Below, piece by piece: positions 1-64,000 of a stretch of 64,000 bases of DNA. Below the pieces are notes generated by a model, which was not told where the DNA came from, did no database searches, and saw only the letters and a program-made list of their open reading frames with translations. The position numbers and the translations under genes were made by a program. The DNA comes from Bacteroidota bacterium. GTDB taxonomy: Bacteria > Bacteroidota > Ignavibacteria > Ignavibacteriales > Ignavibacteriaceae. The first letter of the stretch is position 1. The number at the start of each line of letters is the position of its first letter. Location of the stretch: positions 62,001-126,000 of the forward strand of contig JAIUOE010000005.1 in NCBI GenBank assembly GCA_020161395.1. The letters are read 5' to 3'.

Positions 1-571
1 TATTTTTCCGGTTGACATAGAAAAAACCGTTTACACCTCCACCAGCATAAAGATCGCCGTCGATGTTTTTGATACAATAGACAGTCCAGCCGGTATTCCA
101 GGGTATTCCGTCAGAAAAAAGAACCCATTCACCCGGATTGGTCAGGGAGTTTCTGTAAATGCCGCCTCCGATGGTGGAGACATATACATAATCATCCCTG
201 ACCGCAAAATCACTGATCTCCTTCGCTCCCAGTCCGGTCAATCCCGCAGATCTTTCTTCCCACGAATTGCCAAGGTTTGAAGAGAAATAGACTCCTTTCA
301 ATGAAGTACCAATATATATTCCCCCATTGACCGGTAAAATAGCGTTAATTCCGTACTCAACATCCGGCACCTTGGCTGATTTAGCCCATGTGCTGCCTGA
401 GTCAAAAGAGTAGAACAGGAGACTGTCACCACCGGCAAAAAGTGTATCACCCGAAGACCATAGTGAATAGACAGATCCCGGTGATACCGGCTCGACCTTC
501 AGCCACTGTCCGAAGGTTACTCCCAAAGAGGAAAGCATCAGAAAAGTTATAAGCGCATAAATGCGTTTCAT
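1..571 (-). CDS. Secreted Asp-box (BNR/sialidase-like) beta-propeller protein, N-terminal part
   Basis: The frame is open from an ATG at 571 down to the window edge, so only the first 190 or so residues are present. It begins with a signal peptide (MKRIYALITFLMLSS, cleavage probably after TFG). Asp-box-like motifs follow: SFDSGSTW and SSNLGNSWEE, each after a strand pattern such as LFAGGDSLLFYS or GIYIGTSLKGVYFS. This is the repeat style of sialidase or Ycf48-like propellers, which in the Bacteroidetes/Ignavibacteria lineage are often large exported proteins. The substrate and the full length cannot be seen. A propeller fold is fairly sure; enzymatic activity is not claimed. Confidence 0.7.
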   Translation of the reverse strand, partial: MKRIYALITFLMLSSLGVTFGQWLKVEPVSPGSVYSLWSSGDTLFAGGDSLLFYSFDSGSTWAKSAKVPDVEYGINAILPVNGGIYIGTSLKGVYFSSNLGNSWEERSAGLTGLGAKEISDFAVRDDYVYVSTIGGGIYRNSLTNPGEWVLFSDGIPWNTGWTVYCIKNIDGDLYAGGGVNGFFYVNRKN

Positions 572-691
572 AGTCATAAATTCCAAAATTGTGTAGCCCA
601 ATTAAACATCCAAACAGTTGAGATTGAACCGGGAATATGTTTCTGGTGTATTATAATGATAAATGGTTATTATTTTTGAGGATTACTGCTG

Positions 692-2434
692 TCAGGAAAG
701 TGGAAGAGTAAAGTAAAATGTCGTTCCCTTTTCGGCATTTCTGCGTACCTTGATTGTGCCGCCGTTCTGTAATATAAAATCATGGCATAAAATCAACCCG
801 AGACCTGTCCCCTTTTCACCAAGAGTACCAGTGGTTTTGATTGATTCGTCGATCCTGAAAAGCTTTTTTATGTCTTCTTCTGCAATACCCACACCATCAT
901 CTGTTACTGAAACAATTGCCATACCGGAAGAGATTTCAGACGAGATGGTTATTTTTCCACCGGGGGCGGTAAACTTGCCCGCATTTGTTATCAGATTTCT
1001 GAGTACAGTCTTTATCATATTGGTATCAGCGAACACTTCTAGTGAATGTGGTACCTCAATTTCGAGACTAAGTTTTTTCAGAGTTGCCTGAGAGCGATAC
1101 GATTCCACTGTCTTCATAATCAGATCGCTCAGGTCGAACTTTACCGGTGCAAATGCAAGGGCACCTGTCTGCTGTCTCGACCATTCGAGCAGGTTCTCGA
1201 GAGTCTTGAATGTTTCTTTTGCAGTTTGATTTATTTCATTCAGCAACTTAAGTTTTTCATCATCCGGAAGCTCGGCATAATCTTCTATTACAATGTCAGA
1301 AAGACCGATGATCCCAAAAAACGGATTTTTCAAATCGTGAGCAATTATCGAAAGGAGTTTGTCTTTTGCGGAATTCAGTTCCTTGAGCTCATTTCTGTTA
1401 CGGGTCAACACTGCTTCACTCATTTTAAGATCGGTAACATCGGAAACACTGATTAATCTGCCTTGGGGGTTTCCTTCCTGATCGGAAATATCAATTGATG
1501 TGGCACTGAAATTCATTCCATTGAAAATGAAATCGATCTTCGATATCTCTTTTTTGTCACAAATCTCAGCAAGTTCGGGAATATTGGAGAAGAGTATCGA
1601 AGGTTTTCCGCCAGTCAGGGCTTTTTTCCCGGTGTATGTAAGAAAGGTCTTGTTTACATCAATTATTCTTCCTTCTCCGTCAAGTACAATAATCCCTTCA
1701 TTCAGATTATCAAACAAAATGTTTCGGGCGACAGGAATAAGATCGAGAAATGAGTACTTGAAGATTGCAGTGGAAATCAAGACCCCCGTAACTGCAAATG
1801 CAACAGGTGTCGGATCGATATAGCCAATGTACTCACCAAAGAAGACATAAACTGCGTTTACTGAGATAGGCAAAATTTGTGCAATCAGCAGGAGCAGGAG
1901 TTGCTTTCTGAAAAGACCCGAGAAAGACCAGATTCCCCTTAGAAGATGTAAAATTGTTGCTCCCACTGCAGAGTATGTAACCACTACAACGATGTAGAAG
2001 AAGAGACCATGACCGTAGTCTGCCGTTATACCTGCAGCTCCGTTTGAGAGTGTGACTGCGGGCCAGAGAAGCTTGTGATAACTGTTGGTTGCCGCTGCCA
2101 GGAAAGCTGTTGCAGGGAAGATAAAAAACAGTATTTTGGTCAGTTTTATATGAAAACCGGAAGATTGTGTAAACCGGAGAACAAATGACAAAAATGCGAA
2201 TGGAATCAAAGGAATAGCAAGATAGGTGAAGACCGACCAGAATGTTTTCGCTTCCACAGTTGTGACTGCCTGCTCGAATGTTCCCCCTAAACACCAGATG
2301 GAAACGGCAACAATCATCAAAAAGAAATAGTCACCCCCCCTGACTGTCCCTTTTCTCTGATAAACTGCGATCGAAACGAAAAAAGATAGTAAAAATGCTA
2401 TAAAAAGAAGGGCTATATAGAAATTAAATTGCAT
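692..2434 (-). CDS. Sensor histidine kinase with N-terminal 7TM sensor and PAS domain
   Basis: This 580-residue membrane sensor kinase has about seven hydrophobic segments in residues 5-226 (HisKA_7TM type). A PAS domain follows at about 238-335 (start NLNEGIIVLDGEGRIIDV). The HisKA domain has the phosphoacceptor His366 in IIAHDLKNPF. The HATPase_c domain has the N box around Asn480, DDGVGI at 512-517 and GTGLGL at 542-547. All catalytic boxes are intact, so it should autophosphorylate. No response regulator lies beside it. The ATG start at 2434 opens directly into the first membrane segment. The ligand is unknown. Confidence 0.93.
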   Translation of the reverse strand: MQFNFYIALLFIAFLLSFFVSIAVYQRKGTVRGGDYFFLMIVAVSIWCLGGTFEQAVTTVEAKTFWSVFTYLAIPLIPFAFLSFVLRFTQSSGFHIKLTKILFFIFPATAFLAAATNSYHKLLWPAVTLSNGAAGITADYGHGLFFYIVVVVTYSAVGATILHLLRGIWSFSGLFRKQLLLLLIAQILPISVNAVYVFFGEYIGYIDPTPVAFAVTGVLISTAIFKYSFLDLIPVARNILFDNLNEGIIVLDGEGRIIDVNKTFLTYTGKKALTGGKPSILFSNIPELAEICDKKEISKIDFIFNGMNFSATSIDISDQEGNPQGRLISVSDVTDLKMSEAVLTRNRNELKELNSAKDKLLSIIAHDLKNPFFGIIGLSDIVIEDYAELPDDEKLKLLNEINQTAKETFKTLENLLEWSRQQTGALAFAPVKFDLSDLIMKTVESYRSQATLKKLSLEIEVPHSLEVFADTNMIKTVLRNLITNAGKFTAPGGKITISSEISSGMAIVSVTDDGVGIAEEDIKKLFRIDESIKTTGTLGEKGTGLGLILCHDFILQNGGTIKVRRNAEKGTTFYFTLPLS

Positions 2435-2510
2435 ATATTTGAATTAAAATAATTCTCAATCTACGAAATTGTTTCGTTTAATTTACTGATTAAATAACTC
2501 TCTAATTTCT

Positions 2511-2885
2511 ATGTCATTTCTAATAGTTGCGCTTGGTTCTGCTCTTGGTGGAGTGCTCCGCTACTGGCTCTCGAATGTGGTTTACAACTTCCTGCCCGCG
2601 ACCTTCCCTTTCGGTACGATGCTGGTAAATTTCGCGGGTAGTTTCATTATCGGTGCCACAATCTTCGGGCTAAGCGACCGGGGTTTAATATCTCAGGATT
2701 TGAGACTCTTCCTCACTGTCGGATTCTGTGGTGGTTTCACTACTTTTTCAACCTTCTCGTTGGAAACCGTCAATCTCCTGCGAAATTCTGAATATATCCT
2801 TGCCGGCGTGAACATTGGTTTATCTCTCATAATCTGCCTGGCAGCAACTTTTCTCGCATTTGTAATTTTTTCACAGGAGCAGTAA
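2511..2885 (+). CDS. crcB: Fluoride exporter FluC/CrcB
   Basis: This 124-residue inner-membrane protein is full length for the family, which forms dual-topology dimers that let fluoride out of the cell. Visible family motifs are GGVLRYWLS (residues 13-21), FGTMLVNFAGSF with Asn40 (34-45), and GFCGGFTTFSTFS (71-83), which includes the phenylalanine and Thr/Ser residues that line the pore. Four hydrophobic segments are evident. The stop codon is one base from the start of the next gene (DUF190), so the two are surely co-transcribed. I looked for a fluoride riboswitch in 2435-2510 and saw none. Confidence 0.95.
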   Translation: MSFLIVALGSALGGVLRYWLSNVVYNFLPATFPFGTMLVNFAGSFIIGATIFGLSDRGLISQDLRLFLTVGFCGGFTTFSTFSLETVNLLRNSEYILAGVNIGLSLIICLAATFLAFVIFSQEQ

Positions 2886-2886
2886 T

Positions 2887-3234
2887 ATGGTAATCCCAAA
2901 AGAAGCCAAACTGTTGAGAATTTTTATCGGTGAGTCTGATAAAATTCACCTGATCCCCGTTTACGAAAAAATCGTATTGTTAGCCCGTGAATCAGGACTT
3001 GCGGGTGCCACTGTTTTCAAAGGTATCATGAGTTTTGGGGGAAGAAGCCGGATTCACACAACAAAAATTTTAAGGCTGTCTGAAGATCTGCCATTGATAA
3101 TCGAAATAGTGGATGACAGCGAAAAAATAGAGAAGTTTTTACCCGTTGTCGATGACCTGTTTTCGAAAGCCGGGTGTGGCGGACTTATTACAATTGAAAG
3201 AGCGGAAGTTATCAAGTACACTTCGGGCGGATAA
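2887..3234 (+). CDS. DUF190 domain protein (PII-like fold), partner of FluC
   Basis: This 115-residue cytosolic protein opens with the DUF190 signature KLLRIFIGESDK and keeps the family's YEKIVLLARESGLAGATVFKG helix and the GGLITIERAEVI C-terminal strand. DUF190 proteins resemble the PII/GlnK signalling fold, but their biochemical role is not established. The gene lies one base downstream of the fluoride channel; this pairing is common in bacteria, and the two domains are sometimes fused. A role in fluoride sensing or in gating the channel is therefore a reasonable inference, not something the sequence proves. Confidence 0.9.
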   Translation: MVIPKEAKLLRIFIGESDKIHLIPVYEKIVLLARESGLAGATVFKGIMSFGGRSRIHTTKILRLSEDLPLIIEIVDDSEKIEKFLPVVDDLFSKAGCGGLITIERAEVIKYTSGG

Positions 3235-3301
3235 AGGATTTCAAACAAAAAATACCAACATTAAATAAATTTACTTTCAGAACATCTACCGGAAAAGTTC
3301 A

Positions 3302-5533
3302 ATGAACACAAACATATCAAAATTCTGTATCGCAATTTTAATTGCTATAATACTATACAGTCCAATACACTCCCAAAATCCTGTTATAGAGAAAAAGATC
3401 GACTCCCTTCTTTCCATAATGACCATTGAAGAAAAAGCCGGTCAACTGCATCAGGTTAGTCTTTCATGGAGTACGGGTCCTGCTTCACCCGAAGGAAACA
3501 AACTGGACGACATTAAAGCCGGGAGAATGGGTGCCATTCTGAATATTCTCGGAGCAAAAAAGATTCGCGCCCTTCAGGAACTGGCAATGCAGTCCAGACT
3601 TAAAATACCGCTTCTCTTCGGACTTGATGTTATTCATGGCTACAAAACCACTTTTCCCATTCCTTTGGCGGAATCGATGAGCTGGGATCTTGCAGCAATT
3701 GAAAAAGCGGCGAGAGTTGCTGCATATGAGTCCGCTTCAAGCGGGATCAACTGGACATTCGCCCCAATGGTCGATATTGCAAGAGATCCGAGATGGGGCA
3801 GAATAATGGAAGGCGCGGGGGAAGATACATATCTTGGTTCACTTATAGCTGCAGCAAGAGTGATTGGATTTCAGGGAAAGGGTCTTGGAAGTCTCGATGC
3901 TGTGATGGCATGTGTGAAGCATTTTGCAGCATACGGTGCAGCAGTCGGGGGAAGGGATTACAATTCAACAGATATGAGTGAAAGAACACTTCGTCAGACT
4001 TATCTTCCTCCGTTTAAGGCTGCCACTGATGCCGGTGCCGCCACCTTCATGAACAGTTTTAATGATTTGAACGGAGTTCCCGCAACGGGAAGTGCTTTCC
4101 TGCAAAGAAAAATTCTTAAGGGTGAATGGGGATTTAACGGTTTTGTTGTCAGTGACTGGAACTCAATCGGCGAAATGATCCCGCATGGATTTGCTCTCGA
4201 CAAATACGATGCTGCGAAAAAAGCCATACTCGCCGGAAATGATATGGACATGGAAACTTACTCTTACAGGGATCTCCTGGCAGAACTTGTGAAAAACGGG
4301 GATGTACCTCTCTCAATAGTTGACGATGCAGTAAGAAGAGTCTTGCGGAAAAAATTCGAACTCGGTTTGTTTGATGATCCGTACCGTTTTACGAACGAAG
4401 AAAGAGAAATCAAAGCCCTTTCTGACCCCGAAAACAGAAAGGCAGCCCGGGATATGGCTAAAAAAAGCATCGTCCTTATGAAAAACGAACATAAAACTCT
4501 GCCTCTTTCGAGGAATAAAAAGGTTGCACTTATTGGACCCCTTGCCAAATCTGAAACCGACATGCTCGGTGGATGGTCTGTTGGCTGGGATGACAACAGC
4601 GATGTGGTCTCACAATTCGAAGGACTCGAAAATCTTCTAGGAAAAGGAAATGTCCTCCACGCTGAAGGTTGTGGAGTAAAATCACTTGAGAAAAAAGGAT
4701 TTCGGGAAGCCATCGAAACAGCAAAGAAAGCTGATGTTGTAATTCTTACTCTCGGAGAGAGCCGTGATATGAGCGGGGAGGCTCAAAGCAGATCTGATAT
4801 CACAATTCCCGGCGTTCAGGAAGAACTCGCTGAAGCTGTTTTTGCACTCGGCAAGCCTGTGGTTGTATTGATTAATGCAGGGCGACCTCTGGTTTTTGAA
4901 AAAATAGCGAAAAAGGCTGACGCAATTTTTTATACATGGTTTTTGGGAAGTGAAGCCGGAAACGCAATCGCTGATGTACTCTATGGCGCGTATAATCCTT
5001 CCGCAAAACTGACAGTTTCTTTCCCCAGAACTGTCGGTCAGGTACCTATCTACTATGACCACTTCAATACGGGAAGACCCTCAATGACCGACATCCCTTC
5101 GAAGGATTACAGAACGGGATACACAGACTTAAAACAAAGCCCTGAATACCCGTTTGGATACGGACTCAGCTACACCACTTTTAAGTATGATGGATTAAAT
5201 ACTTCAAAAGTTGAGATGAAAGCGGATGGTAAAGTTGAATTCACATGTACGGTGACAAATACAGGCGACTATCCAGGTGAGGAAATTGTCCAGCTATACA
5301 TTCGCGACAGGGTAGCTTCACTGGTAAGACCCGTAAAAGAATTAAAGGACTTCGCAAAAATTTATCTGAAACCCGGTGAATCGAAAAAGGTGAGTTTTGT
5401 CATCGATAAGGAAAAGCTCTCCTTTTATAATGAAAATCTGGAATGGGTGGCAGAACCGGGTGCGTTCGATATCATGATTGGAGCATCTTCAGCCGATATC
5501 AGGCTTTCAGCAGAACTTAAACTGGTTAAATAA
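3302..5533 (+). CDS. bglX: GH3 beta-glucosidase, BglX type, exported
   Basis: This 743-residue glycoside hydrolase family 3 enzyme should release glucose from beta-linked oligosaccharides in the periplasm or at the surface. A signal peptide (ILIAIILYSPIHS) ends near residue 24. The N-terminal barrel contains KHFAAYG at 206-212 and the nucleophile Asp285 in GFVVSDWNS. The second domain carries SGEAQSRSDI, where Glu493 is the likely acid/base by comparison with E. coli BglX. A fibronectin-III-like C-terminal domain covers about 650-735. The length matches BglX. The gene starts 68 bases after DUF190 and may be read from the same transcript. Confidence 0.94.
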   Translation: MNTNISKFCIAILIAIILYSPIHSQNPVIEKKIDSLLSIMTIEEKAGQLHQVSLSWSTGPASPEGNKLDDIKAGRMGAILNILGAKKIRALQELAMQSRLKIPLLFGLDVIHGYKTTFPIPLAESMSWDLAAIEKAARVAAYESASSGINWTFAPMVDIARDPRWGRIMEGAGEDTYLGSLIAAARVIGFQGKGLGSLDAVMACVKHFAAYGAAVGGRDYNSTDMSERTLRQTYLPPFKAATDAGAATFMNSFNDLNGVPATGSAFLQRKILKGEWGFNGFVVSDWNSIGEMIPHGFALDKYDAAKKAILAGNDMDMETYSYRDLLAELVKNGDVPLSIVDDAVRRVLRKKFELGLFDDPYRFTNEEREIKALSDPENRKAARDMAKKSIVLMKNEHKTLPLSRNKKVALIGPLAKSETDMLGGWSVGWDDNSDVVSQFEGLENLLGKGNVLHAEGCGVKSLEKKGFREAIETAKKADVVILTLGESRDMSGEAQSRSDITIPGVQEELAEAVFALGKPVVVLINAGRPLVFEKIAKKADAIFYTWFLGSEAGNAIADVLYGAYNPSAKLTVSFPRTVGQVPIYYDHFNTGRPSMTDIPSKDYRTGYTDLKQSPEYPFGYGLSYTTFKYDGLNTSKVEMKADGKVEFTCTVTNTGDYPGEEIVQLYIRDRVASLVRPVKELKDFAKIYLKPGESKKVSFVIDKEKLSFYNENLEWVAEPGAFDIMIGASSADIRLSAELKLVK

Positions 5534-5597
5534 TAACTGATGGTTAAACTTCTTTTTTTTGAACATTGTCTATGAGTCAGAAAAAACAGGAATAACT

Positions 5598-6911
5598 TTG
5601 CGAATATTAATTTTTCTGCAGATTCTGTTGCTTGGGATTTCCCAGGCACAGAATCTCTATTTTCCTCCCCTCACCGGAAGTGAGTGGGAGACAGTATCCC
5701 CTGCATCTCTTGGCTGGGATTTAACAAAAACCGACTCTTTATACGCTTTCCTCTCTTCCACCAATACAAAGGCATTTTTGGTATTGAAGGACGGGAAAAT
5801 TGCCATCGAAAAATATTTTGGTTCCTTCACGAAAGACAGTGTATGGTATTGGGCATCTGCGGGAAAATCATTAACTGCAGTTCTGGTCGGAATTGCAAAA
5901 CAGGAAGGGAAAATTAATCTCGATGACTCCACTTCCAAATATCTTTCACAGGGCTGGTCTTCCCTTTCACCCTCACAAGAGGGCAGAATAAAATTAATCC
6001 ATCAGTTGACCATGACTACCGGACTTGATGACGGAGTTTCCGATCCCTACTGTACACTTCCCGCCTGCCTCATTTATAAAGCTGAACCGGGCACCAGGTG
6101 GGCATATCACAACGCCCCCTACACTCTCCTTGATAATGTGATTGAGAGTGCCACCGGACTGAACATGAACCAGTTTTTCCAGCAAAAACTCCGTCCTTCT
6201 ACAGGTATTAACGGGCTCTATCTGAAAAACGGCTACAATAATGTCTTCTACAGCAACGCGAGAAGCATGGCACGGTTCGGTCTGTTAATGCTTAACAAGG
6301 GGAAGTGGAACTCGACATCAGTGGTCACAGACACAACATATTACAGGGAGATGGTAAACACCTCACAAAACCTTAACCTCTCCTACGGTTATCTGTGGTG
6401 GCTGAATGGAAAAGAATCATTTATGTTACCTCAGACTCAGTTTGTCTTTCCCGGTGCTTTTGCACCGGATGCCCCTGCTGACATGATTGCCGCCATAGGC
6501 AAAAACGGACAACTTGTAAATGTAGTACCCGGTGACAGGCTTGTAATGATCAGGATGGGAGACGCTCCCGGTTCAGGGGTTGAAGTGCCAACATTTTATA
6601 ATAACGATATTTGGAAGAGACTGAAAGTGGTGGTTAACCCCGCCACATCGATTAAGGAAAACTCATTTTCAAAAAAAGAAGAAGTCGGGGTATTCCCGGT
6701 TCCGACAGGCAGCACACTTTTCATCAAAGGATTGGGTGAGTCGAAGGAACCTGCAGAGGTAAATATCTACTCAGTGACCGGCGAGAAGGTTCTCAGATCA
6801 TTTTACAACGGTTCTCTCGATATCTCTTCTCTGTCCGATGGAGTCTGGATTGGGGTGATTGTCACGGAGAAAGGAACCGGCACCTTTAAGTTTGTGAAAT
6901 CATCACAATAA
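5598..6911 (+). CDS. Secreted class C beta-lactamase-family serine hydrolase with C-terminal sorting domain
   Basis: The preferred start is a TTG at 5598. AGGA lies six bases upstream, and the start opens straight into a signal peptide (MRILIFLQILLLGISQAQ). An in-frame TTG at 5559 would add 13 polar residues. In the 437-residue product the serine hydrolase motif SAGK (Ser87, Lys90) and Tyr170-x-Asn172 (AYHN) are present, as in beta-lactamase-related esterases and DD-peptidases. The last 70 or so residues (EVGVFPVPTGSTLFIKGL to the end) form a Por/type IX secretion sorting-like domain with the usual VNIYSVTGEKV strand, so surface or extracellular delivery is likely. The natural substrate is unknown. 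Confidence 0.85.
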   Translation: MRILIFLQILLLGISQAQNLYFPPLTGSEWETVSPASLGWDLTKTDSLYAFLSSTNTKAFLVLKDGKIAIEKYFGSFTKDSVWYWASAGKSLTAVLVGIAKQEGKINLDDSTSKYLSQGWSSLSPSQEGRIKLIHQLTMTTGLDDGVSDPYCTLPACLIYKAEPGTRWAYHNAPYTLLDNVIESATGLNMNQFFQQKLRPSTGINGLYLKNGYNNVFYSNARSMARFGLLMLNKGKWNSTSVVTDTTYYREMVNTSQNLNLSYGYLWWLNGKESFMLPQTQFVFPGAFAPDAPADMIAAIGKNGQLVNVVPGDRLVMIRMGDAPGSGVEVPTFYNNDIWKRLKVVVNPATSIKENSFSKKEEVGVFPVPTGSTLFIKGLGESKEPAEVNIYSVTGEKVLRSFYNGSLDISSLSDGVWIGVIVTEKGTGTFKFVKSSQ

Positions 6912-7376
6912 CGCATTTAATGCGAAATATGACATCATGATTGCATAGAGAATAGTCGACAGGGAGAAACGAACCAGTCTGCCAACCGATCTATTCTCAG
7001 AAGTGAAGAAACGGTATCCGTGAAGGATACCCGCCTGAAAAAGATAGAGAGCATATCCGAGTATCACAACTGCCTGTGCAACCATCCCTCTGTCAGGAAA
7101 TACGGCGACAAATCCCGCAATTCCAAATGCAAGATTTGCAAATCCAACTTCAAACATCCAGTCCGGACGGTCGGTTTCCCACCCCATCCTTTTTGCATCT
7201 GACTTGTGAAAAATTACATGTCGTATGAATGCAAGAACACCGACAATTCCAACTGTGGTAATGGTTACCGTTTTAAGTGCCAAAACGGCATTGTTTGAGG
7301 TTATGAAGTAAAATCCGAAAAATATTCCGATAGTGCCGCATAGTGTGCCGGTAATACCGATTATGTTGGCAATCAT
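6903..7376 (-). CDS. DUF6790-like integral membrane protein
   Basis: This 157-residue protein has four or five hydrophobic segments: residues 2-27, 34-50, a segment around GFANLAFGIAGFVAVF, another around AVVILGYALYLFQAG, and a C-terminal segment. Between them lies a charged loop, HKSDAKRMGWETDRPDW, followed by a polar motif near HGYRFF. It resembles DUF6790 membrane proteins, which have no known function. It converges with the preceding hydrolase gene and overlaps its 3' end by nine bases. The ATG is preceded by TGAAAG. Family assignment is from memory of the pattern and is moderately sure. Confidence 0.7.
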   Translation of the reverse strand: MIANIIGITGTLCGTIGIFFGFYFITSNNAVLALKTVTITTVGIVGVLAFIRHVIFHKSDAKRMGWETDRPDWMFEVGFANLAFGIAGFVAVFPDRGMVAQAVVILGYALYLFQAGILHGYRFFTSENRSVGRLVRFSLSTILYAIMMSYFALNALL

Positions 7377-7435
7377 CTTTCAACTCACTGAATGGTTAAT
7401 TAAATGCTGTTGTCACGGGCTACAATGATCTTACA

Positions 7436-9724
7436 TTAATTTTCGGATGCAGGGAGAGAAAATCTGAAAGTGGCACCTTTGTCGACCACTCCTTCAGCCT
7501 CCACTGTTCCACCATGTTTCATAACGATCCTCTGAACAATCGCCAGTCCGACACCGGTACCCTCAAATTGATTCATCCCGTGAAGCCTCTGAAACACTCC
7601 AAAAAGTTTGTCTTTATATTTCATGTCGAATCCTGCTCCATTGTCAGAGATTGAATAAATTATTTTGTTTGCGACAGATTTACAGGAAACAGTTATTTCG
7701 GGTTGCGGAACCCTGGAAGAAAACTTCACGGCATTCGAAACGAGGTTGTAAACAACCTGCCGGATCATCGTGGCATCTCCATAACATTTTTCAAGCTCCT
7801 GCCTGTTAAATGTGATTTTATCACGATATGATCCGGTTGTAATCTCCATAAAGGTTGCGTCAAATAAAGCGTTCATGTCGATGGGTGACCTGATTATATC
7901 TTTTCTTGCGAGTCGGGAGAAACTAAGCAGGTCGTCGATAAGTTGCCCCATCTTTGTGGAATTCTCCTTGATAATCGAGCAAATTCTTCTTCCCTCTTCG
8001 TCAAGCTTGTCACCATAGTCCTCTTCAAGCATTGAGGTGAATCCATTTACCGCCCGAAGCGGTGCCCGCAAATCATGTGAGACGGAATAACTGAATGCCT
8101 CCAGTTCCTTGTTGGCAGCGAGGAGCTGCTCGGTTCTCTCCTCAACTCTTTTTTCCAGTTCGGTGTTAAGCCTGAGGAGCTCTTCACGGGTTTGCTTTTT
8201 TTCAGTAATATCGGTGATTATGATTTGAATCGCCGGCATTTCATTGAATGAAACAGGGGTCTCAATAATTTCCACATCGATTTCGGTTCCGTCAAGCCTG
8301 AGATAGACCTCTTCGATTGGAAAATGTTCCAATGAACCCTGGATCAGCCGGTCAGTCCTTTCCTGGGATTGTGTTCTGAAGTCGGGGTGAATAAATCCCT
8401 CAATTTCTTTACCAAGCAACTGATAGTAGGAACTGGCACCCAATAAATGAAGAGCCGAGGGATTTAGATAAACAATATTTCCCCATTGTTGAACAATAAT
8501 ACCAACCGGAGCAACATTTAAAATATTTTTGTATCTCTCCTCACTCTCCTTCAGCGCAAGCCCGGCGAGAACTTCCTCCGTAACATCCACAATTGTGGAA
8601 ATCAGTAAATTGGATTCAGGCAACGGAATACTGGTAGCAGTAATGTACCTCATTATCTCTCCACCTCTCGAGATTGGAACATTCTCCCATCGCATCCTCG
8701 ATTGTTCACCCGAAGCAATATCCTCCAACACTCTTTTCTTTATATCCGCTCTGAATTCAGGATCTTCATATACTGCCTCCCAAAATGCGTCAGGATCTGT
8801 TAATTCCTCCCTGGTAGTGCAATAATATTTTGTGAATAAATCATTCATAAAATGAAATTTCACATCAGGGAATACCGAGTTGACTGAAAGTCCGATTGGG
8901 AGATTCTCCATTATAAGTTTAGAAAGCTGCTCTTTTTCCTTAATCTCAAATTCTGCATTTTTCAACTGTGTTATGTCCGCAACCACCCCGAAATACCCGG
9001 TTACAACTCCGTCATCATCGAACATGAATTTCGATTTTGAAAGAATCCAGAAAGGGGATCCGTCTTTTCGGAAAGCGCTCAATTCATGACACCATATTTT
9101 GTCTCCTGTTGGCTGACCGGTTTCGATGAGATTCGATTGCTCAAGAACGGTCTCCGATATGGCCTGAAGAGATTCCGTGGTCAGAAAATCTTTCTGTCGA
9201 AGTTCTGAGAACTCTGCGGTCGTATATCCAAATATCTTTTCAACAGACGGACTTACGAATGTAAGATTCCTGTCGAGGTCTGAGGTCCAGATCATTTCGG
9301 AAATGTTTTCTGTTATCCTCCGGTATTTGAGTTCGCTCTCTACCAGGAGTCTTTCCGAGACTTTCTGTTCGGTTATCTCCTGAAAAATAATGGAAATCCC
9401 GTTTGGTGAGGGGTAGATTCTGTTGGCGAACCATCTGTCCCATGGGGGGTAATATTCCTCGATGAAAATCGGTTTTTGTGTTTGAAAAGCTTCAATATAT
9501 GCATCTGCAAACTTCGTCCCTTTTGCCTCAGGGTACTCTTCCCAGTAGTTTTTCCCGACAAGGTATTTGGACTCCCTACCCAACATCGTGCTGGCATGAT
9601 CATTTACATATATGTAGTTAAACTTCTCGTCGAACGCAACCACTCCGTCACTAATTCGTTCGAGCAATTCCTCCAGCATATTTACTCTTTTTTCAGATTC
9701 AGATTTTAATTCAACGGCAGCCAT
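7436..9724 (-). CDS. Cytosolic multi-PAS sensor histidine kinase
   Basis: This 762-residue protein has no membrane segment, so it should sense an intracellular signal. Four PAS-type domains can be traced, at about 15-120, 135-255, 265-385 and 395-510; the second and fourth end in the usual DITQLK and DITEKK linkers. A short coiled coil then leads into a phytochrome-type HisKA with His550 in SVSHDLRAPLRAV. The HATPase has an N box near Asn660, DNGAGF at 694-699 and GTGVGLAI at 722-729. It lies upstream of nothing resembling a receiver gene and follows another soluble kinase by 98 bases, so the two may share a transcript. Confidence 0.92.
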   Translation of the reverse strand: MAAVELKSESEKRVNMLEELLERISDGVVAFDEKFNYIYVNDHASTMLGRESKYLVGKNYWEEYPEAKGTKFADAYIEAFQTQKPIFIEEYYPPWDRWFANRIYPSPNGISIIFQEITEQKVSERLLVESELKYRRITENISEMIWTSDLDRNLTFVSPSVEKIFGYTTAEFSELRQKDFLTTESLQAISETVLEQSNLIETGQPTGDKIWCHELSAFRKDGSPFWILSKSKFMFDDDGVVTGYFGVVADITQLKNAEFEIKEKEQLSKLIMENLPIGLSVNSVFPDVKFHFMNDLFTKYYCTTREELTDPDAFWEAVYEDPEFRADIKKRVLEDIASGEQSRMRWENVPISRGGEIMRYITATSIPLPESNLLISTIVDVTEEVLAGLALKESEERYKNILNVAPVGIIVQQWGNIVYLNPSALHLLGASSYYQLLGKEIEGFIHPDFRTQSQERTDRLIQGSLEHFPIEEVYLRLDGTEIDVEIIETPVSFNEMPAIQIIITDITEKKQTREELLRLNTELEKRVEERTEQLLAANKELEAFSYSVSHDLRAPLRAVNGFTSMLEEDYGDKLDEEGRRICSIIKENSTKMGQLIDDLLSFSRLARKDIIRSPIDMNALFDATFMEITTGSYRDKITFNRQELEKCYGDATMIRQVVYNLVSNAVKFSSRVPQPEITVSCKSVANKIIYSISDNGAGFDMKYKDKLFGVFQRLHGMNQFEGTGVGLAIVQRIVMKHGGTVEAEGVVDKGATFRFSLPASEN

Positions 9725-9822
9725 TTTTTTCTCGATTCAAAATATTCTCACAACAACAAGTAACTTATCTAAAAACTTCAAAACAGCAAAAACAGGATTA
9801 AAGCAGCATTCCTATTTGCCAT

Positions 9823-11025
9823 TTATTTGGAAACCGTAAAATCGAATCTGGTCCCTCTGCCGGGTTCTGAATCCACTGTAATAACGCCACCCATCCCTTC
9901 AACCAGTTTTTTCACCGTGGCGAGTCCGATCCCGTTTCCTCTTCCTCCAAAGCGGTCACGAGTTGATAAAACCGTAAAAATCTCAAAGATTTTATCCTTA
10001 AACTGAGGAGAAATACCTCTCCCGTTATCTGAGACAAAAAAGTGGTAAAATCTTTCCGATTCACTGAACCCGATTTCCATCTGAACCCGGTCGCTGTCGT
10101 TATATTTTATTCCGTTCGAAATCAGATTTAGCAATACCTGCTGCAATCCGGTTTTGTTAACTACAATCTCCTTTCCGGCTTCGGGCAGAATCAGGTCTGT
10201 CTCTTTTGCCGCCGGTATAAGGGCAAGTGTCTCTTTGAGGAAGTGGTCGAGGTTTAGATTTTCCTTTGACATTTTGGCAAACCCCTGAGATCTGCTGTGT
10301 TCGAGAATGCCATCTACCAGACTTCGAAGTTTGTCTGCCGACCATCGGATTGCCTGCAGCATCTCTTTGGCATCATTATCCACTCTTTCACTGTATTCCT
10401 CGAGTAACATCTGTGAGAGTGCCGACATACTGCCAAGAGGCGATTTTATGTCGTGTGCTGCAACGAATGCGAATTTCTCCAGTTCGGAATTTCTCTCCTC
10501 CAGATCGTCAATTGTCAAATCGAGTGCTTTTTTGTTCTTCCGCAGTTCAAAGAGCTTAACAACCTGTTTTGCAAGAATAATAAGAGCCCTGACATTTTGT
10601 TCACTTATCACTCTCGGCTCATGGTCGATAACACATAGCGTACCCATTGGCAGCCCGCTCGCTGTAACCAATGGTACTCCTGCATAGAAGAGTATCGGCG
10701 GGTTTGCAAGTACATTTGGGTTGTCGTGAAATCTTTCGTCCAGTCTTGCATCAGGTACAATAAAAATCGATCCGGGATGGTTAATCGCGTGGGAACACAT
10801 CCCCAACTCTCTCGGAGCTTCAGTAAATGGAATTCCGAAATGAGATTTAAACCATTGACGGTTTGAATCTATCAGATTCACCAGAGAAATTGGTGTTCCA
10901 CAGATGAACGATGCGAGTTCGGTTATATCATCATATTCCACTTCAGGCATCGTATCAAGAATTGAAAATTCTTCAAGTTCTTTTAATCTTTCCGCTTCCC
11001 GGGGATGCATCTCAGGTTTTATCAT
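9823..11025 (-). CDS. GAF-domain sensor histidine kinase
   Basis: The chosen ATG at 11025 gives 400 residues and begins at the point where this GAF-kinase type normally starts (MIKPEMHPREAERL). A longer frame from a TTG at 11079 adds a hydrophobic stretch without family support. The GAF domain (about 25-165) contains LGMCSHAI and FYAGVPLVT, typical of stand-alone stress-related GAF sensors. HisKA has His191 in AAHDIKSPLGSM. The HATPase has SDNGRGISP and GRGNGIGLATV. It is soluble. It sits head to tail with the multi-PAS kinase and divergent from a third kinase across 317 bases. Confidence 0.9.
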   Translation of the reverse strand: MIKPEMHPREAERLKELEEFSILDTMPEVEYDDITELASFICGTPISLVNLIDSNRQWFKSHFGIPFTEAPRELGMCSHAINHPGSIFIVPDARLDERFHDNPNVLANPPILFYAGVPLVTASGLPMGTLCVIDHEPRVISEQNVRALIILAKQVVKLFELRKNKKALDLTIDDLEERNSELEKFAFVAAHDIKSPLGSMSALSQMLLEEYSERVDNDAKEMLQAIRWSADKLRSLVDGILEHSRSQGFAKMSKENLNLDHFLKETLALIPAAKETDLILPEAGKEIVVNKTGLQQVLLNLISNGIKYNDSDRVQMEIGFSESERFYHFFVSDNGRGISPQFKDKIFEIFTVLSTRDRFGGRGNGIGLATVKKLVEGMGGVITVDSEPGRGTRFDFTVSK

Positions 11026-11342
11026 CAATATCGCAGTTTTAAGTTTAAAAATGAAAAACGAAGCAACTGTGTCAGGCAAACTGTCAATATTTTTTTTTGA
11101 AGTTTGCCAACTTTCCTGTCCTAAAATAATAAATTAGACAAAGAATTAAGCAGTGATTTTTTTGTTTTTGGTTCCAAATCGGTCCTCGTTATACAAAAAG
11201 TTAAACCCCCTTTCTTTTTGAGAATTATTTTTGTATTTTTCATTCTATTTAAAAATTAATAAGTACTCTGTTCATGTTGAAGTCATAATCAATAACGAAA
11301 AATGATAACATCCTCTCATTCGCCAGTCAGGAGATCACTTAA
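11026..11342. other. Divergent intergenic region between two kinase genes
   Basis: This AT-rich 317-base spacer separates two divergently read kinase genes and so must hold at least two promoters. A T-rich stretch with TTTTTGTATTTTTC lies at about 11227-11241. A ribosome site AGGAG at about 11330 serves the gene starting at 11343. I found no clear -35/-10 pair with good spacing and no coding or RNA gene. Confidence 0.4.
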
Positions 11343-12983
11343 ATGGTAGATTATAATGACATGTCTAAAAATGATCTGATCAAACTGATCAGTGGACTTA
11401 AGGAAGAGGTCGACAGGTTAAAAACCGCCGAAAAAAAGAGATCCGGTGAAGCCGCTTTATCAGGGATAACAGATCTGGAAGAGAATATATATATCACTAC
11501 TGCCGAGTACTCCGAGATACTTCACCGTATACCGGCGGGAATCTATATTTTCCTTATTACTGCCGCCGGTGAAATGAGTTTCGTGTACGGGAGCAGCAAA
11601 TACTGCGAAATGCTTCAGATAAGGAAGGAAGAACTTCTTTCGAATCCTGAGGTTGTGATGGACAAAGTACACCCCGATGACCGCCCTTCTCTTGATGAAG
11701 CAAACAGACAAGCCTGGCTGAATAAAAAACCTTTCCGCTGGGAGGGGAGGTGTAAGATCGAGGGTGAGATGAAATGGGTCCGAATTGAGTCCATCCCAAC
11801 CATTTTGCCGAACGGTGATTCATACTGGAACGGTATCATGTTCGATATTTCAGAGCAAAAAAAGTTTGAGTCAGCGCTCATTTCAAGTGAAGAGAAATTC
11901 AGGTCACTGTTCGAAAATATGATCGAAGGGTCTGCAGTACATGAATTAATCTATGATGAATCATCAACTCCATACGATTACAGGATACTTGATGTAAATC
12001 CTTCTTTCGAGAAAATACTTGGTTTGAAGAAGGAGAGCATCCTGAATAAAACGAGTCGTGAGGCGTATGGCATAGCCGACCCTCCATTCCTGGATATTTA
12101 CACTAAAACAGTTGCAACAGGTGAGCCGGTTGTCTTCGAAACCTCGTACCCCCCTCTCAATAAATACTTTTCAATTTCTGTATATAAAACAGACTCGAGT
12201 GGTTTTGCCACAATATTTCAGGATATTACGGAAAGAAAAAAATGGGAAGACGCTCTCAACAAAAAGAATGAAGAGCTTGAACGGTTTGTGAAAGAGAAAG
12301 AAAAGTTTTTCTCGATAATAGCCCATGATCTCAGAAGTCCGTTTCTTGGATTATTGGGATTGACCGAGATACTCGCTGATGACGCAGCGGAGATGGAGAA
12401 AGATGTACTCCTCAAGTTCAGCAAAAGTGTCCACAATAATGCGCAAAATATTTTTGAGCTCCTAAAAAATCTGCTCGAATGGTCTCAAATGCAAAAGGGT
12501 TCAATGCCTTTCGACCGGACTGTGTTCAGTCTGAACTCGATTATTGAAAGTAATATCGAATCTCTGGCAGAAAGAGCATCACAAAAGGAAGTTCAGATTG
12601 TCAACAAATTTACTGATCCTGTGAATGTAATCGCTGATAAAAACATGATTAATTCCGTCATACTGAATCTGCTGACTAATGCAATCAAATTCTCAAAAAG
12701 GGGTGGATATATCTGTTTTGACATCGAGGCTCTGGATGATACTATGGTTGAAGTATCTGTGAGAGATACAGGAGTCGGAATGGACAGTGAAAGATTGGCA
12801 AAACTTTTCCATCCGGGAGAAAAAACCGGTTCAAAAGGGACAGACGGTGAAGCAGGAACAGGTCTGGGATTGCTCCTTTGTAAGGAATTCGTTGAAAAAA
12901 ATGGAGGAACTATCCGGGTTGAAAGCAAGGAGGGTGCAGGAAGTAAATTCTCATTCACTTTGAGAAGATCAACCGGCAACTAA
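11343..12983 (+). CDS. Cytosolic PAS-PAS sensor histidine kinase
   Basis: This 546-residue soluble kinase starts with an ATG preceded by AGGAG at good spacing. Residues 1-35 form a short coiled coil. The first PAS (about 55-175) is of PAC/PAS-3 type (MDKVHPDDRPSLDEA). The second (about 185-300) ends in FQDITERKK. HisKA has His328 in SIIAHDLRSPFLGL, and the HATPase has DTGVGM (475-480) and GTGLGLLLC. Its kinase core is close in style to that of the 7TM kinase at 692-2434 (both have AHDL[RK][SN]PF and LLEWS), so the two may be paralogues. No cognate regulator is adjacent. Confidence 0.92.
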   Translation: MVDYNDMSKNDLIKLISGLKEEVDRLKTAEKKRSGEAALSGITDLEENIYITTAEYSEILHRIPAGIYIFLITAAGEMSFVYGSSKYCEMLQIRKEELLSNPEVVMDKVHPDDRPSLDEANRQAWLNKKPFRWEGRCKIEGEMKWVRIESIPTILPNGDSYWNGIMFDISEQKKFESALISSEEKFRSLFENMIEGSAVHELIYDESSTPYDYRILDVNPSFEKILGLKKESILNKTSREAYGIADPPFLDIYTKTVATGEPVVFETSYPPLNKYFSISVYKTDSSGFATIFQDITERKKWEDALNKKNEELERFVKEKEKFFSIIAHDLRSPFLGLLGLTEILADDAAEMEKDVLLKFSKSVHNNAQNIFELLKNLLEWSQMQKGSMPFDRTVFSLNSIIESNIESLAERASQKEVQIVNKFTDPVNVIADKNMINSVILNLLTNAIKFSKRGGYICFDIEALDDTMVEVSVRDTGVGMDSERLAKLFHPGEKTGSKGTDGEAGTGLGLLLCKEFVEKNGGTIRVESKEGAGSKFSFTLRRSTGN

Positions 12984-13004
12984 ACAGCTAAAATATCCTG
13001 AAGT

Positions 13005-13036
13005 TAAAAAAACGGGCTGGAAATAAATTCCAGCCC
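13005..13036 (-). terminator. Rho-independent terminator of the TM2 gene
   Basis: A perfect nine-base-pair stem (GGGCTGGAA at 13014-13022 with TTCCAGCCC at 13028-13036, five-base loop) is followed on the minus strand by GTTTTTTT. It lies just past the stop of the TM2 gene. On the plus strand there is no T run, so it mainly serves the minus strand. Confidence 0.85.
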
Positions 13037-13042
13037 CCTGAA

Positions 13043-13255
13043 TTATACGAGGTCTCTTCCGTCAGCCATTTTCATGCTGCCGGTGATGATCTGAATAAGA
13101 TCTATCAGTGACCAAATACCGCAACCACCAAGCGTGATTAACTGCAACCACCAGTTGGAATAGCCCATCATAAGACGATGAATACCAAGTCCTCCGAGAA
13201 AAAGACAAACGAGGATCATGGTTACCTTTGATTGAACTGGTTTCTGTTCTGTCAT
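13043..13255 (-). CDS. TM2 domain protein
   Basis: This 70-residue membrane protein has the TM2 signature: a first helix ending in LFLGGLGIHRLMMGY, then a second helix with GGCGIWSLIDLIQI and a polar tail. TM2 proteins are small two-helix proteins found across bacteria and animals with no settled function. The ATG has AAGG eight or so bases upstream. It is monocistronic, with a strong terminator after it and a long untranslated region before it. Confidence 0.9.
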   Translation of the reverse strand: MTEQKPVQSKVTMILVCLFLGGLGIHRLMMGYSNWWLQLITLGGCGIWSLIDLIQIITGSMKMADGRDLV

Positions 13256-13646
13256 AATTATACCTTTTGTTTCTCCTACTCGTCAGGCTTTTCGGTGACG
13301 CCCCGTTTTTTAATGTGGTTTCTGGGCTCCACAGTATATTAAAAAATATTGGTCTTGAAATCAATTGACAATTCAGGTAATTTCAGACAATACATCCCGA
13401 CGGCAGGCAAAACTCGGTGAGTGACGATAGTCGCTCGCTGTGCCGTCAGCAAATTGTGTATTTTTTTGTTATATCAGAGATTGATATAATTGGGAGGTTT
13501 TTGGACCTGAGTCGAAGAAAACTATTATTAAAGTAACGGTCGAAATTAGTTTTTTTTCACATTACTACCAAATAAAATTTTGAAAAATATATTATTTTTT
13601 AATAATGGGATTTTATTAAAGTAAACAGGTGGAGTAATGTTTTTCA
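13256..13646. other. 391-base gap with one structured element
   Basis: No coding frame with a start and ribosome site is convincing here. The right half is very AT-rich and probably holds the TM2 promoter and the 3' end of the dehydrogenase transcript. The only structured part is the GC-rich nested inverted repeat at 13399-13447, listed separately. Confidence 0.5.
13399..13447. other. Nested inverted repeat, possible structured RNA
   Basis: The outer arms GACGGCA (13399-13405) and TGCCGTC (13441-13447) are perfectly complementary. Inside, GTGAGTGAC (13417-13425) pairs over nine positions with GTCGCTCGC (13430-13438) through a GATA loop, with two G-U wobbles if read as plus-strand RNA. The island is GC-rich in an AT-rich gap and has no T run, so it is not a normal terminator. 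It could be a small RNA, a protein-binding palindrome, or a repeat copy. Confidence 0.5.
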
Positions 13647-14609
13647 TCACTGCAAAATTTTGATGACTACATTCCCTTTTTTGTGTCCTTTTTCCGCATA
13701 TTCGTGGGCCGCTGCAGTTTCCTCAAGCGGATAAATTCTGTCGATTACCGGTCGATACTTTCCATTTGCAATCTGTGTTGCCAGAAAGTTTAGATTCTCC
13801 GTGGTCTCCTTTACAATACCCCCGGTCACTTTCACCTTTGTTGTCAGGTTCGTCCACAATCCCCTGAAAAAATCCACGGGACTATGATGAACCGCTCGCA
13901 AATATCGCCCGCCGTCTTTCAATGATTTTACACATCCCCTAAACGGGCTTTTCCCGACTGTACAATAAATAACATCATATTTTTTACCATTCTTCGTAAA
14001 ATCCTCTTTTGTATAATCCACTGTGAAGTGTGCTCCCAGCGATCTGACCAGGTCGGAATTGGAACCGCTGCATACAGCCGTCACTTCCGCACCCAAATCG
14101 TTCGCTATTTGAACCGCCGCCGTACCAAGACTCCCCGAAGCACCATGGATCAACACTTTATCCCCCTTTTTTATATTTCCTTTTTGCAGGAAGTAAAGAC
14201 TGGTCAGTCCGCCAAATGCAATGGTTGCAGCCTCTTCAAATGAAATATTCTTTGGTTTATGGGATATAATTGCGTTTTCAGGGAAGCAGCGGTATTCAGC
14301 GTAAGTACCGAAATCAAATCCCGCTGATCCGAAAATCTCGTCATCTTTTTTGAACAGAGTAACATTTTTACCCGTCTCCTCAACAATTCCTGAAAACTCA
14401 ATGCCCAGGATTTGCTTTTTTGGAGCGGAAAGACCATACACTAATCTTGCTACCCACGGGTCTGCTTTTCTGATTCTAATGTCAGCCGTGGCAACCGTTG
14501 TAGCCATTATCTTAACTAAAATCTCGTTGTCGTTGGGGGAGGGTTTTTCCTGTTCCTTAAGTTGAAGTACCGAGGGGGGACCATATTTCGAATAAATTAT
14601 TGTTCGCAT
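13647..14609 (-). CDS. NAD(P)-dependent medium-chain alcohol dehydrogenase / quinone oxidoreductase family
   Basis: This 320-residue protein is of normal length for zinc-free medium-chain dehydrogenases of the quinone oxidoreductase group. The N-terminal GroES-like fold contains ILGIEFSGIVEETG (67-80). The Rossmann fold has GASGSLGTAAVQIA (156-169). The structural-zinc cysteine cluster is absent, which fits a quinone or enone reductase better than an alcohol dehydrogenase. The substrate is unknown. The ATG at 14609 has AGGA five bases before it. It stands alone. Confidence 0.88.
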   Translation of the reverse strand: MRTIIYSKYGPPSVLQLKEQEKPSPNDNEILVKIMATTVATADIRIRKADPWVARLVYGLSAPKKQILGIEFSGIVEETGKNVTLFKKDDEIFGSAGFDFGTYAEYRCFPENAIISHKPKNISFEEAATIAFGGLTSLYFLQKGNIKKGDKVLIHGASGSLGTAAVQIANDLGAEVTAVCSGSNSDLVRSLGAHFTVDYTKEDFTKNGKKYDVIYCTVGKSPFRGCVKSLKDGGRYLRAVHHSPVDFFRGLWTNLTTKVKVTGGIVKETTENLNFLATQIANGKYRPVIDRIYPLEETAAAHEYAEKGHKKGNVVIKILQ

Positions 14610-14783
14610 GAATTTCCTGAGGAAAGTGACAAATAAAAGGAGATAACTTTTTTCGTTTGTAGTAAAAATCGCAAAGACTTGCCAAATTTTAATGGCGGTA
14701 ATATAAATTACGATTTCAGTCTGCTAAGTTACAACTATCCAAAGAGCATGAGTCCTGAATAGTTTGAACGGGTGAATTGCCTT

Positions 14784-15461
14784 TCAGACGGTTCTGTTTA
14801 TGCCCTCGTCGCTTAATGCCTCATTCAGATAATCTATAAGGGGTTTATTTGCCAGATATGATTCTTCAACCAGATCGATCAGCCCACCTGCCGTAACCTC
14901 ATTAGTTGAAAGCGTTTTAAGCGAAATAAAACTTTTCATCTTAAGAAATTCGATGTATTCATGATCTTTTGGGAATCCTTTGGGAGCAGTCCTGAGAGTT
15001 TCTTCGCTTGAATCGAGGCATCCATAGAAATTGACAAAACGGTTTTCAGTCACAATTTCTTGAAGTTCCTTGCCGTTTTGTGCCACGAATCTTCTCACAT
15101 TTGCGAGCAGGTCAGCAGGTGGACGGTATAGTCCCCCACCAACAAACGACCTGCCGGGACTGATGGAAAGATGAAATGATGCATGAGCAATCTTCAGATA
15201 CGGTGTGAAAGTGAAATTGTCTTTATAGACCGGTTTGTCGGGCTGAAATCTCCGGTTGTTGTAGATTCTGTGGACTGTGTCCTTCGGTTGTATCCCGTGC
15301 AGTAGCTCGTCGTAAATCGAGAGTCTGTCGAGCATTTCAGCCACCTGATCCATCCAGAAATCTCTGACAGCGAGGTATCTGCTCTTCTCTTTGTCCATCC
15401 ACTCTTTTGAATTATTCGCTGAAAGGTCTTTCAAAAAAGCCAGTATATCGTTAATATTCAC
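14784..15461 (-). CDS. DUF2461 / TIGR02453 family protein
   Basis: The chosen start is a GTG at 15461 with a perfect GGAGG five bases upstream. It gives 225 residues beginning VNINDILAFLKDLSANN, which is where the family begins. A longer in-frame reading would run into the preceding UbiA gene. Family marks are FLKDLSANNSKEWMDKEK, RIYNNRRFQPDKPVYKDN and the GGGLYRPP turn. DUF2461 is widespread and of unknown function. It begins 41 bases after the UbiA stop and is probably its operon partner. Confidence 0.88.
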   Translation of the reverse strand: MNINDILAFLKDLSANNSKEWMDKEKSRYLAVRDFWMDQVAEMLDRLSIYDELLHGIQPKDTVHRIYNNRRFQPDKPVYKDNFTFTPYLKIAHASFHLSISPGRSFVGGGLYRPPADLLANVRRFVAQNGKELQEIVTENRFVNFYGCLDSSEETLRTAPKGFPKDHEYIEFLKMKSFISLKTLSTNEVTAGGLIDLVEESYLANKPLIDYLNEALSDEGINRTV

Positions 15462-15502
15462 TTTTACCTCCAATGATCGAATGAAACAAAACAAATCAAT
15501 TA

Positions 15503-16351
15503 CTAAACTCCTGCAAGTCGCATCACGAGAAAAACAAGAATTGCTGCTGTGGAACTCCGGTATATCCATTTAATATACACCCTTCCCTCGTCACCTTCTG
15601 ATTGAAGAAGCCGGAACACAGAAAGGATTATTACCCCGTCCATAACGAGAAAAGGAATCAGGAAGGGAATCTTAAACCAGCCCAAAACAAACGGGATAAC
15701 GGTCAGAAGTATAACAAAACCAAATATGTAGCTGCTGATCTTTAATGCCCGGGTTCGTCCGAATTTGATAGCAAGAGATTTGGATTGAATTTTTTTATCG
15801 CCTTCCAAATCCATCGCATCGGCAGATATTTCCTCCCCCAAATCCAGCATGGCAGCAAGCAATCCAAAAAATAAAACCGTTTTCTCAAAAGGAAGTCCAA
15901 CCGAAATTCCGCCAAATACAAAAGTCATCCCGACGGAAAAGCTTACCATAAGATTTCCGGGGAATCCCGTTCGCTTCAGTCTCCAGTTGTATAAAAAACC
16001 AGTGATCGCCAGAACAATCCCTGCCGTGAATGCAATAATATTTAAGAGGTAACTCAGGAACAATCCAACAGAAAGCAAAACGATAAAAAGTACAAGAGCT
16101 TCTGATTTTGAGATCATCCCTGAAGGGATCGGGCGATGGGGAGCATTAATGATGTCTGACTCGACATCGAAATAGTCGTTGATTGCCAGAATGGCACCTG
16201 AGATCAGGGCGACTGCGAAGAACCCGGTAATGGTTTGCAGGAATGATGCAGGGGCTCCAAGAGCAAGAAGTTGACCTGTCACAACACAGATTCCCGCAGC
16301 AACAGAGAGGTCGGGTCTAATGAGAGTAAGACTGCCTTCTATCCGGTTCAT
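15503..16351 (-). CDS. UbiA-family prenyltransferase (geranylgeranylglycerol-phosphate type or MenA-like)
   Basis: This 282-residue integral membrane protein has eight or so helices. It carries the first aspartate motif NDYFDVESD (58-66) followed by APHRPIPSG, and a second motif near DLGEEISADAMDLEGD. These bind the prenyl diphosphate through Mg2+. The NAPHRPIPSG form is the one seen in digeranylgeranylglyceryl phosphate synthase-like members, which occur in many Bacteroidetes as well as in archaea; MenA or another quinone enzyme is the alternative. It transfers a polyprenyl chain at the membrane in either case. The acceptor cannot be fixed from the sequence. Confidence 0.87.
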   Translation of the reverse strand: MNRIEGSLTLIRPDLSVAAGICVVTGQLLALGAPASFLQTITGFFAVALISGAILAINDYFDVESDIINAPHRPIPSGMISKSEALVLFIVLLSVGLFLSYLLNIIAFTAGIVLAITGFLYNWRLKRTGFPGNLMVSFSVGMTFVFGGISVGLPFEKTVLFFGLLAAMLDLGEEISADAMDLEGDKKIQSKSLAIKFGRTRALKISSYIFGFVILLTVIPFVLGWFKIPFLIPFLVMDGVIILSVFRLLQSEGDEGRVYIKWIYRSSTAAILVFLVMRLAGV

Positions 16352-16421
16352 CGGCTCAGCGATACTGTGAGAAAAAATAAATCATCATTGTCAAAAATAA
16401 CCGAAGTGGAGCATTTAAAAC

Positions 16422-16456
16422 AAAAAAGCCCAAGAATTTCTTCTCAGGCTTTTTTT
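16422..16456. terminator. Bidirectional terminator between tRNA-fMet and the UbiA gene
   Basis: AGCCCAAGAA (16427-16436) pairs with TTCTCAGGCT (16441-16450), ten pairs including two wobbles. The loop reads GAAA on the minus strand. T runs occur on both sides (six T on the plus strand, six on the minus). It ends the tRNA transcript. Confidence 0.85.
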
Positions 16457-16460
16457 CTTG

Positions 16461-16533
<73 letters not shown>

Positions 16534-16585
16534 ATCAAAAATCTTATTTATATTTCCTGTACCGTAACTGTTATAATTTAGTCTT

Positions 16586-16616
16586 CAAATATAAACATTA
16601 TTTCCCAATCCACCAA
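16586..16616 (-). promoter_or_regulatory. Promoter of tRNA-fMet
   Basis: On the minus strand TTGGTG (16616-16611) is followed after exactly 17 bases by TATATTTG (16593-16586). The second box is a perfect fit to the Bacteroidetes -7 consensus TAnnTTTG. Transcription would begin some 45 bases before the mature tRNA 5' end. Confidence 0.7.
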
Positions 16617-16643
16617 ATATATAACAGTCCTAATCCTTATCCC

Positions 16644-17351
16644 CTATTTCAGATCTTCAAAACTGATGTCCATCAGGTCAAAACTCTGCCAGCTTGAATA
16701 ATCATAATGCCACCATTCACTCTCGAGAGCTTTAAACCCGTGTTTTTCCATGACAGTCCTCAAAAGAGCGCGGTTTATCCTCTGCTGAGGTGATATTTTC
16801 ATATACTTGTGGCTCGCCTTTTCTGTAAAATCATCGAAAACAGTCGGCATTTCGAGCAGTTCACCCGAAACGATGTCGTATAAACCGATATCAATCGCGC
16901 ACCCCCTGTTGTGACGACTGCCGGTTTTGGGACTCGCGGCAAAATCCTCATCAAGGACAAATTCCCAGATTTTTTTTGTGATACTGTAGGGTCTGTATGC
17001 ATCATAAACAACAAGCCCGATACCATTCAAAGCAAGTTCTTCAGCGATCTTTTTTAATGCTTCGGCAGCAGGTTTCCTTAAAAAAACTCCCGGAGTCGTG
17101 TAAAGCACCTGTTTTGTGACATTATCTGTAGTTGCGTACTTCACATCTTTGCGAAGATTTGGTGCTAATCCTTCAAGGTTGAGCAATGTGTTCTCAACAT
17201 TGACGGCGACCTGAGCCAAATAAAGGGATTTGGAATTAACGACCTTTAATCCAAATTCATTTACGGGAACTTCCGGTTGGGAAAATGCAATACCTGAAAG
17301 AAACAGGAATACAGGAAGAAACCACTTGAAAGAAATATCAAACTTTTTCAT
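16644..17351 (-). CDS. VanX/DdpX-like D-Ala-D-Ala dipeptidase (M15D), exported
   Basis: This 235-residue zinc dipeptidase has an N-terminal signal peptide (FLPVFLFLSGIAFS). It has all the metal and catalytic residues: SRHNRGCAID with His147 and Asp154, and EWWHYD with Glu212 and His215. The spacing 7 and 3 matches VanX. YDAYRPY (116-122) contains the conserved Arg. It should cleave D-Ala-D-Ala released from cell-wall turnover. Its ATG overlaps the stop of the upstream M14 gene by four bases (ATGA), so the two are translationally coupled. The export signal argues for a scavenging rather than a vancomycin-resistance role; no vanH, vanA or vanRS genes are near. Confidence 0.93.
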   Translation of the reverse strand: MKKFDISFKWFLPVFLFLSGIAFSQPEVPVNEFGLKVVNSKSLYLAQVAVNVENTLLNLEGLAPNLRKDVKYATTDNVTKQVLYTTPGVFLRKPAAEALKKIAEELALNGIGLVVYDAYRPYSITKKIWEFVLDEDFAASPKTGSRHNRGCAIDIGLYDIVSGELLEMPTVFDDFTEKASHKYMKISPQQRINRALLRTVMEKHGFKALESEWWHYDYSSWQSFDLMDISFEDLK

Positions 17352-19102
17352 TCGACTACCCTTAAAATTGGATATACACAGTAGTTTTTATCAAAATAAG
17401 GTGACTTTTTATAGAAAAACGAAAGTCTTGCATCGGGATCATTCCTGAATTTTTCATCTGATGCAAGTTTTTCTTCGAATTCCTTTTTTAAGCCAGGGTT
17501 GGCTGCGAGCATTTCGAGAGCCACTTTTTCCATAACATAATCCTCGAAATACTCCTTCATTTCAAAAATCTGATTAAAAAATCCCCATGATAGAAAGGAA
17601 TCCTCGGAACGGGGTTCAAGCAGCAGGTTGATAACTTTAAGTGTCCTCTGATCGCAGGAAACAAAAAACGACCCGGAAGGAACCACTTCTTCTGATTTCG
17701 AAAGATCATATCCGGAAGTTACCCTGAAACGCCCCTCATAAGGTGATTTGGCAAATGAAAAATCATTGAATTTTAGCCTCTCAACAAGGAATTTCTTTGG
17801 AGATTTAAGTTGCTCCACCTTGATTCCGTGAAGCTCCAGTATAGTCACAAGTGACGAATACTCGGCGGGAATTATGTAACCCGTCGGAACCCTTATCGAA
17901 TCTGAGGCGACCACATTATCGAACACCGGTATTTCCTTTTCAAATTTCCTGCCGGTATAAACGATTTTTTCAGTGCCGGAGACTGTACTCGTTTCAAGAA
18001 CAGCTTCAATTCCTTTGAATAAAATGCTGCTGCCTGCAGTTTCTGTTGTAGAAAACTTGATTGGAAGCCATTTCGCACCGTTTCCGACGAACTGTTTCAT
18101 GTTGTTGTCAGCTTTGTTATTTTCTTCTCTGATTATTTTACCATTTAATACAAGAAATTTTGCTGTTGCCTCTAGAACTGATTTCGTGGCGAAAACACGA
18201 TCCTTGTATGGTTTCATCATATGAGTTTCAACCAGCAGCGAGATCCTGTTTTGTGCTGCAGTATATCCACCGGAGAATCTGGGAGTTGAAGCCCAGTCGA
18301 GCATCCCCTTCTCAACATTATTGTCCTTAAAATAAACATAAGGAGCCACAAGCCATCCGGCAGACTCAACATTTTCAATAAGAAACGGCAGGAAGACTTT
18401 TTCAGAAAGCTTTGCCAGATTTGGTGCAATATTGCCATGGCGTTCGAGTCCGTAGGTGACAGTATACTGATAGTCGGCTCCGTCGGTTGTATGGTTATCA
18501 ATCGTGAAATCGGGCATCCATGCCGAGAACAATCTCAGCATCGCACGCATTTCCGGAGCATCAGCTTTCATCCAGTCACGATTCAAGTTTATATTTTGAG
18601 CGGTGGTTCGCCATCCCATGTTTGTCGGACCGTTTTGATTTATTCTGTTCCAGGCGGAACTTCTCTCATGGCCGTCCACACTAAATATCGGGATAACCAG
18701 TAAAATCACATTTTCGAACACCTCCTGATGCTTTCCCTCAACAAGCATTTCACGAAGGAACAGCATCGAAGCATCTTTTCCCTCTATCTCACCGGAGTGG
18801 ATACCATTCAGTACCAGCAGCACAGGCTTGCCCGTTTTCTTCGCTGCCTCAGGAGTAAAAGCCTTCTCCTTTGAAACGATAAACACTTTAATTTCCCTTC
18901 CCTGGGGTGATGTGCCTATGGTTTCATACCTGACAGCGTCGCTGGTTGTGGCGAGACGGGTGAAAAACCTGTCTGTTTCTTCATAAGTTGAAGTGGCTTT
19001 AAAGTCAGATTTTTCAAATTCTGTTTTCCAGTCAGCCTGAGAAAACATGGTAGAGGAGAGAATCAAAAGCAATAAGATGATTCTTGAGAAATATTTTGCC
19101 AA
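17348..19102 (-). CDS. Exported M14-family zinc carboxypeptidase
   Basis: This 584-residue metallopeptidase has a signal peptide ending near FSQ (residues 20-22). Zinc ligands are His102 and Glu105 in NGIHSGEIEGKD, with a third His at 204 (DNHTTDG). Arg175 in NLNRDW would bind the C-terminal carboxylate. Glu292 in LLVETHMMK is the likely catalytic base. The C-terminal 250 residues have no domain I recognise. The start is a TTG at 19102; no in-frame ATG precedes the signal peptide. It should trim C-terminal residues from peptides outside the cytosol, and coupling to the VanX-like gene suggests murein peptide or general peptide scavenging. Confidence 0.9.
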   Translation of the reverse strand: MAKYFSRIILLLLILSSTMFSQADWKTEFEKSDFKATSTYEETDRFFTRLATTSDAVRYETIGTSPQGREIKVFIVSKEKAFTPEAAKKTGKPVLLVLNGIHSGEIEGKDASMLFLREMLVEGKHQEVFENVILLVIPIFSVDGHERSSAWNRINQNGPTNMGWRTTAQNINLNRDWMKADAPEMRAMLRLFSAWMPDFTIDNHTTDGADYQYTVTYGLERHGNIAPNLAKLSEKVFLPFLIENVESAGWLVAPYVYFKDNNVEKGMLDWASTPRFSGGYTAAQNRISLLVETHMMKPYKDRVFATKSVLEATAKFLVLNGKIIREENNKADNNMKQFVGNGAKWLPIKFSTTETAGSSILFKGIEAVLETSTVSGTEKIVYTGRKFEKEIPVFDNVVASDSIRVPTGYIIPAEYSSLVTILELHGIKVEQLKSPKKFLVERLKFNDFSFAKSPYEGRFRVTSGYDLSKSEEVVPSGSFFVSCDQRTLKVINLLLEPRSEDSFLSWGFFNQIFEMKEYFEDYVMEKVALEMLAANPGLKKEFEEKLASDEKFRNDPDARLSFFYKKSPYFDKNYCVYPILRVVE

Positions 19103-19203
19103 TTTCGATGATTCCTGGTTAATTTTAAATAAATCAGGTGGATAATTTAATTAAATGAATCGAATAATCAGGCAGCAGAATTGACGAAGTTTTCCGAATT
19201 CCC

Positions 19204-19232
19204 TTGAATTTTATCCCTTATTTAAGTATGTT
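19204..19232 (+). promoter_or_regulatory. Promoter of the TerB-like gene
   Basis: TTGAAT (19204-19209) and TATGTT (19227-19232) are separated by 17 bases, 45 bases before the chosen start codon. The pattern matches other promoters in this window. Confidence 0.55.
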
Positions 19233-19276
19233 AGATGACAGTTTTTCCCGAATAATGGGAGATGGGAGATCGAAAC

Positions 19277-19681
19277 ATGCTTACACAACTTGACAAAAGC
19301 AATTACTTAAAGGGACTGTTAATTGTCGCGAGAATCGACAACAGTTTAATAGACAAGGAAAAAGATATTATTAGAAATGTTGCCACGAAACTTGGATTCA
19401 GCAAAGATTTCTATGAAGAAGTAATCAAAAATTTAATGATAAATGAGAATATAAGCGATAATCCGCTTTCGTTCAGTTCTGCCGCGATTACAGAAGTGTT
19501 CATCGATGAGGCATTGAATCTTGCATTCTCCGATAACGACCTTTCCCGACCCGAGGTGGACTGGTTAAGAAAAACAGCGGAAATGAACGGGATTTCGAAT
19601 CACAGATTTTCGGAAATCCTCACAAATTTTACAATTCTTAAACAAAAAGAGATAGCGTCGAAAGTATCGGCTTCTGCATGA
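19277..19681 (+). CDS. TerB-like helical protein
   Basis: The ATG at 19277 is preferred over the in-frame one at 19262 because GGGAG sits eight bases before it. The 134-residue product is all-helical and acidic. It contains LLIVARIDNSLIDKEKDII near the start and a second similar turn, ALNLAFSDNDLSRPEVDWL. These paired acidic helix-turn-helix units resemble the TerB/DjlA-N fold. Members bind metal or membrane-associated partners, but no function can be given here. No tellurite cluster is nearby. It stands alone with its own promoter. Confidence 0.65.
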   Translation: MLTQLDKSNYLKGLLIVARIDNSLIDKEKDIIRNVATKLGFSKDFYEEVIKNLMINENISDNPLSFSSAAITEVFIDEALNLAFSDNDLSRPEVDWLRKTAEMNGISNHRFSEILTNFTILKQKEIASKVSASA

Positions 19682-19751
19682 ACTGATTCACACTTTTGTG
19701 GTCTTTAGATACTTGAAACAGTTTGAATGAATTCTGAGGCCTGTTAATTTC

Positions 19752-19812
19752 GGCATCAGGGGGGAGTTATGCCTTGATTTACAGTTTCTGTAACAGATCT
19801 GCCGTTCCCCCC
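19752..19812. other. Possible pseudoknotted 3' structure
   Basis: GGCAT (19752-19756) pairs with ATGCC (19769-19773). The loop contains GGGGGGA (19759-19765), which is complementary to TCCCCCC (19806-19812). A third hairpin, TTACAG-TTT-CTGTAA, lies at 19779-19793. Together they could form an H-type pseudoknot. It lies after the TerB-like gene and before the likely start point of the tricorn gene, so it belongs to a 3' end if transcribed. Confidence 0.4.
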
Positions 19813-19839
19813 GTTCAATAACCCTCCATCAAAAAACGG

Positions 19840-19868
19840 TTGAGTTATCAATTTTTTTTGAATAATAT
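19840..19868 (+). promoter_or_regulatory. Promoter of the tricorn protease gene
   Basis: TTGAGT (19840-19845) and TAATAT (19863-19868) are 17 bases apart. A start point near 19875 would leave a leader of about 33 bases before the ATG at 19908. Confidence 0.55.
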
Positions 19869-19907
19869 TCAAATCCATTTTTCCATTAACAAAAACAGCA
19901 AGGTACT

Positions 19908-22900
19908 ATGACTCGAATAATCATGTTTATTTCTCTGCTATTGGCAGTTGTCGAACTGCAGGCACAGGAATCCCGGCTCCTTCGATTTCCAAATATCAAC
20001 GGTGATCAGATTGTTTTTACTTATGCAGGTGATCTGTATGTTGTGAATGCAACCGGCGGTACTGCCCGGAAGATCACCAATCACACGGGAATTGAAATGT
20101 TCGCCAAATACTCCCCGGACGGCAAGCATATAGCTTTCACGGGGCAGTATGATGGAAATACAGAAGTGTATCTGATACCCTCCACAGGTGGCGTCCCAAA
20201 AAGGCTGACTTACACGGCAACCCTTGGCAGAGACGATCTGTCTGACAGAATGGGACCAAACAACATTGTGATGGCTTGGCGTGACAACGAAACCGTAATG
20301 TTCCGCAGCAGATGGACAGAACCAAACGACTGGAAGGGACAGCTCTATTTCGCAAATGTAAAGGGTGGTCTCGCTGAACAGCTTCCCCTCCCAAGAGGCG
20401 GTTTTGGCACATTCTCACCTGATGGAAAAAAACTTGTTTACAACAGAGTCTTCAGGGAGTTCAGAACCTGGAAACGCTATCGTGGCGGACAGGCGGACGA
20501 TCTCTGGATTTATGATTTTGATTCAAAGAAAACCACCAGAGTTCAGGAGAATCCTGCTCAGGACATTTTCCCGATGTGGGCAGGCAACAAAATATATTTC
20601 GCCTCCGACAGAACCGGAACCATGAATCTCTATTCAATCGATCTTGCAACAAAGCAGGAGAAACAGATTACAAATTTTACCGATTTCGATGTAAAATTCC
20701 CCTCGATCGGTGGAAATTACATTGTCTTCGAAAATGCAGGATACATCTATAAACTCGATATTTCAAATGACAAATATTCAAAAGTCGATATCCGGATCAG
20801 TGATGACTTTGCCACAGGCAGAGACGGAATTGTTGATGTAAGCCGTAGTATTGCTTCATTTGAAATTTCACCCGACGGAAACAGGGCTCTTTTAAGCGCC
20901 AGAGGTGATATTTTTACCGTTCCCGCAAAGAACGGCGCCACCAGAAATCTGACCGCCACCTCAGGAATCCATGAACGCTTTCCCAAGTGGTCACCTGACG
21001 GTAAATTCATTGCCTTTATCTCCGACAAAAGTGGAGAGGATGAAATTTATATTACTCCTCAGGACGGTAAAGGTGAGGAAATTCAGATTACCAAAGGCGG
21101 AAATGCTTATAAATTCTCTATTCAATGGTCACCCGACAGTAAAAAACTGATCTTCGCTGACCAGAATTATACATTAAACTATGTTGATATCGACTCAAAG
21201 ACGATTACTCAGGTCGACAAATCGGATGTTTCACCTGTGTTTGCCTACGACTGGTCTCATGACAGCCGTTACATTGCCTACAATAAGGCAGAAGACAATG
21301 TATCATCCAGAATATATATCTATTCGCTTGATGATAAAAAAGCTTCTCCTGTAACCGACGGATTTTTTGATGTCGGGCAGCCTGTTTTCTCAAAAGATGG
21401 CAAATATCTCTTCTTTACATCGGAAAGGACATTCAACCCGACCTATGGCTGGACTGAATGGAACCACATCTATTCTGACATGACAAAGCTGTATCTGATT
21501 ACACTTCAGAATTCGACCAAATCACCATTCGAACCAAAAAGTGATGAAGTCACTGTAAAAGAAGACAAACCCGCTCCTGAGAAGAAGGAAGAGAAAGATA
21601 CCAAAGAGTCGAAAGAGACAAAGGACTCAAAAGAAGGATCGAAGAAGCTCGTTATCGATATTGACGGAATCCTGAACAGGGTGGCAGAAATACCGGCACC
21701 GGCAGGAAGTTACGGGAACCTCTCGACAACTGCTGATAAAATTTTCTACTACAGGAGAGGAGCAAGAGAGGACAAATTCAACCTCTACTCCTATAGCCTG
21801 AAAGACCTTGAAGAGACAAATCTCGGTGAGGTTGCCGGATATGAAATCTCTGCCGACGAGAAAAAGATGCTTGTAAGAGTCGGAAATTCTTATGGAATTA
21901 TACCTCTTCCCTCTGCTCCTGTAAAAATAAAAGATGCCCTGAATCTTTCCGATCTAAAGGTATCACTCGACAGAAAAGCTGAATGGAAACAGATATTCAA
22001 TGAGTCATGGCGCCAGATGCGTGACTTTTTCTATGCGAAAAACATGCATGGTGTCGACTGGGCTGCCGTAAAAAAACAATATGAAGTGCTGCTTCCCTAT
22101 GTAAATCACAGAGTCGACCTGACCTACATCATCGGTGAAATGATCGGTGAACTGAACATCGGGCATGCCTATGTCGGAGGAGGTGACTATCCCAAAGCTG
22201 CAAGAATCGCCCTGGGGCTTCTCGGTGCAAAACTCGAAAAAGATGCCTCCGGATATGTGAAGGTAAAGAAAATCCTTTCAGGACAAAACTGGGACAAAGA
22301 CTTCCGTTCCCCTCTCACAGAAATTGGCGTAAATGTGAAGGAAGGTGATTATATCATCGCCGTGAACGGAAAATCTGTGAAGGATATGGATAACATTTAC
22401 GAATCGCTCGTCGACCGTGCAGGAAAACAGGTGGTACTTACCGTCAATACAACTGCTGACGAAAAAGGTTCGAGAGATGTTACCGTGGTTCCGGTTGCAG
22501 ATGAACAGAATCTTTATTATCTCAACTGGGTTGAAGGAAACATTCAAAAAATTACCAAAGCCACCGACGGAAAAGTCGGCTACATCCACATCCCTGACAT
22601 GGGTGTAAACGGACTGAACTGGTTTGTTAAATATTACTATCCGCAACTAAACAAAGAAGCCCTTATTATTGACGACAGAGGAAACGGCGGCGGAAATGTG
22701 TCTCCTCAAATACTTGAGAGACTCGCCAGAATGCCGGTCATGATGAACTACAGAAGAAATTCCATCAATACATTCAATCCAACCGGAATGCATGTAGGAC
22801 CCAAGATTCTCCTGATGGATGAGTTCTCTGCGTCGGATGGCGACATCTTCCCTTATCGTTTCAGGGCTTCAGGCCTCGGCAAACTTGTTGGGAAAAGATC

Positions 22901-23177
22901 ATGGGGTGGTGTTGTGGGAATTTCCGGTTCACTTCCCTTTGTCGATGGTGGCACTCTGAACAAACCGGAATTTGGTCCTTATGATCTGAAGGAAGCTAAA
23001 TGGATTATGGAGGGGCATGGTGTCGATCCTGATATAGTTGTCGACAACGACCCTGCACTCGAATTTTCAGGAACTGATGAACAGCTCAACAAGGGAATCG
23101 AACTGATACTGAAAGAACTGGAAAAGAATCCGGTTAAAAAGAATCCTGTTCCCGCTTTCCCGGATAAAAGCAAATAA
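19908..23177 (+). CDS. Exported tricorn-type protease (S41 family)
   Basis: This 1089-residue protein has a signal peptide (IIMFISLLLAVVELQAQ). Residues 25-520 are two TolB/WD40-like beta-propellers with repeated SPDGK units. A Lys/Glu-rich linker (about 545-575) follows. The core domain has His714 in KNMHGVDW, a PDZ domain covers about 770-850, and the S41-like catalytic domain has DDRGNGGG and the nucleophile Ser976 in SASDGD. The layout and catalytic pattern match archaeal tricorn, which degrades proteasome or other protease products to short peptides. The signal peptide places this one outside the cytosol, unlike archaeal tricorn. It is monocistronic with a strong terminator after it. Confidence 0.93.
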   Translation: MTRIIMFISLLLAVVELQAQESRLLRFPNINGDQIVFTYAGDLYVVNATGGTARKITNHTGIEMFAKYSPDGKHIAFTGQYDGNTEVYLIPSTGGVPKRLTYTATLGRDDLSDRMGPNNIVMAWRDNETVMFRSRWTEPNDWKGQLYFANVKGGLAEQLPLPRGGFGTFSPDGKKLVYNRVFREFRTWKRYRGGQADDLWIYDFDSKKTTRVQENPAQDIFPMWAGNKIYFASDRTGTMNLYSIDLATKQEKQITNFTDFDVKFPSIGGNYIVFENAGYIYKLDISNDKYSKVDIRISDDFATGRDGIVDVSRSIASFEISPDGNRALLSARGDIFTVPAKNGATRNLTATSGIHERFPKWSPDGKFIAFISDKSGEDEIYITPQDGKGEEIQITKGGNAYKFSIQWSPDSKKLIFADQNYTLNYVDIDSKTITQVDKSDVSPVFAYDWSHDSRYIAYNKAEDNVSSRIYIYSLDDKKASPVTDGFFDVGQPVFSKDGKYLFFTSERTFNPTYGWTEWNHIYSDMTKLYLITLQNSTKSPFEPKSDEVTVKEDKPAPEKKEEKDTKESKETKDSKEGSKKLVIDIDGILNRVAEIPAPAGSYGNLSTTADKIFYYRRGAREDKFNLYSYSLKDLEETNLGEVAGYEISADEKKMLVRVGNSYGIIPLPSAPVKIKDALNLSDLKVSLDRKAEWKQIFNESWRQMRDFFYAKNMHGVDWAAVKKQYEVLLPYVNHRVDLTYIIGEMIGELNIGHAYVGGGDYPKAARIALGLLGAKLEKDASGYVKVKKILSGQNWDKDFRSPLTEIGVNVKEGDYIIAVNGKSVKDMDNIYESLVDRAGKQVVLTVNTTADEKGSRDVTVVPVADEQNLYYLNWVEGNIQKITKATDGKVGYIHIPDMGVNGLNWFVKYYYPQLNKEALIIDDRGNGGGNVSPQILERLARMPVMMNYRRNSINTFNPTGMHVGPKILLMDEFSASDGDIFPYRFRASGLGKLVGKRSWGGVVGISGSLPFVDGGTLNKPEFGPYDLKEAKWIMEGHGVDPDIVVDNDPALEFSGTDEQLNKGIELILKELEKNPVKKNPVPAFPDKSK

Positions 23178-23193
23178 AAGTCGTAACTGAACA

Positions 23194-23234
23194 TAAAAAA
23201 AGGCTGCCTGATCGCCCGGGCAGCCTTTTTTTTA
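23194..23234. terminator. Bidirectional terminator between tricorn and TPR genes
   Basis: GGCTGCC (23202-23208) pairs with GGCAGCC (23219-23225). Seven A precede and eight T follow, so the hairpin works for the converging transcripts on both strands. Confidence 0.92.
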
Positions 23235-23244
23235 ATTAATTACT

Positions 23245-24888
23245 CTACTTTTTATCTGCAGGTACCAGCTTAAGGTTGTCTTTTGCTCCCTGGTTGTTAG
23301 GATCGAGAACCAGAATTTTTTCGTAGGAATCTCTGAAATTTTGTTTCCAGGTATCTTTGAATTCAGGTTTATCCTGACTTTGGAAGTAAAAATAACCCAT
23401 ATAATCATATGCATTAATGAGCTGTGTCTTGAATTTCTCCGGAGTTTTACCTGCGATTGCAATAAAACTGTCAAATACAGGTTTTGCAATTCCAAACTTG
23501 GTGGAGTCAAGAGTCTCTATCTGAGAGAGGCACAATGCTTTGTAAAAATAACCGAGAGCAAAGTCAGCCTTTTGGCTTAACAGGCTGTCGAACGCCACAA
23601 TACCGGCATCGTAATTCTTCCCGAAATAGTAAGCCATTCCAAGGTTGTAATATTCTCTCTGTGCCAGTCCGCGTTCGAGCTGTTCTTTCTTTTTATAACT
23701 CTTTGCAGCAGATTCCCAGTCTTTCTTCTTGAAATAGTATGCTGCAACATCACCAAGAAGAGTTGATTTGGTGGAATCGAGATCGACAGCTTTGATGTAA
23801 TTCAGAACTGCAATCGAGTCGTTCCCGATTTTCTTCTGGTTTTTACCATAAAGTTCGTAATCATACGCTTTGATCTTTGGCTGTTCAACGAATGAGAAAT
23901 ATTTATCGAATGATGCGATTGCATTTGTTGAGTCGCCCGTCATATCGTATGCATAAGCCTGAAGAACCCACATGTCGGCATTCTTTCCATCGCTGGCAAG
24001 AAACTCTTTGGTGGTTGCAACTGTCCCGACATAATCTTTTCCGTTATACTGGATAATGGCAAATCTTCTGAGATTGGGAAGTGTCTTTTCCGACTTTTGC
24101 AGATATTCTTTATAGTTCTGGATTGCCTTTGCATAGTCTTCCATGTCGTAGTTCATTTCTGCAATCTCACGATATGCAGGAGCGTAGTCAGGGTTGAGTT
24201 TCAGTGCATCCTGAAATTTAATTTCGGCAGAACCATATTGCTTGATCAGTCTGTAAACCTGTCCATACCCCACATGTGCGGCAGGCTTATTACTCTGGAT
24301 ATCGAGTGCTGATTTGAAGAATTTAAGTGCATTTGTGCCGTCAGGAATGGTATAATAGATCTTTCCGGCTGCGATCAGGAGATCGTAGTTTTTTGGATCT
24401 TTTGAGAGATTTTTCAGGATGGCATCAATTCCAAGTTCGCAAATATCCTTGTCGGCACCACCAACATAAATGGCATCAGAGAGGTCAATGAGAAATTCGA
24501 CATCATAAATCGTTGTCCCTTTTTTCTCAGTGGAAACTTTTGCGAGTGCCTGCGAAATCAGGTCTTTGGCAAGAGCAAAGTTCTTATCTTTGAATGCGAG
24601 GGTGGCGGCTCCAAGCATGTAGTAAGGATCGCCGGCAGCAGTCGCAGTAAATTTATCCAACACCATTTTTGCGCTGTCATTTCTTGCAATATGCTGGTAG
24701 GCATGTGCTAAAAAATAACCATACTTAATATTGCCAGGTTCTTCAGCCAGCAACTTGTTGTATGTCAGCAGTGCATTTGTGTAGCTTTCGTTTTCCAGAT
24801 ATTTGTGGGCATCTTTAAGATTTTGAGCATTACTTACTGTGAATGCACCAACAACAAAGAGGAGGGAAAGCAAGATTGTCTTTTTCAT
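23245..24888 (-). CDS. Exported tetratricopeptide-repeat protein
   Basis: This 547-residue protein has a signal peptide (ILLSLLFVVGAFTVSNAQ). It is then almost wholly TPR-like helix pairs, for example ALLTYNKLLAEEPGNIKYGY, AEIKFQDALKLNPDYAPAY, IQNYKEYLQKSEKTLPNLRR and VLNYIKAVDLDSTKSTLLG. At least eight repeats are evident. Such proteins act as periplasmic scaffolds. It follows the PstS-like gene by 13 bases in the same operon. In Bacteroidetes this pair normally trails the tonB-exbD-exbB genes, which suggests a role with the energised outer-membrane uptake machinery. Confidence 0.88.
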   Translation of the reverse strand: MKKTILLSLLFVVGAFTVSNAQNLKDAHKYLENESYTNALLTYNKLLAEEPGNIKYGYFLAHAYQHIARNDSAKMVLDKFTATAAGDPYYMLGAATLAFKDKNFALAKDLISQALAKVSTEKKGTTIYDVEFLIDLSDAIYVGGADKDICELGIDAILKNLSKDPKNYDLLIAAGKIYYTIPDGTNALKFFKSALDIQSNKPAAHVGYGQVYRLIKQYGSAEIKFQDALKLNPDYAPAYREIAEMNYDMEDYAKAIQNYKEYLQKSEKTLPNLRRFAIIQYNGKDYVGTVATTKEFLASDGKNADMWVLQAYAYDMTGDSTNAIASFDKYFSFVEQPKIKAYDYELYGKNQKKIGNDSIAVLNYIKAVDLDSTKSTLLGDVAAYYFKKKDWESAAKSYKKKEQLERGLAQREYYNLGMAYYFGKNYDAGIVAFDSLLSQKADFALGYFYKALCLSQIETLDSTKFGIAKPVFDSFIAIAGKTPEKFKTQLINAYDYMGYFYFQSQDKPEFKDTWKQNFRDSYEKILVLDPNNQGAKDNLKLVPADKK

Positions 24889-24901
24889 ATATATTCCGGC
24901 T

Positions 24902-25906
24902 TTACTTGATTTGAATATTTTCGTTTGTTATTTGTAAGATTCTGACGGGCATCCGTGCAGGCACCAGACCAAATCTGAGCACTGTCCGCTGTCCCGGTTC
25001 GCTTGCCACATAGGCGGTAAATCCCTGTCCTAAACCTGCCCTGCCTTCAAAGTTCACTGAAGTGAGACTTCTGACGAGCGGATAGAGGGGTGGTTCTCTT
25101 TCGGTGTTCACAGTGGGATCGTACCTTTGGGCAACATAGTACTGCCACGGACCGACTGCTTTTTGGTCTGATTTAACAGAATCAGCCACTTCGAGATCGA
25201 GAACTTTAACATCTTTTATAAAAGTCGTTTTGTTTGTGTCAGCATCATCGTACACATAAATTGAGCTCAGGAAGCCAATTGCATCTGTATTCGTGGAAAC
25301 ATGACTGATAAGGTCTTTTGGAGTTTTAAGGTCATAAACATTTTTTGCAGTACGGAAATCTTCACCATATCTGGCAGCAAAGAAATTTACTGTTCCGGCG
25401 AGTGAGTTCTCGAAAACCAGAGAAAACGGTTCTTTTGCCAGACCTTCTTTTATCTCGTCAAATTTTGTAACCTTGCCGGTGAAAATTCTCATAAGATCGT
25501 CGTGGGTCAGGACACCAAGCTTGTTATTCTTGTTCACCAGAACTGCAACTCCGTCATAGGCAATTTTTGTGTTGCGTGCAACCACTTCCCTTTTTGCCAT
25601 AATTGCGGCTTCTTTTGCGTTCAACTCCCGGGCAATAAAAATGATCTGGACGGAATCCTGGAGAAGAAGGTCGACCACCTTTGATTCTGGTGCATAAATG
25701 ATGTCGAGAAAAGCATTTGGGTAGAGTGTTTCGAACTGTTTTTCAAGTTCTTCAAAGACAGGTTTGAATGTTTCATCAACGGCGATCTTCTTTTTCCCCA
25801 TCGTGGGTTCATCAGCCTGACCGGTTGAAATTTTATTTTCACAGGAAGTGAAAAGGAAGGCAACTGTTGCCAAAAATAATACTAGAACTCTATTGATCTT
25901 CTTCAT
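24902..25906 (-). CDS. PstS-like substrate-binding lipoprotein
   Basis: This 334-residue lipoprotein has a lipobox LFTSC with Cys22. It has a type 2 periplasmic binding-protein fold of the phosphate-binding class (PBP_like, PF12849): IAVDETFKPVFEELEKQF at the start and DDLMRIFTGKVTKFDEI in the middle, the usual landmark of PstS homologues. No pstC, pstA, pstB or phoU genes are near, so phosphate import is not supported by context. It overlaps the upstream small membrane protein gene by 17 bases and is followed by the TPR gene. A surface or periplasmic binding role linked to TonB complexes is the likelier reading. Confidence 0.86.
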   Translation of the reverse strand: MKKINRVLVLFLATVAFLFTSCENKISTGQADEPTMGKKKIAVDETFKPVFEELEKQFETLYPNAFLDIIYAPESKVVDLLLQDSVQIIFIARELNAKEAAIMAKREVVARNTKIAYDGVAVLVNKNNKLGVLTHDDLMRIFTGKVTKFDEIKEGLAKEPFSLVFENSLAGTVNFFAARYGEDFRTAKNVYDLKTPKDLISHVSTNTDAIGFLSSIYVYDDADTNKTTFIKDVKVLDLEVADSVKSDQKAVGPWQYYVAQRYDPTVNTEREPPLYPLVRSLTSVNFEGRAGLGQGFTAYVASEPGQRTVLRFGLVPARMPVRILQITNENIQIK

Positions 25907-26117
25907 TTGAGTTTTCCTCGCGGCTCTCCATTATCCTCTTATACGATCTGTATATCCTGAAGGTTCCATAGACGACCAGTCCGCCCGAGATAAGATACAG
26001 CTCATAATCCGAGAGATTCTCGAATAACGGGATGTATCCCAAATATACCACAACACCTGCACCAATGTAGAAGAGTGCCATGAACATTTCAAAATATCTG
26101 ATAACTTGTGAAAACAA
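25890..26117 (-). CDS. Small two-helix membrane protein
   Basis: This 75-residue protein has two hydrophobic segments (about 8-28 and 38-57) and a charged C-terminal tail rich in Arg, Ser and Glu. The annotated start is a TTG at 26117, chosen because RYFEMFMALFYIGAG looks like the beginning of the fold. An ATG at 26087 is a shorter alternative. It is the first gene of the operon with the PstS-like lipoprotein, overlapping it by 17 bases. Comparable small membrane proteins precede the PstS/TPR pair in other Bacteroidetes. Function unknown. Confidence 0.7.
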   Translation of the reverse strand: MFSQVIRYFEMFMALFYIGAGVVVYLGYIPLFENLSDYELYLISGGLVVYGTFRIYRSYKRIMESREENSNEEDQ

Positions 26118-26339
26118 TTTCGCGCCGGTTAGTGTTGAAAAGGTACCGTTTAACCTTTAATTTGAAGCGGTATCAAAATTCGTAATTTTTTTAAAGGCAA
26201 ATATTAATATAAGCAGAAGAAAAAAAATAATTTAGATAATAAACTTTTCATGATGCATTTTATAAGGCATTTTTACTTTTTTTCCGGTACAATAACCTTC
26301 CTTTTTTGTATTTTTACACACCCCCTTTATTCATTCATT

Positions 26340-28874
26340 ATGAGACAAGAGATGCTTAAAAAGTTGCTCCTGACGCTGGTCTTTTGTGTGACCACAATTT
26401 TAACCCAGTCGGTTGATATTAAAGTAAACAGTTTTCTCGTTTACGGACCCCTTAAAACAACCGGACCGGTTATCCAAACAGAAAAGAATGCCGAAATTAA
26501 ATCGGTATTTTCAGATGGTGACAATATATTGCCCGTAATCGGGTTACTCGCAGATCGGGATAAATGGGATGTGCTGACTCCTTATTTTCTTGAAAATGTT
26601 GATAAGAGCAAAAATTCAATCTATTATGCAGCCTTTTATCTCGAGGTTTCCGATTTTACTTCAACCGATATGAAGGTTACCTCCAGAATGCCATACCGGG
26701 TTTATTTCGGAAGTGAGGGTAAAAAATCGAATATCGACGCACCAGACCCCGACACTTCCATCACAAAATCTGTCACAATTCCCCTGAACCTCGAAGCAGG
26801 GAAACATCTTGTTGTTATTAAAATACTTAGCGTTGGCAATGTACCCGGCGACAGAGACCTGAAAGTTTCTCTTACACAGCCCAAAGAACCCGGTACTCTT
26901 ATAACTCCAACAACAGATCCGACCCGCTATACTTCGTTCGAAAGACTGCTGGACGATCCAAAGATACAGAGTGTGTCAATTTCGGGGAACGGCGAGTTCT
27001 CGGCTGTGGCAATCAGCCAAAGAAACAAATCGAAGGCTTCATTTGACAGGAATATTCTGATTTTTGAGAATGAAACCGGAAGCCAGGTGCGGACTGTTTC
27101 AGTGTCCGGATTTGAGTGGGTAAAAGATGACTCTTATGCATACAGTTCGAGCGGAAATAAAACTTCCTCCATCCATCTCGCCTCGATGAAAAACGGAGCC
27201 ACTCAAACCCTGATTGAGGGAATTGAAAATCTGTCCGGATTTTTCTTCAGCAAAGACGGTTCCAAACTCTTCTATACTGTTTACAAGGAGGTTGATCAGT
27301 TCGAGAACGGAGCAAAAAGACACAAGGGAATCCAGGACAGAGCCCCGGGATTCAGGAATAAATATAAAACACTCTCGTATGACATTAAAACAGGGCTTAC
27401 CTCTGCTATAACCGGGTTCGACGACAATCTGATTGTCTCCTCCCTCTCCGAAGATAATAAAAAACTTATCCTCACCAGGTCCGATTATGATATGACGAGA
27501 CGCCCCTATTCGTACACCGATCATTTTATTTATGATTTTGAAACAGGCACTCTCGACTCCCTCTTCAGACTTTTTTACAGTGGCGAAGCTCTGCTTAACT
27601 CAAACAATTCACAACTTTACATCACCGGCGGACCCGCACTTTTTGGGAATACAGGAGTAACAACCCCGCCCGAACTTATCCCGAACGACTATAACACACT
27701 CCTTTTCCGTTATGATCTTAAATCTAAAAATGTGGAATGCCTGACAAAAACATTTGATCCTGCCATTTCATCTTTCAATCTTGATGACAATTCTGGCATT
27801 ATCTGGCTTCTGACCACAGATAAAAGTTACAAATCACTCTATTCCCTTTCCTCTGACGGAAAATTTAAAAAAATTGAGTTGCCTGTGAAATCGGTAGAAA
27901 AACTCGATTTCGACAAAAAATTCAGGTACGCCATAATCAGCGGTTCAAATCCCGACTACCCCGAACGGGTCTGGCTCTATAATACAAAGACTGGAAAATC
28001 GACACTTTTATTCAACCCGAATGAAAACACATATAAAGACATTGTTCCCGGAAAATATGAGGAATTTACCTTCACTTCCGGAAAAGGAAGAACAATAGAG
28101 GGAGCGGTTTTCTTCCCACCAAATTATGACCCGAATAAAAAGTACCCCTGCATCGTGAATTACTATGGCGGAACCACCCCTGTTTCGAACCTGTTCGAAG
28201 GGCGGTATCCTAAGAACATCTGGACTGCAAATGGCTATATTGTTTTCATTGTACAACCCTCGGGGGCAATTGGCTACGGTCAGCAATTTGCAGCATACCA
28301 TGTAAACGACTGGGGTGAAGTGGTGGCTCAGGAAATCATCGAAGGGACCAAGGAAATGTTGAAAAGGTATTCGGCAGTCGACCCTACCCGACTTGGGTGC
28401 ATTGGCGCTTCCTACGGCGGATTTATGACAATGTCATTGATAACGAAGACCGATATGTTTGCTGCTGCAATCTCTCATGCCGGTATAAGTTCCCTGTCGA
28501 GTTACTGGGGTGAAGGATTCTGGGGACTTGTTTATTCTGCAGTGGCAACGGCGAACAGTTTCCCCTGGAATCGGAAAGATATTTATGTCGATAAAAGTCC
28601 TCTCTTTTCTGCCGACAAAGTGAACACTCCCCTTCTGCTTCTTCACGGAAATGATGATACAAATGTACCCCCCGGAGAAAGCATGACATTCTACACCGCA
28701 CTAAAATTACTGGGGAAAGATGTGGAATTAATTGAAATTGACAAGCAGGACCATCACATCCTTGACTATGATAAAAGGAAACACTGGTCAAAAACAATTC
28801 TTGCTTATTTTGATAAATATTTGAAGAAAAATCCCGCATGGTGGAACTTCCTGTATGAGGGCTCTTCAAAATAA
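26340..28874 (+). CDS. Exported S9-family prolyl oligopeptidase / acylaminoacyl-peptidase
   Basis: The ATG at 26340 gives 844 residues and begins with a normal signal peptide (MLKKLLLTLVFCVTTILTQ). The in-frame ATG at 26250 lies before a promoter-like TTTTTTGTATTTTTAC and is not favoured; ATG 26352 is also possible. The N-terminal half is a beta-propeller. The C-terminal alpha/beta hydrolase has the nucleophile Ser691 in GASYGGFM, the acid Asp in HGNDDTNVPP and the His in DKQDHHILDYDKR. It should cleave short peptides in the periplasm. It is divergent from the PstS/TPR operon. Confidence 0.92.
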   Translation: MRQEMLKKLLLTLVFCVTTILTQSVDIKVNSFLVYGPLKTTGPVIQTEKNAEIKSVFSDGDNILPVIGLLADRDKWDVLTPYFLENVDKSKNSIYYAAFYLEVSDFTSTDMKVTSRMPYRVYFGSEGKKSNIDAPDPDTSITKSVTIPLNLEAGKHLVVIKILSVGNVPGDRDLKVSLTQPKEPGTLITPTTDPTRYTSFERLLDDPKIQSVSISGNGEFSAVAISQRNKSKASFDRNILIFENETGSQVRTVSVSGFEWVKDDSYAYSSSGNKTSSIHLASMKNGATQTLIEGIENLSGFFFSKDGSKLFYTVYKEVDQFENGAKRHKGIQDRAPGFRNKYKTLSYDIKTGLTSAITGFDDNLIVSSLSEDNKKLILTRSDYDMTRRPYSYTDHFIYDFETGTLDSLFRLFYSGEALLNSNNSQLYITGGPALFGNTGVTTPPELIPNDYNTLLFRYDLKSKNVECLTKTFDPAISSFNLDDNSGIIWLLTTDKSYKSLYSLSSDGKFKKIELPVKSVEKLDFDKKFRYAIISGSNPDYPERVWLYNTKTGKSTLLFNPNENTYKDIVPGKYEEFTFTSGKGRTIEGAVFFPPNYDPNKKYPCIVNYYGGTTPVSNLFEGRYPKNIWTANGYIVFIVQPSGAIGYGQQFAAYHVNDWGEVVAQEIIEGTKEMLKRYSAVDPTRLGCIGASYGGFMTMSLITKTDMFAAAISHAGISSLSSYWGEGFWGLVYSAVATANSFPWNRKDIYVDKSPLFSADKVNTPLLLLHGNDDTNVPPGESMTFYTALKLLGKDVELIEIDKQDHHILDYDKRKHWSKTILAYFDKYLKKNPAWWNFLYEGSSK

Positions 28875-28930
28875 TTTTTATGTATATTAGCGGCTTGTAA
28901 ATCTCTTTTTAATCAATCTAAATAAAGCAT

Positions 28931-30118
28931 ATGAGTCTTTATAAATCAATCGCCCTGTTTTCCGATAATCCCCGCTCAATTGATATATATCTCGAATTTG
29001 CCAGAGAAGGAAGTCACGACCTCCTTCACCTGGCTAAAAACACCCAAAATTTGAGCGAACTTTCTTCAAAAAAGTACGACCTGATTATCGTGGAGATTTC
29101 CCAACCCTCAATGTCTGAAATCGAGTTTATTGACGCGGTTCACTCAAGGGGGGAAACGGCACCTGTTATCGTTATTTCCTCCTATTTCTACGATACGAGA
29201 GAGATAGTTTTTGGAGGTAAAATAAGCCATTTTATTCAGAATCCATTGACCGTTGCCAAGCTGAAGGACGCTGTCTCTCTCTTCTTCAAGGATGAAGCGG
29301 AGCCGATAAGACCCGCCGAGCCTGACAGTGGAGTCGATAAACTGATTCTTGTGAATAAAAGATTGACTGTGCTTCTCGAGTTGTCCCGCTCCCTTACTTC
29401 CATCACTGACCTCGACGAGCTTCTCGCCCACATTATTAAGATGACGGCTGAAGTGCTTGCTGTCGAGAGGGCAACCGTCTTCATCTACGATAAGGAAAAA
29501 GACCAGCTTTGGTCGAGAACAGGAATAGGACTTAAGGCGTCTGAAATCAGATTCCCATCGAATCAGGGTGTTGCCGGAGAAATATTCACTTCCGGTGAGC
29601 CGTTGATTATCCCGGATCCTTACTCACATCCCGCATTTAACAAGGAATTTGATCTAAAATCAGGGTTCAGAACCAAAAATATTCTCGGTTATCCCTTGAA
29701 AAACATTAACGGCGAAGTAATCGGTGTGATCCAGTTGTTGAATAAGAAATCGGGTGAATTTGACCACGACGATGAATCGTATCTTGGAGCCCTTGCGTCA
29801 GGTGTTGGGATAGTGCTCGAAAATGCACTTTTGAGAGAGAGTTACAGGAACAAACTTGAAGAAATTCAGGTTGCATATAAGGAACTTGACATTGCACAGG
29901 ATACAATATTGCGTGAAACAAAATTTGCTACAATTTTCGAGATGAGCGGAATTATTCGTGATGCTGTGGCACATAATAATCCGCTGGGGGTTATTGACAA
30001 TTTGAGGTCCGACTATTTATACGATTCCAAATTGATTCGATCGCTCGATTTGATCGAGGGTTCAATCAGAAAAATAATTAATGATACCGAACAATTCGCA
30101 AAAAATAATGGCCATTAA
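28931..30118 (+). CDS. Degenerate receiver-GAF protein with HisKA-like tail
   Basis: This 395-residue soluble protein has three parts. Residues 1-120 have the receiver fold, but Glu55 replaces the phosphorylated Asp (LIIVEISQPSM) and the conserved Lys position reads Asn (FIQNPLT), so it cannot be phosphorylated normally and may mimic the active state. Residues 140-300 are a GAF domain (NQGVAGEIFTSGEPLIIPD). Residues 325-395 resemble a HisKA helical pair ending in NNPLG, with Val346 where the His should be and His348 two residues later. No ATPase domain follows. It is probably a signalling adaptor. msrA starts inside its last codons. Confidence 0.85.
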   Translation: MSLYKSIALFSDNPRSIDIYLEFAREGSHDLLHLAKNTQNLSELSSKKYDLIIVEISQPSMSEIEFIDAVHSRGETAPVIVISSYFYDTREIVFGGKISHFIQNPLTVAKLKDAVSLFFKDEAEPIRPAEPDSGVDKLILVNKRLTVLLELSRSLTSITDLDELLAHIIKMTAEVLAVERATVFIYDKEKDQLWSRTGIGLKASEIRFPSNQGVAGEIFTSGEPLIIPDPYSHPAFNKEFDLKSGFRTKNILGYPLKNINGEVIGVIQLLNKKSGEFDHDDESYLGALASGVGIVLENALLRESYRNKLEEIQVAYKELDIAQDTILRETKFATIFEMSGIIRDAVAHNNPLGVIDNLRSDYLYDSKLIRSLDLIEGSIRKIINDTEQFAKNNGH

Positions 30119-30755
30119 GCTTTTTCTCTTCCTTTTCCTGATGCTTCTTCCTGTTACCGGTTGTCAGAGAAATCCGGAGGAGGAGACAAAAAAATACGGA
30201 GATAAAATGACAGTCGACAAATCGAAACTCGATACAGCCACTTTTGGTGCAGGGTGCTTTTGGTGTGTGGAGGCAGTCTTTCAGCGTCTTAAAGGAGTGG
30301 AAAAGGTAATCTCCGGTTATTCTGGAGGAAGTGTAAAAAATCCTTCATACAAACAGGTTTGTGACGGAAACACCGGACACGCCGAAGTGTGCAGAATTTT
30401 CTACGATCCTTCCGTGGTTTCATTCACCGAACTTTTGGAGGTGTTTTGGAAGACTCACGATCCCACCACTCTGAACCGTCAGGGAAATGATGTCGGAACC
30501 CAGTACCGTTCTGTGGTTTTCTACCATAACGAGGAACAAAGGAAACTGGCTGAACACTACAAACAGGAACTCGATTCATCAGGAATTTTTCCTGACAAAA
30601 TAGTCACGGAAATATCTCCGGCTCAGGAATTTTATGTGGCTGAAGACTATCACCAGAATTATTTTGATGAAAACGGGAACCAGCCCTATTGCTCATTTGT
30701 AATAAAACCGAAAATCGAAAAATTTAACAAAATATTTAAAGATAAAATCAAATAA
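30108..30755 (+). CDS. msrA: Peptide methionine sulfoxide reductase MsrA, lipoprotein
   Basis: Starting at ATG 30108 the 215-residue protein opens with a lipoprotein signal (LFLFLFLMLLPVTGC, lipid Cys19). An earlier in-frame ATG at 30081 would add nine polar residues in front of it. The catalytic Cys50 lies in FGAGCFWCVE. Other family marks are GYSGGSVKNPSYKQVC, GHAEVCRIFYDP, HDPTTLNRQGNDVGTQYRS and YHQNYF. It reduces methionine-S-sulfoxide in proteins; the lipid anchor places it in the periplasm or on the outer membrane. It overlaps the preceding gene by 11 bases. Confidence 0.95.
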   Translation: MAIKLFLFLFLMLLPVTGCQRNPEEETKKYGDKMTVDKSKLDTATFGAGCFWCVEAVFQRLKGVEKVISGYSGGSVKNPSYKQVCDGNTGHAEVCRIFYDPSVVSFTELLEVFWKTHDPTTLNRQGNDVGTQYRSVVFYHNEEQRKLAEHYKQELDSSGIFPDKIVTEISPAQEFYVAEDYHQNYFDENGNQPYCSFVIKPKIEKFNKIFKDKIK

Positions 30756-30782
30756 CAACACTTTAACCAAACTGGAGTACAA

Positions 30783-31535
30783 ATGAAATCACATGAGATT
30801 GATTACACCATTATAGGCGATGATCTGCAAATGGTCGAAGTTGAGCTCGATCCCGGAGAAACTGTTATTGCTGAAGCAGGTGCGATGTGCTATATGGAAA
30901 GCGGTATTGAGTTTGAAGCCAAAATGGGAGACGGAAGTGATACAAACAGCGGTTTTTTTGGAAAGCTCGTTTCTGCAGGTAAAAGAGCCCTCGCTGGTGA
31001 ATCCATTTTTATGACACATTTTACCAACCGCGGTAGTGGTAAAAAAAGACTTGCTTTTGCTTCGGCTGTTCCCGGGAAAATTATTCCGGTGGATCTTGCT
31101 GAGTTCGGTGGAAGACTCTTTTGCCAGAGTGATGCTTTCCTCGCTGCAGCATTGGGAACAAAAGTCAGCATTGCTTTTACAAAAAAACTTGGAGCAGGCT
31201 TCTTTGGCGGTGAAGGTTTTATTCTTCAGAAGCTCGAAGGTGACGGAAAAGCATTCATCAACTGTGGTGGCAGCATAATCAGAAAAGACCTGAAGAACGA
31301 CACTCTCAGAATCGATACAGGTTGTCTTGTTGCCTTTACAGAAGGCATTGATTATGATATCGAAAGAGCCGGAAATCTGAAAACGATGTTCCTCGGTGGT
31401 GAAGGAATTTTTCTTGCCACATTGAGAGGTACCGGAACGGTTTATATCCAGAGCCTCCCTTTCTCGAGACTTGCTGACAAAATTATTGCGAGAGTTCCAA
31501 AACCCAGCACTACTACTTTCAGTAGCTCAGACTAA
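30783..31535 (+). CDS. TIGR00266 / AIM24 family protein
   Basis: This 250-residue protein fits the family throughout: [21 protein letters not shown] at the start, a glycine-rich [19 protein letters not shown] in the middle and [20 protein letters not shown] near the end. The fold is a beta-helix-like repeat related to AIM24, whose role in bacteria is unknown. It begins 27 bases after msrA and ends at a strong terminator, so it is likely the last gene of a three-gene transcript. The ATG is preceded by GGAG. Confidence 0.92.
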
Positions 31536-31554
31536 CCTGATCTAAATTGCAGAT

Positions 31555-31589
31555 AAAAAAAAGGCGGCTCTTCACCGCCTTTTTTTTTG
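31555..31589. terminator. Bidirectional terminator
   Basis: GGCGG (31563-31567) pairs with CCGCC (31575-31579), extended by eight A-T pairs; nine T follow. It separates the converging TIGR00266 and TonB-receptor genes. Confidence 0.92.
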
Positions 31590-31592
31590 TTT

Positions 31593-33953
31593 TTAGAATT
31601 CAACTTTCAATCCAAAAGTCGGTAGTATCTGAAATCCCTTCTTCACTATCGAACCATCACGATTGATAAATCTCTCTTCATTCACATTTAACCGGCTGTA
31701 GGCATTCGAGATGTCGAGAAACATTACCAGTGCAAGTTTCCCCAGTTGCAACCTGTGATCAACTCTCAGGTTCAATGTATGAAAATCATCGAATCTTTCA
31801 GAGTTGTTTCCGGTTATTTCCTTTGAATATCTCAGATAGCCGGGATTGTTCATTACATCGGAATAAAAAGTATAAGAGTCTTTTGGTCTTCCGGTGGCAT
31901 ACTTCCACTTCAGTGAAACTGCCCATGCTTCGTTGAACTCGTAACCGAGTAAAATATTGAACAGATTTGGCTGACTGAAGTCTGAATTATACCACCCTTC
32001 ACCGAGGTCATCATTTCGTTTGCTTTGTGACCAGGAATAGTTAATCTGTCCGTACCAGTTGTCAGTCAATCTTTTTACGATTGAGATATCAACACCCGCT
32101 GCCCATCCTTTTCCACCGTTGATTCGTGCGGGAGTTGTACGGTCGGGTCTCACGATCAGATCAGAAAATTCTTTATAGTAGGGTTCAACCGTTAATTTAT
32201 ATTCATCGGAGAGATATGCGGTTACACCTCCGATAAAATGAATCGATCGTTCATTCTTCAGCGATTTGTTTCCGTTGAATTCGGTAATGAGCAGAAAATC
32301 GGGTGCCTGATAATAAACTCCGGTGGCAAAGTTGATTCTGATGTTTTCGGCAGCAAACCACGCAAGACTTAATCTTGGTGAAAAATTGTCTGACTTGCTG
32401 AATCCTGTTCTTTCATATCTTCCTCCAATATTGTAGCTGAATGACTGTCCAAACTTTCCGTTCAATTCGGCAAAGAAACTTCCATTTACTGCATTGTCAC
32501 TGAAGATATTGTTCACCATTCCGGGAGTGACGATCAAATATTTTTTTGAAGGGTCTGGTCTGAAATCATTCCTGTCGAATGTATAAACGGTATCAGTCCT
32601 TGAAAGAATAAAATCGTATGATGCTGAAATTTGGCTGATCTCGAATCCCGAGGATACACCAAGTTGTTTGCTGAACTGGTGATTGAACTCGAATTTCACA
32701 CCGGCTTCCTCTTCGAATCCGCTGTTACGGTAAAGATCCTGAACTATCCCGGCCTGCTCTTTTGCCGGCCGGATTCCATTAACCGGATCGTTGATTACCC
32801 TTCCGAGTGTAACCGCCACATCTTTGTTTTTGTAATAACCCGTCAATGTGAAATAACTGTTACTCCCCAACAGACTTCTCCAATTGATGCCGAAAACTCT
32901 TTTTGTCTCTGTTTGACGAATAAGGTCGGTATCAAATGCCTTATCGCTTTCGTAAACATGGTCAATGTTTCGGTCGAACAGTTCCGGTGAGAAGATGCCC
33001 ACCACTGTTATTTTGTTACCATTTTCGAACCGGGTCGTGCTCTTGAAAAGAATATCCATGAAGGAAGGATCGCCGAGTTCTTTTTGGCCCGTCCACTGAA
33101 GAATATTTCTGAAATCCTGTTTTCTTGCAGAAAAGAGAATCGAAGTGTTCTTGTTGATAAACGATGGACCGTCATAATTCACTTCCCATCCAAGAATATC
33201 ATAGGTACCGTTCACAGTAAATCCGTCAAAATTGCCCTCCTTCAATTTCAGGTCGACAACCGAGGAATTTTTCCCGCCGTACCGCGATGCAAATCCGCCT
33301 GCCTGAAATGTTGCCGCATCAATCACTCCCGGTGTGAAGATCGAAAATCTGCCTCCCTGCACTTCCTGATCTTCATTTCCTCTGTCAAAGTGAGCAATCC
33401 TGTCAAAAGGGATATTGTCCACGAGTATGATATTGTCCTTTGGACTTCCTCCTCTGACCGAGAATGCTGTAAATTCCCCTCCGGCGCTGCTGACACCGGG
33501 AAGAGTCTCAATGGCTCTGAAGATATCTCCACCTGCTCCCGGTGTTCTAAGTATCTCTTCCCTGTTATACCCGAAAGTGTTGATCGTATTGCTCTGGTCA
33601 TCATTGAACAGTCCTGCCCTGATGGTAACCTCCTTGCCTACAACCGGAGCCGGAACAAGCTCGACCTCACGAACACCCGTCACTTTTTCGCGGATTACCC
33701 GTGTGTCCTTTTCGAGATGAGTGCCATAACCAACGAATGAGAATTCCACTCTGTAGATTCCTTCCGGAATCTTATCGACTTTGTATTTTCCGTTGTAATC
33801 AGTGACGGCACCAAGCTGAGTGCCGAGAACTCTGACAGTAACCCCGGGCAATGGTTGTTTTGTGTCCTGATCATACACAAATCCTGATATACTGCCTGTG
33901 TTCTGACCGAAAACCAGTCCGGTAACAAGTATTAAAAAAACTATTAAACGCAT
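31593..33953 (-). CDS. TonB-dependent outer-membrane receptor with carboxypeptidase-regulatory extension
   Basis: This 786-residue protein has a signal peptide (MRLIVFLILVTGLVFG). A carboxypeptidase-D regulatory-like domain covers about 20-105 (GSISGFVYDQDTKQPLPGVT). The plug domain at about 120-240 includes ETLPGVSSAGGEFTAFSVRG and DNIPFDRIAHFD. The rest is a 22-strand-type barrel ending in the aromatic LPTFGLKVEF. It imports an unknown ligand using energy from TonB-ExbB-ExbD, encoded about 2 kb away at 36-39 kb. No SusD partner is present, so it is not a SusC protein. Its promoter shares an operator with tetR. Confidence 0.93.
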   Translation of the reverse strand: MRLIVFLILVTGLVFGQNTGSISGFVYDQDTKQPLPGVTVRVLGTQLGAVTDYNGKYKVDKIPEGIYRVEFSFVGYGTHLEKDTRVIREKVTGVREVELVPAPVVGKEVTIRAGLFNDDQSNTINTFGYNREEILRTPGAGGDIFRAIETLPGVSSAGGEFTAFSVRGGSPKDNIILVDNIPFDRIAHFDRGNEDQEVQGGRFSIFTPGVIDAATFQAGGFASRYGGKNSSVVDLKLKEGNFDGFTVNGTYDILGWEVNYDGPSFINKNTSILFSARKQDFRNILQWTGQKELGDPSFMDILFKSTTRFENGNKITVVGIFSPELFDRNIDHVYESDKAFDTDLIRQTETKRVFGINWRSLLGSNSYFTLTGYYKNKDVAVTLGRVINDPVNGIRPAKEQAGIVQDLYRNSGFEEEAGVKFEFNHQFSKQLGVSSGFEISQISASYDFILSRTDTVYTFDRNDFRPDPSKKYLIVTPGMVNNIFSDNAVNGSFFAELNGKFGQSFSYNIGGRYERTGFSKSDNFSPRLSLAWFAAENIRINFATGVYYQAPDFLLITEFNGNKSLKNERSIHFIGGVTAYLSDEYKLTVEPYYKEFSDLIVRPDRTTPARINGGKGWAAGVDISIVKRLTDNWYGQINYSWSQSKRNDDLGEGWYNSDFSQPNLFNILLGYEFNEAWAVSLKWKYATGRPKDSYTFYSDVMNNPGYLRYSKEITGNNSERFDDFHTLNLRVDHRLQLGKLALVMFLDISNAYSRLNVNEERFINRDGSIVKKGFQILPTFGLKVEF

Positions 33954-33992
33954 TGCTGCCTCTTTATTTTTGATTAATTATGATTGATTATT

Positions 33993-34020
33993 TAATTAAC
34001 ACTGTTTAGTTTTATGCCAA
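33993..34020 (-). promoter_or_regulatory. Promoter and operator of the TonB receptor gene
   Basis: On the minus strand TTGGCA (34020-34015) and TAATTA (33998-33993) are 16 bases apart. The palindromic TTAACA-C-TGTTTA (33996-34008) overlaps the -10 and spacer. Extended to 17 bases (33994-34010), it matches the site in front of tetR at 15 positions when read on the opposite strand. This placement suits repression by the neighbouring TetR protein. Confidence 0.6.
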
Positions 34021-34026
34021 AAAAAT

Positions 34027-34638
34027 TTAAGTATGCACTACTTCATTTAACATTGAATCAATTGTGCTGTTAATTAGTGCCTGAAGGTCATCACCTTTAA
34101 CTTCATTTACTCTTTGCCTGTTTACAAGTGAAACAATGCCGTGAACAAAGGACCAGAGTCCAAAAGCCACCGGCATGGGAGGACCCTTCTTTACCACTCC
34201 CTTTTCCATCGCATATTCCACTGCACGGTGAAGCACCATAAAACTCTCGCGACCCTCTGTCCACTCCTTTGTTTCGCCGTATTTTTTCATCGGAGCTCTG
34301 GCTATAAACATCAGATCGTAATATTCAGGGTGCTCAAGACCGAACCTGACATACATCCTCCCGAGTTCTTTCACTCTTTCTCTGGGGTCTGTCACAGATT
34401 CTGCCTGACGAAGAAAATTGTAAAACTTCACAAAACCTTCCTGCTGAAGATTGCTCAGTATCTCATCCTTGTCCTGAAAATAGAGATAGATGGTAGCGGG
34501 AGAATATTCGATTTTGTCCGCAATCTTTCTTATTGAGACATTCTCATACCCTTCATCGATAAACAGTTGTATGGCTGTATCGAGAATCATCCTCCTTTTT
34601 TCATGTTTTTCTCTCTCTTTTCGCTCGCTGATTCCCAT
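34027..34638 (-). CDS. TetR/AcrR-family regulator
   Basis: This 203-residue protein has an N-terminal helix-turn-helix (about 18-63) with ILDTAIQLFIDEGYENVSI and IEYSPATIYLYFQDKDEIL. The C-terminal ligand and dimer domain is of the WHG/TetR_C_33 kind (GLEHPEYYDLMFIARAP). It is encoded just upstream of the TonB receptor on the same strand, but each has its own promoter-like region. A shared operator lies in front of both, so it most likely represses itself and the receptor until the imported ligand or a product of it binds. The ligand is unknown. Confidence 0.93.
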   Translation of the reverse strand: MGISERKEREKHEKRRMILDTAIQLFIDEGYENVSIRKIADKIEYSPATIYLYFQDKDEILSNLQQEGFVKFYNFLRQAESVTDPRERVKELGRMYVRFGLEHPEYYDLMFIARAPMKKYGETKEWTEGRESFMVLHRAVEYAMEKGVVKKGPPMPVAFGLWSFVHGIVSLVNRQRVNEVKGDDLQALINSTIDSMLNEVVHT

Positions 34639-34651
34639 AAAAGCCTCGTTT

Positions 34652-34707
34652 ACTGAACAGTGTTTATTTTATATGCAAAGTTAAGTATTTTAACATATCC
34701 ATGTCAA
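34652..34707 (-). promoter_or_regulatory. tetR promoter with operator at the start point
   Basis: On the minus strand TTGACA (34707-34702) is followed after 18 bases by TAACTTTG (34683-34676), a full match to TAnnTTTG. The 17-base operator at 34652-34668 (core TGAACA-G-TGTTTA at 34654-34666) lies immediately downstream of the expected start point, a typical autoregulation layout. Confidence 0.68.
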
Positions 34708-34727
34708 GAACTTTTTTTTATTTTTTC

Positions 34728-34763
34728 TTGCATCGTAATTTTATCTATCGTATATTTACGATA
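34728..34763 (+). promoter_or_regulatory. arsR promoter with ArsR operator
   Basis: TTGCAT (34728-34733) and TATATT (34751-34756) are 17 bases apart. A perfect inverted repeat, TATCGTA-TATT-TACGATA (34746-34763), covers the -10 box. ArsR bound here would exclude RNA polymerase. The start point falls near 34763, leaving a short leader with AAGGA (34771-34775) before the ATG. Confidence 0.75.
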
Positions 34764-34780
34764 TACAATTAAGGAATTCC

Positions 34781-35098
34781 ATGGCATTTTCTAAAAAAGA
34801 ACAATTTACCGATGAAGAGATCTGGCTTGCGGATATTGCAAAGTCACTTTCTCATCCGGCACGAATAAATATCCTGAAAATACTCAACCGGATGAACAGT
34901 TGCATGGTTGGCAGTCTTGTGGATCAACTCCCCCTTTCGCAATCAACAGTCTCACAACACCTTGGCGAGCTGAAGAGAATCGGACTTATAACGGGAGAGA
35001 TTGACGGACCTAAAATCTGCTACTGTATCAATAAAGAAACATTAGCCAAAGCCAAGACGGCAATGGACAAACTTTTTACTCACATAGGCTGTTGCTGA
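34781..35098 (+). CDS. arsR: ArsR-family repressor
   Basis: This 105-residue winged-helix repressor contains AKSLSHPARINILKIL, the recognition helix LSQSTVSQHLGELKRIGL and a wing ending in GPKICYCINKE. Cysteines lie at NSCMVGS, at ICYCI and at the C-terminal GCC. The classical ELCVC metal site is replaced by NSCMV, so arsenite would be bound by a different set, perhaps with the C-terminal pair. It heads an operon with arsM (24 bases apart) and has a matching operator. The inducer is taken to be trivalent arsenic from context. Confidence 0.93.
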   Translation: MAFSKKEQFTDEEIWLADIAKSLSHPARINILKILNRMNSCMVGSLVDQLPLSQSTVSQHLGELKRIGLITGEIDGPKICYCINKETLAKAKTAMDKLFTHIGCC

Positions 35099-35122
35099 CA
35101 GCCTGATAAAAGGAACAAAACA

Positions 35123-35929
35123 ATGAACAACAACGAAAAAATGAAAAACATAGTTAAAGACAGATATTCCAAAATCGTCATCAATGCAACACAGTCAAGT
35201 TGCTGTGGACCGCAGACAAGCTCCTGCTGCTCTGATACAGAGGATTTCACAGTCTTTTCAGATGACTACACAAATCTCCCCGGCTACACTCCGGATGCCG
35301 ACCTTAACCTCGGGTGCGGCTTACCAACCGAGTTTGCCGGTATAAAAGAGGGTGACACCGTGATTGATCTCGGTTCGGGAGCAGGAAACGATGTTTTTGT
35401 TGCAAGAGCACTGGCTGGAGAAAGGGGAAGAATAATAGGACTCGACTTCACAGAAGCGATGATTCAAAAAGCAAACGAAAACAAAACCAAACTCGGTTAT
35501 GAAAATGTTGAATTTGTCTTCGGAGACATAGAAAAAATGCCAATCGAGGATAATCTGGCAGATGTAATTGTATCAAACTGTGTACTGAATCTCGTACCCG
35601 ACAAAGAGAAAGCATTCAGCGAAGTTTACAGAACAATGAAACCCGGTGGACATTTCTGCATGTCAGATGTGGTGCTCCAAGGTGAGCTCAGAGACGAGTT
35701 GAAAGAATCCGCAACACTCTATGCTGGCTGTGTCGCCGGTGCCCTGCAGCAGGAAGATTATCTTGAGATCATAAAAAATGCGGGATTCAAAAACATCGAA
35801 ATAAAGAAAAGCAAACGAATTACACTTCCTGACGAATTACTTCAAAAGTATCTGGATGAGGCAGCATTAAAAGCGTTCAGAGAGAGTGGTGCGGGAATAT
35901 TCAGTATTACTGTAGTCGGCGAGAAATAA
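35123..35929 (+). CDS. arsM: Arsenite S-adenosylmethionine methyltransferase
   Basis: This 268-residue enzyme has a class I methyltransferase fold with VIDLGSGAGNDVFVA (SAM motif I, 80-94). The three cysteines known to bind As(III) in ArsM are all present: Cys65 (LNLGCGLP), Cys153 (VSNCVLNL) and Cys203 (YAGCVAGA). Two extra Cys pairs, SSCCGP and SSCCSD, lie at residues 25-37, as in several ArsM N-termini. It makes methylated, partly volatile arsenicals from arsenite in the cytosol. No arsenite pump gene is in this window, so methylation may be the main route here. Confidence 0.95.
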   Translation: MNNNEKMKNIVKDRYSKIVINATQSSCCGPQTSSCCSDTEDFTVFSDDYTNLPGYTPDADLNLGCGLPTEFAGIKEGDTVIDLGSGAGNDVFVARALAGERGRIIGLDFTEAMIQKANENKTKLGYENVEFVFGDIEKMPIEDNLADVIVSNCVLNLVPDKEKAFSEVYRTMKPGGHFCMSDVVLQGELRDELKESATLYAGCVAGALQQEDYLEIIKNAGFKNIEIKKSKRITLPDELLQKYLDEAALKAFRESGAGIFSITVVGEK

Positions 35930-35980
35930 GTTCGAAAAAAACTAATAACTAATAAATCAAAACTCATAACTAAAACCCGG

Positions 35981-36052
35981 TACCCCCGGCAGGAATCGAA
36001 CCTGCGCACATGGCTCCGGAAACCAATGCTCTATCCACTGAGCTACGGGGGC
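35981..36052 (-). tRNA. tRNA-Arg (CCG)
   Basis: The 72-base cloverleaf on the minus strand begins GCCCCCGTAGCTC. The anticodon loop is TTCCGGA, giving anticodon CCG for codon CGG. The T arm is GCAGG-TTCGATT-CCTGC. The first acceptor pair is a G-U wobble and one anticodon-stem pair at the end is T-T. CCA is not encoded. TAAATTTG about 20 bases upstream may be its -10. Confidence 0.95.
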
Positions 36053-36099
36053 AATATAATTCGGACTGCAAATTTAACAAATTAAACCGTATTTACCTA

Positions 36100-36130
36100 A
36101 AAAAGCCCCGGTGGTTGCCGGGGCTTTTTA
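36100..36130. terminator. Terminator of the tonB operon
   Basis: AAAAGCCCCGG (36101-36111) pairs with CCGGGGCTTTT (36118-36128); the T run continues on both strands. It follows the tonB stop by about 30 bases. Confidence 0.92.
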
Positions 36131-36161
36131 ATTTTGTCTCAGATTTTACGGATTAGAGATA

Positions 36162-37004
36162 CTATTGCAACTGGAATCTGATAGGAACAGTTACCTGAAC
36201 ATTCACAGGCTGACCGTTTTGCTTACCGGGATTCCAACGGGGCATCATCATGACCACACGAAGAGCTTCTTCGTCGCAGCCACCACCGATACCACGGGCA
36301 ACTCTTGGAGAAGATATCTGACCGGTTTTTGATACTGTAAAGGTAACAATAACCTGACCCTCGACGCCTGCTCTCTTGGCAATTTCAGGATAAGCTATAT
36401 TCTGTCCTAAGAAAGCATACAGCGCACCATCTCCACCAGGGAAGGAAGGCATTTCTTCGGCAAATGTAAAGACTTCATCTTTCGTGTCTTTCTTCACATC
36501 TTCCTTGGATACATCGGGTTTTTTGTCATCGAGACCATCGGTAAATTCAACATCAGCATCTCCACGGATATCGCCGTTACCATCAACACCCTGACGGGTA
36601 ACAGTACCGACATTTTTATCCTTCAGTTCTTCAACTGTTGGAGGAGCTTCCTCTTTTACCTGATCATCCGGCTTGATAACAGGAGGAGTAAATTTGACAG
36701 AGGCTCTTTCAGGAGCTTTTTTCTCCTGTTCTTTGAAGACTGTCTCTCTCTTCTCTTTCTCCTTCTGCTTCTTCATGTTCTGGAGTTGAGCTTTCACATC
36801 CATCGTTACTGACTTCTGGTCGCTTGCAGTACTTTTCTCGATAGCGTTGATAATCATCGGCATCGAGATTGCAGTACTAAAGAAAAGTGCAGTAATAATG
36901 AGAGCTATAGTCACGAACTTGCCGTATAGTTTACGAAAAACATAGGCACCGTATTCCTTGTTTTTCAGAGCAAAAACTATATCAGTTAAATCAACTTTTG
37001 CCAT
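36162..37004 (-). CDS. tonB: TonB energy-transducing protein
   Basis: This 280-residue protein has a cytosolic start, one membrane segment (about 30-52), then a Lys/Glu/Pro-rich periplasmic linker (KKAPERASVKFTPPVIKP). The TonB C-terminal domain covers about 195-280 with QNIAYPEIAKRAGVEGQV, VARGIGGGCDEEALRVV and a final VTVPIRFQLQ. The N-terminal KNKEYGAYVFRKLYG is typical of Bacteroidetes TonB. It carries proton-motive energy to outer-membrane receptors such as the one at 31.6-34 kb. It is last in the operon, nine bases after exbD. Confidence 0.93.
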   Translation of the reverse strand: MAKVDLTDIVFALKNKEYGAYVFRKLYGKFVTIALIITALFFSTAISMPMIINAIEKSTASDQKSVTMDVKAQLQNMKKQKEKEKRETVFKEQEKKAPERASVKFTPPVIKPDDQVKEEAPPTVEELKDKNVGTVTRQGVDGNGDIRGDADVEFTDGLDDKKPDVSKEDVKKDTKDEVFTFAEEMPSFPGGDGALYAFLGQNIAYPEIAKRAGVEGQVIVTFTVSKTGQISSPRVARGIGGGCDEEALRVVMMMPRWNPGKQNGQPVNVQVTVPIRFQLQ

Positions 37005-37013
37005 TTTACACTC

Positions 37014-37595
37014 TCACTTTTTACGGTTATTGTAAATACTCAAGTCAGACTCCGCAACGTCAACTATGGCGTATTTCTTCACTTCAGTAAAATTCATCAT
37101 ATCCAGCACATCAACCAGGTTTTGATATGACGACTTATCAGTAGGTTTGATAACAACAAACAAATTTGTTTTCTTTGTTTTCGGGTCATCATCCGTTTCA
37201 AGCTCATTTTGCTTTTTGGCAATATCAGCTCTTAATTTTTCGTATGCAGCCTTGTTCCTTGGTTCGAACTGAGGTATCGATACGGTTTTAGCTGTATCCA
37301 AACCGAAATAATAGATGAGCGTGTCTTTACCACCAATGATGATGGTCATAGCCTCACTCTGCCTTAACTCGGTCTGATTTATTTTCTGTTCCTCCTGTTG
37401 TTCTTTATCTTTAACAGGCATCACAATGTCCATTACTTGCGGCTTGCTGAAGGTTGTGGTAAGCATAAAGAAAGTAACGAGCAAGAAAGCCAGATCCACC
37501 ATTGGTGTCAAGTCTATACGCGTAGACGCTTTCTTGGGTCCTTTCTTTTTACCTTTACCATGTCCCCCCTTCGCCGAGGTATCCAGTTCAGCCAT
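37014..37595 (-). CDS. exbD: ExbD/TolR biopolymer transport protein
   Basis: This 193-residue protein has a Lys-rich N-terminus, then RIDLTPMVDLAFLLVTFFML, the ExbD membrane helix with its essential Asp in PMVDLAF. A periplasmic domain with VVIKPTDKSSYQNLVDVLD follows. It works with the TolQ/ExbB channel in proton-driven energising of TonB. It is the second of two adjacent exbD genes. Having two is usual for Bacteroidetes and suggests a mixed ExbD dimer. Confidence 0.93.
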   Translation of the reverse strand: MAELDTSAKGGHGKGKKKGPKKASTRIDLTPMVDLAFLLVTFFMLTTTFSKPQVMDIVMPVKDKEQQEEQKINQTELRQSEAMTIIIGGKDTLIYYFGLDTAKTVSIPQFEPRNKAAYEKLRADIAKKQNELETDDDPKTKKTNLFVVIKPTDKSSYQNLVDVLDMMNFTEVKKYAIVDVAESDLSIYNNRKK

Positions 37596-37611
37596 TTTTC
37601 AATATCCTTTT

Positions 37612-38241
37612 CTAATTCTTAGCTTTCAGCTCTGTTACAAACTTGAACTTGTTAAGGTTTTCCTCCTGAAGAATCGCAATGATTCTCTTGATAACGGGGT
37701 AACCTGCATTTTTATGTCCTTTTATGGCAACGCTGGGCACTTTTTTAGTCGTGACTCCCTGCATTATATACCAGGCATCCAAACTGTTTGTAACCCACTT
37801 TCCGAGCTCGTTATTAGCTGTGTCGATGGGGATACCACCCATGAACTCCTTGTTCTTTCGCTCGAAAGATTCTGCTTTCAACAACTTTTTGAAGTTACTC
37901 AAAGAAGTTCCGAAACTTCCAATCTTTCCGAAAGCATTAATCTCTTCATTTGTCAACCCGAGATCATATGCGTCGTTCATGGCAGCCATTACCGTCTTTT
38001 TCAATACTTCGTGGTTATAGATTCCGAAGAATGTCCTTCCGGCTGAATCGATGGTAATAGTAAACACATCCACATCCGGCAACTTCGATTTTGAGATCGA
38101 CCCCGGAGTCTGAACAGTTACTGCCTCGTCAGGTTTGAACTGGGTTGTCAAAATAAAAAATGTAAGAAGCAAGAATGACACATCACACATAGCCGTCATG
38201 TCAACCAGCGTGCTCTTACGAGGTATTTTTACCTTTGGCAT
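37612..38241 (-). CDS. exbD: ExbD/TolR biopolymer transport protein
   Basis: This 209-residue paralogue of the next gene has the membrane helix near the start (VDMTAMCDVSFLLLTFFIL) with the conserved Asp in MCDVSF. The periplasmic part carries an insert around KTVMAAMNDAYDLGLTNEE and a C-terminal SVAIKGHKNAGYPVIKRI, equivalent to the usual ExbD strand-helix unit. The two ExbD copies differ widely outside the helix, so they are not recent duplicates. It is 16 bases from both neighbours in the operon. Confidence 0.92.
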   Translation of the reverse strand: MPKVKIPRKSTLVDMTAMCDVSFLLLTFFILTTQFKPDEAVTVQTPGSISKSKLPDVDVFTITIDSAGRTFFGIYNHEVLKKTVMAAMNDAYDLGLTNEEINAFGKIGSFGTSLSNFKKLLKAESFERKNKEFMGGIPIDTANNELGKWVTNSLDAWYIMQGVTTKKVPSVAIKGHKNAGYPVIKRIIAILQEENLNKFKFVTELKAKN

Positions 38242-38257
38242 TTGTTAACTCACATTT

Positions 38258-39070
38258 TTATTTGTTTTTTGCAATAAATTGCTGTGTAATGGCAACACCG
38301 GCTTCATCGATGCTATAAGTCATTTTGTCGATTTTGGTCGTGAAATAGTTATAGAACACGATAGCGAAAGCTGATGAACCGATACCAAAAGCTGTATTGA
38401 TGAGCGCCTCAGAAATACCTGTTGCAAGAGCTGATGCATCAGGTGCACCTGCGTTTGCAAGAGCGGCGAACGCTCTGATCATACCCAATACTGTTCCCAA
38501 AAGACCAACGAGGGTCGAAAGGTTTGCAAGTGTCGACAGGATTACGAGATTCTGTTCGAGAACAGGAAGCTCAAGTGATGTAGCTTCTTCAAATTCCTGT
38601 TTGATTGCAACAACTTTTTGATCCTTTGTAAGTCCGGTTTCATTCAACATTTCTTTGTATTTGAGAAGACCGGCTTTTACAACATTGGCTACTGAACCTC
38701 TCTGTTTGTCACATTCATTGATAGCCACTTCAAGATCAGCTTCCTTGCCTGAAAGAAGTGAATAGACTTTAGCTATAAAATTAGCGACATTTCCTTTTCC
38801 TCTTGCTTTACGGATTACTATAAATCTCTCTACAGCGAATGTCCATACTGAAAGGAACATGGTCATAAGAATCGGTACAATAAAACCGCCTTTATAAACC
38901 ATTCCGAGGTAATTTCCAACTTTAGGATCCTTCGAAGGATCATTTCCCTGGAAATTCTCCGGGTTACCCATTACGAACATGTAAATCAAAACTGCAATTA
39001 CAAAAAGCACAGGAATGGCAACAGCTGCAAATCCCGAAAAGAATGCTTTTAGAGGTGATTGTTTACTCAC
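38258..39070 (-). CDS. exbB: MotA/TolQ/ExbB proton-channel protein
   Basis: This 270-residue channel subunit starts at a GTG with GGAG six bases upstream. Three membrane segments are seen: about 13-35, about 55-78, and a pair in the C-terminal half with LATLVGLLGTVLGMIRAF-like sequence, the TolQ/ExbB hallmark. The threonine in GLLGTVLG faces the proton path in this family. It is the first gene of the exbB-exbD-exbD-tonB operon, and together they form the inner-membrane motor for TonB. Confidence 0.94.
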   Translation of the reverse strand: MSKQSPLKAFFSGFAAVAIPVLFVIAVLIYMFVMGNPENFQGNDPSKDPKVGNYLGMVYKGGFIVPILMTMFLSVWTFAVERFIVIRKARGKGNVANFIAKVYSLLSGKEADLEVAINECDKQRGSVANVVKAGLLKYKEMLNETGLTKDQKVVAIKQEFEEATSLELPVLEQNLVILSTLANLSTLVGLLGTVLGMIRAFAALANAGAPDASALATGISEALINTAFGIGSSAFAIVFYNYFTTKIDKMTYSIDEAGVAITQQFIAKNK

Positions 39071-39397
39071 AGTTAACTCCTATATCTGGTTAATTATACT
39101 TGTTTAATTCTGAAAATGTTTCGAATAAAAATGTTTCATTCATACGAGTATAAAATTAACAATTTTTAAGATAACGAAAAAAACATTTATTCGTTAATTC
39201 GATTTTTATTCAACTTTTTTTTTTGTATCTTACTTTTCCAAATGGACGGCTAAAATGCCGGATAAACCGAAATGTCGACCCGGAATCTGACAAAATTTTC
39301 AGTTTACCGAAAGAAAGTGACTTCGGTCAATTCAAATGTCCCGGGGAATCTTAAATTACATTTTCATATTCAGGATTTTATTTTTTTTAACCGTAAT
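39071..39397. other. Divergent regulatory gap
   Basis: This 327-base AT-rich spacer lies between the exbB operon and the WD40 gene. It must hold both promoters. A T-run followed by GTATCTTAC (39225-39233) is a likely -10 region for the plus strand. The open frame from ATG 39272 is read as an untranslated leader because the signal peptide begins at 39398. Nothing else is seen. Confidence 0.4.
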
Positions 39398-41425
39398 ATG
39401 CCAAAAACCCGTAAATTATTTTTTATAGTTATCGCTGCATGTATTACAATTGCAGCACAAAAAGGATATATACTCCCTCAACTCGGTCACGCAGGCACGA
39501 TCAATGCTCTTGCATTTTCCGGTGATGGCAGGTTTATTTTTTCTTCATCAGAAGATAACACGATCATTATGTGGGACGCAGCCACACTCGACCAGTTGAA
39601 TATCTTTGGCGGTCATGGAAAGGCTGTGGTTTCATTTAATGTTGCCGATGGAAATAAAAGAATCATCAGCAGATCGGAGGATAATTCCTTCTCGGTGTGG
39701 GACTGGTTGACTGGTGAACAGCTTTTAAATGCTGAAATTCCCGGTGGTTATAAATCAGACATGTTTCTGGATAAATCTGAAAGTGTCCTCCTCTTCGTAA
39801 CTCCGGATTCGAAGCTTTTTACATGCGATCTTGAAGAAGACGATAGCCCTGTGGAAAGAGGCACCCTCCCTGTTGCAGATATTGCCGCAATCAATTTTCA
39901 AAAAGATGTAGAAATTTTTGCTGTTGCTGATCCATCGGGTGAAGTCTTCCTTATAAACGGTGAAGACCTCTCGGTAATTGGGAAAATGTATCAGAGCTCA
40001 AAAAACAGTTTTCATGAGCTCATATTCTCACCCGACGGCAAATACCTGGCTGGAATTACTGACGATTCTGTAATCTATGTCTGGAATGTGAGCAACAAGT
40101 CGATTGTTTTCAGCACAAGGGGTGAGACAGGATTGCCCCCAAGAGTTGCATTTTTCAACAATTCAAACTTTTTTGTTTATTTCCTGAGTGATATTAAAAT
40201 TTCAGGATATGACCTGGTAAATAAATCCGAAGTTTTTTCGCACAAACCGATGGGAGACATAACTGCGATAGCAATCTCAGGTGACGACAAAAAACTCGCA
40301 GTCGCTTATTTTGATAAATCAGTAGTGCAGTTTGAAATCCCATCTCAAAAAGTTATTAACTCTCATGAACCTGTTGTTGAAAAGGTTACGCAAATAAAAT
40401 TCAGCGCTGATAATTCAATACTTTTGATGGCTACCAACAATTCTTCTTTTCACATATGGAATAAATTTAGCAGTGAGCCACGAAAATATCTGCAAACCTG
40501 GGACGGCTTAATTTCAGCCATGGACATTTCTCCGTCAGGCACTCATTTTGCATATGGCACAATGGATGAGACGATCAGAATTTACAACACCTCTGATGCA
40601 ACTGAAATCAATACCATTTCGGGGAAGCCGGGTACATTTATTAATGTGATTAAATGGAGTAAAACGGACCGTCAGCTTGCCGCCGAGTCAGAAAATCATA
40701 CGATCAAATTCTGGGATATTATGGATGGGAGCAGATTAAAAACTTTTTCCGGTCCACAAAAATCGATAGGTACCATCTCTGTAAGCGATGACGGGAAATT
40801 GATGGCAGCAGGTGGAGTAGAAGGTAATATTTACTTGTGGGACATCAATTCTGAAAGCCTTATTAAAAAATTCGGTGATTTCAACTCACCCGTCACAGGT
40901 ATCAGTTTTATTAAAAAGGGTAAAGAACTTGTTTCCACCTCAGGAAATGGCGACCTCAATTTTTTCAACACAGAAAATTTTTCCAAAAAAGCGGGTCGGT
41001 TAAACTATCAGAATTCTTCTTCTCTGGTTGCATTCTCACCGTCAGGTGAATATGTTGCTGTTTCGAGCGAAAACACCAACTATTTCTTTATTCAGAAAGT
41101 GTTCGACACCCTGGCACCCAGGATGGTGGACATCGCATTTGGTCCAATTGATGCCCTTGAATTCTCCGGAAATTCTAAGTTGCTTCTCGCCTCCTCTGCA
41201 GACAGAGGGCTTTACATATTGGATGTCGCCACCGGAAACCAGCTTGGAACACTCTATTTCTTCGGGTCCGGTGACTGGGCTTTCATCGCAGCGAATGGTG
41301 AATTCGAAGCATCTGAAGGAGGATTGGACTTCCTGAAGTACATCGACAACAACCTGGCATACCCGATTGACAAGAGTGTAAAAAGCCAATATAAAGAGGG
41401 CCTCCTCAGTTCGATCCTCTTTTAA
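39398..41425 (+). CDS. Exported WD40-repeat protein
   Basis: Starting at ATG 39398, the 675-residue product begins with a signal peptide (MPKTRKLFFIVIAACITIAA). The in-frame ATG at 39272 would bury it behind 42 residues. Some twelve WD40-like blades follow, for example INALAFSGDGRFIFSSSEDN, IIMWDAATL, IKFWDIMDGS and IYLWDINSE, enough for two propellers. The last 55 residues (GDWAFIAANGEFEASEGG) resemble the tail found on WD40 parts of caspase-like proteins. No peptidase domain is present. It is probably a periplasmic protein-interaction scaffold. Confidence 0.85.
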   Translation: MPKTRKLFFIVIAACITIAAQKGYILPQLGHAGTINALAFSGDGRFIFSSSEDNTIIMWDAATLDQLNIFGGHGKAVVSFNVADGNKRIISRSEDNSFSVWDWLTGEQLLNAEIPGGYKSDMFLDKSESVLLFVTPDSKLFTCDLEEDDSPVERGTLPVADIAAINFQKDVEIFAVADPSGEVFLINGEDLSVIGKMYQSSKNSFHELIFSPDGKYLAGITDDSVIYVWNVSNKSIVFSTRGETGLPPRVAFFNNSNFFVYFLSDIKISGYDLVNKSEVFSHKPMGDITAIAISGDDKKLAVAYFDKSVVQFEIPSQKVINSHEPVVEKVTQIKFSADNSILLMATNNSSFHIWNKFSSEPRKYLQTWDGLISAMDISPSGTHFAYGTMDETIRIYNTSDATEINTISGKPGTFINVIKWSKTDRQLAAESENHTIKFWDIMDGSRLKTFSGPQKSIGTISVSDDGKLMAAGGVEGNIYLWDINSESLIKKFGDFNSPVTGISFIKKGKELVSTSGNGDLNFFNTENFSKKAGRLNYQNSSSLVAFSPSGEYVAVSSENTNYFFIQKVFDTLAPRMVDIAFGPIDALEFSGNSKLLLASSADRGLYILDVATGNQLGTLYFFGSGDWAFIAANGEFEASEGGLDFLKYIDNNLAYPIDKSVKSQYKEGLLSSILF

Positions 41426-41441
41426 TCGAAGCACTTGTCTA

Positions 41442-41470
41442 TTGACAAACATATTTTTTTTTCGTACATT
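41442..41470 (+). promoter_or_regulatory. Promoter of the 83-residue membrane protein gene
   Basis: A consensus TTGACA (41442-41447) and TACATT (41465-41470) are exactly 17 bases apart, about 58 bases before the ATG at 41529. The -35 overlaps a small hairpin, TTGTC-TATT-GACAA, followed by T9, which may end the WD40 transcript. Confidence 0.72.
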
Positions 41471-41528
41471 GTGGTATTAATCGAGTTTTTTCCCAATTAA
41501 TCAAAAATTTCTCTTCGGAGGCTGAAGC

Positions 41529-41780
41529 ATGGACCAGCTATCATCAGGATTGAATCTGCTTTTGTTGATTGTCTTTGGTATTTCCTTCATGGTCATCCTT
41601 GGAGTTATCTTATATCAGCAAATTTCCCGGAACAGAGTTGACCATTCAGTTGAGCAGTCGGCTGCCGGTGTTGTAATGGAAGACCCTGATTCGATTGAGA
41701 GAAAAATTCTGCTGGATGACAAAATAGAGCCGATCCTCCCAAGGAGTAAGAAGGATGATCACGAAATAAAATTCCGGTGA
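41529..41780 (+). CDS. Small single-span membrane protein of unknown function
   Basis: This 83-residue protein has one strong membrane helix (about 8-30, LLLLIVFGISFMVILGVILY) and a polar, acidic-then-basic C-terminal tail. I do not recognise a family. The start is well supported by GGAGG eight bases before the ATG and by a good promoter. It is closed by its own terminator, so it is a deliberate small single-gene unit. Its size and topology fit a regulator or assembly factor of a membrane complex, but nothing in the sequence identifies it. Confidence 0.75.
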   Translation: MDQLSSGLNLLLLIVFGISFMVILGVILYQQISRNRVDHSVEQSAAGVVMEDPDSIERKILLDDKIEPILPRSKKDDHEIKFR

Positions 41781-41799
41781 TTCCACTTACAAGTTTATG

Positions 41800-41827
41800 A
41801 GCCCCCGAGAGGGGCTTTGCTTTTTTA
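41800..41827 (+). terminator. Rho-independent terminator
   Basis: AGCCCC (41800-41805) pairs with GGGGCT (41811-41816) across a five-base loop, followed by TTGCTTTTTT. It ends the short membrane protein transcript. Confidence 0.85.
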
Positions 41828-41869
41828 AAGAATTTTTCTTTTATTGGGTTTAATTTTTTGGATTATATT

Positions 41870-43075
41870 ATGCGATACTCGCGAGAAATAAAAGCTCTAA
41901 TCGATGATAAGCGGTTTGCCATTGCCAAAGAAATTCTTACCGCCCTAAAACAACTTCAGGTACCTGACTACAATCTGCTGTCAAGACTCTATCCTATTGA
42001 CCTTGCGAAGATTGCGATGAAAGATATCGAGATATACCTTGGCCAAAATCTTATCTCCGGAAAGAATGTAAGGGCTCACATTTATGAAGCTCCCACAGAT
42101 ATCTCGGATGCCCGTTCCAAAGTTGAAAACACAGTATCATATCAGTATCTCCACAGCCAGCTCCTGACTGGACAGACTCCTGATATAAAGTATATCGATG
42201 AGTTTTACGGGGAATACTCTGGTTTCGCCTTTAAGGTGTTCGAGCAGTTCAGAAAATACCGCATGTTTAGAAAATGCGGCCTCCCTTCTGCTGCACATGT
42301 CAACAGAGTAGGTGCCATAGCTTCGATCATAAACATAAATGATCCGGGTTCAAAATTATATTCCGCCATTGCTGTGGGCCATGATCTCATCGAGGATATC
42401 CTCTACAAAGCTGTGGACGATTATGGAATTCATTACGGATTTGACAGGTACGAAGAGTTTATTAAAAAGTTCATCCCTTCGGAACTGAGGGAAGGAATTG
42501 CGATACTTACCAACCATTACGATTTGATTATAAAATATGTTTCGGAATTTCTCGACGAGAGAGGAATCGGTATAAACAACGGGTCAATTATATTCGCTTT
42601 GGAAAATTTGCAGGAGAAAAATCATCCTGTACTTTCAAAGTATGCTGACAGAACACTCGAGGTGCTGAATTCACTCCCCCCCGAGACCAAAAATCTTGAG
42701 GAAATAAGGTGGGTATGCTATAAAGACCTCTACCTGAAAGATATTGCACAACTCTCGGTCAGAGCCGACAACTTCCGCTTCTATGAAATAAAATCGTTCG
42801 ATCTTTCAGATAATGGACACGGAATCGGGTCTCTGAGCATGGATGCCCGCATAAAAAACCTCCTTAAACAGGAGGCATGGGCGAGAGAAGGTTATCTCTT
42901 CAAGACACAATGGGAGCCAATAAACCGCCGTATCATGGAACTGAATGAAGACATTCTCGTCTTTGCCGAAGCATTCGTCATCAAAGACCTGCTTGAGTTC
43001 CAGTCAATTCAGGATTTCCTGCTTTCTGCTCTCTACAAAATCAGAAGGCTGAAACAGATATTCTACACAGACTAA
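41870..43075 (+). CDS. RSH-like HD-domain protein
   Basis: ATG 41870 is used; an in-frame TTG at 41858 adds four residues. In the 401-residue product the middle region resembles the HD hydrolase domain of RelA/SpoT proteins: His143 in AAHVNRVGA, HDLIED at 171-176 (equal to the HDxxED hydrolase motif) and a later RADN around Asp300. LREGIAILTNHYD matches the RSH region that reads REIVEGVTKLT. No synthetase, TGS or ACT domain is present. The N-terminal 110 residues are helical and unfamiliar. It may hydrolyse (p)ppGpp or a related nucleotide. It converges on, and overlaps by four bases, a response-regulator gene. Confidence 0.7.
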   Translation: MRYSREIKALIDDKRFAIAKEILTALKQLQVPDYNLLSRLYPIDLAKIAMKDIEIYLGQNLISGKNVRAHIYEAPTDISDARSKVENTVSYQYLHSQLLTGQTPDIKYIDEFYGEYSGFAFKVFEQFRKYRMFRKCGLPSAAHVNRVGAIASIININDPGSKLYSAIAVGHDLIEDILYKAVDDYGIHYGFDRYEEFIKKFIPSELREGIAILTNHYDLIIKYVSEFLDERGIGINNGSIIFALENLQEKNHPVLSKYADRTLEVLNSLPPETKNLEEIRWVCYKDLYLKDIAQLSVRADNFRFYEIKSFDLSDNGHGIGSLSMDARIKNLLKQEAWAREGYLFKTQWEPINRRIMELNEDILVFAEAFVIKDLLEFQSIQDFLLSALYKIRRLKQIFYTD

Positions 43076-43767
43076 TTTGTTATTAGTTTGTATCCAATTC
43101 CGTGAACTGTCAAAATTATCTTCGGGTGATTCGAGTCCACTTCGATTTTTTGTCGTAGTTTCAGAATAAAATTGTCCACAGTTCTCGTTGTGGGGTTTTC
43201 TTCGTAACCCCATATGTCGTTAAGAAGATTGTCCCGACTTACTGTGTTGTTTTTGTTCTGCCACAAGTATTTAAGTATCTCATACTCCTTGTGTGACATC
43301 TGAACGGGTTTCCCGTCAACAAATGCGGAATAGGTCTTAAAGTTAACATGGAGAAGTCCGATATCGGCTTCATCCTCGGGCTCGGTTTCACCTGTCCCTC
43401 TCCTCAATACCGCTTTTATTCGTGCAAGCAGCTCCCTAAGGCTGAAAGGCTTTGTCACATAATCATCGGCTCCAAGTTCGAGACCAAGAACCTTGTCTAT
43501 CTCCTCCCCTTTCGCTGTAATCAGAATAATCGGGGTTTTTACTCCTTTTGCCCTCGCCTGTTTGCATATTTCAAACCCGGAAACTTTTGGCAACATCACA
43601 TCCAGCAGAATCAGGCTGTATTTTTCTGTAGTGGCTTTTTCAAGCCCTTCCTCACCATCCGAGGCGAGATCCACTTCATACCCTTCGAACTCGAGATTGT
43701 CCCGCAATCCCATACGCATATTAGGTTCGTCTTCAACTATTAATATCTTTATCATTTTCGATGCCAT
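43072..43767 (-). CDS. OmpR/PhoB-family response regulator
   Basis: This 231-residue regulator has a receiver domain with acidic pocket Glu12-Asp13, phosphorylated Asp56 in LILLDVMLP and Lys106 in DDYVTKPFSL. A winged-helix DNA-binding domain (about 130-230) follows, ending in HGIGYKL. It overlaps the 3' end of the upstream sensor kinase gene by 35 bases if ATG 43767 is the start, or 23 if ATG 43755 is. It is the only complete response regulator in the window and must be the partner of that kinase. Confidence 0.95.
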   Translation of the reverse strand: MASKMIKILIVEDEPNMRMGLRDNLEFEGYEVDLASDGEEGLEKATTEKYSLILLDVMLPKVSGFEICKQARAKGVKTPIILITAKGEEIDKVLGLELGADDYVTKPFSLRELLARIKAVLRRGTGETEPEDEADIGLLHVNFKTYSAFVDGKPVQMSHKEYEILKYLWQNKNNTVSRDNLLNDIWGYEENPTTRTVDNFILKLRQKIEVDSNHPKIILTVHGIGYKLITN

Positions 43768-45334
43768 TATTTAATGATTGTTGCAATTTTTGATTGGCTT
43801 TTAGAGGAAAAAGAAGACGAAACATGCTTCCTCTCCCATAAGTGCTGAAAAGTTCAATTTTACCTTTATGATCTTCCATAATGTGCTTTACAAGACTCAG
43901 CCCGAGACCTGCTCCTTTTGTGTTGTGAACGGGCCCGGTGTTCTCACGGTAAAATTTCTCAAAAATCTTTTTCTGGTGTTTTTCCTTGATTCCGATCCCT
44001 TGGTCTCTTACTTCAATAAAAACACCTGATTCTGAATATCCGGTGTGTAATTCAATATTTTTTTTGTCACGGCTGTATTTTGCCGCATTATCGATAAGGT
44101 TGATTACAGTTTCGGAAAGTGCTTCATAATCGGCAATTATAACGGGGATATCCTTCCCCTCGAAATAGCTGAATTTGAATCCGTTATGCTCAAGGTGAAA
44201 CTTGTAGGTCTCGTAAACTTTTGCACATACATCGTTCACATCTACATAATCGAAGTGGTATTTCCTCTTCCCGGCTTCAGTCTGTGAAAAATTCAGTAGC
44301 CTGTTTACAATTTTTGAAAGTCTTTGTGCTTCCTGGCTGATGATTTTGTAATATTCCTCCCGCCGGCTGTCACTCCGAACCCTCCCGAGCTCCAGGGTTT
44401 CAGAGAACATCGAAATCAAAGCCAAAGGCGTTCGAAGTTCATGAGATACATTTGAGACAAAATCACTTTTAAGCCTGACAAGCTCAAACGCTTTTTTAAT
44501 GTTTTTAAACACTACCCATACACCGACAATAATGACCAGGTTTAATATGAAAATCAGAGCATAGCTTCTCCACGCCCGCTCATATACCAGCTCATCGATT
44601 GTCTTTCCTTTGGGACTGATGCCAATATAATAGCCGGGTAGAAACCAAAGTTCTTTTCTGATGGTGAACTGAGATGCCAGAAGCGAGTCGGGACCGGCAA
44701 TAATCGAATCCCTGACACCGTTGATGACCGGGATGGTGAAATCGTTACCTGCAACCTGCTGAACCTTGTTTTTAAGAATGTCCCTTACAAAATTTTCAGG
44801 TTGAATCAGAATTCCATAGAGCAGATTACTGCCATTCAGGGTATCGGGTACAAAGTAAAGAGAAACCAAGGGTGTATCTAACGGGACATAGAACGGCTCA
44901 AGCTTCGAATATCCCTGTTTAAGGAATACCTTCAACCGGTCGAGCTTGGGCCTTCTGAGTTGAATTACGGAATCCACAAGACGATAGAGGGAGTCACTTC
45001 TCGAGGGTGGATAAATGTAATTTGAAGTGCCGGAAATGATGCTGATATATTTTACAGGCGGTTTGTCTTTAAGAAAATCGTTGAGTGTTACATTGACCTC
45101 ATCTGTCCTTCCGGAAGAAAGAGCATTTCGCAATTTAACTGCCCAACTTGTAAGTACATCCTCGGAATACTGGTTTATTGAGAATAGAACAGCTTCAAGC
45201 TGACTGTTGTATATCTGGAGTATCTGCTCCTCGTTCTGATTCAATTTTGTGAATTCATACGCCGAGTACATGATAGAAGGGAGCAGTATCGCAACAAACA
45301 AAATTATGGCGAACCGGTTTTCGGGTGTTCTCAT
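43733..45334 (-). CDS. Membrane sensor histidine kinase paired with PhoB-type regulator
   Basis: This 533-residue kinase has two membrane segments (about 8-26 and 257-276) flanking a periplasmic sensor of some 230 residues, plausibly a double-Cache-like fold. HisKA has His298 in NVSHELRTPLALIS. The HATPase has an N box around LIDNAAKYS, DQGIGI and GAGLGLSLV. Instead of a HAMP domain only a short linker joins the second helix to HisKA. It forms a two-component system with the overlapping regulator gene. The signal is unknown. Confidence 0.94.
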   Translation of the reverse strand: MRTPENRFAIILFVAILLPSIMYSAYEFTKLNQNEEQILQIYNSQLEAVLFSINQYSEDVLTSWAVKLRNALSSGRTDEVNVTLNDFLKDKPPVKYISIISGTSNYIYPPSRSDSLYRLVDSVIQLRRPKLDRLKVFLKQGYSKLEPFYVPLDTPLVSLYFVPDTLNGSNLLYGILIQPENFVRDILKNKVQQVAGNDFTIPVINGVRDSIIAGPDSLLASQFTIRKELWFLPGYYIGISPKGKTIDELVYERAWRSYALIFILNLVIIVGVWVVFKNIKKAFELVRLKSDFVSNVSHELRTPLALISMFSETLELGRVRSDSRREEYYKIISQEAQRLSKIVNRLLNFSQTEAGKRKYHFDYVDVNDVCAKVYETYKFHLEHNGFKFSYFEGKDIPVIIADYEALSETVINLIDNAAKYSRDKKNIELHTGYSESGVFIEVRDQGIGIKEKHQKKIFEKFYRENTGPVHNTKGAGLGLSLVKHIMEDHKGKIELFSTYGRGSMFRLLFPLKANQKLQQSLNNGIENDKDINS

Positions 45335-45491
45335 TTATCTCGGATACTCTGATATTACAAATTTTCTCTTCATACAACCACAAAAATAGAAATAATTGTC
45401 CATTGTAAGGAATTCTCTTGGATAATTGGTGCATTATTTTGGTAAAGTGATTTAGCATTAAAAAAATCCGTGAAATAATTCCCCATTTATC

Positions 45492-45521
45492 TTGGCCTTT
45501 TTCCCAAATTTGATTATTTTG
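45492..45521 (+). promoter_or_regulatory. Promoter of the Cys-rich PAS kinase gene
   Basis: TTGGCC (45492-45497) and TATTTTG (45515-45521) are 17 bases apart. This makes the TTG at 45492 a -35 box and not a start codon. The start point would be near 45527, about 43 bases before ATG 45570. Confidence 0.6.
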
Positions 45522-45569
45522 TACTTAATATCTTTTGCATTCCCCATCAAAAAGATTGGAAGTTTTCCG

Positions 45570-47576
45570 ATGGCCCAAAATGTTTCCAATACCGACAATT
45601 CTATTCCGGCAGACAGCGGGTTGGGAACAGATGAATCCGCATTTCCCTCAAAAAGTAAAGACTCTCGCACTGTGATGCAGACGGGCGACACAATCATTCA
45701 AAGTCTTGAATCTTCCGATCTCATATATGTAATGAAGACTGATGCAAATGGAAATTATACATATGTGAACGACTCATTTTGTCAGGCATTCGGACTCATA
45801 AGAGAAGAAATTCTGGGTACACCTTCTTTGATGACTTTGATTGAGGAAGACAGAGCAAAATGTATGGAATCAGTTATAAAATGCTGTACCAATCCGGGAG
45901 TCCCGTGTAAAGTAACCTTAAGAAAACCATACAAAAACAACAGATTTAATGCCACTGAATGGGAATTCACTGCATTTTCAGATGGAAAAGGTGGCGTTTC
46001 TGAAGTGGTGTGTATCGGTTTTTCAGTGTCGGATAAAGTTAAGGCGGAACGGGATACCGCAGTGATACTCGCAAACATCAGTGATGTAATTATCACAATG
46101 AACACTTCGGGTATAATCAAATATGTCTCCCCCAGCGTTACAAAACTCTACGGCTACTTCCCCGAAGAATTAACAGGGAGACACTTCAAATATTTCCTCG
46201 ACAGAAATGAAGTACCTGCCGTTCTGGAGAAACTCGGACAAATACTTTCAACCGGCATAAGTCAGAGCATGGAACACAGAATCAGGGCTAAGAACGGAGA
46301 ATTTTACTGGACCAACTCGAAAACTTCCCTTAATCCGGAAAACGGCGAATTTATCGTAATTACGAACGATATAACATATCGAATTGAACATGAAAACGAA
46401 TTGAAGGCTCAAAAAAACGAGTTGCAGGCGATCTACGACTGCTCACCCTCGATGATTTGCACTGTGGATGCCAATAGAAGGGTTCTCACAGGCAACAGGG
46501 CTTTCTGCGAAGCAACCGGTTGGCCCGACCAGTCACTTATTCTTTCGGACAAAGCATGTGGGGTTTTCGGTTGCATCAATGCCCTGGATGATCCGAGGGG
46601 CTGCGGTTTTGGAAAGAGATGCGGTGAATGCAGTCTGCGACTCGCACTGAAAAGGACGCTTGAGACAGGAGAAGGTTTGAGGGATATTGAACTGCAAACC
46701 ACTGTATTGCACGGAGGCGAAACCAAATCCGTCTCTCTTCTCGGCTCCACTTCAAGGATTTCCAGAGGAGAAGATTTTGTTGTTCTCCTTTCGCTGATCG
46801 ATATCAGTGAGTTAAAGGAACTGCAGACGGGACTCATCAAAGCAAAAGAGAGTGCTGAAGCTGCCAATAAACTTAAAGATGCCTTCATCGAAAACCTTTC
46901 ACATGAAATCAGAACACCTCTTAACGGGATTCTCGGTTTGACCAGCATCGTTCAGGAACTTGTGGAAAATTCGGACGATCAAGACTATGATTTTGTTTTC
47001 AAAGGCCTTGAAAAATCAACTAAAAGACTGATTAATACTGTCGATATGATTCTGAACTTCACCAGGCTTCAGCACGGGGATCAGGAAATCAGACCGACAC
47101 AATTTAAACTGACCAACATCCTGACAAATATCGAAAAGCAGTACAAACCTCTGGCATCTGCAAAAGGTTTGATCCTCAAGCTTAAATCCTCTACCGCCAA
47201 AGACACCATTCTTGCTGATGAAAACAGTGTCCTCGCCATCTTCGTGCACTTGCTCGATAATGCTGTAAAATTTACCCAATTCGGGAAGATAAGCATTGAA
47301 ATATTTGAAAATTCTTCCGATATCTGCGTTAAAATTGAGGATACAGGGGTTGGAATTTCTGAAACCTACCAAAAGCGGCTCTTCGAACCATACTCTCAGC
47401 AGGAATCCGGTCTCGACAGAGGTTACGAAGGACTCGGTTTGGGCCTCCCTATTGTAAAAAAACTCGTCGATTTAAACAATGCCACAATTTCAATCAAAAG
47501 CAGTGAAGGCATTGGAACCACCGTAATCGTCTCTTTCAAATCAACGAGAGTAACAAAGATTTCGCCCGATTATTGA
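45570..47576 (+). CDS. Soluble multi-PAS sensor histidine kinase with Cys-rich PAS
   Basis: ATG 45570 has GGAAG eight bases upstream and gives 668 residues. Three PAS domains lie at about 45-155, 160-275 and 285-415. The third carries a conserved cysteine cluster: Cys330, 335, 345, 351 and 354 in CGVFGCINALDDPRGCG and KRCGECSLR. This arrangement recurs in bacterial PAS kinases and suggests metal, heme or redox sensing. HisKA has His445 in NLSHEIRTPLNGIL. The HATPase has DTGVGI and GLGLGLPIV. No regulator is linked. A terminator follows. Confidence 0.9.
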   Translation: MAQNVSNTDNSIPADSGLGTDESAFPSKSKDSRTVMQTGDTIIQSLESSDLIYVMKTDANGNYTYVNDSFCQAFGLIREEILGTPSLMTLIEEDRAKCMESVIKCCTNPGVPCKVTLRKPYKNNRFNATEWEFTAFSDGKGGVSEVVCIGFSVSDKVKAERDTAVILANISDVIITMNTSGIIKYVSPSVTKLYGYFPEELTGRHFKYFLDRNEVPAVLEKLGQILSTGISQSMEHRIRAKNGEFYWTNSKTSLNPENGEFIVITNDITYRIEHENELKAQKNELQAIYDCSPSMICTVDANRRVLTGNRAFCEATGWPDQSLILSDKACGVFGCINALDDPRGCGFGKRCGECSLRLALKRTLETGEGLRDIELQTTVLHGGETKSVSLLGSTSRISRGEDFVVLLSLIDISELKELQTGLIKAKESAEAANKLKDAFIENLSHEIRTPLNGILGLTSIVQELVENSDDQDYDFVFKGLEKSTKRLINTVDMILNFTRLQHGDQEIRPTQFKLTNILTNIEKQYKPLASAKGLILKLKSSTAKDTILADENSVLAIFVHLLDNAVKFTQFGKISIEIFENSSDICVKIEDTGVGISETYQKRLFEPYSQQESGLDRGYEGLGLGLPIVKKLVDLNNATISIKSSEGIGTTVIVSFKSTRVTKISPDY

Positions 47577-47589
47577 GGGATTGAAGAAT

Positions 47590-47625
47590 AAAAAAAAGGT
47601 TGCCACTTTCGTGACAACCTTTTTC
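47590..47625. terminator. Bidirectional terminator
   Basis: GGTTGCCAC (47598-47606) pairs with GTGACAACC (47611-47619) with one mismatch, flanked by A8 and T5. It lies between the converging kinase and the secreted protein gene. Confidence 0.85.
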
Positions 47626-47648
47626 AATTTTTGTTTGAGATCGATTGG

Positions 47649-48398
47649 CTATTGTAACTGCCATGTGAAGTCGGGGAGTTCATCCTTGTATGACTTCAGG
47701 TTGATCTCTCCCTGCCAGTAGAAGTAGGTGTCTTCTCCGGAGGTGGGATCTTTTACATAATCTGTCTCTGCGTAAAGCTTTGTTGTACCCGAACCTACCT
47801 GCTGGAATTTGATATACTGACCCGGTTCAACTGATCCCATGAATACATCGTCAACATAGATGTGGATCTTGTAGGTCGAGTAGTTCTCTATCTGGAGTGT
47901 GCACTCTTTGGCTCCGGGACCTCTTAAGCTCTTGCCCGATTTCCCTTTTACTGCTGCAGCAAGTTTTGCAAGTTCTGTTGATTTTGCAGCATCGTTACCG
48001 AGGGTTTTTGCACCCCATGCATCTGAACATGCTATAAGAGCCTGGTAGTTGTTCTGATTCGTGGCTTTTGTGGTTGCTTCTTCAAGAAGTGCTTTTCCGG
48101 TTACGGAAGCTTTCTTTCCTGTGGCTGCTTCTTCCATGAAGAGGATCATGGCTGCTGAAACGAGGGCTTTTACATCGCCGTCTCTTCTGCCGTCACTGAT
48201 GATCTCTCCAAGTTTCGAGAGAGCACTGTTGGATGAACCGAATTCAGCTTTGAAATCGATCTTGTTTACATTGACAGTCTTGCCTGCTGCGTTGGTTTTG
48301 CTTTTTATAACTTCCGGTTTTTTCTGTGAGAAACCTGCAAAGTTGAGCAGAAAAAGTGCTGCCAGTGCGAACGCGAAAAATCTGGTGTTGATTTTCAT
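47649..48398 (-). CDS. Exported protein of an unrecognised family, longer paralogue
   Basis: This 249-residue protein has a signal peptide ending near FSQ (residues 23-25). Residues 45-130 form a helical region, GSSNSALSKLGEIISDGRRD, then ALVSAAMILFMEE and SVTGKALLEEAT. The C-terminal part from CTLQIENYSTYKIHIYVDD is a small beta domain that may bind a ligand or partner. The helical part is clearly shared with the gene at 48707-49126. I know no family for it. It is probably periplasmic. A terminator shared with the kinase lies past its end. Confidence 0.75.
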   Translation of the reverse strand: MKINTRFFAFALAALFLLNFAGFSQKKPEVIKSKTNAAGKTVNVNKIDFKAEFGSSNSALSKLGEIISDGRRDGDVKALVSAAMILFMEEAATGKKASVTGKALLEEATTKATNQNNYQALIACSDAWGAKTLGNDAAKSTELAKLAAAVKGKSGKSLRGPGAKECTLQIENYSTYKIHIYVDDVFMGSVEPGQYIKFQQVGSGTTKLYAETDYVKDPTSGEDTYFYWQGEINLKSYKDELPDFTWQLQ

Positions 48399-48706
48399 TG
48401 TGATACCTTTGTTGTTGGTGATTGATGATGATTGATTTTTAATAAAAATAAATTCAAAATTATTTCTGTCATTTACACTTCGATTGATATTTCATTGTTC
48501 CTGAAGTTTAACTGAAAATTGATGTCGTGTGATTCAGTTAACATCTTAAAAAAATGACGGAACTTTCTGATTTTGACCCTAAAAAAAATAATCAAATTGG
48601 AGAGGAACTTAAATTAATCTATTTATTGATTAATTCCAAACTGTTTTTCATAATTAATATAAATTAGAACGCACTTTAAGAGAGTAAAAGGTATTTCAGA
48701 ACCTTT
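48399..48706. other. AT-rich gap between secreted paralogues
   Basis: The 308-base region has no convincing gene. A perfect inverted repeat ATTAATC (48613-48619) / GATTAAT (48628-48634) could be an operator or promoter part. A terminator-like hairpin sits at the right edge and is listed separately. Confidence 0.4.
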
Positions 48707-48712
48707 TTACTC
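48682..48712 (-). terminator. Terminator-like hairpin covering a stop codon
   Basis: GAGTAAAAGGT (48682-48692) pairs with ACCTTTTTACTC (48701-48712) with one bulged base. The minus-strand stop TAA of the 139-residue gene lies inside the stem. Only a weak T run follows, so termination is likely but not certain. Confidence 0.5.
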
Positions 48713-49126
48713 GTCGTAAGTCAGTTCGGAAGCGTAATTTTGGTTATTTCCAAATCCGGGATCTTCCCAGAATGAGGCGACGAGCTTCAGGAGTTTTTTA
48801 TTTTTTGCTTTTAGCGCCAAGGTTGTAGCCTCCTGCAATACCGAGAGTCCGGTTATAGACGCTTCAACACCCGAGCATTTTTCTTCCATAAAAAGAATAA
48901 GTGCGGCACTAAGAAGTGTCTCCACACTTTTGTGTGATCTTCCCGATTCAAGAAGTTGTGCCACCTTTGCGAGTGCATTGTTGCTGCTTGCAAAAGTTGT
49001 GGAAAAATCTGTCTTAAATGGTGATTTAATGCCGGTCTGGTTCGGTTTTGATGCAAGAATTTCCTGAGCAAACGATGCCGAGGAGAGTATCAAACCGAAC
49101 CACAATAAAATGCCAAGCTTTCTCAT
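48707..49126 (-). CDS. Exported protein of an unrecognised family, short paralogue
   Basis: This 139-residue protein has a signal peptide (LGILLWFGLILSSASFA). The mature part matches the helical domain of the gene at 47649-48398: ASSNNALAKVAQLLESGRS, LLSAALILFMEE and SITGLSVLQEAT line up without gaps. It lacks the C-terminal beta domain of its neighbour, so it is either a truncated copy or the minimal form of the family. The same strand, the same order and the shared domain point to a tandem duplication. No function known. Confidence 0.75.
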   Translation of the reverse strand: MRKLGILLWFGLILSSASFAQEILASKPNQTGIKSPFKTDFSTTFASSNNALAKVAQLLESGRSHKSVETLLSAALILFMEEKCSGVEASITGLSVLQEATTLALKAKNKKLLKLVASFWEDPGFGNNQNYASELTYDE

Positions 49127-49175
49127 TGAATTCCTTTATTTTTTTAACATAAAGGTTATACGAATGAAGTGTAAA

Positions 49176-52100
49176 TCAGGTTCCGAAAAGTTTCTTTCGT
49201 TCAGTGGTAGAAACAAACCTCCCTTTTTCCCGTATCGTCTCAATGAGCTTCCGGTAGTGAAGTGAAGTCCTTAAAACGGAAACCGAACCAAGAACAATTA
49301 GCTGTTCCTGCGCTCTACTGAGTACAACATTCAGTTTTCTGTCAACTTCCACTTCATTTTCCACACTTTTGTTTTTGCCAAAGGAACCAAGTCTTTCGAG
49401 CTGGGAAGTGTTGGAGACGGAAGTTGAATAAATTATGATTTTGTTTTCAGACCCCTGAAATCTTTCCACTGTATCCACCGGGAGTCCGGTTATTCCCTTC
49501 ATTTCGAGTCTTTGGTTTATGGCTGCAATCTGAGCCCTCCAAGGGGTGATGATACCAATGTCCGGGAGTTCGTCTTTCGGAAGTCCCGAAATTTCCCTGA
49601 TCTTTCCCGCTATCATGCTGACAATCTCAGCCTCGGACTCATTCATTTTACCCGTTTTGGAATATTGGGTCTCAATAAATATCAATCTGTTCCCTGTTAG
49701 AATTTTCGAAAGAGCAGAATCGTCAGGGTTTGGATAAATGGAGTCGAGACTTTCTCTCCCGGAGAGTGCACATTGCAGATTCCCGTGATAATAATGGTTT
49801 ATCAGGTCCATTATTACTTCATGCATCCTGAATTGCTCTTTTAGTGTACCGTATGCATGCGTCCACCCCTTTGCCACAGCAGTGTAAAACATCCTCTCGA
49901 AGAGTGAAACTTTCATATCCCGGATACCCGCTCCGTTCAAGTCAGAATCAGTAATCAAGGTGTTTGCATCACCCTGAACCGTAACGGCAGGTAACTGATT
50001 TTGATCTCCAATCAGGATAAACCTCTGGAAATTGACGATAATACCGGCAAGTTGTGGCTCCAGCAACTGACTCGCCTCATCCACGATGAGAGTATCGAAC
50101 TTAAAGAACGAACTCAGATCCTTGCTGTTTCTTACAAATGACGCCACAGTGGAAGTAACAACCCGAATGCCTTTTATGTACTCCTCGAAACTCTCCAGAT
50201 TGTGCGTTTTCACCATGGTTTTAAGCGAACTTGTATCATCTTCGCTCGCACTGTTGAAAAGATAGTCTATACCTGCCTCTTTCAGTTTCTTGCAGACCTC
50301 CTTTATGGCTTTGTTTGTAAAGGCAAGAATTGTCACCGTTTCCTCCCCGTCTCCGGCAAGAATTGCCTTAATCATCGACATTAGTGCCATGGAAGTCTTT
50401 CCTGTCCCCGGAGGACCCTGAAGCAGGTAATAGTCTTTCGCTGAGAGAGCTTTTTTTACATTTTCTGCCTGACTTTGCTGCATCCCTGTCTCGTCGATTG
50501 ATGGCAGGTCCCCCGAGACCGGAGCCCGGAGACCGAGCAACAATTCCTTCTTTCTTGTATCAGCCTCAAGAAAGTTAAACATCATCCTGACCGTGCTGAT
50601 AATGCCGGAATCTTTGTAATCAGGTTCGATGGCAAAATATTTCCCTGAGTTGAAAACAGTTTTATCGAGCTGCTTGTTAAAAAGCTTAACTGCGACTTTC
50701 TCATTGGTCAGTTCAGCAATGGTTCCCTTTAAAATCTGACATTTTAAAGGTTCCAGCTCATATTCATCGTGGGGATAAAGGATAATAAGATCATTTTCCC
50801 TGAATTTTGATACTTTTTGAATTGTTCTGTCGAAAACAAACGAGTTCTTTTCCTTGTCATGGTGACTGAACTTTAACCCTCTTATAAGACTGAACTGAAA
50901 ATCCTCTTTAATTGCCGGTTGTTGTCTCCAAAGAGATGCAAAACTGGAATCGGTCTGCTCATTGTCATTAGAGGAAATTTTACTGTCAAACAGTTCATTA
51001 ATCATAAATGACACACAGACACGGTAATACTTTTGCTCAAGAGGTGAAGCAGCAGAAAAATTCTTTCGGAATTTTTCGATTTTAGCAGGTGCAAATTTGT
51101 TATTAGACGGGGGATCAAAATTCATAAGGCGGGCAAAAAGTCTGTCGTCGTTCTGCCTGAGCATATTCAAAACGAGGAAAATCTCATTTCTGCCCGTGAG
51201 ATATTCAATCGATTTCTGAGCCATTACGGGGACATTTCTGAAATGGTTGGTATTGGCTTTGGTATAAAAAATGGCACTGTCGCCAAGTCTGTCGAATCCG
51301 TATGTTGATTGCATAAGGAGATTATAAGCGGTTACCTGCATCTCCTCACTTTTCCAGACACCCGATGAACTTGCCAAACCCGATTTTAGCTCGATCACAT
51401 TCTTCCTTTTTGGATCAGTGTTCGAGGATTGAAGAATATCGAGTCGTCCTGTTATTCCAAAAAGTGCCGAATAAAATGTAGGTTCCGTTATAACTGTGTA
51501 CTCCCCTTCCGCACCCCGCAATTTCGGAAGTTCTGCTTTTATTCGAGGGAGATGAACAGTCATTACCTCTGTTTTAACTTTTGGAAGGTCATCTTTGAAA
51601 GTTGTGGCGGAAATCAGATTTTCATTTAGAAACCCGGTGTATGTCTCTTCAAAGTCCACATTGTCGTTGTAAAGATATTCATCAAGAAGATTATTTACGA
51701 GATTTCCTTTGAACATCGCCGAATTTGTTTCCTGTGGAAGGAGTTTTTCGATGATGTAAAGTGCAGGGCTCCTCTCTGCAGAATAAAACAGTGTCCCGAT
51801 ATCCTTCGCCTCAAGAAGGAAATCAGGCTCGAGAACTATCATGGTCCTCGTAAAATCGAGAGAGTACTGATCGGGTCTCTCTTTATTTTGAAGTATGTAG
51901 AAAAAATTCACCTGACTGTATTCAGGAATGAACTGCCCCCACTCGAACAGGTTTTTGGATGGTTTTGATTTATTATCTACATTTCTTTGATTTTCGTAGA
52001 TGATTACAGAGAAATCACCCATCTCTTCCGAGAAACAAAACAATAAAATGTAGTTTTTAGCGTCAGGTCCCTGTTTTTTCTTCACTACTTTTTTTATAGT

Positions 52101-52538
52101 TGCCTGAACAAATTCCACGATCTCTTTGTTTTGCAATCCTTTAAGTCGAAGCAACGGCAGTTTTTCATTCGAGTACAATAACTGGATTGATTCAGGAACG
52201 GGAGTATCCAAAAGGGCAGAAAATACGAGTGATACCGCCTTAATTGCGGCTAAGATCTGATCATCGGGACAGTTGTAAGGGTAGTTGTGTGATGCTTTGT
52301 TTGCAAGTTTTAAGAATCCAAAAAATTCATCTTCGTGTTTTTTGGCTTCAGGATTTTTGTCGAAAAGGTAGACAGCCATATGACTAAGCTGGGAGATACG
52401 GACACCGTGATCCTTTATCAAAGACCTGAGCGTCTCCTCTGAAATTATTCTTAAATTTCTCAGCTTTTCGTCGTTGGTCAATCCACTTGAATGGATTTCC
52501 TCAATTCGTTGAAATACAAATTCTCCCGATAGTGCCAT
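49176..52538 (-). CDS. Dna2/Cas4-like nuclease-superfamily 1 helicase fusion
   Basis: This 1120-residue protein has an N-terminal 300-residue region I cannot place. A PD-(D/E)xK nuclease follows, with Asp367 (GRLDIL), Glu383-x-Lys385 (VIELKSG) and Gln401-x3-Tyr405 (MQVTAY), the motif set of Cas4 and RecB nucleases. The SF1 helicase has Walker A GPPGTGKTS (Lys714), LIVDEASQL as Walker B, GDQNQLPAV and a C-terminal VERFQGSENKI. The layout is that of eukaryotic Dna2. It could process replication or repair intermediates, or foreign DNA. It is a single gene with no defence genes beside it. Confidence 0.87.
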   Translation of the reverse strand: MALSGEFVFQRIEEIHSSGLTNDEKLRNLRIISEETLRSLIKDHGVRISQLSHMAVYLFDKNPEAKKHEDEFFGFLKLANKASHNYPYNCPDDQILAAIKAVSLVFSALLDTPVPESIQLLYSNEKLPLLRLKGLQNKEIVEFVQATIKKVVKKKQGPDAKNYILLFCFSEEMGDFSVIIYENQRNVDNKSKPSKNLFEWGQFIPEYSQVNFFYILQNKERPDQYSLDFTRTMIVLEPDFLLEAKDIGTLFYSAERSPALYIIEKLLPQETNSAMFKGNLVNNLLDEYLYNDNVDFEETYTGFLNENLISATTFKDDLPKVKTEVMTVHLPRIKAELPKLRGAEGEYTVITEPTFYSALFGITGRLDILQSSNTDPKRKNVIELKSGLASSSGVWKSEEMQVTAYNLLMQSTYGFDRLGDSAIFYTKANTNHFRNVPVMAQKSIEYLTGRNEIFLVLNMLRQNDDRLFARLMNFDPPSNNKFAPAKIEKFRKNFSAASPLEQKYYRVCVSFMINELFDSKISSNDNEQTDSSFASLWRQQPAIKEDFQFSLIRGLKFSHHDKEKNSFVFDRTIQKVSKFRENDLIILYPHDEYELEPLKCQILKGTIAELTNEKVAVKLFNKQLDKTVFNSGKYFAIEPDYKDSGIISTVRMMFNFLEADTRKKELLLGLRAPVSGDLPSIDETGMQQSQAENVKKALSAKDYYLLQGPPGTGKTSMALMSMIKAILAGDGEETVTILAFTNKAIKEVCKKLKEAGIDYLFNSASEDDTSSLKTMVKTHNLESFEEYIKGIRVVTSTVASFVRNSKDLSSFFKFDTLIVDEASQLLEPQLAGIIVNFQRFILIGDQNQLPAVTVQGDANTLITDSDLNGAGIRDMKVSLFERMFYTAVAKGWTHAYGTLKEQFRMHEVIMDLINHYYHGNLQCALSGRESLDSIYPNPDDSALSKILTGNRLIFIETQYSKTGKMNESEAEIVSMIAGKIREISGLPKDELPDIGIITPWRAQIAAINQRLEMKGITGLPVDTVERFQGSENKIIIYSTSVSNTSQLERLGSFGKNKSVENEVEVDRKLNVVLSRAQEQLIVLGSVSVLRTSLHYRKLIETIREKGRFVSTTERKKLFGT

Positions 52539-52639
52539 ATGTTTACCTTCTTTATTAGAGAGGAAGAATCAAAACCTGGTTTTAGAAATCCATTCTTTTT
52601 TTGATTCTTCCCAAAACTGTTTCTTATTTTCAGTGGTTG

Positions 52640-54145
52640 CTATAACTCTTCAATAACATCGAGTCCGGAGGGCATAGGCAGATAGAACATAACTTTTTGT
52701 ACCGATCCGTCTTTCCTTACCTGTCTGATGATCCTTTTTCGGATTATCACACTGTGCTCAACATGTACATCATCCTCTATAATCGAACCGAAAATGTAAC
52801 TTGTTCCTTTAATAAGGACATTTTTCCCGAGAATCAGTGGATAGTCATCACTTCCCGTCATATTCACGCTCGATTCAATGACAGAATTTTCACCAATTAT
52901 AATGCTTCCTTTAATGATATCTCCCCAGGAAATTGATACCCCGTCACCAATCGTAAATGTCTGGTGTGGAAATGTTGACAAATGACAGTTTTCGGCAATT
53001 TTTACATTTTTACCGAATACAACATTTCCTTTGATATACACATTCTTTTTGATTTCGACACCATAATTGAGTTTCACACCCTTCCCGATGTGGGCTCCCT
53101 TCCCTATCTTGATATCCAGGGGAATTCCCTCTTTGTCGAGATTTATCAGATCTCTTACCACCCCTTCATCTATGAAGAAATCGTCGGGATCCTGAATTTC
53201 GATGATGTTTTTAAGTTTGTTGTACACAATTTTTTTATACAACTGCTTCATTTCCTTCAGAACTGATTTGTCGTTAAAGCCCATAACCACATACTCGTTT
53301 TTAGGGCTGACAGCATCGACCGAGTAACCGGCTTTGTTGAAAAGGGCAATCAAATCGGTAATGTAGATTTCATTTTGAGCGTTCTGACTCGAGATATTCT
53401 CCACCTGCTCAATCAGTTTTTTATGGTCAAAAGCATAGACACCCGAATTGTATTCACGATTTTCAATAAGTTCATGCTTCGAGTAGGCGTATCGTCTTCC
53501 GTTGTATTCGGTAACATAGTGAACATGATCGCTAAGAGCGAGAATATCTTTGTGCTCCATAATCTCGATTACTTTATTCTCGTCCTTGCCCGCAGGTTGT
53601 CCGTCGATGTCCGTTGACTTCACACGCACTATTCTTCCATACTGATTGGCTTCAATATTTCCCTCATACATGCCTGTCAGTACCATCATATCAGCACCCG
53701 AGTCCTTAAATGCCTTTCTAAACATTGAGACTGTGTCATTGTCTATCAACCCCATGTCACCGGGGAAAACATAAACCACACCAGAGAACCTGTTTTTGTC
53801 CACTTTTTCCAGTCCGACCTGCACAGCATGACCTGTACCGTTCTGAAATTCCTGATAAGCAAAACTTACCTTGTCTCTTTTACCAAAAACGGCAAGTACA
53901 TCCAATGCTTTTATCCCAACCACGAGCACAGTATTCATTGACGAAAACTCGTTGTTGCAGGCATTGTACACCCTCTCCACAGTTGGGATACCCCAAATTG
54001 TATGAAGCATTTTTGAGGTTTGCGATTTAATTCTTTTCCCATGCCCGGCGGCAAGTATAATTGCCACTTCATTTTGTGAATAATCGAGTTCAGAACTAAA
54101 TTCTTCAACCCCCTGATAAACTTGTTGTGCGTATGTCAGTTCCAT
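52640..54145 (-). CDS. GlmU-like nucleotidyltransferase with left-handed beta-helix
   Basis: ATG 54145 has GGAG six bases before it and gives 501 residues; a longer frame would run into the upstream gene. The nucleotidyltransferase domain has LAAGHGKRIKSQTSKMLH (31-48), NGTGHAVQ near 102-109 and VFPGDMGLID. The C-terminal hexapeptide-repeat helix covers about 345-480 (GKGAHIGKGVKLNYGV, GNVVFGKNVKIAENC). This matches GlmU, which makes UDP-GlcNAc, but an N-terminal extension and a linker between domains make the exact sugar uncertain. It is the last gene of the ddl operon. Confidence 0.82.
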   Translation of the reverse strand: MELTYAQQVYQGVEEFSSELDYSQNEVAIILAAGHGKRIKSQTSKMLHTIWGIPTVERVYNACNNEFSSMNTVLVVGIKALDVLAVFGKRDKVSFAYQEFQNGTGHAVQVGLEKVDKNRFSGVVYVFPGDMGLIDNDTVSMFRKAFKDSGADMMVLTGMYEGNIEANQYGRIVRVKSTDIDGQPAGKDENKVIEIMEHKDILALSDHVHYVTEYNGRRYAYSKHELIENREYNSGVYAFDHKKLIEQVENISSQNAQNEIYITDLIALFNKAGYSVDAVSPKNEYVVMGFNDKSVLKEMKQLYKKIVYNKLKNIIEIQDPDDFFIDEGVVRDLINLDKEGIPLDIKIGKGAHIGKGVKLNYGVEIKKNVYIKGNVVFGKNVKIAENCHLSTFPHQTFTIGDGVSISWGDIIKGSIIIGENSVIESSVNMTGSDDYPLILGKNVLIKGTSYIFGSIIEDDVHVEHSVIIRKRIIRQVRKDGSVQKVMFYLPMPSGLDVIEEL

Positions 54146-54168
54146 TGTACACTCCGGATTTTTGTTAA

Positions 54169-54513
54169 TTACTTGCTTTCCTCGATCCACTTCTTCCATG
54201 TTTCCGGTTCATAACCGACGGTACATTTTTTACCGTTCCTCACAACCGGAGTTTTCAGAAGAAGAGAATCATCCAATAATTTTGTGAATTTATCAAAGAC
54301 CATATACTGCATGTTCAGCTTTTTATAACGGTCGGAATTTTCATCAAAGACTTCCTCAATATCAAGAACTGCTGTGATGTTTTCCAGTTCTCCTTTTGAC
54401 AGCCCTTTTTCATTCAAATCTCTAAAATGAAAGGGTACCCGCCTTTCCTTAAAATATCTTTCTGCCTTCTGTGTCTCACGACATTTTTTTGTACCAATTA
54501 TAATAATGTTCAT
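54169..54513 (-). CDS. ArsC/Spx-family thioredoxin-fold protein
   Basis: This 114-residue protein fits the ArsC-like (YffB) family: a start IIIIGTKKCRETQKAERYF with one cysteine (Cys11) in the active-site loop, RRVPFHFRDLNEKGLSK, and a C-terminal LLKTPVVRNGKKCTVGYEPETW. The invariant arginines of true arsenate reductase are not clearly seen, so reduction of arsenate is unproven even though arsR-arsM lies 19 kb away. It sits in the ddl-rarA operon, 23 bases before the nucleotidyltransferase gene. Confidence 0.82.
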   Translation of the reverse strand: MNIIIIGTKKCRETQKAERYFKERRVPFHFRDLNEKGLSKGELENITAVLDIEEVFDENSDRYKKLNMQYMVFDKFTKLLDDSLLLKTPVVRNGKKCTVGYEPETWKKWIEESK

Positions 54514-54557
54514 CGCAAAATTTTAATAAGATTAAAGTGTAAAGTAAAAAATAACTT

Positions 54558-55853
54558 CTAATACTTCTTGAAACCCTTCCAAATAGCTGCAAGTCTTTCC
54601 TTGATGGTTTTTTCGCTGCCGTTTTCTGAAGGAAGATAATACTGCCGCCCTTTCAATTCTTTTGGGAGATACTCCTCCTGTAAAAAATGACCGGGATAGC
54701 TGTGTGGATATCGGTAGTTTGCGCCGTAACCGATATTTTTCATGTAACCGGTGGGTGCATTTCGCAGATGAAGTGGAACTGCATGGAGTGGTTCCTTCTC
54801 AACATCGGCGAGTGCCTTGTCGATTGCCTGATAAGATGCATTACTTTTAGGAGAAGATGCAAGGTAAGTGGCACATTGAGACAGAATTATCCGTGCCTCG
54901 GGCATCCCGATTTTATCAACAGCAGAAAAAGTTGCCTCAGCGAGCAAAAGGGCATTGGGCGAGGCGTTTCCGATATCTTCAGATGCCAGGATTATCATTC
55001 TTCTCGCGATAAAAAGAGGGTCTTCACCTCCGGCAAGCATTCTTGCCATCCAGTAAACAGCGGCATCGGGATCACTTCCTCTGATACTTTTTATGAATGC
55101 AGAGATGATGTTATAATGTTCTTCACCCGCTTTGTCGTAAATAATGTTCTTTTTCTGGATGACATTCTCAATTTCAGCCTGACCAATCGTTACTTTCGCA
55201 GCTTCAGGACTCGACAACACAATCGCTTCAACGATATTCAAAGCAGACCGGGCATCACCTCCTGAAACAAGGTAAAGATAGTCGAATGCAATATCATCAA
55301 AATCGACTTTTGCCATCGAGAGTACCGGGTCATTCGTCAAAGCCCCCTTTATTATCCCCGTAATGTCCTGCTCCGCAAGCTCATTCAGTTTGAAAATTCT
55401 CATCCTCGATCTTAGAGCCGGGATTACTTCAAAGGAAGGATTTTCGGTAGTGGCGCCAATAAGAGTAATTGTTCCCTGTTCCACAGAACCGAGCAACGCA
55501 TCCTGCTGCCCTTTGTTGAACCTGTGGATTTCATCGATAAAAAGAATTGTCTTAAATCCTTTTGTTTTCTCTTCGAGAGCCTTGGCAATAATCTCTCTTA
55601 CTTCCTTGACGCCTGAAGAAACGGCATTAATTTGATGAAATTTAGAACCCGTGGAATGTGCAATAATCTTGGCTATGGTTGTTTTGCCCGTACCGGGTGG
55701 ACCCCAAAGGAGAAAGGAGGAAATAAACCCCGACTCAATCATATTACGCAGGGGTTTTCCTTTTGCAAGGAGGTGTTCCTGCCCCTTAAAATCGTCAAGT
55801 TTGAGAGGTCTGCATCTTTCGGCGAGGGGAACAAAACTTTCATTAAGAGTCAT
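54558..55853 (-). CDS. rarA: Replication-associated recombination protein RarA/MgsA
   Basis: This 431-residue AAA+ ATPase has Walker A GPPGTGKTT (Lys57), Walker B ILFIDEIHRF (103-112), sensor TTENPSFEVIPALRSR, and the RarA-specific C-terminal half with YWMARMLAGGEDPLFIARR and the YKYPH-like NYRYPHSYPG. It acts on stalled replication forks with single-stranded DNA binding protein. The gene overlaps the stop of the FtsB-like gene by four bases (ATGA). Confidence 0.96.
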   Translation of the reverse strand: MTLNESFVPLAERCRPLKLDDFKGQEHLLAKGKPLRNMIESGFISSFLLWGPPGTGKTTIAKIIAHSTGSKFHQINAVSSGVKEVREIIAKALEEKTKGFKTILFIDEIHRFNKGQQDALLGSVEQGTITLIGATTENPSFEVIPALRSRMRIFKLNELAEQDITGIIKGALTNDPVLSMAKVDFDDIAFDYLYLVSGGDARSALNIVEAIVLSSPEAAKVTIGQAEIENVIQKKNIIYDKAGEEHYNIISAFIKSIRGSDPDAAVYWMARMLAGGEDPLFIARRMIILASEDIGNASPNALLLAEATFSAVDKIGMPEARIILSQCATYLASSPKSNASYQAIDKALADVEKEPLHAVPLHLRNAPTGYMKNIGYGANYRYPHSYPGHFLQEEYLPKELKGRQYYLPSENGSEKTIKERLAAIWKGFKKY

Positions 55854-56143
55854 TTTTTCTCAACCTTGATGACTTTTTCATTCTCTTTTTTCATGTTGTG
55901 CTTTTCCCTTGCCACCTGCTCAATTTTGGCATCATACTGCTTTTGCAGCGAATCGATTTGATCCCGAAGCCCTTTATTCTGACGGCGAAGAGTGTCAAGC
56001 TCCATGCCAAGGTCTTTAATCTGTTGTTTTAATTCACTGTGTCTGAAGAATCCATTGGCATTGAAAATGATATATGTCGCAATCAATCCAACCGTTAGAA
56101 TTGAAAACCAGAGAAACAGCCGTGGCTTCTTCGTCTCTGTCAT
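55850..56143 (-). CDS. FtsB/DivIC-like septum protein
   Basis: This 97-residue bitopic protein has a short cytosolic start, one membrane helix (about 9-30), then a periplasmic coiled coil (about 38-90; LKQQIKDLGMELDTLRRQNK). This is the plan of FtsB/DivIC, which link the divisome to septal wall synthesis. Its position directly between ddl and rarA, overlapping both (one base and four bases), supports a division or envelope role. Sequence similarity in such coiled coils is low, so the assignment is by architecture. Confidence 0.8.
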   Translation of the reverse strand: MTETKKPRLFLWFSILTVGLIATYIIFNANGFFRHSELKQQIKDLGMELDTLRRQNKGLRDQIDSLQKQYDAKIEQVAREKHNMKKENEKVIKVEKK

Positions 56144-57147
56144 CAGAGGGAGATCCTTACAATTTTGTCAACGAGTTCTTCATAACTGATCCCTTTCTCT
56201 TTAGCCATCTTTGGGAGGAGACTTGTAGCTGTCATTCCCGGGAGAGAATTGACTTCCAAACAATAAGGTCTGTTTTCCGGAGAAAGGCGGAAATCAACTC
56301 GCGCGTATCCTTTACACCCGATTGAATGATAGGCAAGAAGTGTCTGTTCCTGTATAAATGCAGCGAGATCATCGTCAATCGGAGCAGGAACAAGATATTC
56401 ACTCATTCCCGATGTGTATTTACACTCGTAATCGTAGAGACCATGTTTCGGCCTGATCTCGAGAACAGGAAGTGCGACTCCGTCAAGGACTCCCACGGTG
56501 AGCTCCCTTCCGGGGATATACTCTTCTATCAAAACATTTTCCGAATAATCAAAAGCAAATCTGAATGCTTCCTCAAGTTGATCTTCGCTTTCAACCAGTG
56601 TCAATCCGAAAGTGGATCCTTCATCGTTTGGTTTGACAATGACGGGAAAACCGAAATCTTTGATCACCCAGTCTTTGTCAATTTTATAATCGAAACTCTC
56701 CTTGAAAACATTAAAACCTTTTGGAACTATGACACCACTGTTGTTGAAAATGATTTTTGCCTTCCCCTTGTTCATTGCCAGTGCGCAGGAAAGTACTCCG
56801 GGTCCTGTATATTTTAATCCTCTTAACTGAAGCAGTGACTGAATTTGTCCGTCTTCACCCCACCTGCCGTGCAGACCGATAAAAACAAGATCGGCATCAT
56901 CAAAGACAGGCAGACTGACAGAAGGGATATAATTAAGGAAAGATACCTGCCTGCCATCATCGGGTAAAAAGTACTTTTCGGCTTCACTGTACTGGTTGGT
57001 TCCGAGAGCCGGATCAATAACCGTTACTTTATATCCATTTGCGAGGAGAGCCTTGTAGATGCCGGAGGATGAACTTTTAGAGACTTCTCTTTCGGAAGAT
57101 GCCCCGCCGGCGAGTAAAACCACTTTTGTTTCGTTTTTTGTCTTCAT
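56143..57147 (-). CDS. ddl: D-alanine-D-alanine ligase
   Basis: This 334-residue ATP-grasp enzyme starts KVVLLAGGASSEREVSKSS, has the FIGLHGRWGEDG loop, the ATP-binding VIVKPNDEGSTFGL and the metal-binding CLEVNSLPGMT. All catalytic landmarks of Ddl are present. It makes the D-Ala-D-Ala dipeptide for peptidoglycan in the cytosol. It is the first gene of an operon with the FtsB-like, rarA, ArsC-like and nucleotidyltransferase genes. A TATAATTTG box lies just upstream. Confidence 0.96.
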   Translation of the reverse strand: MKTKNETKVVLLAGGASSEREVSKSSSSGIYKALLANGYKVTVIDPALGTNQYSEAEKYFLPDDGRQVSFLNYIPSVSLPVFDDADLVFIGLHGRWGEDGQIQSLLQLRGLKYTGPGVLSCALAMNKGKAKIIFNNSGVIVPKGFNVFKESFDYKIDKDWVIKDFGFPVIVKPNDEGSTFGLTLVESEDQLEEAFRFAFDYSENVLIEEYIPGRELTVGVLDGVALPVLEIRPKHGLYDYECKYTSGMSEYLVPAPIDDDLAAFIQEQTLLAYHSIGCKGYARVDFRLSPENRPYCLEVNSLPGMTATSLLPKMAKEKGISYEELVDKIVRISL

Positions 57148-57247
57148 TAATTTTCCAAATTATACGGGTAACAAGAAGAAAAGTGAAAAACCATCATCTA
57201 TCTGAATTTCCCGGTACCGTGTGACGATTCGAAGTTTGTCACTATTC

Positions 57248-57904
57248 CTAAAATCTGTTTTTTTGATGCAGGCTGATGCCGTAGCTTTTTCCGGCAATCG
57301 CATACAGTTCATCAATTTGATGCCTAAGCAGAGGTTTTATTCCCCCTGTTTTTGTTGCTTCAAGCACGACCTTTGCAGTATGCTCAAGTTTGTCGGTTCT
57401 GTAAAATGCCTCTTTCAAATTCCTGCCCGTGGCAACCGCACCATGATTTTCAAGCAGAAAAACCGTTGCATATTCGAGAAAAGGATCGAGAGCGCGGTGA
57501 AGTCCGTCCGTTGAAGGAGCAGCATATCTGCATGTCGGGATACGCCCGAGTGTAAGAATAACTTCGGGGAAAAGAGGCTTATCCAGGGAAATATTTGAAG
57601 ATGCACAAACAAGTGCAGAGACAGGATGCGTATGCACCACTGCATTTACATCACTTCTGTTCTGATAGATATGCAGGTGCAGTTTATATTCTGTACTGAC
57701 CTTTCTGCCTCCGGAAACTTTTTTCCCGTCAGCGTCAATTTCCACTAAATCGCCTGCAGTTATCTCGCCTTTGCAAACGGAGGAACCTGTTATCAGGATG
57801 TTTCCGTTCGCAAGCCTGACAGACAAATTCCCGTCAGTTGCAGCCAGAAAACCCCTTTCCCAGGACAATCTTGAGTAGTGAAGAAGTTCTTCTACTTCCT
57901 GCAT
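57248..57904 (-). CDS. Class II aldolase/adducin-family protein
   Basis: This 218-residue protein has the zinc-binding VVHTHPVSA and a third His in NHGAVATG, the catalytic Glu region ATDGNLSVRL, and LITGSSVCKGEI near the phosphate site. It fits L-fuculose- or L-rhamnulose-phosphate aldolase-like enzymes; MtnB dehydratase is an alternative. Length is typical. Its start overlaps the Gfo/Idh/MocA gene by 13 bases, so both act in the same sugar or polyol pathway. No kinase or isomerase gene that would fix the substrate is present. Confidence 0.88.
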   Translation of the reverse strand: MQEVEELLHYSRLSWERGFLAATDGNLSVRLANGNILITGSSVCKGEITAGDLVEIDADGKKVSGGRKVSTEYKLHLHIYQNRSDVNAVVHTHPVSALVCASSNISLDKPLFPEVILTLGRIPTCRYAAPSTDGLHRALDPFLEYATVFLLENHGAVATGRNLKEAFYRTDKLEHTAKVVLEATKTGGIKPLLRHQIDELYAIAGKSYGISLHQKNRF

Positions 57905-58890
57905 TTTCTTTCCAGAGCTTCCATGAGCTGCATGTTCACAAGCCCGTCAAGTGAGGTGATTGGTGGTTGTACTTTTTTAAGAAACGATGTATTCACATCA
58001 CGCAACAGACGGTAGAGTTTGTTTGCTCTTTTTCGGAAGACTTTCTGAGCTTCTCCTTCAAGGCTTATCATAAGTTTTGAAGAGCTGTAGCGCATCCCGA
58101 TCAGATTATCTATGCGAATAGAGCCTTTGTGACCGGTTATTTTAAGGGAGTTTATTCCCTTTTTTGCTGCGTAGGAGACTGTAAAATTACCAAAACTGCC
58201 GTTCTCGAATTTTACAATGGCAGTTGCGAAATCTTCAACATCGGCTTTATAAACGAGGTTGTCGAGATATCCGGAAATTTCAGAAATATCTCCGAGTAAA
58301 AACCGGAAGGTATCTATCATGTGGGTTCCGAGGTCCCGAAGCGCACCTCCCCCTGCCTGCGCCCGCTCATACCTGAAATTTGAACCGGGTACGAGGTCGA
58401 CATTAAAATCAGCCTGAATGCTTAAGATTCTGCCAAGTTTGTGATTATCCAGCAGGTCCTTTGCCTTTACTATAAAGGGGTGGTACCTGTAGGTGTAGTT
58501 GATGGTAAAGATTCTGCCGGTCTCCTGGGCGAGTCTGTGCAACTCAGCGGCTTCCTCGGCGGTGTTCGTTACAGGCTTTTCACACAGCACAAAAATTCCG
58601 GCAAGAAGAGCCTTTTTTGCCTGCAAAAAGTGAGTCGAGTTGGCGCCTGCTATGTAAACCGCGTCAATTCCTGATGCAAGAAATGCATCAAAATTATCAA
58701 AATGGTTGGCTGCACCAAATTTGTCTGCAAATGATTTAGCCCGGTGGATGTCTCCACTGTAGACCGAAAGAAGTTTTGCCCTCCTCAAAAGGTTGAACGC
58801 GGGCATAAACCCCGTCTCAGCGAAGTTCCCAAGACCGGCGATGCCCCACATCATTTTTTGTCTTCTGATAGAGGAAGCTATATTAAGCAT
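57892..58890 (-). CDS. Gfo/Idh/MocA-family oxidoreductase
   Basis: This 332-residue protein has an N-terminal Rossmann fold (WGIAGLGNFAETGFMPAF), CEKPVTNTAEEA with the conserved Lys-Pro, and GGGALRDLGTHMIDTF with the active-site Asp and His. It should oxidise or reduce a sugar or inositol with NAD(P). The substrate is unknown. It overlaps the aldolase and lies 27 bases after metF on the same strand, so the three may be one transcript. Confidence 0.92.
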   Translation of the reverse strand: MLNIASSIRRQKMMWGIAGLGNFAETGFMPAFNLLRRAKLLSVYSGDIHRAKSFADKFGAANHFDNFDAFLASGIDAVYIAGANSTHFLQAKKALLAGIFVLCEKPVTNTAEEAAELHRLAQETGRIFTINYTYRYHPFIVKAKDLLDNHKLGRILSIQADFNVDLVPGSNFRYERAQAGGGALRDLGTHMIDTFRFLLGDISEISGYLDNLVYKADVEDFATAIVKFENGSFGNFTVSYAAKKGINSLKITGHKGSIRIDNLIGMRYSSSKLMISLEGEAQKVFRKRANKLYRLLRDVNTSFLKKVQPPITSLDGLVNMQLMEALERKCRK

Positions 58891-58917
58891 TTTTTTACCT
58901 TTTGAGAAAAAGTCTCA

Positions 58918-59868
58918 TTAAATTTTAAGTTTTTCCATCAGCATGTTCACCGGTTTCGGGTTTTGCATTATGTAGAAATGCAGACACGGTACACCTGAAT
59001 TGATAAGTTCCTCGGCTTGTTTCACTGCCCAGTTTACTCCCACTTCCATCACATGCTCTGGTTTTGCTTCCATTATTTCACCCGAGAGTTCTTCGGGAAT
59101 GTTGATGTAAAAATTCTTTGGGATGTTCTTCAGATGCGATTTTGAAGTCAGTATCTTCAGTCCCGGCAGTATCGGGGCGGTAATTCCGATTTCAGCCGCT
59201 TTCTCACGATAATTGAAAAATGCCTGATTGTCAAAAAACATCTGAGTGACTATGTAGTCAGCTCCTGCTTCAATTTTTTGCTTGGTGAAAAGCAGATCTG
59301 TCTTCAGGTTTGGAGCTTCATAATGTTTTTCAGGATAACCTGAAACTCCGATACAAAAATTGGAGGGTTTTGCATCCAGAAGTTCCTCCTCGAGGTAGAT
59401 TCCTTTGTTCATGTCAGTGACCTGTTTAACCAGATCGATAGCATATTTGTTTGTCGTTCTGCCGCTTGAAATCTCTTTTTCAAATCCCTTGTCGTCTCCC
59501 TGAATGGCGAGAACATTGTTCACCCCAAGATATCCGAGTTCGATAAGAAAATCTTCGGTCTCTTCCTTTGTGAAGTTTTTACAAAGGATATGGGGAACAG
59601 CTTCAATTCTGTATTTGTTCTGAATAAGGGCACAAATTCCCAAAGTCCCCGGGCGTTTGCGGATAACTTTTTTTCTGATTCCTTTTGGAGTCTCTTCATA
59701 AACTATTTCGGCTGCATGGCTTGTTATATCGATAAAGGGAGGTTTATAACGGGCAATACTCTCTATTGTGTGAAGAAGGCTGTCGATTTCACCACCTCTT
59801 TTGGGTGGAATTATCTCAAAACTGATTAATGTATCTTTAGCGTTGGCAAGAACTTCTGTAACTTTCAT
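58918..59868 (-). CDS. metF: Methylenetetrahydrofolate reductase
   Basis: This 316-residue flavoenzyme is full length for bacterial MetF. Landmarks are SFEIIPPKRGGEID near the start, FIDITSHAAE, NVLAIQGDD, CIGVSGYPEKH and ADYIVTQMFFDN. It reduces methylene-THF to methyl-THF for methionine synthesis. No other methionine gene is adjacent. It begins a minus-strand run with the oxidoreductase and aldolase genes; the divergent mnmA lies across a 205-base gap. Confidence 0.96.
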   Translation of the reverse strand: MKVTEVLANAKDTLISFEIIPPKRGGEIDSLLHTIESIARYKPPFIDITSHAAEIVYEETPKGIRKKVIRKRPGTLGICALIQNKYRIEAVPHILCKNFTKEETEDFLIELGYLGVNNVLAIQGDDKGFEKEISSGRTTNKYAIDLVKQVTDMNKGIYLEEELLDAKPSNFCIGVSGYPEKHYEAPNLKTDLLFTKQKIEAGADYIVTQMFFDNQAFFNYREKAAEIGITAPILPGLKILTSKSHLKNIPKNFYINIPEELSGEIMEAKPEHVMEVGVNWAVKQAEELINSGVPCLHFYIMQNPKPVNMLMEKLKI

Positions 59869-60073
59869 CTAATCTCAGCACTGTTTGATTTATTGTGATT
59901 ATAATAACTTAAAACGAATCCGTAAATTTAAACTATAATTATGAAAAATTATCCGTTTTACATCATTTTTTTATTTAACGGACTCATTTTAAACAAATCT
60001 CAAAAATGAATTTATTACTCTCTAAATTTGATTTACTGATGCCCTCTGCCTTGAAACCCCGGAAAATTTATAC

Positions 60074-61135
60074 ATGAAAACAGCACTTTTACTCTCCGGT
60101 GGTGTCGACAGTTCTGTTGCACTTGCCTTGTTGAAAGAGCAGGGACATGATGTTACCGCTTTCTACCTCAAAATCTGGCTCCAGGATGAGTTCACCTCCC
60201 TCGGTGACTGCCCGTGGGAAGAGGATATTGAGTATTGCGAAGGGGTTACAAAAAAACTCGGCATCCCTTTCGAAGTGAGAACCATGCAAAATGAGTACTG
60301 GGATGCAGTGGTTTCTTACACAATCGATGAAATTAAGGCAGGCAGAACTCCAAATCCGGATATCTTCTGCAACAGTCTGATAAAATTTGGCAAGTTTTTT
60401 GACAAAATTGATGATTCCTTTGAAAAGGTGGCAACCGGACATTATGCCGGAGTGGAGGAAGTCGACGGGAGATTTCTGCTGAAGATTACCCCCGACCCCG
60501 TGAAGGATCAGACTTATTTCCTTTCTTATTTGAATCAAAATCAACTCTCAAGGGCTTTGTTTCCATTGAGTTCACTCAAGAAAAGTGAAGTCAGAACTGT
60601 GGCTGCGAGATATGACCTGCCGACACAAAACAAAAAGGACAGTCAGGGAATCTGCTTCCTCGGACAGATAAAATTTAAGGATTTTATCAAATACCACCTC
60701 GGTGAAATGCCTGGTGACATGATTGATATAGATACCGGAAAAACGATGGGAAGACACAGCGGTTACTATTTTTACACCATCGGGCAACGGTCAGGACTTG
60801 GCTTGAGCGGCGGTCCCTGGTTTGTAGTTCAGAAAGATATCCCAAACAATATTCTCTACATATCCAGAGAAGATGAATCAATCGACCGTGAAAGAGACAA
60901 ATTCAGGGTAACCAATTTCAACTGGTTTGCAGGGAAACCACCCGAATCGATGGAAGGTCTAAAGGTAAAGGTAAGGCACGGTCCAAACTTCTACAATTGC
61001 ACTCTTAACTTTGACAGTGAAATTTCGGCAATTGTAAAAATTGAGAAACCCGACAAAGGCATCGCCCCGGGACAGTTCGCTGTCTTCTATCAGAATGGCT
61101 GGTGCCTCGGGGGAAGTTTGATTTTTGGGATATAG
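60074..61135 (+). CDS. mnmA: tRNA-uridine 2-sulfurtransferase MnmA
   Basis: This 353-residue enzyme has the PP-loop SGGVDSS (8-14), the catalytic Cys99 in NPDIFCNSLIKFG and Cys194 in SQGICFLGQIKF, HYAGVEEVDG, and the C-terminal APGQFAVFY. It puts sulfur on the wobble uridine of tRNA-Lys, -Glu and -Gln. All essential residues are present. It is monocistronic and converges with the next gene, 16 bases apart, with no clear terminator between. Confidence 0.96.
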   Translation: MKTALLLSGGVDSSVALALLKEQGHDVTAFYLKIWLQDEFTSLGDCPWEEDIEYCEGVTKKLGIPFEVRTMQNEYWDAVVSYTIDEIKAGRTPNPDIFCNSLIKFGKFFDKIDDSFEKVATGHYAGVEEVDGRFLLKITPDPVKDQTYFLSYLNQNQLSRALFPLSSLKKSEVRTVAARYDLPTQNKKDSQGICFLGQIKFKDFIKYHLGEMPGDMIDIDTGKTMGRHSGYYFYTIGQRSGLGLSGGPWFVVQKDIPNNILYISREDESIDRERDKFRVTNFNWFAGKPPESMEGLKVKVRHGPNFYNCTLNFDSEISAIVKIEKPDKGIAPGQFAVFYQNGWCLGGSLIFGI

Positions 61136-61151
61136 GATTTCGGTTTCAATT

Positions 61152-62129
61152 CTACTCCCACTTCCCGTTTTTAACAACGCCCATATAACCTGTGACGACT
61201 TTACGGGTTGAGTCAAAGAATTGATAATCCTTTTCGAGGTCATATCCAGCGGGATTGTGGGGTCTTGTGGTTATAAGGGTCTCGTGAACACACCATTTTG
61301 CATCACGATTGCACCCGCTGTTCTCCGCAATATATTCATAAAGAATTGTTTCATCCTGAAATTTATTCTTTACCATTTTTGCTTCTTTCGCCATCCCCGA
61401 AAATGTTTTGGTCTCGGCATCAACAGCATAAAATGAATATATTTTCTTCAGGTTTTTTACCATCTTTTCCGTAAGAGTATACCCTTTTGGAATTCCCAAC
61501 TCACCATCAAGCATTATGTAGGTTATCCTGTTTTTTGTGATTCCTTCCGGGTCGAGAACTTCAAGTTTACGCATTTTCATACTTTTATTGTTCGGGTCAT
61601 CTCCCCCGATATAAAGGAAATCAAACATTTGATGTGCCGGGAATACTCCACTCGAGTGAACTATCAAATAGGTTTCGTTAAATCCATATTCCTGATATGC
61701 CGCTACATATCTTTTTGTCATCTTTTTTATTTCAATCTCCCTTGAATCGTAATATTCTTCCACGGGACCCTTCACCACTATTATCATTCCGATATTAAAC
61801 TCGTTTAACTTTGCCTTGTAAAGCTCCTCCGTCCATTTCTGAACCCATTTTAGTTTTGCCCCCATACCACCCATGGTAATTAGTACATTCCTCCCTTTTA
61901 AGTTTTCCTTGCCTGATGGATAAATGATGACGATTTGATTCTTTCCGATTGAGTCTGAGGGGGTGAAATCAATGGAATTCTGAGAGGCAGAGTCAATCAA
62001 TGATGTGTCTGAATTTATCTTCCCCGCAAGAACGACTGTCTTTTTATCATCTGAAGAATTATTGACAAAAGTAAACAGAGTAAGAAATGAGACTATGAAA
62101 ACAAACACTATGATTATTATCTTTTTCAT
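61152..62129 (-). CDS. Exported protein of unknown function, possible alpha/beta hydrolase
   Basis: This 325-residue protein has an N-terminal hydrophobic anchor or signal (IIIIVFVFIVSFLTLFTFV) and then a Ser/Asp-rich linker. The globular part has NVLITMGGMGAKLKW, IIVVKGPVEEYYDSRE and TYLIVHSSGVFPAHQMF. HSSG lies where the nucleophile elbow of an alpha/beta hydrolase would be, after a hydrophobic strand. A cysteine pair, GCNRDAKWC, is near the end. I do not recognise a family. A secreted hydrolase is a tentative reading. Confidence 0.6.
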   Translation of the reverse strand: MKKIIIIVFVFIVSFLTLFTFVNNSSDDKKTVVLAGKINSDTSLIDSASQNSIDFTPSDSIGKNQIVIIYPSGKENLKGRNVLITMGGMGAKLKWVQKWTEELYKAKLNEFNIGMIIVVKGPVEEYYDSREIEIKKMTKRYVAAYQEYGFNETYLIVHSSGVFPAHQMFDFLYIGGDDPNNKSMKMRKLEVLDPEGITKNRITYIMLDGELGIPKGYTLTEKMVKNLKKIYSFYAVDAETKTFSGMAKEAKMVKNKFQDETILYEYIAENSGCNRDAKWCVHETLITTRPHNPAGYDLEKDYQFFDSTRKVVTGYMGVVKNGKWE

Positions 62130-62286
62130 TGTTACGGCTCTTGGAATTTAAAATTTCTGATCTGTTATTATAAATGATTTGGAATACTGTACAAACGATC
62201 TGAACAGATATTTCAGGAACAGGGAGTTTTAGGTCGCATCTAAATTGAGTCAAGAATTGTTCATTCTCCGTAGCGGAAGTCCGGAA

Positions 62287-62317
62287 TTGCAGGATAAATC
62301 TTATTATGGTAAATTTG
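62287..62317 (+). promoter_or_regulatory. Promoter of the ABC transporter genes
   Basis: TTGCAG (62287-62292) and TAAATTTG (62310-62317) are 17 bases apart; the second box fits TAnnTTTG fully. The start point near 62323 leaves a leader of about 27 bases before TTG 62350. Confidence 0.65.
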
Positions 62318-62349
62318 GTTAATCATTTCCATAAAAATCCAGTACACAA

Positions 62350-63081
62350 TTGATCAAATTCAAGCAATTAACCAAAAAGTTCGGCTCTTTCACAGCCGTG
62401 AATTCCATCGACCTCCACATAAAAAAGGGGTCTCTTTTCGGATTCCTGGGACCAAACGGAGCGGGTAAATCAACTTCAATTAAGATGCTCACCGGTATAT
62501 ACTCTCTGACCGAAGGTGATATTGAAGTTAAAGGAATTAGCATTCTTAAAGATGCACAAGCGATAAAGCTCATCACAGGTTATATTCCCGATCAGCCATT
62601 TCTTTATGACAGGCTTACCGGTCTGGAATTTCTTTATTTCTGCGGGGGGCTTTACAATCTCGATAAAAAGAGTGTGAAATCAAGAATCGATGAAATGATT
62701 GATACTCTTAAACTTGGCGACTGGCTCAACAAACGAACCGAAGAATACTCACAAGGAATGAAACAGCGAGTGGCGATTGCATCCGCTTTCCTTCACCACC
62801 CCGAACTGATAATTCTCGATGAACCTATGGTCGGTCTCGATCCGCAGTCGGCTGTGTTGGTGAAACAATTTTTGAAACGGAAATCAGAAGAAGGGATTAC
62901 TGTTTTTATGTCGACCCACAGCCTCAATGTAGTGGAAGAAATCTGCACTGATGTCGGCATTATCAACAAAGGAAAAATAATCTTTTCGGGCGGGCTTGAA
63001 GAACTCCTTTCCATGAAAAAAGAGTTGAGCCACAACTTTGAAACTCTGTTTATTGAACTGACAAGCGAGACTGAAAATTAG
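62350..63081 (+). CDS. ABC transporter ATP-binding protein
   Basis: This 243-residue ATPase starts with TTG at 62350; the family begins at the same place (MIKFKQLTKKFG). It has Walker A GPNGAGKST (Lys40), the signature YSQGMKQR, Walker B LIILDEPMVGLD and the switch His in STHSLN. It is of the drug or lipid export type (CcmA-like), single-domain. Its stop touches the ATG of the permease gene, so the two form one transporter. The substrate is unknown. Confidence 0.94.
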   Translation: MIKFKQLTKKFGSFTAVNSIDLHIKKGSLFGFLGPNGAGKSTSIKMLTGIYSLTEGDIEVKGISILKDAQAIKLITGYIPDQPFLYDRLTGLEFLYFCGGLYNLDKKSVKSRIDEMIDTLKLGDWLNKRTEEYSQGMKQRVAIASAFLHHPELIILDEPMVGLDPQSAVLVKQFLKRKSEEGITVFMSTHSLNVVEEICTDVGIINKGKIIFSGGLEELLSMKKELSHNFETLFIELTSETEN

Positions 63082-64000
63082 ATGACCCAAATTCTCCATA
63101 TCATCTGGTTTAAGATACTAGCCTTCATGAAGCCGGAGATGGATTTTTCAGCGCGCGGACTGGTAAAAAGTGTCGGGAGCACGCTCGTTTATGCTGGTTT
63201 TGCAGCGGGAGCATATATTTTTGCCATAAGGGCACTCGATTTCCTGCTGATAGAGCAACGAATAGGGCTTTTTCTGCTTCACCGGTTTATCTCGATAATT
63301 TTATTCATATTCTTCCTTTCTGTGAATGTTGGCAACATTGTTGTTTCATACTCCACTCTTTTCAGATCTCCCGAAGTGGCATTTCTCCTGACAAAACCGG
63401 TAAATCCCATCCGGATTTTCGTTATTAAGTTCTTTGATAATTTTTTCTATTCCTCCGGAACCCTTATAATGGTGATGGTGGCACTTCTGACCGGATTTAC
63501 ACTCTACTTCAAAGTAAATGTTCTCCATGCAGTGTTCCTGTTCCTTTTTAATTTTCTTCCTTTTATGCTGTCGGCGGGACTTCTTGGTGTGCTCCTCCTG
63601 TTGGTTTTGATAAATACAGCTCTGAAGTTTGGATTTAAGCGAGTTGTAGCTGTCCTCGGTTTGGGCTATATTGGTATAATTGTTCTCTTTTTTCAGGTAT
63701 CATCGCCCATCGATACGGTCGCCGGTGTGATGAAATTTTTTCCGAATGTCGATGGCTATTTTGCTTCCCTGATTCCTCCCTATATCCGTTTTCTTCCAAG
63801 CAACTGGCTGGCTGAAGCGATGTTCTGGACAGTGAAAGGAGATATTTCAGCAGCATTTCCATACTATCTTCTGCAGGTTTCCCTCTCATTTTTTCTGTTG
63901 ATTGTGGTTACTCTAATCGGGAAGGCAACATTTCTTGATACCTGGCACAAGTCGATCGATTTCAGAGAAAACAGGGAAACAAAGGTGAGCAAGCCCCCGA
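63082..64000 (+). CDS. ABC transporter permease, N-terminal part
   Basis: The ATG directly follows the ATPase stop. The frame stays open to the window edge, giving 306 residues of a longer membrane protein. At least six hydrophobic segments are seen, including LVYAGFAAGAYIFAIRAL, IILFIFFLSVNVGNIVVSY, LGVLLLLVLINTALKFG and LQVSLSFFLLIVVTLIG. RSPEVAFLLTKPVNP and LPSNWLAEAMFW are marks of the putative ABC-exporter permease group. It should form the channel of an exporter with the preceding ATPase. The C-terminal part lies outside. Confidence 0.88.
   Translation, partial: MTQILHIIWFKILAFMKPEMDFSARGLVKSVGSTLVYAGFAAGAYIFAIRALDFLLIEQRIGLFLLHRFISIILFIFFLSVNVGNIVVSYSTLFRSPEVAFLLTKPVNPIRIFVIKFFDNFFYSSGTLIMVMVALLTGFTLYFKVNVLHAVFLFLFNFLPFMLSAGLLGVLLLLVLINTALKFGFKRVVAVLGLGYIGIIVLFFQVSSPIDTVAGVMKFFPNVDGYFASLIPPYIRFLPSNWLAEAMFWTVKGDISAAFPYYLLQVSLSFFLLIVVTLIGKATFLDTWHKSIDFRENRETKVSKPP

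Follow-up and report, generated by a model that had tools for sequence, protein, structure and literature searches.

A predicted DNA2-type nuclease-helicase without iron-sulfur cysteines, probably serving genome maintenance in Bacteroidota

We have analysed a 64,000-nucleotide stretch of a Bacteroidota genome (hereafter the window) and find in it a gene whose product is best read, from sequence and a structure model, as a DNA2-type nuclease-helicase that lacks the Fe-S cysteines of DNA2. The kinship to DNA2 is one of profile and fold rather than of tree. We consider it probable that the protein is a genome-maintenance enzyme that carries a HEPN-like domain and an OB fold ahead of a RecB-family nuclease fused to an SF1B helicase (Table 1). 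The open reading frame itself, as originally predicted, is real: it begins with ATG and stays open over 1120 codons on the minus strand, and the plus strand read in frame contains many stops. Conservation, purifying selection (dN/dS 0.083 for the whole gene against genome G003) and the structure model of the full-length protein (pLDDT 90.9) together exclude a chance frame.

Table 1. Predicted features of the gene and its upstream neighbours, in window coordinates.
Feature	Residues	Position	Strand	Remark
Whole gene, DNA2-like nuclease-helicase	1120 aa	49176..52538	minus	
Helical bundle, HEPN-like	1-125 (fold match 1-113)	52164..52538	minus	highest dN/dS among five parts
OB fold	133-238 (VIA match 133-240)	51825..52142	minus	precedes nuclease, as in mouse DNA2
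PD-(D/E)XK nuclease, RecB/Cas4/DNA2-type	239-475	51114..51824	minus	cysteine-free
Nuclease catalytic residues	D367, E383, K385, Q401, Y405	51324..51440	minus	invariant in 99/99
Stalk helices and beta-barrel linker, as in DNA2/Upf1-type helicases	476-680 (approximate boundaries)	50499..51113	minus	
SF1 helicase core, DNA2/Upf1 type	681-1120	49179..50498	minus	
Walker A, GPPGTGKT	708-715	50394..50417	minus	
Walker B, DEAS	820-823	50070..50081	minus	
GlmU-like nucleotidyltransferase/hexapeptide gene		52640..54199	minus	directly upstream, same strand
RarA/MgsA-type AAA ATPase gene		54558..55853	minus	same co-directional run

Sequence profile, fold and collinearity with mouse DNA2 support the earlier description of the protein as Dna2-like. 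When the family profile was compared with the PDB, mouse DNA2 was the best match (E 3.4e-79), with profile positions 333-1101 aligned to residues 258-1038 of the mouse chain in one collinear stretch that spans nuclease and helicase. Family and mouse DNA2 have in common an L-x-x-R-N motif (R450 and N451 in the window protein), and D367 aligns with D278. Foldseek on the predicted structure also ranked DNA2 top (E 6e-45, 1116 columns, TM 0.61/0.65, rmsd 7.8), and in both searches Ighmbp2, Upf1 and Sen1 were among the next best matches. VIA aligned 886 residues of the full-length model with DNA2 at rmsd 5.0 (Z 24.4, rank 36); its top match, above DNA2, was Ighmbp2 (Z 34.2, 542 residues). Eukaryotic DNA2, as seen in the mouse structures 5eaw, 5ean and 5eax, shares the domain order: OB fold first, then RecB-type nuclease, stalk, beta barrel and, last, SF1B helicase. 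The window protein is without the Fe-S cysteines and adds a HEPN-like domain in front. Pfam and NCBIfam both recognise an SF1 helicase at about residues 681-1110, in line with the complete helicase originally proposed.

The nuclease residues named in the original prediction, D367, E383-x-K385 and Q401-x3-Y405, lie at exactly those positions and are invariant in 99 of 99 homologues; they are also kept in all seven homologues added later. Loss of these residues among orthologues, the outcome named beforehand as telling against the prediction, was thus seen in none of the proteins compared. A further difference from DNA2 is N282 of the window protein, at a position where RecB/DNA2-type nucleases carry a histidine.

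The prediction had also remarked on the apparent absence of an Fe-S cysteine cluster, and this is borne out, for the family as well as for the window protein. The window protein has six cysteines (90, 168, 508, 600, 749 and 923), none of them in the nuclease, and a search of residues 169-507 returned none. A DNA2-like C-x-C-x-C segment, sought as the pattern C-x(1-4)-C-x(4-12)-C in the 150 residues that follow R450-N451, is present in 0 of 106 homologues, and the cysteine loop of mouse DNA2 aligns to the family profile as an insertion. A single nuclease column is conserved as cysteine (84 of 94 letters), and the window copy has leucine there. Because the cysteines are missing, we do not file the gene in the iron-staple DNA2-like (Bad) class. 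Human DNA2 depends on its cluster to be active as nuclease, helicase and ATPase (PMC7311471), so the activity of a cluster-free enzyme is not guaranteed. The RecB-family nuclease core is shared with the Cas4/AddB iron-staple nucleases, but in the window protein it is cysteine-free and fused to a helicase. These two properties, together with a weak Cas4 model match at residues 346-430 (22.6 bits; cut-off 65), rule out membership of Cas4 as a stand-alone Fe-S nuclease.

About 300 residues ahead of the nuclease had been described as a large unknown region. As to fold this no longer holds: structure prediction, the check originally proposed, divides the region into two domains, a HEPN-like bundle at residues 1-113 and an OB fold at 133-240, with the nuclease starting at about residue 239. 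Foldseek alone gave no match below E 0.001 for the N-terminal model (best for the OB fold, E 0.004), and the two predicted assignments rest on VIA Z-scores plus DUF4145 matches. For residues 1-113 the best VIA match was 2hsb (113 residues, rmsd 2.7) at Z 11.4, in a method where a helical bundle under Z 13 is inconclusive alone. Of the 11 top-ranked entries, nine carry HEPN or HepT toxin in their titles; the remaining two are the toxin-antitoxin entry 7bxo and the probable nucleotidyl transferase 1wty. At E <= 1, DUF4145 matches 12 of 66 homologues, with 9.6e-6 as the best value, and the family next in frequency matches 2 of 66; the window copy itself gave no DUF4145 match. HEPN RNases carry an R-x4-6-H motif. 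The window copy does not have it, showing instead L76 and N80-x3-H84; among the 66 homologues, R76 occurs in 58, H84 in 15, and N80 and H84 together in 13. The window protein thus resembles HEPN/DUF4145 proteins in the predicted fold of residues 1-113 and differs from them in its leucine at 76 (arginine in 58 of 66 homologues) and in its fusion to OB and DNA2-type modules. Four examined members from one family, f7, have just 9-120 residues ahead of the nuclease. Residues 133-240 matched OB-fold proteins with Z up to 9.8 over 80-94 residues, and an OB domain has been described in DNA2 (PMC4716839). PMC3710099 records DUF4145 domains joined to modules of three kinds, restriction nuclease, SF2 helicase and 'UvrD helicase (endoV alpha subunit)', and notes that HEPN domains are frequent in defence proteins.

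The original prediction left open whether the gene is a housekeeping repair gene or a single-gene defence, and took a universal, syntenic gene to favour repair. Our data tilt the choice to housekeeping, but the gene is not universal across the phylum. At E 1e-20 it was found in 51 of 395 sampled phylum genomes, and only 6 of 80 genomes of the window's own family carry it, so it is dispensable there. Elsewhere it is nearly universal. In family f34, which we took to be Saprospiraceae, 95 of 100 genomes carry it, as do 94 of 99 genera, and 90 of these 95 genomes have one match; in f7 it occurs in all 23 genomes. This near-universality in two families, together with synteny in all four genomes of the window's own genus, favours housekeeping by the measure above. 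The gene tree mostly clusters the copies of Saprospiraceae, Kapabacteria and Dysgonomonadaceae by taxon, and members also occur in gut Bacteroides. An empty site was sought beside the GlmU-like gene in 16 stretches, all from genomes of the order in which no full-length copy had been detected; none has the window's neighbours there, and gain and loss within the family therefore look the same.

Two further readings were rejected. A mobile origin finds no support in viral contigs (9 loci, matching solely within residues 605-1115), phage records (one partial match, residues 768-1089, helicase alone) or plasmid records (86 partial matches, none covering 80% of the protein). The best two plasmid records are from Bacteroides/Phocaeicola, and the B. 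finegoldii one, where dxs, tatA/tatC and a gene of murF type lie close by, looks chromosomal. Replacement of AddAB was rejected on coexistence: PF12705, the AddB-type nuclease domain that occurs also in AddA and is one domain rather than a full AddAB pair, is found in all 59 relatives, in 95 of the 100 genomes of f34 and in every one of the 23 of f7. Some of the f7 matches are the DNA2-like frame itself, and 20 of the 23 genomes also have a separate strong match (E <= 2e-21) in another frame.

The gene was said to stand alone, and of 80 loci at most 7 share any one neighbour family. The junction with the GlmU-like gene is also found in G027, a genome of another genus, where ArsC-like, GlmU-like and DNA2-like genes are again consecutive. 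The proposed check for defence islands returned few defence-model matches; the 134 direct neighbours are varied and mostly of housekeeping type. Eight PADLOC models matched among them with one or two members each (WYL, two; ZorB/MotB-like, two; a homing endonuclease; three others). Pfam matches in the same set include RecJ (4), RuvC (2) and SSB (2), as counts without a background, and no methyltransferase is among the best 25 of the 122 Pfam families. Scanned at 1e-10, the 44 other window ORFs gave six PADLOC models. Tracing, which used 20 of these ORFs, places three models on one ABC-transporter ATPase (62350-63081), PDC-M43B on two histidine kinases and HEAT-ARM_XIII on a WD40 protein; the mad2 model has one member among the window ORFs.

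A single-gene anti-phage defence, which would sense phage ends or SSB on phage DNA and then degrade DNA or trigger the HEPN domain, is in our judgement unlikely. Such a role would suit the mix of HEPN, nuclease and helicase, the patchy occurrence in the window's own family, and the pace of change. The gene's dN/dS exceeds that of 11 neighbour genes (0.000-0.069 against G003), and its identity is 53-56% in G001 and G002 versus 54-90% for neighbours, although one neighbour, a 139-residue secreted protein, has diverged about as far (54% in G001). Within the protein it is the HEPN part that evolves fastest, and rapid change also fits conflict genes. Nhi offers a precedent as a single-gene nuclease-helicase whose activity is tied to phage SSB (PMC12904381), and Nhi, Hachiman and other such defences likewise couple nuclease to helicase and act on DNA. 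The helicase gives strong matches to the MkoA model (residues 772-1104, E 9e-60) and the PLuB helicase model (685-1101, E 8e-55), but these are confined to that domain. No whole-protein PADLOC match was found: the best 25 of 31 cover the helicase or part of the nuclease without spanning both, and none of the 25 names Nhi. Near-universality in two families with mostly one match per genome, the scarcity of defence models nearby and the partial viral, phage and plasmid matches also speak against defence; unlike Nhi or Hachiman, the gene has a distribution and neighbourhood that fit a resident.

An RNA or R-loop enzyme, suggested by the Upf1/Senataxin-branch helicase and by the frequency of RNases among HEPN proteins, appears very unlikely. 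The Ighmbp2, Upf1 and Sen1 matches, Ighmbp2 leading in VIA, and the N-x3-H motif of the window copy would agree with it, but DNA2 stands above all Upf1-type matches in the sequence profile and in Foldseek. The residues of the DNA nuclease site do not vary among the homologues, but the N80-H84 pair is found in the minority counted above, and the four f7 members have no more than 9-120 residues ahead of the nuclease. Least credible, to the point of being scarcely probable, is a part in a new system akin to restriction, the proposal made for Geobacillus Bad. Bad, judged by its published description, is the nearest characterised bacterial relative we found, a nuclease-SF1B helicase fusion resembling DNA2, and it adjoins a methyltransferase in Geobacilli (PMC7430649, Discussion). 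The 80 loci here show no widely recurring neighbour, and the best 25 of the 122 Pfam families among the 134 direct neighbours include no methyltransferase. The same paper gives Bad an Fe-S cluster with four likely cysteines and calls it rare and sporadic; on that description, cluster, rarity and methyltransferase neighbour set Bad apart from the window family.

For the favoured reading as a DNA2-type genome-maintenance enzyme, the analysis itself gives the predicted fold, the collinearity with DNA2, the catalytic residues, the missing cysteines, the distribution and the neighbours; polarity, threading, substrate, partners and cellular role we infer, with the mechanism drawn from homology. A 5' flap or single-strand end would enter the nuclease tunnel, the ATP-driven motor would travel 5' to 3' along that strand, and the D367/E383/K385 site would cleave it with metal, so that flaps, overhangs or fork intermediates might be trimmed. 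The OB fold could be a dock for single-strand-binding protein or another partner; the HEPN-like domain could serve structure or regulation. The enzyme would then maintain the chromosome alongside AddAB-type enzymes. Counting against this reading are the 6 of 80 genomes in the own family, evolution faster than the neighbours', the coexisting AddB-type nucleases, the commonness of HEPN in defence, the strong defence-model matches of the helicase and the need of human DNA2 for its cluster.

A bolder version, which we hold only tentatively, is that these proteins form a largely vertical, Fe-S-free DNA2 branch with a core part in replication and repair in large bacterial groups, namely Saprospiraceae, Kapabacteria and their relatives (gut Bacteroides have it too), docked to SSB by the OB fold and switched by the HEPN-like domain. 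If so, it would be a bacterial counterpart of DNA2's eukaryotic job, trimming flaps and overhangs at forks and breaks, and the cluster necessary for human DNA2 would be dispensable. The family provides a natural test of what the Fe-S cluster does and of the job of a DNA2-type enzyme beside AddAB. DNA2 has been thought limited to eukaryotes and archaea, with Bad as the one studied bacterial relative (PMC7430649); the relative described here, unlike Bad, is a near-universal, mostly single-copy gene of whole bacterial families. In the mostly open-access literature searched on bacterial Dna2-like and HEPN-Dna2 proteins, listings and the beginnings of abstracts describe no such family, and two Dna2 passages of the paper on CoCoNuTs (PMC11090510) treat the helicase family in general. 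One homologue is annotated as an 'AAA domain-containing protein'.

Profile and structure comparisons place the single-copy nuclease-helicase of the window genome with DNA2, as the original prediction had it. The best PDB match of a 70-sequence profile is mouse DNA2 (E 3.4e-79), in one collinear stretch that spans nuclease, stalk, barrel and helicase. This alignment pairs D367 of the window protein with mouse D278, the residue changed in nuclease-dead DNA2 according to an excerpt of PMC4716839. DNA2 is also the first Foldseek match (1116 columns, E 6e-45, rmsd 7.8) of the full-length AlphaFold model (pLDDT 90.9, pTM 0.92). The structure comparison VIA aligns 886 residues with DNA2 at 5.0 A, but its Z-scores are higher for compact helicases, Ighmbp2 among them. 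Pfam scores for the SF1 helicase, predicted for the same chain, are strong; the Dna2 family (PF08696, E 0.001, residues 213-333) and, in NCBIfam, Cas4 match weakly.

Coordinates of the nuclease-helicase gene and other features of the window
Feature	Position	Strand	Remarks
DNA2-like nuclease-helicase ORF	49176-52538	minus	ATG start, 1120 aa
Two small, mutually similar, secreted-looking proteins	47649-48398, 48707-49126	minus	directly downstream of DNA2-like gene
GlmU-like nucleotidyltransferase with hexapeptide repeats	52640-54199	minus	in 41/41 searched genomes of the order
WD40 protein	39272-41425	plus	717 aa, largely propeller repeats

The catalytic residues D367, E383-x-K385 and Q401-x3-Y405 lie exactly where they had been predicted. 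Their conservation had been proposed as a test, and all five are present in 99/99 aligned proteins (the window protein, 18 from our genome set and 80 GTDB-contig homologues, with a few duplicate or near-duplicate rows). E352, G364, R365, R450 and N451 on the nuclease side and K714, T715, D820, E821, Q848, R904, Q1028 and R1075 in the helicase are equally invariant. The residues checked in seven additional homologues, with Bacteroides, Phocaeicola and Prevotella copies among them, are conserved as well.

The predicted absence of an Fe-S cysteine cluster was borne out. The cysteines of the window protein are 90, 168, 508, 600, 749 and 923, with none between 168 and 508, and the 150 residues that follow R450-N451 contain the pattern C-x(1-4)-C-x(4-12)-C in 0 of 106 homologues. 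The one conserved nuclease Cys column of the family (position 250, 84/94 letters) is Leu in the window protein. Compared with the family, mouse DNA2 has the segment CKYCSQIGNC inserted in the profile alignment, and its cysteines are those of the Fe-S cluster. In human DNA2, the nuclease, helicase and ATPase activities all depend on the cluster, as stated in an extract of PMC7311471. The window protein is DNA2-like by anatomy but, because the cluster's cysteines are absent, is not filed under the iron-staple DNA2/Bad class. As judged from sequence and model, it is an Fe-S-free nuclease-helicase of DNA2 type that carries a HEPN-like domain and an OB fold, and its anatomy suggests that it would act as DNA2 does.

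The N-terminus, described earlier as a large unknown region, can be given fold assignments. Modelled separately (residues 1-240, pLDDT 91.7), it resolves in VIA into a HEPN-like domain (1-113) and an OB fold (133-240; matches to SSB, PriB, Teb1 and RPA). Nine of the 11 best VIA rows for 1-113 carry HEPN or HepT toxin in their titles (the best is 2hsb, Z 11.4), although Z below 13 on helical bundles is not conclusive alone; the other two are toxin-antitoxin entry 7bxo and probable nucleotidyl transferase 1wty. Independently of VIA, a scan of 66 homologous N-termini at E <= 1 gave the HEPN family DUF4145 in 12 (lowest E 9.6e-6) and the runner-up family in just 2; the window copy's own N-terminus has no DUF4145 match. 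Fusions of DUF4145-type HEPN domains to restriction-nuclease modules and to helicase modules were described in 2013 (PMC3710099). We read the HEPN-like domain as regulatory or structural, because N80 and H84 are both present in only 13/66 homologues, the family Arg at position 76 is Leu in the window copy, only 9-120 residues precede the nuclease in four members checked from family f7, and dN/dS is highest here (0.125, whole gene 0.083). The window protein shares with mouse DNA2 an OB fold that precedes the nuclease; in the mouse enzyme this fold binds Rpa, and the domain on its own showed no DNA binding (excerpt of PMC4716839).

Homologues were collected from 59 relatives, 395 genomes drawn evenly across the phylum, and GTDB contigs. 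The phylum scan, which scored at most two candidates per genome, found the gene in 51/395 at E <= 1e-20, probably a lower bound. The contigs held at least 531 relatives among at least 591 candidate stretches; the named members among the best 80 kept are Bacteroidota, Ignavibacteria, Kapabacteria and Cloacimonadota. One homologue (G254:C29:1639-4482) lies within a 1473-aa open frame, and its match is broken between residues 759 and 781, which suggests an insertion in the helicase.

Universality and synteny across the phylum would favour repair, and the pattern seen is mixed. A profile search at E <= 1e-60 places the gene in 95/100 genomes (94/99 genera) of family f34 and 23/23 of f7, and its surroundings are syntenic in 4/4 genomes of the genus; against this stand the 51/395 across the phylum and 6/80 in Ignavibacteriaceae, namely all four genus members, G027 from another genus and G005. 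Ninety of the 95 f34 carriers have one match; in four others the matches resemble fragments of a single split copy, and the fifth, G569, may carry an additional partial copy. One f7 genome, G148, also has a split match. In a quick LG+G4 tree with SH-aLRT support only, three f34 members fall within the Saprospiraceae/Lewinellaceae clade, from which we infer that f34 is Saprospiraceae. The tree mostly follows taxon; among the exceptions, L050 bears the name Saprospiraceae and L115 the name Ignavibacteria, yet both are placed elsewhere. Copies from the window genus form a group with that of G027 (94) and also cluster with two further sequences from their class (87); the G005 copy sits beside Chitinophaga (91).

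We consider this DNA2-type enzyme most likely to serve genome maintenance, where it would work beside the AddB-type nucleases (PF12705) present in nearly all genomes searched (59/59 relatives, 95/100 f34, 23/23 f7). The alternative, a defence role, is unlikely. The gene is under purifying selection, yet evolves faster than the 11 neighbours compared (dN/dS against the related genome G003, 0.083 versus 0.000-0.069), and this fast change counts somewhat for a role in conflict. In the related genome G001, a 139-aa secreted protein has diverged to a similar degree (54% identity, versus 53% for the DNA2-like protein). Few defence models matched genes next to the homologues: 134 of 142 immediate neighbours (80-1000 aa; 8 dropped for length) gave 8 PADLOC models at 1e-10, each hitting one or two genes (such as WYL, MotB-like ZorB and homing endonuclease), against a rough background of 6 models among the window's 44 other ORFs. 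Plasmid and phage collections held no copies with 80% cover. Pfam matches among neighbours include RecJ (4), RuvC (2) and SSB (2), in the 25 of 122 families listed and counted for neighbours alone, a hint of repair context.

The gene does appear to stand alone: across the 80 loci, whose genes were guessed from the longest ORFs, any one neighbour family is seen in 7 at most. The run of RarA, ArsC-like, GlmU-like and DNA2-like genes and the two small secreted-looking proteins, which have no Pfam match over cut-off, is kept in all four genus genomes, and the ArsC-like, GlmU-like and DNA2-like genes are also consecutive in G027. In 16 stretches read from the order, the window's neighbours never lie beside the GlmU-like gene. 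A RecJ gene directly precedes the homologue at L052, L058, L070 and L114, and a DUF3467 gene directly follows it at L051, L079, L087 and L093, all Cloacimonadota. Record L142 (Bacteroides finegoldii 'plasmid 23', 177 kb) has dxs, tatA/tatC and a murF-type gene close to its homologue and looks chromosomal.
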